In this document: positions 1-33,431 of the stretch, piece by piece
Position numbering within the stretch: position 1 is the first letter of the stretch
How the letters are laid out: the number at the start of each line of letters is the position of its first letter
Source of the DNA: Candidatus Avelusimicrobium pecoris
GTDB lineage: Bacteria > Elusimicrobiota > Elusimicrobia > Elusimicrobiales > Elusimicrobiaceae
NCBI GenBank assembly: GCA_902761975.1
Contig: CACWMG010000008.1
Coordinates: 1 to 33,431, forward strand
Length of the DNA stretch: 33,431 nt
Reading direction: 5' to 3'
Notes under the pieces: generated by a model
Seen by the model: only the letters and a program-made list of their open reading frames with translations
The model's database searches: none
Told to the model about the DNA's origin: nothing
Made by a program: the position numbers and the translations under genes

Positions 1-1
1 T

Positions 2-31
2 CCCGTGTTGGCGCACGGGGGCGGTTTTTTT
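2..31 (+). terminator. Probable terminator of a gene left of the window
   Basis: A 6-bp stem (CCCGTG at 2-7 pairing with CACGGG at 14-19, loop TTGGCG) is followed after five bases by seven T at 25-31. It would end a plus-strand transcript entering from outside the window. It also lies just past the stop of the minus-strand ACT gene, so it may act in both directions. The gap between stem and T-run makes it less than ideal. Confidence 0.5.
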
Positions 32-35
32 ACGG

Positions 36-446
36 TTATTCAAACAATCCGCTATTTTCAAGCGCATTAAGTGCTTTGGTAATATCGTTCACCACAATAA
101 TCCAACGGGTATTTCCCCCTCGGTTGGCGGTGCCGTAAATGGTGGTAATGTTAATGCCTTGGCCGGCTAAAATACGCCCAATATCGCGCAAAATGCCTAC
201 CCGGTTGGGTATATCCAGGCAAATGGCATCCGTCTTTACACTCGTAAATCCGGCCTTGGTCAACGCGTGACTCACCCCACTATCTTGCTCTACCGCCACG
301 CGTACTACGGCCGCGTCGTAGCGTACGTCTTGCGCCATAGCGATAATATCTACATTTTCGCGCACGAACAAGTCGGCAAAGTTTTGCAGTGCCCCCGGTT
401 CGTTAATCAAAAATACACTGTATTGTTTAATAATATTGATTGCCAT
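36..446 (-). CDS. Tandem ACT-domain protein
   Basis: A 136-residue protein made of two ACT domains back to back, roughly residues 6-65 and 70-132. The first opens with the ACT signature FLINEPGALQNFADLF; the second has IPNRVGILRDIGRILAGQGINITTI. Stand-alone tandem ACT proteins usually bind amino acids and act as sensors, but the ligand cannot be read from the sequence. There is no enzyme domain. Start: the ATG at 446 sits six bases after a TATAAT box, so the mRNA is probably leaderless and GGAG in the gap would not serve as a normal ribosome site. It is downstream of the TM0106-type gene on the same strand but has its own promoter. Function unknown. Confidence 0.85.
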   Translation of the reverse strand: MAINIIKQYSVFLINEPGALQNFADLFVRENVDIIAMAQDVRYDAAVVRVAVEQDSGVSHALTKAGFTSVKTDAICLDIPNRVGILRDIGRILAGQGINITTIYGTANRGGNTRWIIVVNDITKALNALENSGLFE

Positions 447-452
447 AACTCC

Positions 453-481
453 ATTATAGCAACTGAAATTGGAAAAGTAAA
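453..481 (-). promoter_or_regulatory. Promoter of the ACT gene
   Basis: On the minus strand, TTTACT (476-481) and TATAAT (453-458) are 17 bases apart. The -10 box is preceded by TTGC, giving an extended -10. Only six bases separate TATAAT from the ATG, so transcription should start at or next to the start codon. Confidence 0.65.
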
Positions 482-488
482 TAAAAGG

Positions 489-1982
489 CTACAGCCCCGC
501 ACTCTCTAAAATTTCGGCCTGTTTGAGGGCATTTTCTAAGTAGAGCATGGCTTTGCAATCATCCTCGTTATACATCAGGATTTTTTGCAAGAGGGATTCG
601 TCCCCGGTTTTAAGCCAACTGGTAAAGTACACCATACTATCCATGGCCCCGCAATCATCTTGCCGCCAGTTAAAGCCAAACGCCGGAGCGGCGGCTTTGA
701 GCGAAAAACTGGGGGCGGGAATATAAAAGCTATCATTGACAGACACTTTTAAATCGTGGCAGATATCGCAAAGGGCAAGGAGGTGGGCGGCTTGGTCGGG
801 CCAGGCGGCCGCCAATTTGCGCATTTTGCGCACTTCGTACTCGGTCCAGTGGTAGAGGGCTGTGCTTTTGAAGTCTTTAATATAGTTGTAGAACTGTTCA
901 AAAATAGTAATTTCTTCTTCGGGCGTTTTGGCAATAAAGGTAACGTATTTATCTTCTTCTTTATCCCACAGGCCAATTAAATAGACAAAGGATTTATTGT
1001 CTTTGGTAAACGTTTCGGTCGCCTCAAAATCAAAATACAAATTATACTTCTTGGTGGGAGGCGGGAAACAGCCTTTTTTGCGCCAAATGGGTTTATTGTA
1101 CAAATAAGCGCGGGCATTATAGTAGGTTTCCGTGGCGTAGGGCTCTTCCAAAATTTCTTGCAGTTTGGCTAGTGGGGCACGGGCAACATCCAACGTGGTA
1201 AAAAGCCCGTTAATTTTAAGGCATTGGCGCATTTCTGTATTAAGATGCGGCAGTAGCACTAAATCGTGATTTTGAACGACTAATTTGTTGGCATACACGC
1301 GCCACGGAGCCGCGGCAGCCTTGGGCGGTTTGTGGGCCTCGGGCTTGGCAAGCCCGGTGCGGATATTGTTCCAAAAGGCAAGTTCCTGGGTAAGCCGCTG
1401 GGCGTGGTCCCGGTAGGCAATATCTACAAAATGGCCTTTTAAGTGTATCCGCCCGTAGGCGGGTTCAAATTGCTGAATTTGGCCCAAAATTTGGTTCACC
1501 AGACATACCTGTAGGGAATAATGTTCTTTTAAGTCATGGGCGCGCTTGAATTGGTACACCGTATAGTGATAGTTGCCAAAGCGGCTGTGGGCGGTGTCTT
1601 TACGCACAAGCAAATTAACACTGCCGTACACGTGCTGAGGTAAATTCCATAACACGGCGTTGGCAATTGCTTGTTCCCCCCGTGCCATGGCGGCAAGCGT
1701 GGCCTCAAAGCGTTCGGTTTCGTTTTGGGCAGAGATAAAAAAGACGGACGGGAATTGCTCGCGGATGAAGAGGTCGCGCGTGTGGCGGTCCGTGCGGATT
1801 TTTAAATTTTCGTAGCGGTTATTTTCGGGCACGGCCTCTTCGGCCGGGGCATAAAAATTACACCAAATGCTAAACGGGTCCTCTAAGAGGGTAAACATAC
1901 GGCTTGCGTTAAAATCTTGTGTTTCGGGCTTACGTCCGGCGGAAAATTCTACAAACAGTTGGTGTATTTCTGCATCAGTCAT
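489..1982 (-). CDS. TM0106-family RecB-like / RNase H-like nuclease protein
   Basis: A 497-residue protein matching the TM0106 family, which joins an N-terminal RecB-like nuclease domain to a C-terminal RNase H-like (YprB-type) exonuclease domain. The C-terminal half (about 310-490) is well preserved: NLYFDFEA at 314-321 holds the D-x-E pair, then YHWTEYE at 377-383, SFSLKAAAP at 425-433 and YNEDDC at 471-476, the usual end motif. The N-terminal half is degraded: where the family has a YxVxDxK active-site strand this protein reads YTVYQFK (140-146), so the Asp is Gln, and the middle Cys cluster I expect before the YprB domain is not visible. I infer a working RNase H-like half and a weakened RecB-like half. 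The ATG at 1982 follows a TAAAAT box by six bases with no ribosome site. Confidence 0.8.
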   Translation of the reverse strand: MTDAEIHQLFVEFSAGRKPETQDFNASRMFTLLEDPFSIWCNFYAPAEEAVPENNRYENLKIRTDRHTRDLFIREQFPSVFFISAQNETERFEATLAAMARGEQAIANAVLWNLPQHVYGSVNLLVRKDTAHSRFGNYHYTVYQFKRAHDLKEHYSLQVCLVNQILGQIQQFEPAYGRIHLKGHFVDIAYRDHAQRLTQELAFWNNIRTGLAKPEAHKPPKAAAAPWRVYANKLVVQNHDLVLLPHLNTEMRQCLKINGLFTTLDVARAPLAKLQEILEEPYATETYYNARAYLYNKPIWRKKGCFPPPTKKYNLYFDFEATETFTKDNKSFVYLIGLWDKEEDKYVTFIAKTPEEEITIFEQFYNYIKDFKSTALYHWTEYEVRKMRKLAAAWPDQAAHLLALCDICHDLKVSVNDSFYIPAPSFSLKAAAPAFGFNWRQDDCGAMDSMVYFTSWLKTGDESLLQKILMYNEDDCKAMLYLENALKQAEILESAGL

Positions 1983-1988
1983 ATTATT

Positions 1989-1994
1989 ATTTTA
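1989..1994 (-). promoter_or_regulatory. -10 box of the TM0106-type gene (leaderless)
   Basis: TAAAAT on the minus strand, six bases before the ATG at 1982. There is no purine-rich ribosome site. It is divergent from the def promoter about 40 bp away. No clear -35 box is seen. Confidence 0.45.
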
Positions 1995-2028
1995 GCTTTT
2001 TTAGTGTGAGAATAAAACCCTGCCTATT

Positions 2029-2037
2029 TGCTATAAT
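2029..2037 (+). promoter_or_regulatory. Extended -10 promoter of def (leaderless)
   Basis: TGCTATAAT is a perfect extended -10 box. Seven bases separate it from the ATG at 2045, and no Shine-Dalgarno sequence is present, so the def mRNA is predicted to begin at the start codon. No clear -35 hexamer, as often happens with extended -10 promoters. Confidence 0.65.
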
Positions 2038-2044
2038 ACAATAT

Positions 2045-2569
2045 ATGGCTATTTTACGTATTACAAAGTATGGCGAGCCTATTTTACGCCAAAAATTAAA
2101 ACCCGTTAATTACGACGATATTGCCCCCCAGTTGCCGCAACTGTTGGCCGATATGGAAGAAACTTGCCTAGCGGTGCATGGGGTAGGATTGGCGGCAAAC
2201 CAAATTGGCTTGGATTACCGATTGGCAGTGATTTTAATTCCCGAGTCCGACGAAGAAGACGCCCCCTTAAAACGCTACGTGATTATCAACCCGGTTATTT
2301 TAGCCAAACGCGGTGAAAAGTTGGAAGAAGAAGGGTGTTTATCTATCCCCGGCTTATGGGCCGACGTAAAACGCGCTACAGATATTACCATTAAATACCT
2401 GGATGAGAACGGCGTAGAACAAGTAAAACGTGCCCGGGGACTACTAGCCAAGGCGTTTCAGCATGAGGTGGACCACCTGGACGGGAAACTGTTTGTGGAC
2501 TTGGTGGACCCCAAATTAAAGCCCGAAGTAAAAAAAGCCATTAAAAAATTGCGCCCCAACTGGAAGTAG
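2045..2569 (+). CDS. def: Peptide deformylase
   Basis: Removes the N-formyl group from the initiator methionine of new proteins. The 174-residue product has all three family motifs: GVGLAANQIG (motif 1), EEGCLSIPG (motif 2, metal-binding Cys) and QHEVDHLDG (motif 3, HExxH metal site). The frame is open further upstream, but the ATG at 2045 is chosen because MAILRITKYGEPILR is the normal deformylase N-terminus and because a TGCTATAAT box lies seven bases ahead. It is followed after three bases by tatD, with which it is surely co-transcribed. The usual partner fmt is not in the window. Confidence 0.96.
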   Translation: MAILRITKYGEPILRQKLKPVNYDDIAPQLPQLLADMEETCLAVHGVGLAANQIGLDYRLAVILIPESDEEDAPLKRYVIINPVILAKRGEKLEEEGCLSIPGLWADVKRATDITIKYLDENGVEQVKRARGLLAKAFQHEVDHLDGKLFVDLVDPKLKPEVKKAIKKLRPNWK

Positions 2570-2572
2570 GTT

Positions 2573-3382
2573 ATGGATTTTATTGATTCGCACGCGCATT
2601 TAACGGACCCGGCGTTTGACCCAGACCGGGATGAACTTATCACGCGTGTACTTGCGCAAGCAAACATTTGTAAAAGCGTTGAAATCGGCTGTGCGCCTGA
2701 CGAGTGGCAACCGACGTTGGATTTAACTGCAAAATATCCCCATTTGATTGTGCCGGTACTAGGCGTGCACCCGGAATATGCCGCCCAATTTACCCCTGAG
2801 CAGAGGGCGGTATATCAGCAATTTTTAACCGACAAACGCGTGGCCGCTGTGGGCGAGGTGGGGCTGGATTACACGTGCTTGGAAAAAGCAAATAAAGACC
2901 TACAGCACGCTTTGTTTGAACAGATGATTCTGTGTGCCAATACGGCCCAGTTGCCCCTGGTGTTGCATGTGCGCCGCGTGGCGGAAGATTATGCCGCGTA
3001 CGACGATACCTTTGCCTGTTTAGCGCGGTTGTGGAAGCAAAATGCGCCCCGTGCGCACAGTGGAGTACTGCATTGTTTTTGCGCCCGCTACGAAGAAGCC
3101 AAACGGGCTTTAGATAAGGGCATGTTGCTAGGGATTAACGGGTGTTTTACGTATAAGAAAAATGAGTACATCCGCGAGGCGGTAAAAAAAGTAGGGCCAC
3201 AATACCTAATGTTAGAAACGGACTGCCCGTATTTGTCCCCCCAAGGCAAACGGGGAACGCGTAACGACCCGTCCAATATCCCGCTGATTGCCCAATACGT
3301 GGCCGATTATTTAAATATGCCGCTTGAAAAACTGGCCGAGCAAACGCTTGTAAATACAAAAGAGTTGTACGGACTTGCGTAA
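2573..3382 (+). CDS. tatD: TatD-family metal-dependent DNase
   Basis: A 269-residue TIM-barrel hydrolase of the TatD family, 3'-5' DNases or related phosphoesterases acting with metal. Visible metal-site motifs in order: DSHAHLTDPAF (His-x-His), GEVGLDY (Glu), LHVRR and LHCF (His), and ETDCPYLSPQGKRG (Asp with the family's C-terminal signature). Length is normal. The start follows the def stop by three bases, with a GGAAGTAGG ribosome site overlapping the def end, so the two genes are coupled. The real substrate of such paralogues is seldom known. Confidence 0.92.
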   Translation: MDFIDSHAHLTDPAFDPDRDELITRVLAQANICKSVEIGCAPDEWQPTLDLTAKYPHLIVPVLGVHPEYAAQFTPEQRAVYQQFLTDKRVAAVGEVGLDYTCLEKANKDLQHALFEQMILCANTAQLPLVLHVRRVAEDYAAYDDTFACLARLWKQNAPRAHSGVLHCFCARYEEAKRALDKGMLLGINGCFTYKKNEYIREAVKKVGPQYLMLETDCPYLSPQGKRGTRNDPSNIPLIAQYVADYLNMPLEKLAEQTLVNTKELYGLA

Positions 3383-3394
3383 ATTTGTTATAGT
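3365..3394 (+). promoter_or_regulatory. Promoter of the 3412 lipoprotein gene
   Basis: TTGTAC (3365-3370) and TATAGT (3389-3394) with an 18-bp spacer, the -35 lying inside the end of tatD. The predicted start gives a short leader containing the ribosome site GAGGAAA before the ATG at 3412. Confidence 0.55.
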
Positions 3395-3411
3395 GTGGCT
3401 GAGGAAACTTT

Positions 3412-4035
3412 ATGAAAAAATACTTTTTTTTCCTGATACTACCTTTACTCATGGCCGGGTGTGCCAATGAGGAACAACAAGAGGAAGTGTTGTCTTTTTG
3501 GAAGGCTAAATTAGGCGCATTTTTGCCCAAACCGCCCCTTGAGCAACCCACTGTGGTGCCGGAACTGCCTGCTGAGCCTGAGGTGGTAAAAGAAGAAACA
3601 CCGAGTGAAGTTCCCCCCACGGCTACGCCGGAAAGTGCCCCCAAACAACAATTGGTCCAAAAGCCGGCAAAACGGCAAGTGGTTTCCCACCAATATATGG
3701 AAATTGTAATGGAAGAAGAGCCCGCTAAAATTGCAAAAAAAAATACACGCGTTTCTGCCAAAGACCGGGCTTTTATTCAACGGGCGTTAGAAAAGGCCCG
3801 TCAATCCAACCAAAGTACATTGCGTGATATTGGCCAAATTTTTGGGCCGGAAACACAGGCACAAGCGTTTGCGATTGTGGCCCGGTCGGAAAATGTTTTA
3901 CAAACCTCTGCCCAAACGGTGGGAAGTGCTCAAAAATATTTAGACCTGCAAGACAAGGTAATGCGTCAGCAAGAACAACTGCTTAATAAGCTAATGCAAA
4001 GTAATGCCCGCAACTTGCGTGCGGTGCGCGGATAA
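3412..4035 (+). CDS. Proline-rich lipoprotein of unknown function
   Basis: A 207-residue predicted lipoprotein. Residues 1-17 form a signal peptide ending in the lipobox LMAGC, with Cys17 to be lipidated. Residues about 40-85 are a Pro/Glu-rich linker, suggesting an extended spacer across the periplasm. The C-terminal 90 residues are charged, Gln-rich and helical, with coiled-coil character near residues 180-200. I recognise no family. A good ribosome site (GAGGAAA) precedes the ATG. It ends just before a strong bidirectional terminator, and although it follows tatD by 29 bases it has its own likely promoter. Confidence 0.8.
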   Translation: MKKYFFFLILPLLMAGCANEEQQEEVLSFWKAKLGAFLPKPPLEQPTVVPELPAEPEVVKEETPSEVPPTATPESAPKQQLVQKPAKRQVVSHQYMEIVMEEEPAKIAKKNTRVSAKDRAFIQRALEKARQSNQSTLRDIGQIFGPETQAQAFAIVARSENVLQTSAQTVGSAQKYLDLQDKVMRQQEQLLNKLMQSNARNLRAVRG

Positions 4036-4050
4036 AAAATTTTCTTATCT

Positions 4051-4084
4051 AAAAAAACGCCCTCCGTCATGAGGGCGCTTTTTT
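4051..4084. terminator. Bidirectional terminator
   Basis: A 7-bp perfect stem (CGCCCTC at 4058-4064, GAGGGCG at 4071-4077) with seven A on the left and six T on the right. It sits between convergent genes and should stop both the plus-strand lipoprotein transcript and the minus-strand accB transcript. Confidence 0.9.
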
Positions 4085-4098
4085 GAATCAACAATCTT

Positions 4099-4359
4099 TT
4101 AATTCGGTTGGAAGGGGTTGGCGTTTTCGGCCGCTTGTTTGGCTACCGCGTCCGCCCCCCACGTGATGTTATAATCAATGCCGTCGGCCTCTAGCGTGAT
4201 TTTCTTTTCCGCCAGCAGTTGGCCTAATGCCAAGTACAACACCGAGCTAGACAAACGGAACTTTATTTTTAACTGCCAAGCCGTGGCTTTGTGGTTGGCG
4301 GTTAAAAAGTCCGTCATTTGCTTTACAGCGTCGGTTAGGTTATCTTGCAAAGGATTCAT
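4099..4359 (-). CDS. Winged helix-turn-helix protein (DUF2582-like)
   Basis: An 86-residue protein resembling the small winged-helix family DUF2582. The match rests on the pattern LSSSVLYLALGQLLAEKKI (about 36-54) followed by a beta-hairpin wing ending in YNITWG, which mirrors the LSxxxVYLALGWLAREdKI core of that family. The C-terminal 17 residues are an Ala/Asn-rich tail. It starts two bases after the accB stop, so it is co-transcribed with accB. The family's role is not settled; a DNA-binding or protein-scaffold function is possible. Whether it regulates fatty-acid genes is only a guess from position. Confidence 0.75.
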   Translation of the reverse strand: MNPLQDNLTDAVKQMTDFLTANHKATAWQLKIKFRLSSSVLYLALGQLLAEKKITLEADGIDYNITWGADAVAKQAAENANPFQPN

Positions 4360-4361
4360 AC

Positions 4362-4868
4362 TTATACCCGTTCAATGGCAAATAACGCGTCGCCTTGTTT
4401 AACCGGCTTGCCGTTTTCCACGAGTACTTTTTTAATAATGCACGGGAAATCGGCGCGGACTTCGTTAAATACCTTCATAGCTTCAATCAGGCAAATTACG
4501 TCGCCCTTGGCTACTTGGGCCCCTTCTTTTACAAACGGCGGGGCACTGGGCGTAGAGCCGCGGAAAAAGATACCGGTTAAAGAAGATTTCATCACTTCCT
4601 TATATTGCGCTTGGGCCGGGGCAAAATTTTGGCTGGCCCCCGTGCTTACACTCCCCCCCACATTGACGGGGACGGGTACCATGGCCGGTTTGGCTTTGAC
4701 CAGGCGCAAGTACAGGCCTTTTTGGTCGTACTCAATGGTATCTAAATGATTGTCTTGCATGAAGGCATAGAGCTGTTTTACATCTTTTAAAATCGGGGAT
4801 TCTTTGACGGCCTTTTTAGTTGTTTTTACGGCTTTGGCCGCGGTTTTTTTAGTGGTTGTTTTTTTCAT
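4362..4868 (-). CDS. accB: Biotin carboxyl carrier protein of acetyl-CoA carboxylase
   Basis: Carries biotin between the carboxylase and transferase halves of acetyl-CoA carboxylase, the first step of fatty-acid synthesis. Of 168 residues, the C-terminal biotinyl domain (about 95-168) holds EAMKVFNEV, with Lys132 the biotinylation site. Residues 30-60 match the BCCP N-terminal domain, and a Pro/Val/Gly/Ala linker lies between. Unusual: residues 1-22 are a Lys/Thr/Ala-rich tail not needed for function. A TTG fifteen bases upstream is in frame, but the ATG at 4868 has GAGG at proper spacing and is preferred. accC is not adjacent; the next gene is a winged-helix protein instead. Confidence 0.94.
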   Translation of the reverse strand: MKKTTTKKTAAKAVKTTKKAVKESPILKDVKQLYAFMQDNHLDTIEYDQKGLYLRLVKAKPAMVPVPVNVGGSVSTGASQNFAPAQAQYKEVMKSSLTGIFFRGSTPSAPPFVKEGAQVAKGDVICLIEAMKVFNEVRADFPCIIKKVLVENGKPVKQGDALFAIERV

Positions 4869-4896
4869 AAGTTCCTCACTCAAACTTGATACATTT

Positions 4897-4926
4897 ATTT
4901 TACATTATTTTGGGTTTGCGGGGCAA
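4897..4926 (-). promoter_or_regulatory. Putative accB promoter
   Basis: On the minus strand, TTGCCC (4921-4926) and TAAAAT (4897-4902) are 18 bases apart, giving a leader of about 22 bases that includes the GAGG ribosome site. The -35 touches the edge of the 16-bp direct repeat, so the element next door may have altered upstream control. Confidence 0.45.
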
Positions 4927-5038
4927 ACAGGGTGCGCTTATTCCACAATCTTCGCCTTCTTAATTATAGAAAAGGGTGGAGATGCTGAAACAAGTTCAGC
5001 ATGACACTGTTTTTTTGTTATTCAAACAGGGTGCGCTT
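4924..5038. repeat. Palindromic element flanked by a 16-bp direct repeat
   Basis: CAAACAGGGTGCGCTT occurs exactly twice, at 4924-4939 and 5023-5038. The 83 bases between (4940-5022) carry a perfect 8-bp palindrome, ATGCTGAA (4982-4989) and TTCAGCAT (4995-5002) with loop ACAAG. The right-hand copy encodes the last codons of the lipoprotein at 5018-5692; the left-hand copy continues in the same frame for nine more codons to a TAA. This is what an insertion with target duplication would leave. The palindrome resembles the dispersed GTCATGCTGAAC-type intergenic repeats seen in many bacteria (from memory, not searched). No terminal inverted repeats were found. Confidence 0.6.
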
Positions 5039-5692
5039 TTCTTGCAACGTGTGGGAAATGTCGGTAAGGCATTGGACTAAATCACGCGCGAGGGTGGCGC
5101 GTAAATTATTGCCAAAGGATTGCGTATAGACGGGGCCCGTAACGGGCAGAAATAAAGCCGTGCCTTTGTTTTCCACGCGTTGCGCGGCGGCGGAAGTGTC
5201 GGTCATTTCCACACGGTTTTGGCGCGAGGCAAAAAGCGAAAAGACCACCTGGTGGGTTTTAACGTCGTAAATAGTAATGAGTACGCGGGTTTCCAAAATG
5301 GGTGGCTGGCCGCCAAACCATTGGACGCTATCCATACTGTCGGTCTTGCCGTTGGAAACGGTGTAATTTAGTTCGGCCAGGTAATCGTATTGGGCGGCGC
5401 GCTTGGACGGGTTGACTTCCACCGTCTCAAACAGGGTGCCCAGGGCCTCGGCCGCCGCCGTGAGCGAGCCGTCTGCCAGGTCAATTTTATAGGAGTGTAC
5501 GGAATTTTGGGAGTGGTAGTCCTTTAAAACAAATTGTTTTTGGGCAATTTTGTCGCTAGCTACTAATACGCTTGCGTTTAGTTTATCCTCGGCCCCCGGG
5601 GCGGCAAACATCCCGCGCGGTAAGGTATTATGGTAGGCGCACGCGCCCAGTAGCAAGGAGCTTAGTAAGCAGCAAAATAGGCGTATTTTCAT
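5018..5692 (-). CDS. Predicted outer-membrane lipoprotein, unknown function
   Basis: A 224-residue lipoprotein: residues 1-18 form a signal peptide with lipobox LLGAC (Cys18). The mature part has alternating beta-like strands, including ETRVLITIYDVKTHQVVFSLFASRQ, which recalls LptE/LpoB-like or ABC-transport auxiliary lipoproteins that assemble other envelope parts. I cannot assign a family firmly. The C-terminus (KRTLFE) lies exactly at a 16-bp direct repeat, so it may have been cut short by an insertion. The ATG at 5692 lies six bases after TATAAT and inside an 11-bp inverted repeat. No Shine-Dalgarno is available if transcription starts where predicted. Confidence 0.75.
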   Translation of the reverse strand: MKIRLFCCLLSSLLLGACAYHNTLPRGMFAAPGAEDKLNASVLVASDKIAQKQFVLKDYHSQNSVHSYKIDLADGSLTAAAEALGTLFETVEVNPSKRAAQYDYLAELNYTVSNGKTDSMDSVQWFGGQPPILETRVLITIYDVKTHQVVFSLFASRQNRVEMTDTSAAAQRVENKGTALFLPVTGPVYTQSFGNNLRATLARDLVQCLTDISHTLQEKRTLFE

Positions 5693-5701
5693 ACGCCTAT
5701 T
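5676..5701. repeat. 11-bp perfect inverted repeat over start codon and -10 box
   Basis: AATAGGCGTAT (5676-5686) and ATACGCCTATT (5691-5701) form a perfect inverted repeat with a 4-base loop. It covers the first codons and the ATG (5690-5692) of the lipoprotein gene and reaches into its TATAAT box. It could be an operator for a dimeric repressor, or a hairpin hiding the start codon in any transcript that begins further upstream. Confidence 0.6.
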
Positions 5702-5707
5702 ATAGCA
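5699..5707 (-). promoter_or_regulatory. Extended -10 promoter of the 5018-5692 lipoprotein gene
   Basis: The minus strand reads TTTGCTATAAT with TATAAT at 5699-5704, six bases ahead of the ATG. It is a TGn-extended -10 with no obvious -35. The predicted transcript is leaderless. Confidence 0.6.
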
Positions 5708-5853
5708 AATTACTTCCGGCTAGACTTTATTTAAAACACTATATAATGATGCTTGATTTCTTTCGCAAGCAAGTGATACAACGTGCGTTCCTTGCGGATG
5801 ATGATTAGCGTGTATGACGGATCAATGAATTGGTGCGGGCATAGGCGCTATAC
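5705..5853. other. Intergenic stretch with a possible plus-strand promoter
   Basis: Together with flanking signals, this is the gap between the lipoprotein promoter and the pnp terminator. A plus-strand TATAAT (5742-5747) with TAGACT 15 bases upstream could start a transcript that no gene explains. The only reading frame after it is about 20 codons ending at 5808 and has no ribosome site. I see no convincing gene here; a small RNA is possible but unproven. Confidence 0.3.
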
Positions 5854-5891
5854 AAAAAAAGGGCCTCCCGGCTTATGCAAGACCGGGAGGC
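5854..5891 (-). terminator. Terminator of rpsO-pnp
   Basis: A perfect 9-bp GC-rich stem (GCCTCCCGG at 5863-5871 on the plus strand, CCGGGAGGC at 5883-5891), followed on the minus strand by two C and seven T (5860-5854). It lies about 20 bases after the pnp stop codon. Confidence 0.92.
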
Positions 5892-5910
5892 GTACGACAA
5901 GGAGAAACGC

Positions 5911-8028
5911 TTATTTGAGCAAGGCTTTGCGGGAAAGCCGTACTTTGCCGCTGTTATCAATTTCAACGCATTTCACTTCAACGATTTCGCCGAGTTTCAA
6001 TACGTCTTCTACTTTATTAACGCGGTGTTTGGCAATTTCGGAGATGTGGAGCAGCCCGTCCTTGCCAGGTAAAATTTCCACAAACGCCCCAAAGGGTTGA
6101 ATGGAAACTACTTTGCCTTTGTAAATTTTATTTACTTCCGGCTCGGCGGTTAACATTTCAATTTCCGCTTTGGCTTGGTGGAGCTTTTCGGCATTGGCCG
6201 CGGCAATGGTTACCACGCCGTTTTCTTCAATGTCAATCTTGGTGCCGGTAGATTCGGTAATACGTTTAATGTTTTTACCGCCGGGCCCAATGACGGCGCC
6301 GATTTTATCTACCGAGATTTGCATTTTGTGAATCACAGGGGCATACGGAGAAACCGACTTTCTAGGCTGCGCAATCGTTTTTTCCATGTGGTCCATGATA
6401 AACATGCGCCCTTGGGTAGCTTGTTTAATGGCTTGGCGCAGTACGTCAAGCGGCATACCGGTTTTGAGTTTTACGTCCATTTGGAAGGCCGTAATACCTT
6501 TGCGAGAACCGGTCAGTTTAAAGTCCATATCTCCCAAGTGGTCTTCCAGGCCCATAATATCGGACAAGACGACAAATTTGCCTTCCCCGCTAATGGCACC
6601 CATGGCAATCCCCGAGCAGGGTGATTTCATCGGCACACCTGCATCAAACAGGGCCAACGAACCGCCACACACAGAGGCCATAGAGGAAGAACCGTTAGAT
6701 TCGGTAATGTCGGACACGACGCGAATAGTGTACGGGAATTCTTCTTCGGACGGGATAAGCGGTAGTAAGGCGCGGCGCGCTAATTCCCCGTGGCCGATTT
6801 CGCGGCGGCCCGGAGAGCGGTCCGGTTTGCACTCGCCCGTGGCAAAGCCCGGGAAGTTGTAGTGCAACATAAAGCGTTCATAAGAAGTATCTTCTAAGCC
6901 CTCTACCATTTGTTGATCGTCCGGCGTGCCTAAGGTGGCTACCGCTAACGATTGGGTTTGACCGCGGGTAAATACGGCAGAACCGTGGGCGCGCGGTAAG
7001 TAACCTACTAAAGAGCTGAGCGGGCGGATTTCGGTCGGTTTGCGGCCGTCCACACGCACGTTTTCGTTAAGCACCATTGCGCGGGATTCTTCGTACATAA
7101 TGTTTTCTAAAGCAATTCCGGCATAGGTGGCGGCGTTTTCCGCGTAGGTAGCCGTGAGTTCTTCGGTGAACGATTTTTTCAGTTCGGCTACTTGTTTATC
7201 GCGGGTTTGTTTGTCGCTAAACGCATGCAAGATTTTTTTGGCTTCTTCTCTAAAAGCACCGTTAGCCAAATCTACTACTTCTTGCGGTAGTTTTTCTACC
7301 ACATATTCAAATTTCGGCTTGCCGGCCAGTTCGCGCAATTTGAGTTGCGCGGCACACATTTTGTCAATTTCCGGCTTGGCTACTTCCATGGCTTCAATAA
7401 TGGCGCTTTCTTCTACTTCTTTAGCACCCCCCTCTACCATGAGAATCCCTTGTGCGGAACCGGCAATGGTTAAATCCATGTCACATTCGGGCAGGGCTTG
7501 TTCTTCTTTGGTGGGGTTGACGATATATTGCCCGTTAATGCGGCCAATACGCACAGCGGCTACCGGCTCGTTAAACGGAATAGAAGAAATGACTACAGAC
7601 GCGGACGAAGCGAGCACGGCTAAAATGTCGGCATCATTCGTGGGGTCGGCAGAAACAACCATGGCCGTTACGTTGGTTTCGCACGCGAAACCTTCCGGGA
7701 AAATGGGGCGCATGGTGCGGTCAATAATACGGGAAGAAAGCGTTTCTTTTTTGCTCGGTTTACCCTCGCGTTTGAAGAAACCGCCCGGGATTTTACCCGC
7801 CGCGTAGGTTCTTTCTTTGTAGTTGACCGTTAAGGGCGTAAAATCCGAAATACCGGGTTTTTGCTCTTTGGTGGAAACAGCGGTGGCCAAAATGCGCGTA
7901 TCGCCCATGCTGGCTACCACGGCGCCGTCTGCTTGCTTGGCCATTAAACCGGTTTCCAGTTTAATGGTGTCGCGCCCGACGGTAACTTCCACACTTTGAA
8001 TATTAAAGTTATGGTTAAAATTAGGCAT
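5911..8028 (-). CDS. pnp: Polyribonucleotide nucleotidyltransferase (PNPase)
   Basis: Phosphorolytic 3'-5' exoribonuclease that degrades mRNA and can add tails. The 705-residue protein has the standard order: first RNase PH domain (about 10-140), helical linker, second RNase PH domain with [10 protein letters not shown] and [10 protein letters not shown] (about 320-540), KH domain with [11 protein letters not shown] (about 570), and S1 domain with [27 protein letters not shown] (about 630-700). Length and motifs are complete. It starts ten bases after the rpsO stop with an AGGAACTG ribosome site, the classic rpsO-pnp pairing. It ends in a strong terminator. Confidence 0.98.
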
Positions 8029-8038
8029 TTACAGTTCC

Positions 8039-8308
8039 TTATTTTCTGAGTTTGAGTTCTTTGGTCACGGCTTGATATTTTTCAAAATCCGTGCGTTTCA
8101 AGTAGGCCAGTAAGCGTTTGCGTTGGCCGACGAGTTTGTTGAGGCCCGTTTCACCGGCAAAGTCTTTCGGGTTGGCTTTGAGGTGATTGGAAATGTATTG
8201 GATACGTTCGGTAATTAACGCAATTTGCACGGCGGCAGAGCCGGTGTCCTTGGCGTTAGCTTGGAACTTGCTGATGATGTCTTTTCTGTCTTGGTTGGAT
8301 AATACCAT
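8039..8308 (-). CDS. rpsO: 30S ribosomal protein S15
   Basis: Primary 16S rRNA-binding protein of the small-subunit platform. The 89-residue product is full length, with the signature DTGSAAVQIALITERI and HLKANPKDFAG followed by RKRLLAYLKRTD. First gene of rpsO-pnp. It has an unusual leader of about 80 bases with a 14-base direct repeat (8336-8349 and 8362-8375). S15 often represses its own mRNA through leader folds, so such control is likely here, though it is an inference. The ribosome site (AAGAGAA) is weak. Confidence 0.98.
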   Translation of the reverse strand: MVLSNQDRKDIISKFQANAKDTGSAAVQIALITERIQYISNHLKANPKDFAGETGLNKLVGQRKRLLAYLKRTDFEKYQAVTKELKLRK

Positions 8309-8392
8309 GTTAGTTTTCTCTTAGGGCTGCATCCTAACGACCAAGCCGTATTTATCCGAAAAACGACCGAGCCGTAGCGGAGCCCTTCTCCT
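8309..8392 (-). promoter_or_regulatory. rpsO leader, probable S15 autoregulatory RNA
   Basis: Between the -10 box and the rpsO start, the minus strand holds GGGCT (8381-8385 side) able to pair with AGCCC close to the ribosome site, and two 14-base direct repeats differing at one base: ACGGCTCGGTCGTT (8375-8362) and ACGGCTTGGTCGTT (8349-8336). Duplicate blocks could pair alternatively with a shared partner. S15-mRNA feedback is well established in other bacteria; this leader fold is inferred. Confidence 0.5.
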
Positions 8393-8398
8393 ATTATA
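8393..8398 (-). promoter_or_regulatory. -10 box of the rpsO-pnp operon
   Basis: TATAAT on the minus strand, preceded by an AT-rich stretch and followed by an 80-base leader. No confident -35 hexamer. Confidence 0.5.
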
Positions 8399-8433
8399 AT
8401 TTTATACTTACACTAAGTACCCCTATATTATAC

Positions 8434-8463
8434 CAAAAAAACACCCCTTGTGGGGGTGCTTTT
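8434..8463 (-). terminator. Terminator of the 8481-8978 gene
   Basis: A 6-bp stem (CACCCC at 8442-8447, GGGGTG at 8453-8458) with seven or eight T following on the minus strand (from 8441 down). Four T on the plus side are weaker. It isolates the DUF805 gene from rpsO. Confidence 0.8.
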
Positions 8464-8480
8464 AGGTACGCAAAACAGGT

Positions 8481-8978
8481 TTATTTAATTTCTTCTATAT
8501 CATGGTCCAAATCTACAAATAGTTTTTTGCGGACCTCTTCTTTAAAATCTGCTTCACTAATCAGCGGAGCAGGATTATCGGCCGGAGCGGGACCGTGCTC
8601 ATTTGGCTCGTTAGAACCTTCTTCGCTCATCAGTACTTCCCAAAAGCGGGCCCGTTTGATTAGCTCCCCAAAAGAATCGTCTTTGGGGATGCGGATATCC
8701 AGGTCTTGCCAGCGGCGCAAGGTGGCCGTGGCAAACGCCAGGAGCAAAAATAATTCATATATAATGCACAAGATCCAACAGGCTTGTTCGGAAATTACAA
8801 ATATGTCGCGCAAATACAGCATAGCCAGGGTGTTACGCCAGGCACACGCAAAAATACCAAATAACGCTAAGAGAATAAACCCTTTGTAAATATCACAAAA
8901 AGTCTGGCGGCTGTCACGCCCGCTAGGGGACCAAAAAAATAAAAGACCGTGTAAATTGTTTTTTATAAAACGCATCAT
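8481..8978 (-). CDS. Divergent DUF805-like membrane protein
   Basis: A 165-residue membrane protein. The pattern GRDSRQTF near the start, two hydrophobic segments (about 32-60 and 68-88), RRWQDL after the second segment and PNEHGPAP near residue 125 match the DUF805 layout (GRxSRxxF, transmembrane helices, RRLHD, PNxYGPxP), but the match is weak and the loop is short. A long acidic tail follows. DUF805 function is unknown. The first of two consecutive ATGs (8978) lies seven bases after TATAGT, so the mRNA is likely leaderless. A second DUF805 protein lies at 9375. Confidence 0.7.
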   Translation of the reverse strand: MMRFIKNNLHGLLFFWSPSGRDSRQTFCDIYKGFILLALFGIFACAWRNTLAMLYLRDIFVISEQACWILCIIYELFLLLAFATATLRRWQDLDIRIPKDDSFGELIKRARFWEVLMSEEGSNEPNEHGPAPADNPAPLISEADFKEEVRKKLFVDLDHDIEEIK

Positions 8979-8985
8979 ATATAGA

Positions 8986-8991
8986 ACTATA
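8986..8991 (-). promoter_or_regulatory. -10 box of the 8481-8978 gene (leaderless)
   Basis: TATAGT on the minus strand, preceded by TGG (extended -10), seven bases before the ATG at 8978. No ribosome site. Confidence 0.5.
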
Positions 8992-9017
8992 CCATTTTTT
9001 TTTGAAAAAGAACAGTG

Positions 9018-9055
9018 AAAAAAGGCGTGCCCGTTAGCATCAAACTAACGGGCAC
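9018..9055 (-). terminator. Terminator of the 40-aa gene
   Basis: A perfect 11-bp stem (GTGCCCGTTAG at 9027-9037, CTAACGGGCAC at 9045-9055, loop CATCAAA), with six T on the minus strand at 9023-9018. One of the strongest terminators in the window, dedicated to a 40-codon gene. Confidence 0.88.
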
Positions 9056-9086
9056 TTGGGACTCTTGTAGGAGGTAATGAGTTCAC

Positions 9087-9209
9087 TTAGATTAAATTTA
9101 AAAAGTCGTTCATTTCTTGGCTTTGGGCTAAATTAGCAAACGCTTGATGAAGGCGGGCCAGTTTAAGCTGTTGTAAAGCCAGGGTTTTGTTAAATGTTTC
9201 GGTTGGCAT
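9087..9209 (-). CDS. Small 40-residue protein, unknown function
   Basis: A 40-codon reading frame with a near-perfect ribosome site, AGGAGG (9218-9223), eight bases ahead of the ATG, a promoter further up and a strong terminator just after. The product begins MPTETFNKTLALQQLKLARL and ends FLNLI; it is helical, rich in Leu, Gln and Ala, with no membrane segment and no Cys. The full set of expression signals around so short a frame is the evidence that it is real. I recognise no family. It lies between two DUF805 genes on the same strand. Confidence 0.7.
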   Translation of the reverse strand: MPTETFNKTLALQQLKLARLHQAFANLAQSQEMNDFLNLI

Positions 9210-9242
9210 AATTTCCACCTCCTTTTTAGCTTACTGCTTACA

Positions 9243-9271
9243 CTTATATAGTAGTGCTTTTCAGGCGTAAA
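9243..9271 (-). promoter_or_regulatory. Promoter of the 40-aa gene
   Basis: TTTACG (9266-9271) and TATAAG (9243-9248) on the minus strand with a 17-bp spacer. The predicted leader of about 25-30 bases contains the AGGAGG ribosome site. Confidence 0.5.
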
Positions 9272-9303
9272 TAACAGGGCCCTTGTACCCAGGGTTATGA
9301 TGG

Positions 9304-9340
9304 ATTTAGACCTACCAGCGTTTAGGACTTTGGACCTAGT
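9304..9340. repeat. Cluster of degenerate TAGGTC-type motifs
   Basis: TTAGACCTA (9306-9314) and the imperfect palindrome TTAGGACTTTGGACCTA (9322-9338) lie upstream of the 40-aa gene. A similar vocabulary recurs at 12716-12776 upstream of ppdK. Nature unknown. Confidence 0.35.
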
Positions 9341-9374
9341 TTGGGAGTATGAACTCACGTCATGCGGACGGAAA

Positions 9375-9851
9375 TTATAAAGGGATATTGGGCGGATTAG
9401 TAGACCCTGTATAAGAAACAGTCTCCCTTTTATTCCATTTTTTTAGCAGTTGTATGTTTTCTTGAGGAGCTGGACCATATTTGTTGGGTTGATCAGAACC
9501 AAGTTTAAATAAACGGAGATAATTCCATTTTTCTTTTTTAAAAAACCGAAAAAACAAAGAGAAACATTCTACAAAAAACCATTCAAAGAATCCGTAACCC
9601 ACATCGTGTGCACGACGTGTACAGGTAACACAAATAATCAATACTAAATAAACAATCCCTATCCAACGCCATATGTCCGGCACCCATTTCCAAATAGGTA
9701 AATTGGTTACAATGCCCAATATAAATCCGAGTACCGACAAACCAAGAATTTTACAAGAGAAAGTAAGGATCCCGTCTCTTCCCGCAAAAGAAAAAGGGTG
9801 AAAAAACATCCATAAACTATGTTTACAACATAAAAATAAAAAATTTTTCAT
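9375..9851 (-). CDS. DUF805 family membrane protein
   Basis: About 158 residues with the clear DUF805 plan: FSFAGRDG near the N-terminus, hydrophobic segments at about 33-50 and 62-76, RRAHDVGYGFFEWFF, and the closing motif GSDQPNKYGPAP, then a polar tail. Function of the family is unknown. Start is uncertain: in-frame ATGs exist at 9851, 9863, 9890 and further up. I choose 9851 because MKNFLFLCC fits the family and GATGAG lies at ribosome-site distance; a TAAAAT box eight bases before 9890 would instead allow a leaderless start there. AT-rich and with codon use unlike the GC-richer core genes. Confidence 0.75.
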   Translation of the reverse strand: MKNFLFLCCKHSLWMFFHPFSFAGRDGILTFSCKILGLSVLGFILGIVTNLPIWKWVPDIWRWIGIVYLVLIICVTCTRRAHDVGYGFFEWFFVECFSLFFRFFKKEKWNYLRLFKLGSDQPNKYGPAPQENIQLLKKWNKRETVSYTGSTNPPNIPL

Positions 9852-9904
9852 GACGAAACTCATCCCACGCAGACATACGACTGCGGACATCCTACTAAAT
9901 TTTA

Positions 9905-9910
9905 TATACT
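9905..9910 (+). promoter_or_regulatory. Putative -10 box of the thioredoxin-fold gene
   Basis: TATACT with a weak CGGACA-like hexamer about 15 bases upstream. It lies in the divergent space shared with the DUF805 gene and gives a leader of about 25 bases with GGGGAG before the ATG at 9942. Confidence 0.35.
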
Positions 9911-9941
9911 GATGTAAATATTTAAATTGGGGAGTTGTAAC

Positions 9942-10517
9942 ATGAACCATCAGTTCAGGGATTTGTGTATTGCTTTGGTATGTTTGGGATCGTTAGCTGT
10001 TTATGTATATAAGCATATAGATAAAAATCCGCCAAAACACAAACGTATTTATACGGTAGGTATGGAAGGACGTCAAATTCCTGTACGTGGAGTACAAGGA
10101 CTGGAAATTCCGCAGAAAGTATATGAGGGTATGGACAGCAACCCCAAGTGGAAAGAGTATTTGTTAGGAGAAAAGAAACAGGTAATTTTATTTACGTGGA
10201 ACGGGTGCCCTTACAACAGAGCTTACCGTGATAAATTTGATAAAATTGTAAAAAGTCCGGAAATATCCAAAAATTTTATCACCACCGTTATAACCACTGA
10301 AAAAACGGTAATGGGCCAGTGTTCTTTTTATGAAAAGAATTATCACGGGCAAAGTTGCCCTGCCATGTGGCTTGTAAGTAACTGTGTGGGTGGGGTATGT
10401 ATCATTAACCCCAAAACAAGGGAAGCTGTTGCAGATTTTTCAAGAAATCCGGAACAATTAGCCACTTTGCTTGAACACTATGCCTATTGGGATGAAAATT
10501 CTCTCTTTTCAGATTAG
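9942..10517 (+). CDS. Membrane-anchored thioredoxin-fold protein with CPYN site
   Basis: A 191-residue protein with an N-terminal membrane anchor (about 6-24) and a thioredoxin-like domain (about 78-185). QVILFTWNGCPYN places Cys89 at the redox site, but the usual second Cys is Asn92. SCPAMWLVSN at 138-147 fits the strand with the cis-proline. Extra Cys at 127, 139, 148 and 153 could form other disulfides. The exact reaction is unknown; a one-Cys site suggests disulfide exchange or binding rather than classic reduction. An in-frame TTG lies 15 bases upstream, but the ATG at 9942 has GGGGAG at the right distance. Six bases separate it from hydE, so they are probably co-transcribed. Confidence 0.75.
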   Translation: MNHQFRDLCIALVCLGSLAVYVYKHIDKNPPKHKRIYTVGMEGRQIPVRGVQGLEIPQKVYEGMDSNPKWKEYLLGEKKQVILFTWNGCPYNRAYRDKFDKIVKSPEISKNFITTVITTEKTVMGQCSFYEKNYHGQSCPAMWLVSNCVGGVCIINPKTREAVADFSRNPEQLATLLEHYAYWDENSLFSD

Positions 10518-10523
10518 ACGCAC

Positions 10524-11564
10524 ATGGAAAACACCCTACTCCAAAAATTACTTGACAAACAGGTACTACCCAAAGAAGAACTTGTGCAACTTTTGCTGGG
10601 GACATCCCCGCAAGGGTTGTTTGATGCTGCGGACCAAGTGCGCAAACAATATGTGGGGGACGGAGTGTATTTGCGCGGACTGATTGAATTTTCCAGTTAC
10701 TGTAAAAATGATTGTATGTACTGCGGGTTGCGTAAATCTAACATGCACGCGCAACGTTACCGTTTGTCCCCCCCGCAAATTATCAGTACCGCACAGCAGG
10801 CGGTAGCGCTAGGTTATAAAACGATTGTACTGCAAAGCGGGGAAGACCTGTGGTTTGATACGGATAAGCTGTGTGCAATCGTGCGCGAAATAAAAAAAAT
10901 GGACGTTGCCATTACCTTAAGTATCGGTGAAAAATCGCGCGAAGAATATGCGGCATACCGGGCGGCCGGGGCAAACCGTTACTTACTGCGCATAGAAACT
11001 ACGGACAAAAATTTGTATGAAAAATTAGATCCGCAGATGAGTTTTGAAAACCGCGTGCGCTGCTTGCAAGATTTAAAAGAACTGGGGTATGAAGTAGGGT
11101 CCGGCTCGTTGGTGGGGTTACCGGGGCAAACCCTGGAAAGTTTGGCAGATGATTTATTGTTTTTTAAAAATTTACCCGTGGATATGGCGGGTATCGGGCC
11201 GTTTATCCCCCACCCGCACACGCCTTTAAAAAACGAAACAACCAACGGGCATTTTGAGCTATCCTTAAAAATGATGGCCCTGATGCGCCTGTGACTACCG
11301 GATATTAACATCCCGGCTACCACCGCTATGGAAACGATCCACCCGCAAGGGCGTTTAATTGCCCTGCAGTGCGGGGCCAATGTAGTCATGCCCAATGTAA
11401 CCGAAACAGCTTACCGTAAACAATATGAGCTGTACCCGGGTAAAATTTGTACCGGCGATCAGGCCGCCCAATGCCGCAGTTGTGTTCAAGCCAAAATAGA
11501 AAGTATCGGCCGTCACGTGTCCACCGGGAAAGGATTTCACGGAGATTATTTAAAAGGGCGTTAA
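10524..11564 (+). CDS. hydE: HydE-type radical SAM maturase, interrupted by in-frame TGA
   Basis: HydE helps build the active-site cluster of [FeFe]-hydrogenase. Residues 60-67 (CKNDCMYC) are the radical SAM CX3CX2C site; SGEDLWF, LRIETT and LVGLPGQT also fit HydE. The frame reaches TGA at 11292-11294 after 256 codons, then continues in the same frame for 89 more codons with strong similarity (LPDINIPATTAMETI, GANVVMPNVT, YPGKICTGD) to TAA at 11564. With the stop read as one residue the length is 346, normal for HydE. The interrupted position is a Leu-like residue in relatives, so this is a recent nonsense mutation, a sequencing error, or readthrough. No hydF or hydG is in the window. Confidence 0.85.
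11292..11294 (+). other. In-frame TGA within hydE
   Basis: TGA followed by CTA, so the termination signal is TGAC, a weak context in bacteria. Immediately downstream, CCGGAT (11298-11303) can pair with ATCCCGG (11310-11316) with one bulged C, a small hairpin four bases after the stop. The loop lacks features of a bacterial selenocysteine element. Confidence 0.8.
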
Positions 11565-12694
11565 GGTTGTTGGTTTTCCGGCGTAATTTGACTGGGATTA
11601 AATACGGAAAGATTGCGAAATTCCAAAAATTTTGCACGTAATTGCTTATCTTCAATTCCTTTTTCAAGTGCATTGAAAAAACGCTGGGCTAAGATATATT
11701 CTTCGTACGCCCCGGGAATTTGTTTTAATTGTTCTACAGAAAGTATCACTCCATTTTTGTAAATATTACGACGGGGACGAGTTCCGTTGTGTTGGGCAGA
11801 CCATTGTTGCAGTTGTTCAAATAACTCGGCTTGAGTAGGAACGGATTGCCGCTGCCATAAATTGGCCAAACGTGCTATATCTTCAGCGGGGGCCGTGGCG
11901 TCTTTAAGTACTTGACGGATGCGCCGCGCCAAGGTAACCTCTTGGTGTTGCTGTGGGGTTAGCTTCTCCGTAGAAACAGGTATATTGTTTTTCACAATTA
12001 AACTGCGTGGGTAACGGCCAAATTGGTGCAGATAAGTTTGTAGTTGTACATATAATTCTTGTGCACTGGGAACCGCGTGCTTGCGTGCGGACTCTTTCCA
12101 GAGGGCCGCTAGGGTTTGTACATCCGGTGTATTGGGCTTTTTGTGGTGTTTCACTTGGTTTAATAAATCCTGAATTTGATGAGCCAAGCGGACTTCGGCC
12201 TGTTCTTGAGGGGGCATCTGGTAGATGTTTTTATAGCGAGAATTATTAGGCATATAAATAATACTGCGGGGACGTGCCTGATGTTCTTGTATGTAAGCGC
12301 GTAATTGGGTTAATAGCTCAGCCGCTGTAGGCCCTTGCTTTTGTAAATTGGGCGAGGTCTCCAGTAGCTGACGCAACAAGTATAAGTCCGGGTTGAAGCG
12401 GATATCTTCCCCTTGTTTGCGGGCTCTTGTAAAGGTATTACTAATGGCTTGCCCTAAACGTACCTCTTGTTGTTGTGGCGGGGTCATTTCCCAGAGCCGC
12501 AAACGCACTCCATTTTGGTAAATCATATTTTTGGGGCGCCGGTGGTTGCGTTCAATAAACGCACGGGTTTGTTCCAACAACTGTTTAGTAGAAACCGCTT
12601 TGGGTAGTTTGGGTAGTGCTTTGGTCTGTGCCCACACGGCAGGGGACATACACCCAAAAGCAAATAATATGGTTAAAGTTTTAATGTAATTCAT
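11561..12694 (-). CDS. Secreted protein with four tandem repeats, unknown function
   Basis: A 377-residue exported protein: signal peptide 1-22 (cleavage after AVWA). The rest is four repeats of about 78-88 residues, starting near 38, 127, 213 and 290. Each has a helix (LLxQLRAYIQEH type), a motif RPKNMIY / RPRSIIY / YPRSLIV / RPRRNIY (53, 141, 228, 306), a short N-x-hydrophobic strand, then a helix with QxExxLAxxI. The pattern faintly recalls the helicase-associated repeat but I cannot assign it. The gene converges on hydE: the TAA of each shares the TTAA at 11561-11564. The ATG follows a CATAAT box by seven bases. Confidence 0.8.
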   Translation of the reverse strand: MNYIKTLTILFAFGCMSPAVWAQTKALPKLPKAVSTKQLLEQTRAFIERNHRRPKNMIYQNGVRLRLWEMTPPQQQEVRLGQAISNTFTRARKQGEDIRFNPDLYLLRQLLETSPNLQKQGPTAAELLTQLRAYIQEHQARPRSIIYMPNNSRYKNIYQMPPQEQAEVRLAHQIQDLLNQVKHHKKPNTPDVQTLAALWKESARKHAVPSAQELYVQLQTYLHQFGRYPRSLIVKNNIPVSTEKLTPQQHQEVTLARRIRQVLKDATAPAEDIARLANLWQRQSVPTQAELFEQLQQWSAQHNGTRPRRNIYKNGVILSVEQLKQIPGAYEEYILAQRFFNALEKGIEDKQLRAKFLEFRNLSVFNPSQITPENQQP

Positions 12695-12701
12695 CCCTTA
12701 T

Positions 12702-12707
12702 ATTATG
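12702..12707 (-). promoter_or_regulatory. -10 box of the four-repeat protein gene
   Basis: CATAAT on the minus strand, seven bases before the ATG at 12694. Another leaderless-type arrangement; no ribosome site beyond AAGGG abutting the ATG. Confidence 0.4.
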
Positions 12708-12715
12708 GATTATTG

Positions 12716-12776
12716 TATAGGTCCCCACAAGGGAAAAAAGACCTATTTGGACATAGGCCTAAGACCCAGGCCTAAA
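12716..12776. repeat. Structured repeat cluster upstream of ppdK
   Basis: ATAGGTC (12717-12723) pairs with GACCTAT (12740-12746); inside, CCC (12724-12726) pairs with GGG (12731-12733) around ACAA, leaving six A on one side. Just after, AGGCCTAA and AGGCCTAAA form a direct repeat (12755-12776) containing the palindrome TAGGCCTA. Lies in the divergent space between two genes; may be an operator or a degenerate mobile repeat. Confidence 0.4.
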
Positions 12777-12804
12777 ATTTGTTTTCTTTTCCGCCCAAAT
12801 GTAC

Positions 12805-12810
12805 TACAAT
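12805..12810 (+). promoter_or_regulatory. Putative -10 box of ppdK
   Basis: TACAAT about 60 bases before the ATG. A weak TTGTTT lies 20 bases upstream. The leader includes the GC-rich hairpin CGCG-TGTA-CGCG and the ribosome site AGGGAG (12860-12865). Confidence 0.35.
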
Positions 12811-12871
12811 ATATAGGAATATTCACGCCCGCGTGTACGCGCGCGTTAACTTACTTAATAGGGAGAATACC

Positions 12872-15700
12872 ATGGTTAAAAAAACCGCTAAAAAAACTAC
12901 CGCTAAAAAAGCGGCCGTTAAAAAAACAGCTGTAAAAAAACCCGTTTCTAAAAAAGTAAAAAATACGAAATACGTCTATTCCTTTGGCGCCGGTAAAGCC
13001 GAAGGTAATGGCAAAATGAAAGAGCTTTTGGGTGGTAAAGGGGCTAACTTGGCTGAAATGTCCGGCCAATTAAAACTGCCCGTGCCCCCCGGTTTTACCA
13101 TTACAACCGAAGTCTGCACCTACTACTGGAACAACAAAAAAACCTATCCTAAAACCTTAAAAGCAGACGTAGAAGCCAACCTGAAAAAAGTTGAAAAAGA
13201 AACTAAAAAAGAATTTGGCTCTGCCACCAACCCGCTGTTAGTGTCCGTGCGTTCCGGGGCCCGTGCCTCCATGCCGGGGATGATGGAAACCATTTTAAAC
13301 ATTGGTCTTACCGAAAAGACCATCCCGGGTATGATTGCCAAAACCAACAACGCCCGCTTTGTCTATGACGCTTACCGCCGCTTGATTATGATGTATAGCG
13401 ACGTAGTAATGGAAAAAGCCGCCGGTATTGAACCCAAAGACGGCGAAGGCATCCGCAAAATTTTAGACGGTATGATGGCCGCCAAAAAAGCCGAATTAAA
13501 AGTAAAAGACGATACGCAAATCCCGGCTGAAGAACTTAAAAAATTGTGCGTGGAATTTAAGAAAACCGTTAAAAAAGTGCTCGGCAAAGAATTCCCCGAT
13601 AATCCGGTGGAACAACTTTGGGGCGCTATCGGGGCCGTGTTTGCCTCCTGGAACGGAAAACGCGCCATTGCCTACCGCGCTATTGAAAACATCCCCAACG
13701 ACTGGGGTACCGCTGTAAACGTGCAGACCATGGTATTTGGTAACATGGGCGACACCAGCGCTACCGGCGTAGCGTTCACCCGCAATCCCGGCAACGGAGA
13801 CTCCCACTTCTATGGCGAATATTTAATTAACGCCCAAGGCGAAGACGTGGTAGCCGGTATCCGCACCCCCTCCCCGATGAACAAGTGGTCCACCAACGCG
13901 CACTCGGCGCATTTGCCCACCTTGGAAAAAGTAATGCCCAAAGTGTACAAAGAGTTGGACGCGATTCAAAAGAAACTGGAAAAACATTTCCACGACATGC
14001 TGGATATTGAGTTCACCATTGAACACGAACGCTTGTGGATGCTCCAATGCCGTGTGGGTAAACGTAACGGGATTGCCGCCGTGCAAATGGCACTGGACAT
14101 GGTAAAAGAAAAACTCATTACCAAAGAAGAAGCCGTTTTGCGCGTAACCCCGGCTCAGTTGGGCGAACTGTTACTGCCCGCCATTGACCCGGCCGCCGAA
14201 AAAGGTGCCAAAGCCATTGCCCAAGGGTTGCCTGCGGGCCCCGGCGGTGCGTGCGGTAAAATTGTATTTAACTCGTTAGATGCGATTGCTTTGCAAGCCA
14301 AGAACATTCCTGCTATTTTAGTGCGCGAAGAAACCAACCCGGAAGATATTGAAGGGATGCGTGCCGCGCAGGGGATTTTAACCCAACGCGGCGGGATGAC
14401 CTCGCACGCGGCGTTAGTAGCGCGCGGTTGGGGTAAATGCTGTATTGTGGGTTGCGGCGAATTGGAAATTGACCTAGCCAACAAGACCCTCAAAGTAGGC
14501 GGCAAAACCTTTAAAGAAGGCGACGAGCTGACCTTGAACGGTACCAAAGGTTACGTCTATGCCGGTGCCCTCAAAATGTTAGGCGCGGGCGAAGGCAACA
14601 AAAATTTAACCAACTTCTTAGCGTTGTGCGATAAAGTGCGCGTCTTAAAAGTGCGTGCCAATGCCGACACGGAAGATGACGCCCTGAAAGCCCGCAAATT
14701 TGGGGCCGAAGGCATTGGGTTGTTCCGCATTGAACACATGTTCTACGGCAAACACTCCGAAGTACCGCTGTTCATTTTGCGCAAAATGATTTTAGCCGGT
14801 AACGATATGGAACGCAAAGCCGCAGTGGACGAACTCTTCCCGCACATGAAGAAAGAAATTAAAGCCACTTTAAAAGCGATGGCTGGGTACAGCGTAACGG
14901 TCCGCTTAATGGACCCGCCCTTGCACGAATTTGTGCCCGCCTTGCCCGAAAAACAACGCGACTTGGCCGAAGCCTTACATATTGGTATGGAAACCTTCCG
15001 CGAACGTGCTGCCGGACTGCACGAAGTAAACCCGATGATGGGGCACCGCGGGATCCGCTTGGGTGTAACCTACCCGGAAATTACCAAAATGCAAGCGCGT
15101 GCGGTATTTGAGGCCGCCGCGGAACTGATTAAGGAAGGCGTAAAAGCGGAGCCGGAAGTCATGATTCCGCTTACGTGCGATAAGAACGAAATCGTCTCCC
15201 AGAAAAAACTCATCCGCGAGGCTTACGACGAAGTAGTAGCCAAAACGAAAGTGAAAAAACTCAAATTCTCCGTGGGGACTATGATTGAAATTCCGCGTGC
15301 GGCTGTACTAGCGGCCGACATAGCCACGGAAGCGGACTTCTTCTCGTTTGGTACCAATGACCTTACGCAAATGACGTTTGGTTTCTCGCGCGACGATATC
15401 GGTTCGTTCCTGCCCGAATACCTCAAACAAGGTATTTTGGAACACGACCCGTTCCAAACCCTGGACCAACACGGGGTGGGCCGCTTAATCCAACACGCTG
15501 TAATTGAAAGCCGCGAAGTGAAACCCGGTCTTAAAATCGGTATTTGCGGCGAACACGGCGGGGACCCGGAAAGTGTGGAATTCTGCCACCGCGAAGGGTT
15601 TACGTATGTGTCCTGCTCGGCGTTCCGCGTGCCGATAGCCCGCTTAGCGGCGGCGCAGGCGGCGGCGAAAGATGTACTCGCCAAAAAGAAAAGAAAATAA
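12872..15700 (+). CDS. ppdK: Pyruvate, phosphate dikinase
   Basis: Interconverts PEP, AMP and PPi with pyruvate, ATP and phosphate; in anaerobes it often runs in glycolysis to gain ATP from PPi. The 942-residue protein has the nucleotide-grasp domain from LLGGKGANLAEM, the phospho-His swivel domain with QRGGMTSHAALVARGWGK (catalytic His512), and the C-terminal PEP-binding barrel ending near GICGEHGGDPES. Unusual: residues 1-32 are a Lys/Ala/Thr-rich tail, absent from typical PPDKs, which start near KYVYSF. The open frame extends upstream, but AGGGAG before the ATG at 12872 and the homology set the start. Single-gene unit with its own terminator. Confidence 0.97.
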   Translation: MVKKTAKKTTAKKAAVKKTAVKKPVSKKVKNTKYVYSFGAGKAEGNGKMKELLGGKGANLAEMSGQLKLPVPPGFTITTEVCTYYWNNKKTYPKTLKADVEANLKKVEKETKKEFGSATNPLLVSVRSGARASMPGMMETILNIGLTEKTIPGMIAKTNNARFVYDAYRRLIMMYSDVVMEKAAGIEPKDGEGIRKILDGMMAAKKAELKVKDDTQIPAEELKKLCVEFKKTVKKVLGKEFPDNPVEQLWGAIGAVFASWNGKRAIAYRAIENIPNDWGTAVNVQTMVFGNMGDTSATGVAFTRNPGNGDSHFYGEYLINAQGEDVVAGIRTPSPMNKWSTNAHSAHLPTLEKVMPKVYKELDAIQKKLEKHFHDMLDIEFTIEHERLWMLQCRVGKRNGIAAVQMALDMVKEKLITKEEAVLRVTPAQLGELLLPAIDPAAEKGAKAIAQGLPAGPGGACGKIVFNSLDAIALQAKNIPAILVREETNPEDIEGMRAAQGILTQRGGMTSHAALVARGWGKCCIVGCGELEIDLANKTLKVGGKTFKEGDELTLNGTKGYVYAGALKMLGAGEGNKNLTNFLALCDKVRVLKVRANADTEDDALKARKFGAEGIGLFRIEHMFYGKHSEVPLFILRKMILAGNDMERKAAVDELFPHMKKEIKATLKAMAGYSVTVRLMDPPLHEFVPALPEKQRDLAEALHIGMETFRERAAGLHEVNPMMGHRGIRLGVTYPEITKMQARAVFEAAAELIKEGVKAEPEVMIPLTCDKNEIVSQKKLIREAYDEVVAKTKVKKLKFSVGTMIEIPRAAVLAADIATEADFFSFGTNDLTQMTFGFSRDDIGSFLPEYLKQGILEHDPFQTLDQHGVGRLIQHAVIESREVKPGLKIGICGEHGGDPESVEFCHREGFTYVSCSAFRVPIARLAAAQAAAKDVLAKKKRK

Positions 15701-15748
15701 GTACTTGCCGCACGGGCATTCCCGCACAGTAAGTTTGTTAAAACTTTA

Positions 15749-15777
15749 CAGGCTCCTCCCAATGAGGGGCCTGTTTT
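15749..15777 (+). terminator. Terminator of ppdK
   Basis: A 10-bp stem (CAGGCTCCTC at 15749-15758, GAGGGGCCTG at 15764-15773, one G-T pair) followed by four T. The -10 box of the next gene begins four bases later, so stop and start signals are nested. Confidence 0.85.
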
Positions 15778-15780
15778 ATG

Positions 15781-15786
15781 TATAAT
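15781..15786 (+). promoter_or_regulatory. -10 box of the ankyrin-like gene (leaderless)
   Basis: TATAAT six bases before the ATG at 15793. No ribosome site. The -35 region falls within the ppdK terminator hairpin. Confidence 0.55.
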
Positions 15787-15792
15787 ACAACT

Positions 15793-16275
15793 ATGAAAAC
15801 TATTTTGGGTGTCATTATCCTCATCCTCCTTATAGCGGCTTGTAATCTTTCGGGCGTATTTATTATTGGCCCAGGGCGATTATGTTTATTTGGGGTACTC
15901 TTTTTAATTTTTATGCAATTAAAACGAAAAAAACAAAATACCTCATTTGAGACTAAAATCTATAAACGATTTCCTATATTACAGACAGACGAATATAGCC
16001 GTCATTTAATCAAGAAATTTTTACAGGATGTAGAATGGGATTGCCACTCTCAAGAATGGCAAAAATGGACCGTTTTGCATTTAGCAGGAAATTTAACCAT
16101 GCTTCACATTATGGCTGGTATCGGCAATGAAGAAGCCACAACGGAACTATTGAGTACAGATACCGAGGTTGACCCGAACGCCCAAGATGACAACGGTCTT
16201 ACCCCGTTAGATTACGCTAAAAAATTTAACGAAACTGAAGTGATTAAACTCTTGGAAAAATATATTAAAAAATAA
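15793..16275 (+). CDS. Membrane-anchored ankyrin-repeat protein
   Basis: A 160-residue protein with two hydrophobic segments at the N-terminus (about 4-20 and 24-42), followed by a basic stretch (KRKKQN) that would face the cytoplasm, and a C-terminal region with ankyrin-type pieces: WTVLHLAG, TMLHIMAGIGNEEATTELL, then PNAQDDNGLTPLDYAKKFN. The last matches the ankyrin TPLDxA core closely. It probably binds a protein partner at the membrane; no enzymatic motif is present. ACNLSG near residue 16-21 looks lipobox-like but is not a clean match. The start at 15793 rather than an ATG 15 bases upstream is chosen because the upstream ATG overlaps the promoter. Confidence 0.7.
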   Translation: MKTILGVIILILLIAACNLSGVFIIGPGRLCLFGVLFLIFMQLKRKKQNTSFETKIYKRFPILQTDEYSRHLIKKFLQDVEWDCHSQEWQKWTVLHLAGNLTMLHIMAGIGNEEATTELLSTDTEVDPNAQDDNGLTPLDYAKKFNETEVIKLLEKYIKK

Positions 16276-16288
16276 CTCTTTTCCCCTC

Positions 16289-16318
16289 TTGCGCCCGTTC
16301 CCCCCTATTTACTATAAT
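16289..16318 (+). promoter_or_regulatory. Promoter of gmk-rpoZ-udg-priA
   Basis: TTGCGC (16289-16294) and TATAAT (16313-16318) with an 18-bp spacer. Six bases separate the -10 from the gmk ATG, predicting a leaderless operon mRNA. Confidence 0.65.
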
Positions 16319-16324
16319 AGCAAT

Positions 16325-16918
16325 ATGAAGGCTTTTCCTATTATTGTTTCGTCTCCCTCGGGGGCCGGTAAGACCACTATTGTGGACGCTGTTTTAAAGC
16401 AAAATAAAACCGTTTCACGCGTGGTTACCGCCACCACTCGTGCGCCACGCAAAGGCGAAAAAGACGGTAAAGACTACCACTTTTGGACGATTAAACAATT
16501 TGAACAAGCCATTAAAAAACATCAAATGTTGGAATGGGCCCAAGTGCATACGCACTATTACGGTATCCCTAAAAAGTCCGTAGACAGCCTTTTAAAAAAA
16601 GGTATTTGCCCCATTTTGGTGATTGATGTGCAAGGCGCGCGTACCGTCAAAGCGCAGTACCCGCAGGCGGCTACCGTGTTTATTGTGCCCCCCTCGTTAA
16701 AAGAGCTGAAAAAACGTATTTTGGGCCGCAACGATAACACGCAGGATATTGAAATCCGCCTGGAGACCGCCAAAAAAGAAATGAAAGAGTTGGACAAGTA
16801 CGACTACGCGCTTTTAAATGACGATTTGAAAGAAGCCATTACCCACATGGCCGGCATCATTGCCGCAGAACAATGCCGCGTAGCACGGCAAGACAAAAAA
16901 CTGAAAATTTTAAAATAG
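16325..16918 (+). CDS. gmk: Guanylate kinase
   Basis: Phosphorylates GMP to GDP with ATP. The 197-residue protein has the P-loop SSPSGAGKTTI at residues 8-18, the GMP-binding region TTRAPRKGEKDGKDYHF, and VIDVQGARTVK, all standard for the family. Length is normal. An in-frame ATG 36 bases upstream lies before the promoter, so the ATG at 16325, six bases after TATAAT, is the start. First gene of an operon with rpoZ, a pairing found in many bacteria. Confidence 0.97.
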   Translation: MKAFPIIVSSPSGAGKTTIVDAVLKQNKTVSRVVTATTRAPRKGEKDGKDYHFWTIKQFEQAIKKHQMLEWAQVHTHYYGIPKKSVDSLLKKGICPILVIDVQGARTVKAQYPQAATVFIVPPSLKELKKRILGRNDNTQDIEIRLETAKKEMKELDKYDYALLNDDLKEAITHMAGIIAAEQCRVARQDKKLKILK

Positions 16919-16932
16919 TGTAAGGAGCCAAT

Positions 16933-17229
16933 ATGTCTTCAAAAAACGACCAAGAATTAGCTGCAAAATTAACCGACTTTGACGGCGACCGCTACGATAT
17001 TGTGGTGTTAGCGTCCATGTACGCCAAAGAGCTTAAAAAGAAACCGGAATTTAAACAAAAACCGACTTCTGCCGTCATCAAAGAAGCGTTAGATGCTATT
17101 TTGTCTAAACGCATTACCAAAGAAGAAATTTTAAACCTAAGCACTTCTAACTACGCTGCTGAACAAAAGGCCGCCGAAGAAGCCCGCTTAGAGGCTGAAC
17201 GCAAAGCCAAAGAACCCATGAAACTGTAA
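16933..17229 (+). CDS. rpoZ: RNA polymerase omega subunit
   Basis: Small subunit that helps RNA polymerase assembly by binding beta-prime. The 98-residue product has the omega core DGDRYDIVVLASMYAKEL and KPTSAVIKEALDAILSKRI. A charged Ala/Glu/Lys-rich tail follows (about 73-98). A strong ribosome site, TAAGGAG, lies just ahead; it is 14 bases after gmk and two bases before the next gene. Confidence 0.92.
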   Translation: MSSKNDQELAAKLTDFDGDRYDIVVLASMYAKELKKKPEFKQKPTSAVIKEALDAILSKRITKEEILNLSTSNYAAEQKAAEEARLEAERKAKEPMKL

Positions 17230-17231
17230 TT

Positions 17232-18119
17232 ATGGGCGATTCACTGCGCAAGTTGGCCGGGGATGTTAAACGCTTTTTAGCCGCCCAAGAAGAAGATGAG
17301 CTGCTAGATATCTCCCGCCCGCGCGCAGCGGCTGATTTACCCCCCGCTACGTCGTTGCCTGTGCAAACAGCGCACGCCCAAGCGGGGGTTTCTGTGGCCC
17401 CTAAAATGGCCGAAAATTCCACCCTTACCGTGGATTTCCCGCGTGCCCAACAGCCTACTACTCCCCCGGAACCGGAGCTTGCTATGAAAAAACAAGACAA
17501 AACCGCCGCCTTAAACGAACTGGCCGAAGTAATCAAATCTTGCACCCGTTGCCCCCTGGGGGCTACGCGCTTAAATGCGGTACCCGGAGAGGGCAACGTC
17601 AATGCCGACGTGATGTTTGTAGGCGAAGGGCCGGGCTTTGATGAAGACCGCCAAGGCCGCCCGTTTGTGGGCCGGGCCGGGCAACTGTTAGACAAAATGA
17701 TTTTAGCCATGGGCCTCACGCGTGAGAACGTGTTTATTGCCAACATTGCCAAATGCCACCCCATGACCGACCCCTTACACCCCGAAAAGCACGGCAACGA
17801 CCGTGCACCCAACGCGCAGGAAATTGCTTGTTGCCGCAAATATATTGAGCGTCAAATTGCCATCGTTTGCCCCAAATATGTGGTAGCGTTAGGCGGCGTG
17901 GCGGCGAAGGCCCTTATTAGTGATGCGGGCAGTTTAGGGGCTCTGCGCGGTAAATTCCACAACTTGCATTTAGATAGTGTAGAACTACCTAAACCTGTGC
18001 AAATTTTAGCCACTTTCCACCCCGCCGCCTTGCTTAGAAACCCCAACTGGAAAAAAGATGCTTGGCAAGATTTGCAGATGGTCATGGACAAACTGGGCCT
18101 AAAAGGCGCGCGCAAATAA
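17232..18119 (+). CDS. Type 4 uracil-DNA glycosylase (Fe-S)
   Basis: Removes uracil from DNA to start base excision repair. The catalytic domain spans about residues 92-290: GEGPGFDEDRQGRPFVGRAG (motif A, 131-150) and TFHPAALLRNP (motif with catalytic His, 261-271). Four cysteines fit the Fe-S cluster: 104, 107, 175 and 200 (or 201). Between 175 and 200 there are about nine more residues than I expect in the family (HPMTDPLHPEKHGND region). The first 90 residues are a low-complexity Ala/Pro-rich extension of unknown role. Third gene of the gmk operon, two bases after rpoZ and one before priA. Confidence 0.92.
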   Translation: MGDSLRKLAGDVKRFLAAQEEDELLDISRPRAAADLPPATSLPVQTAHAQAGVSVAPKMAENSTLTVDFPRAQQPTTPPEPELAMKKQDKTAALNELAEVIKSCTRCPLGATRLNAVPGEGNVNADVMFVGEGPGFDEDRQGRPFVGRAGQLLDKMILAMGLTRENVFIANIAKCHPMTDPLHPEKHGNDRAPNAQEIACCRKYIERQIAIVCPKYVVALGGVAAKALISDAGSLGALRGKFHNLHLDSVELPKPVQILATFHPAALLRNPNWKKDAWQDLQMVMDKLGLKGARK

Positions 18120-18120
18120 T

Positions 18121-20088
18121 ATGTTTTGTAAGGTCGTTTTTGACGTTCCGCTAGACCGCGATTTTGATTACACCGTACCCGAAGAATTAGCCCCCTTGGT
18201 GCGCCCCGGCGTGCGCGTAACCGCTCCGTTTGGCCGCGTACTTACCGGCGGGCTTGTGGTAGCCACCAGTGATATTTCTACCGCGCCCGCGCACATTACC
18301 TTAAAACCCATTGCCAGTGTGGTAGATAACAAACCGCTTTTTGGGGCCGATTTATTCCCGCTGATGCGCTTTTTAAAAAGCCATTACGGTTGCCCGGTGG
18401 GTCAAATTTTATTTGCTTTGATTCCCCCCCAACCTTACTTTAAGCTGAGTGACCCGCCCGCTTTGGTGCGCCCTGTTGTTAAAACGCCCTCTTTTAGTTT
18501 AACGGCAAGCCAACAAAAAGCACTGGCTACGTTGCAAGCGTTGCCCGCGTATGAATTTCATGCGTTTTTACTCCAAGGCCCGGCCGCAACCGGCAAGACC
18601 GAAACGGTGCTACGCAAGGCCGGGGACGTATTAAACGGCTACGGGCAAGTATTACTTACGGTACCGGATATTGTGGCCGCCCGTCAGTTCATCCGTGAGG
18701 CAGAAACCCGCTTTGGCGCGGATAACGTGTACGCTTGGCACAGCCGCATGCTACTAAGCAAAAAGAAAAAGTATTTTTCCAACATTTCTAACGGCGTGCC
18801 GTGCGTGGTAATTGCTACGCGCTCGGGCGTATTGCTACCGTTTAAAAACTTGCGCTTGGCCGCTATGCTGGGCGAACATGACGACAATTACAAACAAGAA
18901 GAAAACAAACCCTACTACCATGCGCGCGACGTGCTTTTTGAGCGCGCCAAAACGCATGGGGCTACGCTGTTGTACGTGTCTGCCACGCCCAGTGCGGAAA
19001 TTTTAAAATGGGTGCAAGAAAAAAAATTAACCGTACTTCCTTTTGAGGAGCCCGCCACAAAAACCTATGCGCCGCAAATTAAAATTACCGAGAAGAAAAG
19101 TGAAAAAAGCCGCTACTTTTCCGCATTTTTACTAGAACAATTGGCCGAAAATATCGCTAAAAAAGAACCAACCCTTTTAATTTTAAACCGTCGCGGTTAT
19201 GCGGGCACGTATTACTGTTTAAACTGCGGCGCGTATGCTACTTGTAAAAAATGCGGCGCTATTTTATCGCACGAAAAATTAGACGACGGTACCGAGCGCC
19301 TACACTGCAGAAAATGCGGCGCGGTGGAGGGCATGCAACAAGAGTGCCCCAAGTGCCATAACCTTATTTTCAAAGCACGCGGCGGCGGTACGCAAAAAAT
19401 TGCTACCGAGCTAGCCAAACTATTCCCGCAAGCTAAACTGCTACGCTTGGATTCGGACACGCTCAAAACCAAATCCGGCCAAGGGTTTGAGGCCATCAGC
19501 GCGTTTAAAACGGGGCAGGCGGATATGATTGTAGGCACGCGGTTGGCGTCGGGCGCGCTGAAAGGTTCGCGCGTGAGTTTAGCCGCTATTTTAGACGCAG
19601 AACTGGAACTGGACGGGCCGGATTTCCGGGCCAGTGAAAAATATGGGCAACTCTTATTTGAACTGCGTGGGCATTTGGCGTGTGTGCCCGGCGGACGGCT
19701 GGTTATTCAAACGGCTGACCCAACCGCGTATGATTATGCCCCTATGGTAGCCGACCATTACGCCGCCGCAGCTACCAACGAACTGGAACTGCGCCAGGCC
19801 TTTGGTTATCCCCCCTACACGTGTTTAATCCGTGTGACGGTAAAAGCCAAGGCGTTGGATTTACTCCAGGCCGAAACCGCCCGCGTAAAAGCACTGGGGC
19901 AAGGGCGTTGTTTGGAGGTGTTGGGCCCCGTGTGGTGTGCTAAAAAAACCGATAAACTTAAAAAACAATATTTGTTATTTAAGACGGACGCGGCGCGGTA
20001 TTTGGATTTGCTGGCACAACTGGACAGTTTTGAGCCCGCCAAACGTGCGGCGGTACAAGTGATTGCCGACCCGTATAATTTCTACTAA
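18121..20088 (+). CDS. priA: PriA-like primosomal protein with degenerate helicase motifs
   Basis: PriA reloads the replicative helicase at stalled forks. The 655-residue protein keeps the N-terminal 3'-DNA-binding domain (FDVPLDRDFDYTVPEEL, VRVTAPFGR), the zinc region with eight Cys (366, 369, 375, 378, 396, 399, 409, 412) and SATPS (287-291). But helicase motifs are altered: Walker A is GPAATGKTE (153-161), the DEEH box reads LGEH (250-253), motif V reads TRLASGALKGSRV (473-485) and the GRAGR motif VI is replaced by ELRGHLACVPGGR (514-526). So ATPase/helicase activity is probably reduced or lost while fork binding remains. Shorter than the usual 700-plus residues. Last gene of the gmk operon. 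Confidence 0.9.
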   Translation: MFCKVVFDVPLDRDFDYTVPEELAPLVRPGVRVTAPFGRVLTGGLVVATSDISTAPAHITLKPIASVVDNKPLFGADLFPLMRFLKSHYGCPVGQILFALIPPQPYFKLSDPPALVRPVVKTPSFSLTASQQKALATLQALPAYEFHAFLLQGPAATGKTETVLRKAGDVLNGYGQVLLTVPDIVAARQFIREAETRFGADNVYAWHSRMLLSKKKKYFSNISNGVPCVVIATRSGVLLPFKNLRLAAMLGEHDDNYKQEENKPYYHARDVLFERAKTHGATLLYVSATPSAEILKWVQEKKLTVLPFEEPATKTYAPQIKITEKKSEKSRYFSAFLLEQLAENIAKKEPTLLILNRRGYAGTYYCLNCGAYATCKKCGAILSHEKLDDGTERLHCRKCGAVEGMQQECPKCHNLIFKARGGGTQKIATELAKLFPQAKLLRLDSDTLKTKSGQGFEAISAFKTGQADMIVGTRLASGALKGSRVSLAAILDAELELDGPDFRASEKYGQLLFELRGHLACVPGGRLVIQTADPTAYDYAPMVADHYAAAATNELELRQAFGYPPYTCLIRVTVKAKALDLLQAETARVKALGQGRCLEVLGPVWCAKKTDKLKKQYLLFKTDAARYLDLLAQLDSFEPAKRAAVQVIADPYNFY

Positions 20089-20119
20089 AATTTCTTCCTG
20101 TTCCTTCGCGTGGGTTTTG

Positions 20120-20125
20120 TATAAT
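20120..20125 (+). promoter_or_regulatory. -10 box of tyrS
   Basis: TATAAT preceded by TTTTG, with a leader of about 20 bases containing TTAGGAGT before the ATG at 20151. The -35 is unclear. Confidence 0.5.
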
Positions 20126-20150
20126 ATAAGTATATTTTAGGAGTATTTTT

Positions 20151-21311
20151 ATGACCATTGACGAGCAAATTAACTTTTTAACACGCGGTTGCGTGGACGT
20201 AGTTTCTAAACAAGATTTAGCAAAAAAATTAGAATCAGGCAAAACCCTAAAAATTAAACTGGGGTGCGACCCGACCTCGGCCGACTTACACCTGGGCCAC
20301 AGTGTGGCACTGTCGCTCTTGCGCCGCTTCCAGGATTTGGGCCACACGGCCGTCTTAGTTATCGGCGATTTTACCGCCGCCATTGGCGACCCGTCCGGGC
20401 GCGATTCTACCCGCCCCGTCTTGGGACGCGAGCAAATTTTGTCCAACGCCAAAACCTATACCGACCAGGCCTTTAAAGTATTAGACCCCGCCAAAACCGA
20501 GGTGCGTTTTAATAGTGAGTGGCTGGACCCGTTTGTCTCCGGGCGCGATTTGCTGACCACCTTGCAACACGTTACCGTTGCGCAAGTGTTGGAGCGCGAC
20601 GATTTTAAAAAACGCATGGCCGCCGGAAACCCCATTAGCATGCTGGAAGTGCTTTACAGCTTGTTCCAAGGGCAAGATTCTGTGGCCCTAAAAGCCGACG
20701 TGGAACTGGGCGGTACAGACCAAATTTTCAATTTGCTCGTCGGGCGTCAACTGCAAAAAAACAACGGGCAAGAGCCGCAAGTGGCTATTACTGTGCCGCT
20801 TCTGGTGGGCTTAGACGGCGTGAAAAAAATGAGCAAATCCTACAAAAACTATGTGGGCCTTACGGACGCGCCCGAAGATATGTTTGGCAAAATTATGTCT
20901 ATTGCCGACGAAGTAATGCCCATGTACTACGAGCTGTTAACCACGGAAAATTTGGACGAAATCAAAGCCATGCACCCCATGGCCGCCAAGAAAAAACTGG
21001 CGCATCTGTTAGTGGCGCGCTTTCATAACGAGGACGCCGCCAACGCCGCGCAAGCCCATTTTGAAACCGTATTTTCTAAAAAAGAACTTCCTACGGATAT
21101 GCCGCAGTTTAAGCCCGAAGACGGGGCCTTACTCTCTGCCGTAATTTTTGCCGCCAAAGCCGCGGAAAGTAAAAACAAAGCCCGCGGGCTGATTTTACAA
21201 GGCGCCGTGCGCCTCAAAGGCGAAAAAGTAACCCAGGACGGTCCGCTTAGTTTTGAAAACGGCGACGTACTGCAAATTGGCAAGCGCCATTTCTTTAAAC
21301 TGGTGAAATGA
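20151..21311 (+). CDS. tyrS: Tyrosyl-tRNA synthetase
   Basis: Charges tRNA-Tyr with tyrosine. The 386-residue class I synthetase has the HLGH signature (LHLGHSVAL, about 47-55), the substrate loop IGDFTAAIGDPSGR, ADVELGGTDQIFNLLVGR, and the KMSKS motif (KKMSKSYKNYVGL). The C-terminal 70 residues form an S4-like RNA-binding domain. Its TGA stop overlaps the ATG of mltG (ATGA), so the two are translationally coupled; it also shows that TGA is a normal stop in this genome. Confidence 0.97.
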   Translation: MTIDEQINFLTRGCVDVVSKQDLAKKLESGKTLKIKLGCDPTSADLHLGHSVALSLLRRFQDLGHTAVLVIGDFTAAIGDPSGRDSTRPVLGREQILSNAKTYTDQAFKVLDPAKTEVRFNSEWLDPFVSGRDLLTTLQHVTVAQVLERDDFKKRMAAGNPISMLEVLYSLFQGQDSVALKADVELGGTDQIFNLLVGRQLQKNNGQEPQVAITVPLLVGLDGVKKMSKSYKNYVGLTDAPEDMFGKIMSIADEVMPMYYELLTTENLDEIKAMHPMAAKKKLAHLLVARFHNEDAANAAQAHFETVFSKKELPTDMPQFKPEDGALLSAVIFAAKAAESKNKARGLILQGAVRLKGEKVTQDGPLSFENGDVLQIGKRHFFKLVK

Positions 21312-22276
21312 AAAAAATCATTTTAATAAGCGTGCTTTTACTGGCGTGTTTAACCGCCGCCACCGTGTGGGCGGTTAAAACGTATTTCTATAGCCAAGGT
21401 GCGCTTGTGATGGTGCAAATTCGCCCCGGGCAAACCGGCAGTGAGGTGGCGCGCTTACTACGGGCCAAAGGGGTCATACGCAGCGAAATTTTGTTTAAAC
21501 TGCTCTTACGCTTAACCGCTGCCCATGCTGATTTAAAGGCCGGACGGTTTGATTTGCGCAAAAACACGCCGGACTTACAAGTGATTCACTGCATTAAAAC
21601 CGGCAAATGTACCCACTACGAAAAAATTACGTTTTTAGAAGGGTGGCGCAGTGAAGAAATGGCCGAGGAACTGGCCGTACACGGCGTAACCGACGCACGC
21701 GAATTTTTAAATTTGGTGCGTGCCCAAGACCTGGAGGGCAAATTGTTCCCTTCCACTTACTTATTTGCCGATAATACCCCGCCCCAAAAAGTAATTGATG
21801 AAATGCTCAGCCAGTACAAAAAAAAGGTGGCCCCTTTATTTAAAAAATATCCTACCCACTTGACCGAGCGGCAAGTGCTTACGTTGGCCTCTATTGTAGA
21901 GCGCGAAGCCGTGGTGCATGACGAGCGGCCCAAAATTGCCGCGGTGTACTTAAACCGCTTTCACATGGGCAAACGCTTGGAGGCGGACCCAACCGTGCAA
22001 TATGCGCTTGGGTTTGCTTTGCGTGAAAACCGCTACTGGAAACGGGGGCTTACTTACAAAGATTTAAAAATTGATTCCCCCTACAACACCTACCGTAACG
22101 TAGGCTTGCCGCCGGGGCCGATTTGTAACCCGGGGGCTAAGTCCGTAGAAGCGGTTTTAAATCCGCAGCAAGATTTTGAGGCACTCTTTTTTGTAGCCGA
22201 TAATACAGGGCGGCATGTGTTTTCGCGTACGTTTCACGAGCATAAACAGCATATTAAACGTATCCGCGGAAAGTAA
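21308..22276 (+). CDS. mltG: Endolytic murein transglycosylase MltG
   Basis: Inner-membrane enzyme that cuts nascent peptidoglycan strands and sets glycan length. The 322-residue protein has one N-terminal membrane segment (4-23), a LysM-like subdomain (about 34-100), and a YceG/MltG catalytic domain with LASIVERE, where Glu198 matches the catalytic Glu, followed by AAVYLNRFHMGKRLEADPTV and YNTYRNVGLPPGPICNPG. It overlaps tyrS by four bases. In many genomes mltG sits by other genes; here it lies close to the division cluster on the opposite strand. Confidence 0.95.
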   Translation: MKKIILISVLLLACLTAATVWAVKTYFYSQGALVMVQIRPGQTGSEVARLLRAKGVIRSEILFKLLLRLTAAHADLKAGRFDLRKNTPDLQVIHCIKTGKCTHYEKITFLEGWRSEEMAEELAVHGVTDAREFLNLVRAQDLEGKLFPSTYLFADNTPPQKVIDEMLSQYKKKVAPLFKKYPTHLTERQVLTLASIVEREAVVHDERPKIAAVYLNRFHMGKRLEADPTVQYALGFALRENRYWKRGLTYKDLKIDSPYNTYRNVGLPPGPICNPGAKSVEAVLNPQQDFEALFFVADNTGRHVFSRTFHEHKQHIKRIRGK

Positions 22277-22285
22277 GGTTATCCC

Positions 22286-22313
22286 TTGCACAAACTAAAA
22301 AAAATGCTATACT
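22286..22313 (+). promoter_or_regulatory. Promoter of the pilin gene
   Basis: TTGCAC (22286-22291) and TATACT (22308-22313), 16-bp spacer, with TGC before the -10 making it extended. The best-formed promoter in the window. The leader holds AAAAGGAGAAG. Confidence 0.75.
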
Positions 22314-22343
22314 AGGTAAGAAGGAATTTATAAAAGGAGAAGA

Positions 22344-22814
22344 ATGATGAAAGGTTTTACACTTATTGAACTGTTGGTGGTAGTTTTAATTATCGGTATT
22401 TTGTCGGCTATTGCTTTGCCGCAATATGAAAAAGCGGTAGAAAAAGCGCGTGCGACGGAAGGCCTGATTATGGCCAAAGCCATCCGGGACGCCATTGAGC
22501 GGCATTTTGTGGAATTTCCGGACGTTAGTGTAACAAGTCCTTCCCAAATTACAGACGTAAAGATTCCTAAATCCAAGTATATGGGGGCCGTAGACTATTA
22601 CATCGGCAAACATTTCTTTGGCGGAATCTCCACCAATGCGGTTTGGGTGGTGCGTGTAGAAGGAAAAGGCTTGAGTGATAAAGTAAGTAATGCCGGCGGC
22701 GGAAGGAAAAAGTACAGCATTACCTATACGTATAATCCGGGTTCCAACAGTTGGAGTGTTGTCAAAGAATGCCCCACTGATTATACCAGCGTTTGCAGTT
22801 TATTTGATTTATAA
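22344..22814 (+). CDS. Type IV pilin-like (pseudopilin) protein
   Basis: A 156-residue prepilin. The N-terminus [24 protein letters not shown] has the prepilin peptidase site (cleavage after Gly4) and Glu at +5 of the mature chain, then the long hydrophobic helix. The C-terminal domain ends with a Cys pair ([10 protein letters not shown]), the usual disulfide loop. Two adjacent ATGs exist (22344, 22347); the AGGAGA ribosome site suits the second slightly better. It may be a pilus subunit or a secretion pseudopilin. No assembly genes lie nearby, in keeping with the scattered single pilin genes I recall for Elusimicrobium. It is a single-gene unit with promoter and terminator. Confidence 0.92.
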
Positions 22815-22834
22815 AAAGTCAGTATTACAAAAGA

Positions 22835-22859
22835 CCCGGGGATTACCCCGGGTTTTTTT
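22835..22859 (+). terminator. Terminator of the pilin gene
   Basis: A perfect 7-bp stem (CCCGGGG at 22835-22841, CCCCGGG at 22846-22852, loop ATTA) and seven T at 22853-22859. The T-run overlaps the stop codon of murG on the other strand, and the hairpin may also end the minus-strand operon. Confidence 0.92.
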
Positions 22860-23934
22860 ATAGATTTATCAGCAGCTGTGTAATGGACTGCGTGCATTGG
22901 AGCAAGTCCGGCAGCGGCAGTTGCCCGTAGGCTTGGCGCATTTGCTGCAAGGCTTTGGGTGTGCAGGCCGATAACGTTTTTTCCAGTTGTTTAGCTAAAT
23001 CGGGCGACTCTGTAACGAGGAACCCGCAGCCGTTATTTGAGAGTACTTTGGCGTTAAAATACTGGTGATTGGCTGCCGCGTGCGGAAAGGGGACCAAGAT
23101 GGCCGGAAGACGGCACGCAATCAGTTCAGCCAAGGTACTGGCACCACTGCGGCAGATCATCAAATCGGCCGATTTCATGAGTTTATAAATTTCTTCACTA
23201 TATGCTAGCGTTTTTACGTTCGTAAGCCCTTGATAGGCGGCTAGTTGCGCGTCATACCAACGCGTCCCTGTTAGGTGGATAAACTGCCACGTTGGCGTGT
23301 TTTTAATCACTTGGGGCAAGGCCTCATTCAGTCCTTTAGCCCCTTGACTTCCCCCCATAATGAGCACGGTGGGCAATGTGGGATTAAGCCCCAACGTATT
23401 TAATACGTCGGCGCGGTTCACGGAAAGGCCAAATTCCTCCCGAATCGGTGTGCTGACGAGCACCGCATTTTTAAATGTTTTTTGCATGGGCAGGCCCATT
23501 AAGCGTAAATCGCAAAAATAGCCACATACCTTATTGGACAACCCCCACAAGGCGTTGGACTCGTGCACGGCCGTTTTTATCCCCATATAATGCGAACAAA
23601 AAATAAGCGGGAAAGACACATACCCCCCCATGCCCAGGGTAACGTCCGGATGAAAATTTTTAATCAGTGTCCGCGTTTGTTTTAACGAGCTTATCAGCTG
23701 ACGCATAAAGCGTAGGTGGCGCGCCGGATTAAACGTACGGGGAAGGCCCGTGTTTAAGTCCAGCTCTGTATAAGTAAGCCCGTTTGCGGCTAAGGTTTTA
23801 GCGGCCGGGTCGTTTTGGCGCACGACAAACAACACCTCCGCCCCGTGCTGCTGCAGCGATTTTCCTAACGCGAATCCCGGGTAAAAGTGTCCCCCGGTAC
23901 CGCCGGAAGCAATTAAAAAGCGTTTATTTTTCAT
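22858..23934 (-). CDS. murG: UDP-GlcNAc:lipid I N-acetylglucosaminyltransferase MurG
   Basis: Adds GlcNAc to lipid I to form lipid II at the inner face of the membrane. The 358-residue GT-B enzyme starts with the glycine-rich loop ASGGTGGHFYPGFAL, then LGMGGYVSFP, HESNALWGLSNKV, IMGGSQGAKGLNE, and the donor-binding region RSGASTLAELIACRLPAILVPFPHAAANHQ. Complete. Its ATG overlaps the ftsW stop (ATGA). Last gene of the minus-strand division block. Confidence 0.97.
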   Translation of the reverse strand: MKNKRFLIASGGTGGHFYPGFALGKSLQQHGAEVLFVVRQNDPAAKTLAANGLTYTELDLNTGLPRTFNPARHLRFMRQLISSLKQTRTLIKNFHPDVTLGMGGYVSFPLIFCSHYMGIKTAVHESNALWGLSNKVCGYFCDLRLMGLPMQKTFKNAVLVSTPIREEFGLSVNRADVLNTLGLNPTLPTVLIMGGSQGAKGLNEALPQVIKNTPTWQFIHLTGTRWYDAQLAAYQGLTNVKTLAYSEEIYKLMKSADLMICRSGASTLAELIACRLPAILVPFPHAAANHQYFNAKVLSNNGCGFLVTESPDLAKQLEKTLSACTPKALQQMRQAYGQLPLPDLLQCTQSITQLLINL

Positions 23935-25139
23935 AAATGGTTCCTGTTTTTATAATGCGTTACATCATCACGTAAATTGGTTTGGGTGTGATCTACGGCG
24001 GCTAAGTTTAAAATAATGCCCATCATCACCAGCGTCATCACGACCGAGGAGCCCCCGTAAGAGAAGAACGGCAACGCAATCCCTTTGGTAGGCAGTAGCC
24101 CAATGGCCATGGCCATATTAAAAAATGCTTGGCCGCAAATGGTAATGGTAAGCCCAAAAATTACTAAACTGTTAAAGGTGTTTTTGGCGACCCGTGCCAA
24201 GTTAATACCACGGATTAAAATGCCGCAAAACCCTACCACAATTAAGAGGACAAATAAGCCAATTTCTTCACACATGACCGAGAAAATAAAGTCCGTATGG
24301 GCGGCCGGTAAATACTGCATTTTAAGTTCACTGTTTCCTAACCCTTTGCCTAGCCACCCGCCGGAACCGACGGCTAAAAAGGATTGCATAACCTGATAAT
24401 TGGTACTGTTTTCGGCCTGGTTACCAATGTGCAAAAACGCCAAGATGCGTGCCCGGCGGTAAGGGACAAAAATAAGTTGCCACAGTCCAAGCGGTACAAT
24501 ACACGCTACCGGAACGCATAAATGCCAAAAACGGGCCCCCGCTACAAAAAGCATGGCAAAAAATACCGCCCCCATTAAAGCCGGGGTGCCAATGTCTTTT
24601 TCGGCTAAAATAAGCCCAATGGTAATGCCGGCCACCGCCATGGGTTGGAGTAACAGTTTCCAATTTTTGGCCAGTTTGCCGGACACTTTTTCCAAATAAT
24701 CTGCCACGTAAATAACCAACGTTACTTTAGCAATTTCGGACGGTTGCAATTTAAAAACGCCCAAGTCAATCCACCGGTGCGTATGCGCTTGCGAGCGCGT
24801 AAAAAGTACTGCAATTAGCAACACCCAAGTTAGAGCGATTAGCACCGTAGGGTTGAGCCATTTGATCCGTTGAATCCGTAAGTAGGTTTGGGATAAGAAC
24901 AGTGCGGCCGTCACCCCCACTACATCAAACACCAACTGACGTTTAACGTACGTGGTGGTTTCAAACGCGCTGGAAGAATACGTAAATAGTAACCCAATTA
25001 GTACAAAGGCAAAACTAATGTAGAGTAACACGCTATCTAATTTAAGCGGCTGCCACTCCCCGGCAGTATTAACTACCCCGGGGGTGCGCTGCATAAATGT
25101 GTTGCGCCGTTTAGGTGCTTTGGTAAATAAACGCGGCAT
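23931..25139 (-). CDS. ftsW: Septal peptidoglycan polymerase FtsW (SEDA)
   Basis: Polymerises lipid II at the septum with FtsI. The 402-residue polytopic protein has about ten membrane segments and the SEDA motifs LQPSEIAKVTLVIYVADYL, AEKDIGTPALMGAVFFAMLFVAG and LPTKGIALPFFSYGGSS. The first 40 residues are a basic cytoplasmic extension. Its TGA overlaps murG; its ATG is one base after mraY's stop. In the textbook cluster murD lies between mraY and ftsW; it is absent here. Confidence 0.96.
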   Translation of the reverse strand: MPRLFTKAPKRRNTFMQRTPGVVNTAGEWQPLKLDSVLLYISFAFVLIGLLFTYSSSAFETTTYVKRQLVFDVVGVTAALFLSQTYLRIQRIKWLNPTVLIALTWVLLIAVLFTRSQAHTHRWIDLGVFKLQPSEIAKVTLVIYVADYLEKVSGKLAKNWKLLLQPMAVAGITIGLILAEKDIGTPALMGAVFFAMLFVAGARFWHLCVPVACIVPLGLWQLIFVPYRRARILAFLHIGNQAENSTNYQVMQSFLAVGSGGWLGKGLGNSELKMQYLPAAHTDFIFSVMCEEIGLFVLLIVVGFCGILIRGINLARVAKNTFNSLVIFGLTITICGQAFFNMAMAIGLLPTKGIALPFFSYGGSSVVMTLVMMGIILNLAAVDHTQTNLRDDVTHYKNRNHL

Positions 25140-25140
25140 A

Positions 25141-26226
25141 TTATCTAATTTTTAAGGACGCTAGTGCAATAAGCATCAGCACTACGCCTACAATCCAAAA
25201 GCGTACAATGACTTTGGGCTCTGCAATCCCCATTAGTTCAAAATGGTGGTGAATAGGGGCCATTTTAAAGAGCCGTTTGCCGTGCGTAGCTTTAAAATAC
25301 GTCATTTGCAACATAACAGACAACGTTTCTATTAAAAAGAGTCCGCCGGCAATAGGGAGTAAAAGCTCTTGCTTTACGCACAACGCGGCGGTGCCAATTA
25401 CGCCACCCAAAAATAGCGAACTGGTATCCCCCATAAATACTTGGGCCGGATAGGCATTGAACCACAAAAAACCCATACAGGCCCCAATAAGTGCCCCCAT
25501 AAATACGGTAATTTCCCCCGCCCCGGGTACATAAATAATTTTTAAGTAATCGGCAAAATTAACGTTACCGGCTACGTAAGCAAAAATACCGTACGTGATA
25601 GCGGTGAAAACCATACACCCGCTAGCCAGGCCGTCCAGGCCGTCCGTTAAATTAGTGGCATTAGACGTGCCAATAATAATGAGCATGGCAAAAGCAAAAT
25701 AAAATACAGATAAGTCCACAAACATTTTGCTCATATACGGGATAATAACAGAAGTGGAATATTCCCCGTTGGGTGGATTCATAGCTAAATACCCTACTAC
25801 TACAATGGCCGTAAATAATTGAATCGCCAGTTTAATAGAGGATTTCATCCCCTCCGGGTTCTTTTTAACGAGTTTGGTGTAATCGTCCATCACCCCGCAC
25901 GCGCCTAGCGTGCCCGTGGTAAATAAAAGGAGCCAAATGTAATTGTTATCCAGCCGCCCCCACAACAGCACGCTGACAATTAAACTTACAAAAATGAGGA
26001 TGCCACCCATGGTCGGCGTGCCGCTTTTGGAAAGGTGCGAAGCCGGCCCATAAGAGCGTTCCACTTGTTGAATTTTGTAAGAGCGTAATTTACGCACAAC
26101 GGCCGGGCCAATGAGTAACGTCAAAAAGAAAGACGTAAAGATTGCCGCCCCCGTGCGAAAGGTGATATAGTTAAAAATATTTAAGAAACTAAAATCGTCT
26201 TTAAAGAGCGAGAGGTAGTAAAACAT
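25141..26226 (-). CDS. mraY: Phospho-MurNAc-pentapeptide transferase MraY
   Basis: Transfers phospho-MurNAc-pentapeptide to undecaprenyl phosphate, making lipid I. The 361-residue membrane enzyme has about ten transmembrane helices. Signature motifs: GTPTMGGILIF, MDDYTKLVKKN (Asp pair), NLTDGLDGLASG, GFLWFNAYPAQVFMGD and the C-terminal KMAPIHHHFEL loop. Complete. It starts two bases after the murF stop. Confidence 0.98.
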   Translation of the reverse strand: MFYYLSLFKDDFSFLNIFNYITFRTGAAIFTSFFLTLLIGPAVVRKLRSYKIQQVERSYGPASHLSKSGTPTMGGILIFVSLIVSVLLWGRLDNNYIWLLLFTTGTLGACGVMDDYTKLVKKNPEGMKSSIKLAIQLFTAIVVVGYLAMNPPNGEYSTSVIIPYMSKMFVDLSVFYFAFAMLIIIGTSNATNLTDGLDGLASGCMVFTAITYGIFAYVAGNVNFADYLKIIYVPGAGEITVFMGALIGACMGFLWFNAYPAQVFMGDTSSLFLGGVIGTAALCVKQELLLPIAGGLFLIETLSVMLQMTYFKATHGKRLFKMAPIHHHFELMGIAEPKVIVRFWIVGVVLMLIALASLKIR

Positions 26227-26228
26227 AC

Positions 26229-27572
26229 TTAAATCTCCTTAAATACATTTTCAAAATTCATGGAGTGCGAGGCCTTAATCAGGCAAGTGCCGCCCTTTTG
26301 CACCACTTTTTTAAGGTCTGCGGTCCATTCGTCCGGAGTTTGACCGTACCAAATGTATAGGCCCGTAACGTCCTCAAGGCGTTCGTAGCAGTATTTCATT
26401 TCCGGCCCGGCCAAAAACACGTATGTAGCGTGCGCGTCTAAAATTTGGCGTGCCACTTGGCGGTGATATTCTTTACTGGTTTTACCCAGTTCTTTCATAT
26501 CCCCTAACACGGCAATATGGGGTAGTTGCGGGCTACGGCCCAAAATTTCCAGCGCGTTTTGCATGCTGGCCGGATTAGCATTGTAGCAATCCAAAATATA
26601 ATGCGTATTGCCTTTTGTCACGCGTTCCAGGCGCATGGGCATGGGCGTAAAGGACAAAAGCCCTTGCTTAATGGCGTCCGCGCCAATCCCCAGGGCAAAG
26701 GCAGCGGCACAAGCGGCCGCGGCGTTTAGTTTATCGTGCTTTTCCAGCACCATATCCAGGAGGTAGGCTTGCCCGTTATAGGTAAATGCAAATTTTTCGG
26801 TTTCCAGTACACGCAGTTTGGCATTAGGGCTAAACCCAAACGAGATAGAATTACCGGTAAATTCTTTGTCCAGGCGGGCCAAATATTCATTATCGCTGTT
26901 ATACACCAAGGTACCGCCTTTTTTAAGGCATTTTGCAATTTCAATTTTGGTTTGATAAACGGTTTCCAAATCGTGGAAAAACTCCAGGTGTGAGGGGCCC
27001 ACATTGGTAATTACGGCTACGTCCGGCACCGCTAACGACGCGGTTTCTTCAATATCCCCCTTGTGGGAAGCCCCCAATTCAAATACGCCGTATTGGTGCT
27101 TGGGCTGAATTTCTAAAAGTGAAAAGGGCACCCCAAATTGGTTGTTTAAATTGCCCATATTGGCTACGGTAGTACCCGCTACACTGCAAATGGAACGGAG
27201 CATCTGTTTAGTAGTGCTTTTGCCGTTAGAGCCCGTAATAGCGGCTACTTTTAACGGGCTGTGCATCCGGTGGTATTTGGCCAAGGCTTGCAATGCTTTC
27301 TTAGCGTCTTTGACCCATACAAACGAGGCACTGGCCGGGGTCTTGCCCGTATAACCCTCTTGCGCAATCACCACAGCGGCTCCTTTTTCAAGCACATCCG
27401 GGATGAACTGGCGCGCATCTAAACGTTCCCCTTTTAAGGCAATAAAACCGTCCCCCGCACTCACCGCACGGGAATCGGTTACAAAAGCGGTAATTTTAGT
27501 TTGCGGGGCATTGGATTGTAAAGTTCCCCCCGTAATTTTGGCAATTTGCTCAATGGTAAAGTTTAATTTCAT
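26229..27572 (-). CDS. murF: UDP-MurNAc-tripeptide--D-Ala-D-Ala ligase MurF
   Basis: Adds D-Ala-D-Ala to the UDP-MurNAc tripeptide in the cytoplasm. The 447-residue Mur ligase has an N-terminal substrate domain with TDSRAVSAGDGFIALKG, the ATP loop ITGSNGKSTTKQML (about 112-125), GNLNNQFGVPFSLL, ELGASHKGDI and the MurF-type DCYNANPASM. The latter separates it from MurE. It starts 15 bases after the ftsI stop with a GGAGAA ribosome site. murE, normally just upstream, is missing from this position. Confidence 0.97.
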   Translation of the reverse strand: MKLNFTIEQIAKITGGTLQSNAPQTKITAFVTDSRAVSAGDGFIALKGERLDARQFIPDVLEKGAAVVIAQEGYTGKTPASASFVWVKDAKKALQALAKYHRMHSPLKVAAITGSNGKSTTKQMLRSICSVAGTTVANMGNLNNQFGVPFSLLEIQPKHQYGVFELGASHKGDIEETASLAVPDVAVITNVGPSHLEFFHDLETVYQTKIEIAKCLKKGGTLVYNSDNEYLARLDKEFTGNSISFGFSPNAKLRVLETEKFAFTYNGQAYLLDMVLEKHDKLNAAAACAAAFALGIGADAIKQGLLSFTPMPMRLERVTKGNTHYILDCYNANPASMQNALEILGRSPQLPHIAVLGDMKELGKTSKEYHRQVARQILDAHATYVFLAGPEMKYCYERLEDVTGLYIWYGQTPDEWTADLKKVVQKGGTCLIKASHSMNFENVFKEI

Positions 27573-27587
27573 ACGTTCTCCTTTATT

Positions 27588-29285
27588 TTAAAAATCTTCT
27601 TGGTCCGGTGCAACGGCTTTCATCACGAGTAGCGGCTCGGCAATTTCTTTAAAAACCGGCGCGGCCGCCGTGCTACCAAAAGCATAGGTTGACGGATTAT
27701 CCAATATCACTAAAATTGTAAATTGCGGCTTGGTGGCCGGGACCATACCGCAGAAAGATACTACGTGGTTGCGCTTGGCATATCCCCCCTCTTTAGAGAG
27801 TTTTTCAGCCGTACCTGTTTTTCCGGCTACGTTAAAGCCCTTAATTTGGGCCCGCTTGCCCGAGCCTACTTCCACCACCGTTTGTAAAAAAGTGCGCATG
27901 GTTTGGGCGGTTTGCTCGCTTAAAACGCGGCGGATTTTAATGGGTTTGGCTTTTTTATCCACTTTGCCGCCCGTATATTCAAGGCGGTCCACCAAATGCG
28001 GTTGCATGAGCGTACCGCCGTTGGCAATAGCCGAGTAGGCCGTAATTAACTGAATAGGTGTAACGGCCACCCCATAGCCATAGCCTTTGGTAGCCAGGTC
28101 CACTTTGGTCCAGGTATTATAGGGGGCTAAACTGCCTTTGGATTCCCCGTTAAAATTGATGTCTGTTTTACTGCCAAAGCCAAACGCTTTAAAATAAGAA
28201 AACAACGTTTTGGCCCCAATTTCCACCGCTACTTTCCCCGCCCCTACGTTGGAGGATAATTGTAAAATTTCGGGCAGCGTCAAATAATCTTTATTGTGTT
28301 GTTTGTCGCGCACCACAAAGCCTTTGGCAACTTCCCAGTTGCGCCCGTCCATATAGATACTATCGGTAGGAGCCAAGGTGCCGGAATCGAGCGCAGTGGC
28401 AATCACAATACTTTTGAAAGTGGAGCCCGGTTCATAGGTAAATTGGAACGCTAAGGATTGCCCGTCTTTGGCCGGGTATGAAGCCGCCGCCAAGATGTTG
28501 CCTGTATTGGGGTCCTGCACCAAGGCAATCGCACGTTCGGGGTGGTTAAGTTCCACGGCTTTTTGTAAGGCACGCTCGGTGTAATATTGGGCGGTTTGGT
28601 CAATGGTTAAATAGACGTTTGCTACATTGATTTTTTCTTTCAAGCGCCGGTCATAAATAATATCTCCGCGGGCAGAGCGTTTGGCGCGTTTTTTGCTAAT
28701 GTCTTGCGTCATTTCTTCGTTATACATTTGTTCAATGCCCGATAGTCCCACGTTTTTGGAGTTTGCCTCCCCCAAAATATCAATGGCACTTTTGCCAAAA
28801 GGGTGGATGCGTTCATACTCGGGCGTTAATTCAAGGCCACGGCCCAAAGGTTTGCGCAGCACACTGGCGAGTTCCATATATACGTCCGGCTTAATTTTTT
28901 TGGCTACAAAGAAGAAATTTTTGTGCTTTTTCCAATTTTCACTAATTTTAGCTTTGGGCAGACCCAAGGTTTGTGCCAAAAAATTGATTGTGGCGTTTTT
29001 GTCTTTTACGTAGCGTTTTACAATGCCGCACGAGTGAGTGCGTACCGACTGCGCCAGGGAGCGGCCGTTGACGTCGTAGATGCCCCCGCGCACCCGGTCT
29101 TCGGCCAAGTAGTTATAAATGGTGCGCTCCGCCTGGGAGGAGTACTGCTCGTGACGGAAAAGTTGCAAATAAAAGAGCCGCCCCGCTATGCAAAGAGGAA
29201 ATAGTAGCATTATCATAAGCATCAAACGCATGCGTTTTTTGACGTTAAATACTTTGGGCGCGGAAAAAGCAGATCGTTCAAACAT
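27588..29285 (-). CDS. ftsI: Division transpeptidase FtsI (PBP3)
   Basis: Crosslinks septal peptidoglycan. The 565-residue class B penicillin-binding protein has a short cytoplasmic tail, one membrane helix (about 19-40), a PBP dimerisation domain (RVRGGIYDVNGRSLAQS, 64-80) and a transpeptidase domain with the three active-site motifs: STFK (Ser288), SSN (344-346) and KTG (489-491). There is no PASTA domain. Its ATG overlaps the ftsL stop by one base (TAATG). Confidence 0.97.
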   Translation of the reverse strand: MFERSAFSAPKVFNVKKRMRLMLMIMLLFPLCIAGRLFYLQLFRHEQYSSQAERTIYNYLAEDRVRGGIYDVNGRSLAQSVRTHSCGIVKRYVKDKNATINFLAQTLGLPKAKISENWKKHKNFFFVAKKIKPDVYMELASVLRKPLGRGLELTPEYERIHPFGKSAIDILGEANSKNVGLSGIEQMYNEEMTQDISKKRAKRSARGDIIYDRRLKEKINVANVYLTIDQTAQYYTERALQKAVELNHPERAIALVQDPNTGNILAAASYPAKDGQSLAFQFTYEPGSTFKSIVIATALDSGTLAPTDSIYMDGRNWEVAKGFVVRDKQHNKDYLTLPEILQLSSNVGAGKVAVEIGAKTLFSYFKAFGFGSKTDINFNGESKGSLAPYNTWTKVDLATKGYGYGVAVTPIQLITAYSAIANGGTLMQPHLVDRLEYTGGKVDKKAKPIKIRRVLSEQTAQTMRTFLQTVVEVGSGKRAQIKGFNVAGKTGTAEKLSKEGGYAKRNHVVSFCGMVPATKPQFTILVILDNPSTYAFGSTAAAPVFKEIAEPLLVMKAVAPDQEDF

Positions 29286-29545
29286 TATTTATCTTCCAAT
29301 ACAAAAACTTCATGGGGTTTGGCTTGTACCATGCCCAGCTTGGTAGCGGCATAAGAAGTAATTACTTCCGGTCCGCTTAAGCGGGAAATTTCCAATTCTT
29401 CATATTGGTTGCGGGACTCTTTAATAGTTACCTCCCGCTGTAGCTGGCTTACTACCCGCCCACTACGTATGACCCCAATGTGAATAAAGGTGGTAATAAA
29501 AGCCCACACCATAAAAATCAGTAAAATTAAAAGTTGTTTTTTCAT
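29285..29545 (-). CDS. ftsL: FtsL-like division protein
   Basis: An 86-residue single-pass membrane protein: helix at about 5-25, then a coiled-coil stretch (LQREVTIKESRNQYEELEISRL), then a short tail with TKLGMVQAKPHEVFVL. This layout and the position between rsmH and ftsI identify it as FtsL, which links FtsB/FtsQ to FtsW-FtsI; the sequence alone is too divergent to be sure. It overlaps rsmH by four bases (ATGA). Confidence 0.85.
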   Translation of the reverse strand: MKKQLLILLIFMVWAFITTFIHIGVIRSGRVVSQLQREVTIKESRNQYEELEISRLSGPEVITSYAATKLGMVQAKPHEVFVLEDK

Positions 29546-30417
29546 ATTCGCTCTATCACCCGTAATTTGGCACTGCGTGCGCGGGAATTTTGGCGGATTT
29601 CCTCGTACGACGGTACAATCGTGTGTTTATTAACTAGCCGCCATTGTCCGCTAGCCGCTAAGGCTTTAAAACTGTTTTTAATGAGCCGGTCCTCCAACGA
29701 GTGAAACGTGAGTACTGCCCCCCGGCCCCCCGGTTTAATAATATGGGTTAGCACTTCTGCCACGCGCGAGACGTTGGTAAGTTCTTCATTACACGCAATG
29801 CGCAGGGCCTGGAAAATTTGCGTAGCTGGATGTACCCGCCCGCGTTGGGGACCTAAGGCCGTTTCGGCCACGCGCTTAAGGTCAAAGGTGGTTTCCAGCG
29901 GCTGGGTGTGCCGTGCGGTTAAAATGGCATGCGCCACTTGGGCCGCGCGGTGCTCCTCACCATATTCTTTAAAAATACAGGTCAGTTCATCTAATCCCCA
30001 TGTATTTACAATTTCTTTGGCGCTTAGGGGTTGGGTAGGATCAAAACGCATATCCAAGGGGCCGTTATGCACAAGACTAAAGCCCCGGGCAGGGTCATCT
30101 ACTTGGTAGGAGCTAAGCCCCAGGTCAAATAACGCACCGTCCACTTGGCTGATGTGGCGTGCGGCAAGTTCCTGCGGGGCCCGGACGTAGCTGGCGTGAA
30201 TAGCCACCAACCGCGGGTCCTTTACACGTTCCTGCGCCATTTGTAAGGCGTTGGGGTCTTTATCAAACCCCAAAATGCGGGCTTGCGGCCCTAACCTACT
30301 TAAAAACAGCTTGGTGTGCCCCCCTAACCCCAAGGTACCATCTACGTACATGCCTTGCGGATTTACGAGCAGTAAATCGGCTATTTGAGGGGCTAAAATC
30401 GGGATATGGGTCCACAT
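29542..30417 (-). CDS. rsmH: 16S rRNA m4C1402 methyltransferase RsmH
   Basis: N4-methylates C1402 of 16S rRNA. The 291-residue SAM enzyme has YVDGTLGLGGHTKLFLSRL (SAM loop), GFDKDPNALQMA, DGALFDLGLSSYQVDDPARG, LDMRFDP and the C-terminal GRGAVLTFHSLEDRLIK. Complete. It heads the division cluster as in most bacteria, but mraZ is not upstream; a peptidase gene is, overlapping by one base (TAATG). Confidence 0.97.
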   Translation of the reverse strand: MWTHIPILAPQIADLLLVNPQGMYVDGTLGLGGHTKLFLSRLGPQARILGFDKDPNALQMAQERVKDPRLVAIHASYVRAPQELAARHISQVDGALFDLGLSSYQVDDPARGFSLVHNGPLDMRFDPTQPLSAKEIVNTWGLDELTCIFKEYGEEHRAAQVAHAILTARHTQPLETTFDLKRVAETALGPQRGRVHPATQIFQALRIACNEELTNVSRVAEVLTHIIKPGGRGAVLTFHSLEDRLIKNSFKALAASGQWRLVNKHTIVPSYEEIRQNSRARSAKLRVIERI

Positions 30418-31568
30418 TAAATTTTCCTCCCGGCCGGCGGGCGCGAATTATTTAAAATTTTACCCTCTTTATAGGCTTTTAATAAATCGTGAAACCACAC
30501 ATTTTGCAAGGTACTGACTTTGTTAAAGGGCATGCCGTAAGCGCGGTACAGGGCCTGGTGAACGGGGGTGCCATTTTTAAGCTCAGTGCAGAATTTATAA
30601 AACTCGTCGCGGCTGCGGGTATTGAGCAAATAGTCCACCAGTGCGTAGGATTGTGTGTACCACATTTCCGCTTTATCTTTGGGATAGTCTTTGAGGGTTT
30701 GGGCGTTCATCATTTCTTCAAAGGGAATCATTTTACCCGTATCTAAAATTTGTTTAAGGCGTTTAATGGCATATCCCGGTTTTTGTTTGCTGGCATATAC
30801 CTGCATATATACAGCCACTCCTTCCGAAAGCCACAGCGGCGAGAGTTTGGGTAAAAAGTATTGGTCAAAATATAAGTGCGTCAGTTCGTGCACGGTAAGC
30901 GGATAAAAACCTGTTTTTTCAATGACGTACATGGTGTCGGACTGCAAGTCCGACGCGGCCCCACTCCAGACCGGGCGGTTGGTAAAATCGGTATAAGATT
31001 GTTTTTGGTCAAAGAGCATAACCAAAATTTTACCCGGTTTGGCTACCACGGTGAACGGGGTTAAATCCAACATTAAATTACCGTGAATCGTGTCCAGTAC
31101 GTTTTTAACTTTAGGGGTAACGGGGTCCTTTTCGCGGTAAATCAGATAATTAAACGTGTCCCCCGTTAAAAAACCGGGTGGTGGCGGTACCCAGCGTATT
31201 TTTTGCGCCGAATTGGCCGGGCGGTAAGATTCCACCGGGATTTCGTCCGAAAAATCGGCATTAGAGGCGGTAGTAGCCACCCGCTCCAGACCGGTAATTA
31301 AGGCCTCGGCCTGGCTGGTGGGAGCCTCTTGCGGGGTAGGGGGTGGTGGAACGGAAATATCCGGGCGCAACTCTTGGGCGCGGCCGCGGTAGGCATCTTG
31401 CTCTACTACGGTGCTGGCTTGGCTGTTGGCAGATTCGCTATTTTGGGAAAAGCGTTTCTTTTCGGTAGTGAGGGAGTTCATCACGTCTTTGACGCCAAAA
31501 CCATGCAATACCGCCGCTACCGGCAGTACACAAATAAGACTTAATAGCTTAAACCCTATGTTCCGCAT
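30417..31568 (-). CDS. Peptidase MA-like zinc metalloprotease, exported
   Basis: A 383-residue predicted gluzincin. Residues 5-22 form a signal peptide or anchor, 30-130 a Ser/Gln/Pro-rich low-complexity region (PPPPTPQ, VPPPPG), and 135-380 the catalytic domain with HELTH (227-231) and LWLSEGVA, Glu249 as the third zinc ligand. This matches the peptidase MA family. The substrate is unknown, though being inside the division/wall block hints at an envelope role. The frame is open far upstream, but the ATG at 31568 has AGGAAAG eight bases ahead and begins the signal peptide; it overlaps rsmG by 20 bases. Confidence 0.85.
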   Translation of the reverse strand: MRNIGFKLLSLICVLPVAAVLHGFGVKDVMNSLTTEKKRFSQNSESANSQASTVVEQDAYRGRAQELRPDISVPPPPTPQEAPTSQAEALITGLERVATTASNADFSDEIPVESYRPANSAQKIRWVPPPPGFLTGDTFNYLIYREKDPVTPKVKNVLDTIHGNLMLDLTPFTVVAKPGKILVMLFDQKQSYTDFTNRPVWSGAASDLQSDTMYVIEKTGFYPLTVHELTHLYFDQYFLPKLSPLWLSEGVAVYMQVYASKQKPGYAIKRLKQILDTGKMIPFEEMMNAQTLKDYPKDKAEMWYTQSYALVDYLLNTRSRDEFYKFCTELKNGTPVHQALYRAYGMPFNKVSTLQNVWFHDLLKAYKEGKILNNSRPPAGRKI

Positions 31569-32187
31569 ATACTTTCCTAAATAGTAGCAAATAGCGTGGG
31601 GTATTGTCCCCCGGTAACGTGTAGGGAATTTGAGCCGCCGGGGTTTGCCCGAGTACGGCTTGCGGATGTGCCCCCTGAAAGGCCATAAACATCCCCCCCG
31701 GTTTGACGGCATCCATACAAATGTTAAAAATATCGGGCAGTTGCCCCATGGCCCGTTCGGTTACAGCATCAAAAGCAAAATTTGTCCCTTGCCCTAGGCG
31801 CGCATTTTTGACACTTACATTGGCAATCCCTGCCGTAAGCGCGGCCCAGTTGATAAATTTACAGCGTTTTTCAATACTTTCCACGAGCGTAATATGCGCA
31901 TTAGGCATAGCCACCGCTAAGGTAAGGCCAATATATCCGCACCCGGCCCCTACATCGGCCAATTGGAGTGCCGTGCCCGCCGCAAATTGCTTAGTGAGGG
32001 CTGCCGCCGCGGTAAGACCGTCGCAAATATGGCGCCCAAGTACTTGTTCAAAGGTGGCGGCAGAGGTTAAATTTAAAAAATCTTTCTTCTCCCACACACA
32101 CCGGGCATAGGCCACCAGTGTTGCGGCCTGTTGGGTGGAGAAAGCAAGCCCCTGTTGGGCGGCAAAATTAGTGAGTATGTTGCGCAT
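31549..32187 (-). CDS. rsmG: 16S rRNA m7G527 methyltransferase RsmG
   Basis: N7-methylates G527 of 16S rRNA. The 212-residue SAM enzyme has NLTSAATFEQVLGRHICDGL, the SAM loop ADVGAGCGYIGLTLAVAMP, LVESIEKRCKFINW and the late TERAMGQLP motif. Complete. It overlaps the mnmG end by 20 bases and the next gene by 20 bases, so all three are translated in a coupled way. The mnmG-rsmG pair (gidA-gidB) is widely conserved. Confidence 0.95.
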   Translation of the reverse strand: MRNILTNFAAQQGLAFSTQQAATLVAYARCVWEKKDFLNLTSAATFEQVLGRHICDGLTAAAALTKQFAAGTALQLADVGAGCGYIGLTLAVAMPNAHITLVESIEKRCKFINWAALTAGIANVSVKNARLGQGTNFAFDAVTERAMGQLPDIFNICMDAVKPGGMFMAFQGAHPQAVLGQTPAAQIPYTLPGDNTPRYLLLFRKVYAEHRV

Positions 32188-33431
32188 TTTTTAACTTCCT
32201 AAACCGCTCAATGTGAATAGCCAGTAGTTGCATATCGGCCGGCGTTACCCCGGGGATACGGCTGGCTTGCCCCAAGGTTTGGGGTTTTACGCTACGCAAT
32301 TTCTGCGCACTTTCAAAAAGTAAGCCGCGCACGTTGGCCGGGTCAAACCCTTCCGGGATTTTAATGTTATCCAGGTCCGCTAATTTTTCGGCGTCTTTTT
32401 TGTTGCGCTCAAAATAACCCGCGTATTTATGTTGCACGGCTGCATAGCGTTGGGCGTTTTCTACGCGCCAAGGGCCTAAATCCAGGTCTGTTGGCGGGGT
32501 TTTGCCTTCACACAAGTCTTCGCACAGGTGCTGGTAATTTTCAAAGGGTTTTTGATAGCTTGGGTCCAAAAGCCCCAGTTGTAAGCCGTGCGGCGTAAGG
32601 CGCAAGTCGGCATTATCGTTACGCAGTAAAATGCGGTATTCCGCGCGCGAGGTGAACATACGGTAGGGTTCGTTGGTGCCTTTGGTAACTAGGTCGTCAA
32701 TCAGTACCCCAATATAGGCCTCGTCACGGCGTAAGACAAAAGGTTCTTGGTGTTTTATGTAGCGGGCGGCATTGATACCGGCCATTAACCCTTGCCCCCC
32801 GGCTTCTTCGTAGCCGGTAGTGCCGTTAATTTGGCCTGCTAAAAATAGGCCCGGCACTTTTTTATGTTGCAAGGAGGGCAGTAAATCTTTCGGGTCGCTA
32901 TAATCATATTCCACCGCATAACCGGGGCGGGTAATGGAGCATTTCTCCATACCGGGGACCGAGGCGATTAGGGCACGTTGTACGTCCTCGGGCATAGAAG
33001 TAGAAAAACCCTGGATATAATATTCTTCGGTGTGGTAGCCCTCGGGCTCTAAAAATAACGGGTGGGAGGTAACTTCCGGGAATTTTTTGATTTTATCTTC
33101 TACCGACGGACAGTAACGCGGCCCTTGGCTGTGGATATTTCCCCCATACAGGGCCGAGCGCATAAAGTTATCCCGTAAAATTTTATCGGTGGTAAGCGTG
33201 GTATGCGTAATGTAACATTGGCCAAAGGGTTTGTGCTTAATTTTGTCTAAGCTGGTAAAGTGGCTCATGGTCCAGGGTGGGTTGTCGCTAGGTTGCGGGC
33301 GGAATTTAGTAAAGTCCAACCCGCGCGCGTTAATACGCATAGGAGTTCCTGTTTTAAAGCGGGCGATATTTAGTTGCAGTTCCTCGCGTAGATTTTTAGA
33401 AAGCGCGTTGGACGGCATATCGTTATAACGG
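32168..33431 (-). CDS. mnmG: tRNA uridine-5-carboxymethylaminomethyl synthesis enzyme MnmG (5' part outside window)
   Basis: With MnmE, modifies the wobble uridine U34 of some tRNAs; FAD-dependent. About 420 C-terminal residues are visible, entering in frame at the window edge (RYND then MPSNALSKNL), so the FAD-binding N-terminus lies outside. Motifs: RFKTGTPMRI, CPSVEDKIKKFP, EGYHTEEYYIQGFSTSMPED, LFLAGQINGTTGYEEAGGQG, FTSRAEYRILLRNDNADLRLTP, and the GidA-associated helical C-terminus (QASRIPGVTPADMQLLAIHI). The ATG at 33416-33418 is internal, not a start. Confidence 0.97.
   Translation of the reverse strand, partial: RYNDMPSNALSKNLREELQLNIARFKTGTPMRINARGLDFTKFRPQPSDNPPWTMSHFTSLDKIKHKPFGQCYITHTTLTTDKILRDNFMRSALYGGNIHSQGPRYCPSVEDKIKKFPEVTSHPLFLEPEGYHTEEYYIQGFSTSMPEDVQRALIASVPGMEKCSITRPGYAVEYDYSDPKDLLPSLQHKKVPGLFLAGQINGTTGYEEAGGQGLMAGINAARYIKHQEPFVLRRDEAYIGVLIDDLVTKGTNEPYRMFTSRAEYRILLRNDNADLRLTPHGLQLGLLDPSYQKPFENYQHLCEDLCEGKTPPTDLDLGPWRVENAQRYAAVQHKYAGYFERNKKDAEKLADLDNIKIPEGFDPANVRGLLFESAQKLRSVKPQTLGQASRIPGVTPADMQLLAIHIERFRKLKNAQHTH

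What the first reader, a model, noticed from the sequence alone, without database searches (positions are those of the whole stretch)
10524..11564. hydE with a single in-frame TGA in a weak stop context
The hydE frame is full length (346 codons) apart from one TGA at codon 257, and the 89 codons after it are clearly conserved HydE sequence with no other lesion. The stop is followed by C (TGAC, the weakest bacterial UGA context) and a small hairpin starts four bases later (11298-11316). Either a very recent loss (TTA to TGA is one change, and relatives have Leu there), an assembly error, or programmed readthrough producing two HydE forms. If hydE is really dead, hydrogenase maturation and H2 output would fail unless another copy exists.
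Basis: partly seen in the sequence, partly recalled or inferred. Interest (0 to 1): 0.68.

Follow-up and report, generated by a model that had tools for sequence, protein, structure and literature searches.

The report
Hydrogenase-maturase gene with one nonsense codon
The only copy found of a gene needed to build iron-iron hydrogenases in a gut-type Elusimicrobium draft genome is interrupted by one ordinary stop codon, most likely a very recent knock-out mutation or a sequencing/assembly error rather than a new way of reading the genetic code.

Summary
Window 10524-11564 is a full-length hydE frame (346 codons, TIGR03956) with a single in-frame TGA at codon 257 (11292-11294) and conserved HydE on both sides. 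The window lies in a draft Elusimicrobiaceae genome (1.24 Mb, 59 contigs, 85.5% complete) with one hydE; hydG, hydF and two HydA-type genes are present. All 60 other same-genus hydE matches lack an internal stop; the nearest relative has Leu (TTA). Substitutions on both sides look like those of intact relatives, so the lesion is very young or not real. In about a third of the assembly (356 homologous regions, ~102,000 codons) no other convincing internal stop was seen.

Programmed readthrough is not supported: UGA (UGAC included) is a normal stop here; RF2 is present; no SelB, tRNA-Sec or UCA-anticodon tRNA was found; tRNA-Trp has a 5-bp anticodon stem and is identical in a relative lacking the stop; the hairpin is weak and its codons occur in relatives without a stop; a +1 frameshift would not rescue the gene.

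Verdict: an ordinary recent nonsense allele (~0.5) or a consensus/assembly error (~0.4). Only reads or a second genome of this species can decide.

The parts
10524..11564 (+). hydE frame, 346 codons plus TAA, interrupted at codon 257
10524..11294 (+). part translated if UGA terminates: 256 residues, with the radical-SAM CxxxCxxC cysteines (60, 64, 67)
11292..11294 (+). in-frame TGA (codon 257), followed by C; Leu codon in the nearest relatives
11295..11564 (+). conserved HydE C-terminal part after the stop: PATTA segment, last barrel elements, C-terminal cysteines
11298..11316 (+). weak potential hairpin formed by conserved coding sequence; not specific to the stop

Best explanation
The in-frame TGA is a very recent nonsense mutation in the only hydE of this strain, or of the strain that dominated the assembly; a single T-to-G change from the Leu codon TTA seen in the nearest relative is the simplest route. 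Translation stops at the UGA through RF2 and gives a 256-residue product that lacks the last part of the radical-SAM barrel, including the conserved PATTA segment and the C-terminal cysteines, and should be inactive. The strain would then make little or no mature H-cluster although hydG, hydF and HydA are still there. Shown: the stop, a single copy in the assembly, absence of the stop in relatives, no sign of decay on either side. Inferred: that the base is real, that the product is inactive, and the consequence for H2.
For: Stop and conserved flanks. No second hydE in the assembly. RF2 present, UGA a normal stop for 39 of 293 scored genes, TGAC for 9 of them. No other convincing internal stop in 356 homologous regions (~102,000 codons), so the consensus is not generally bad. 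Near-complete relatives (G030, G107, G110, G120, G122; 92-99%) lack HydE and HydG matches yet keep HydA, so loss of maturation has a precedent in the family.
Against: hydG, hydF and HydA are retained and hydE shows no relaxed selection, so a loss must have been caught within a very short time, which also fits an error. 61 of 66 genomes of the genus searched have a hydE match, so loss is rare. No reads or second genome of the species were available.
Confidence: 0.5

Rival explanations
1. Assembly or consensus error (including a minority-strain base chosen by the assembler): the living organism has a sense codon there and hydE is intact.
For: Draft metagenome assembly with 59 contigs, N-filled scaffold gaps and contig breaks inside hydG and hydF. 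One base separates the stop from the relatives' commonest Leu codon. No decay on either side of the stop. The partner genes are all kept.
Against: No other convincing internal stop in about a third of the assembly, so errors of this kind are not frequent.
Confidence: 0.4
2. The stop is real and leaky: tRNA-Trp(CCA), which carries C at position 9, misreads some UGA-C and makes a little full-length HydE (Trp at 257); at the strongest, a regulated two-product gene.
For: UGA followed by C; tRNA-Trp with C9, the base that, as A9C in E. coli tRNA-Trp, is reported to facilitate UGA reading (PMC13092985); intact sequence after the stop.
Against: The same tRNA-Trp is found in G078, whose hydE has no stop; its anticodon stem has 5 bp. 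The stop is not conserved in any of 60 congeners. UGAC is a normal terminator here. The hairpin is not better than many shuffles and its codons occur in relatives without a stop.
Confidence: 0.07
3. UGA is recoded: selenocysteine, a suppressor tRNA, genome-wide UGA reassignment, or a prfB-like +1 frameshift.
For: An in-frame UGA in an otherwise intact maturase gene.
Against: No SelB over its cut-off (best 170 bits, cut-off 242) and no tRNA-Sec over its gathering score. None of the 39 tRNAs has a UCA anticodon. RF2 is present and TGA ends 39 of 293 scored genes. Relatives have Leu, not Cys or Trp. The HydE sequence continues in the zero frame, so a +1 shift does not rescue it.
Confidence: 0.01

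Closest known systems
HydE, [FeFe]-hydrogenase radical SAM maturase (TIGR03956; T. maritima HydE, PDB 3CIW/3CIX)
   Same: Full-length match to the family model when read through; cluster-binding cysteines and conserved C-terminal part present
   Different: One in-frame stop at codon 257
Ordinary nonsense alleles / young pseudogenes of bacteria
   Same: One stop, otherwise intact frame, homologues intact, no stop-reading machinery found
   Different: Nothing tested here sets it apart; whether the base is real is unknown
Bacterial selenoprotein genes (UGA with SECIS, SelB, tRNA-Sec)
   Same: In-frame UGA with conserved coding sequence beyond it
   Different: No SelB, no tRNA-Sec, Leu in homologues
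prfB programmed frameshift (CUU UGA C)
   Same: UGA-C
   Different: Codon before the stop is CUG, and the downstream frame is the same, so no shift is needed or useful

Membership tests
HydE (TIGR03956) | Score over the equivalog cut-off (254.6 bits) over the full model | tested here: met
   412 bits, model 2-338/340, with TGA read as a residue; the 256-residue part alone 302 bits
HydE (TIGR03956) | Radical-SAM CxxxCxxC cysteines | tested here: met
   C60, C64, C67 invariant in the alignment
HydE (TIGR03956) | Complete barrel and C-terminal part actually made | not testable with these tools
   Depends on the stop; residue 257 ends helix 243-257 in the model
Old pseudogene | Further lesions and relaxed selection | tested here: not met
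   No other lesion; dN 0.13 on both sides; 2 changes at 148 otherwise invariant sites, against 0-4 in relatives
Selenoprotein gene | SelB and tRNA-Sec in the genome | tested here: not met
   Neither over its cut-off; genome 85.5% complete
UGA reassignment / suppressor tRNA | UCA-anticodon tRNA or 4-bp-stem tRNA-Trp, RF2 lost, many in-frame UGAs | tested here: not met
Programmed readthrough | Stop conserved among relatives | tested here: not met
   0 of 60 congeners have it
Programmed readthrough | Measured readthrough product | not testable with these tools
   No proteomic or ribosome data
Consensus error | Reads disagree with the consensus | not testable with these tools
   No reads available

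The most novel reading that the evidence does not exclude
The stop is real and fixed, and leaky UGA-C decoding by the C9 tRNA-Trp makes just enough full-length HydE (Trp at 257) to mature hydrogenase, so that the stop acts as a dial on H2 metabolism.
Probability: 0.04. Interest if true: 0.6.

Novelty: new member of a known kind. Interest (0 to 1): 0.15.

Why it matters
If real, a lineage has been caught at the first step of losing [FeFe]-hydrogenase maturation, in a family where some near-complete genomes show no HydE or HydG yet keep HydA. If it is an error, it is a reminder not to infer metabolic loss from one base of a draft metagenome assembly. Neither changes general knowledge.

Tried and rejected
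Selenocysteine (no SelB or tRNA-Sec over cut-off; Leu in homologues). Suppressor tRNA (39 tRNAs, none UCA). 4-bp anticodon-stem tRNA-Trp (it has 5 bp). prfB-like +1 frameshift (the C-terminal part is in the zero frame). A second hydE (the only other hit, 27% identity, is HydG). Old pseudogene (no decay). Stops in two distant genomes of the phylum: a TAA near codon 333 in G282, and one at the end of the match in G287; C-terminal length variation, not comparable. An apparent frameshift in gatA of the same genome is an N-filled scaffold gap. A pattern scan of viral contigs for the site found nothing. A paper search for premature stops in metagenome-assembled genomes returned nothing, and Poole et al. 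1995 on stop context is not held.

Full report
What was checked. The frame 10524-11564 translates to 346 codons with one internal TGA at codon 257 (11292-11294), followed by C. Read through, it is HydE by the NCBI equivalog model (412 bits, cut-off 254.6). The piece before the stop also passes the cut-off (302 bits), and the piece after it is recognised on its own (92 bits).

Where it lies. The window is contig 8 (G000:C8, 33,431 bases) of a draft genome of 1,239,875 bases in 59 contigs, 85.5% complete. Named relatives of the gene come from Elusimicrobium / Elusimicrobiaceae metagenome genomes, several of them from rumen or gut samples. hydE lies between pnp/rpsO and ppdK, as in most relatives whose flanks were compared, so it is the orthologous copy; the gene between hydE and ppdK varies.

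Partners. No second hydE was found in the assembly. HydG is split between the ends of contigs 15 and 32, and HydF between the ends of contigs 20 and 21; in both cases the pieces are open up to the contig ends and follow on in model coordinates, so these look like assembly breaks, not lesions. Two HydA-type proteins (open frames of 607 and 488 codons) match PF02906; the larger carries TSCCPAW, MPCSAKKYE and EVMSCQGGCVAGAGQP.

Relatives. Of 66 genomes of the genus searched, 61 (this one included) have a hydE match, and none of the other 60 shows an internal stop. At codon 257 relatives carry Leu (TTA commonest among the nearer ones; also CTG, TTG, CTT, CTA, CTC) or Met/Val; the nearest (82% identity) has TTA. 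TTA is one T-to-G change from TGA. Two distant genomes of the phylum show a TAA in the match, near codon 333 in G282 and at the end of the match in G287, in the variable C-terminal tail; these are not comparable.

Age. Against the nearest relative dN is 0.13 on both sides of the stop, while dS is about 1.6 overall or saturated. At 148 sites invariant in the other sequences the window differs at 2, within the 0-4 seen in other members. If the gene had been free of selection for a fraction f of this branch, roughly 260f changes would be expected at those sites (assuming about 2.2 nonsynonymous sites per codon and a branch dS of about 0.8), so a loss would cover no more than a few per cent of the branch. 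This is inference. It fits a very recent mutation and an error equally well.

Assembly quality. In the window plus 20 further stretches (432 kb, about a third of the assembly), 356 regions homologous to relatives' frames cover about 102,000 aligned codons. The hydE TGA is the only convincing stop inside a conserved gene; the other flagged stops were judged by inspection to lie upstream of starts or in shadow frames. One apparent frameshift, gatA, is an N-filled scaffold gap. The other flagged frame changes, mostly short or low-identity matches, were not pursued one by one. The consensus is not generally bad, but one wrong base cannot be excluded.

Recoding. SelB and tRNA-Sec are not found over their cut-offs. 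39 tRNAs were found and none has a UCA anticodon. RF2 is present. TGA ends 39 of 293 scored genes, TGAC 9 of them. The tRNA-Trp has a 5-bp anticodon stem (CCGGU/ACCGG, read by eye) and C at position 9, and an identical gene is found in G078, whose hydE has no stop. A9C in E. coli tRNA-Trp is reported to facilitate UGA reading (PMC13092985), so some leakiness is possible but is not an adaptation to this stop. On context, U after the stop favours termination (PMC5289835; PMC11126739); PMC11126739 finds G rather than C the most permissive base in E. coli. The hairpin falls within the range of shuffled sequences and its codons occur in relatives without a stop. A +1 shift would leave the HydE frame.

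Consequence. A model of the read-through protein (pLDDT 94) puts residue 257 at the end of the helix 243-257. Everything after it would be lost: the PATTA segment (264-268; T. maritima 266-270 by the alignment), the remaining barrel elements and the C-terminal cysteines. HydE is a distorted TIM barrel of eight strands and eight helices (PMC6212873), so the 256-residue product should not work; this is inference. In a purified in vitro system, leaving out HydE cut hydrogenase activation from about 640-740 to about 33-37 units (PMC3457958), so loss of HydE should nearly, perhaps not wholly, abolish maturation.

Precedent. Relatives at 92-99% completeness (G030, G107, G110, G120, G122) have no HydE and no HydG match but keep HydA proteins with H-cluster motifs. 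Losing maturation while keeping HydA has thus probably happened elsewhere in this family, which makes a real loss here plausible.

Verdict. A real, very recent nonsense allele (0.5) or a consensus error (0.4); useful readthrough 0.07; other recoding 0.01. The finding is ordinary either way. The deciding data are reads or a second genome of the species.

Noticed in passing
L229, L231, L232, L233, L234 (G030, G107, G120, G122, G110): Genomes 92-99% complete with HydA proteins carrying H-cluster motifs (TSCCPAW, MPCxAKK, EVM[AS]CxGGCVAG[AG]GQ) but no HydE match and no HydG match. How such HydA would be matured is unexplained.
   Followed up: partly
L068/L069 and L033/L035 (G000 contigs 20, 21, 15, 32): hydF and hydG of the same genome are both broken by contig ends, more than expected for two given genes; possibly strain variation at these loci.
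   Followed up: partly
L105:1501-1575 (G000 contig 2): tRNA-Trp(CCA) has C at position 9, the base that as A9C in E. coli facilitates UGA reading; an identical gene is found in G078.
   Followed up: partly
window 11561-12694, - strand: Protein made of several tandem repeats, no family match, only about 35% identical to the counterpart in the nearest relative although the neighbours are 81-96% identical; the slot between hydE and ppdK holds other genes in other relatives.
   Followed up: partly
L048:3001-3975, L049:3001-3987: HydE of two MAGs labelled Alphaproteobacteria (one from goat rumen) is about 60% identical to that of the window, closer than many Elusimicrobiota copies; possible gene transfer or binning error.
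   Followed up: no
G266 contig 18, 7673-8674 (-) and 10998-11999 (+): Two equally scoring hydE copies in inverted orientation on one contig; possible duplication or palindromic misassembly.
   Followed up: no
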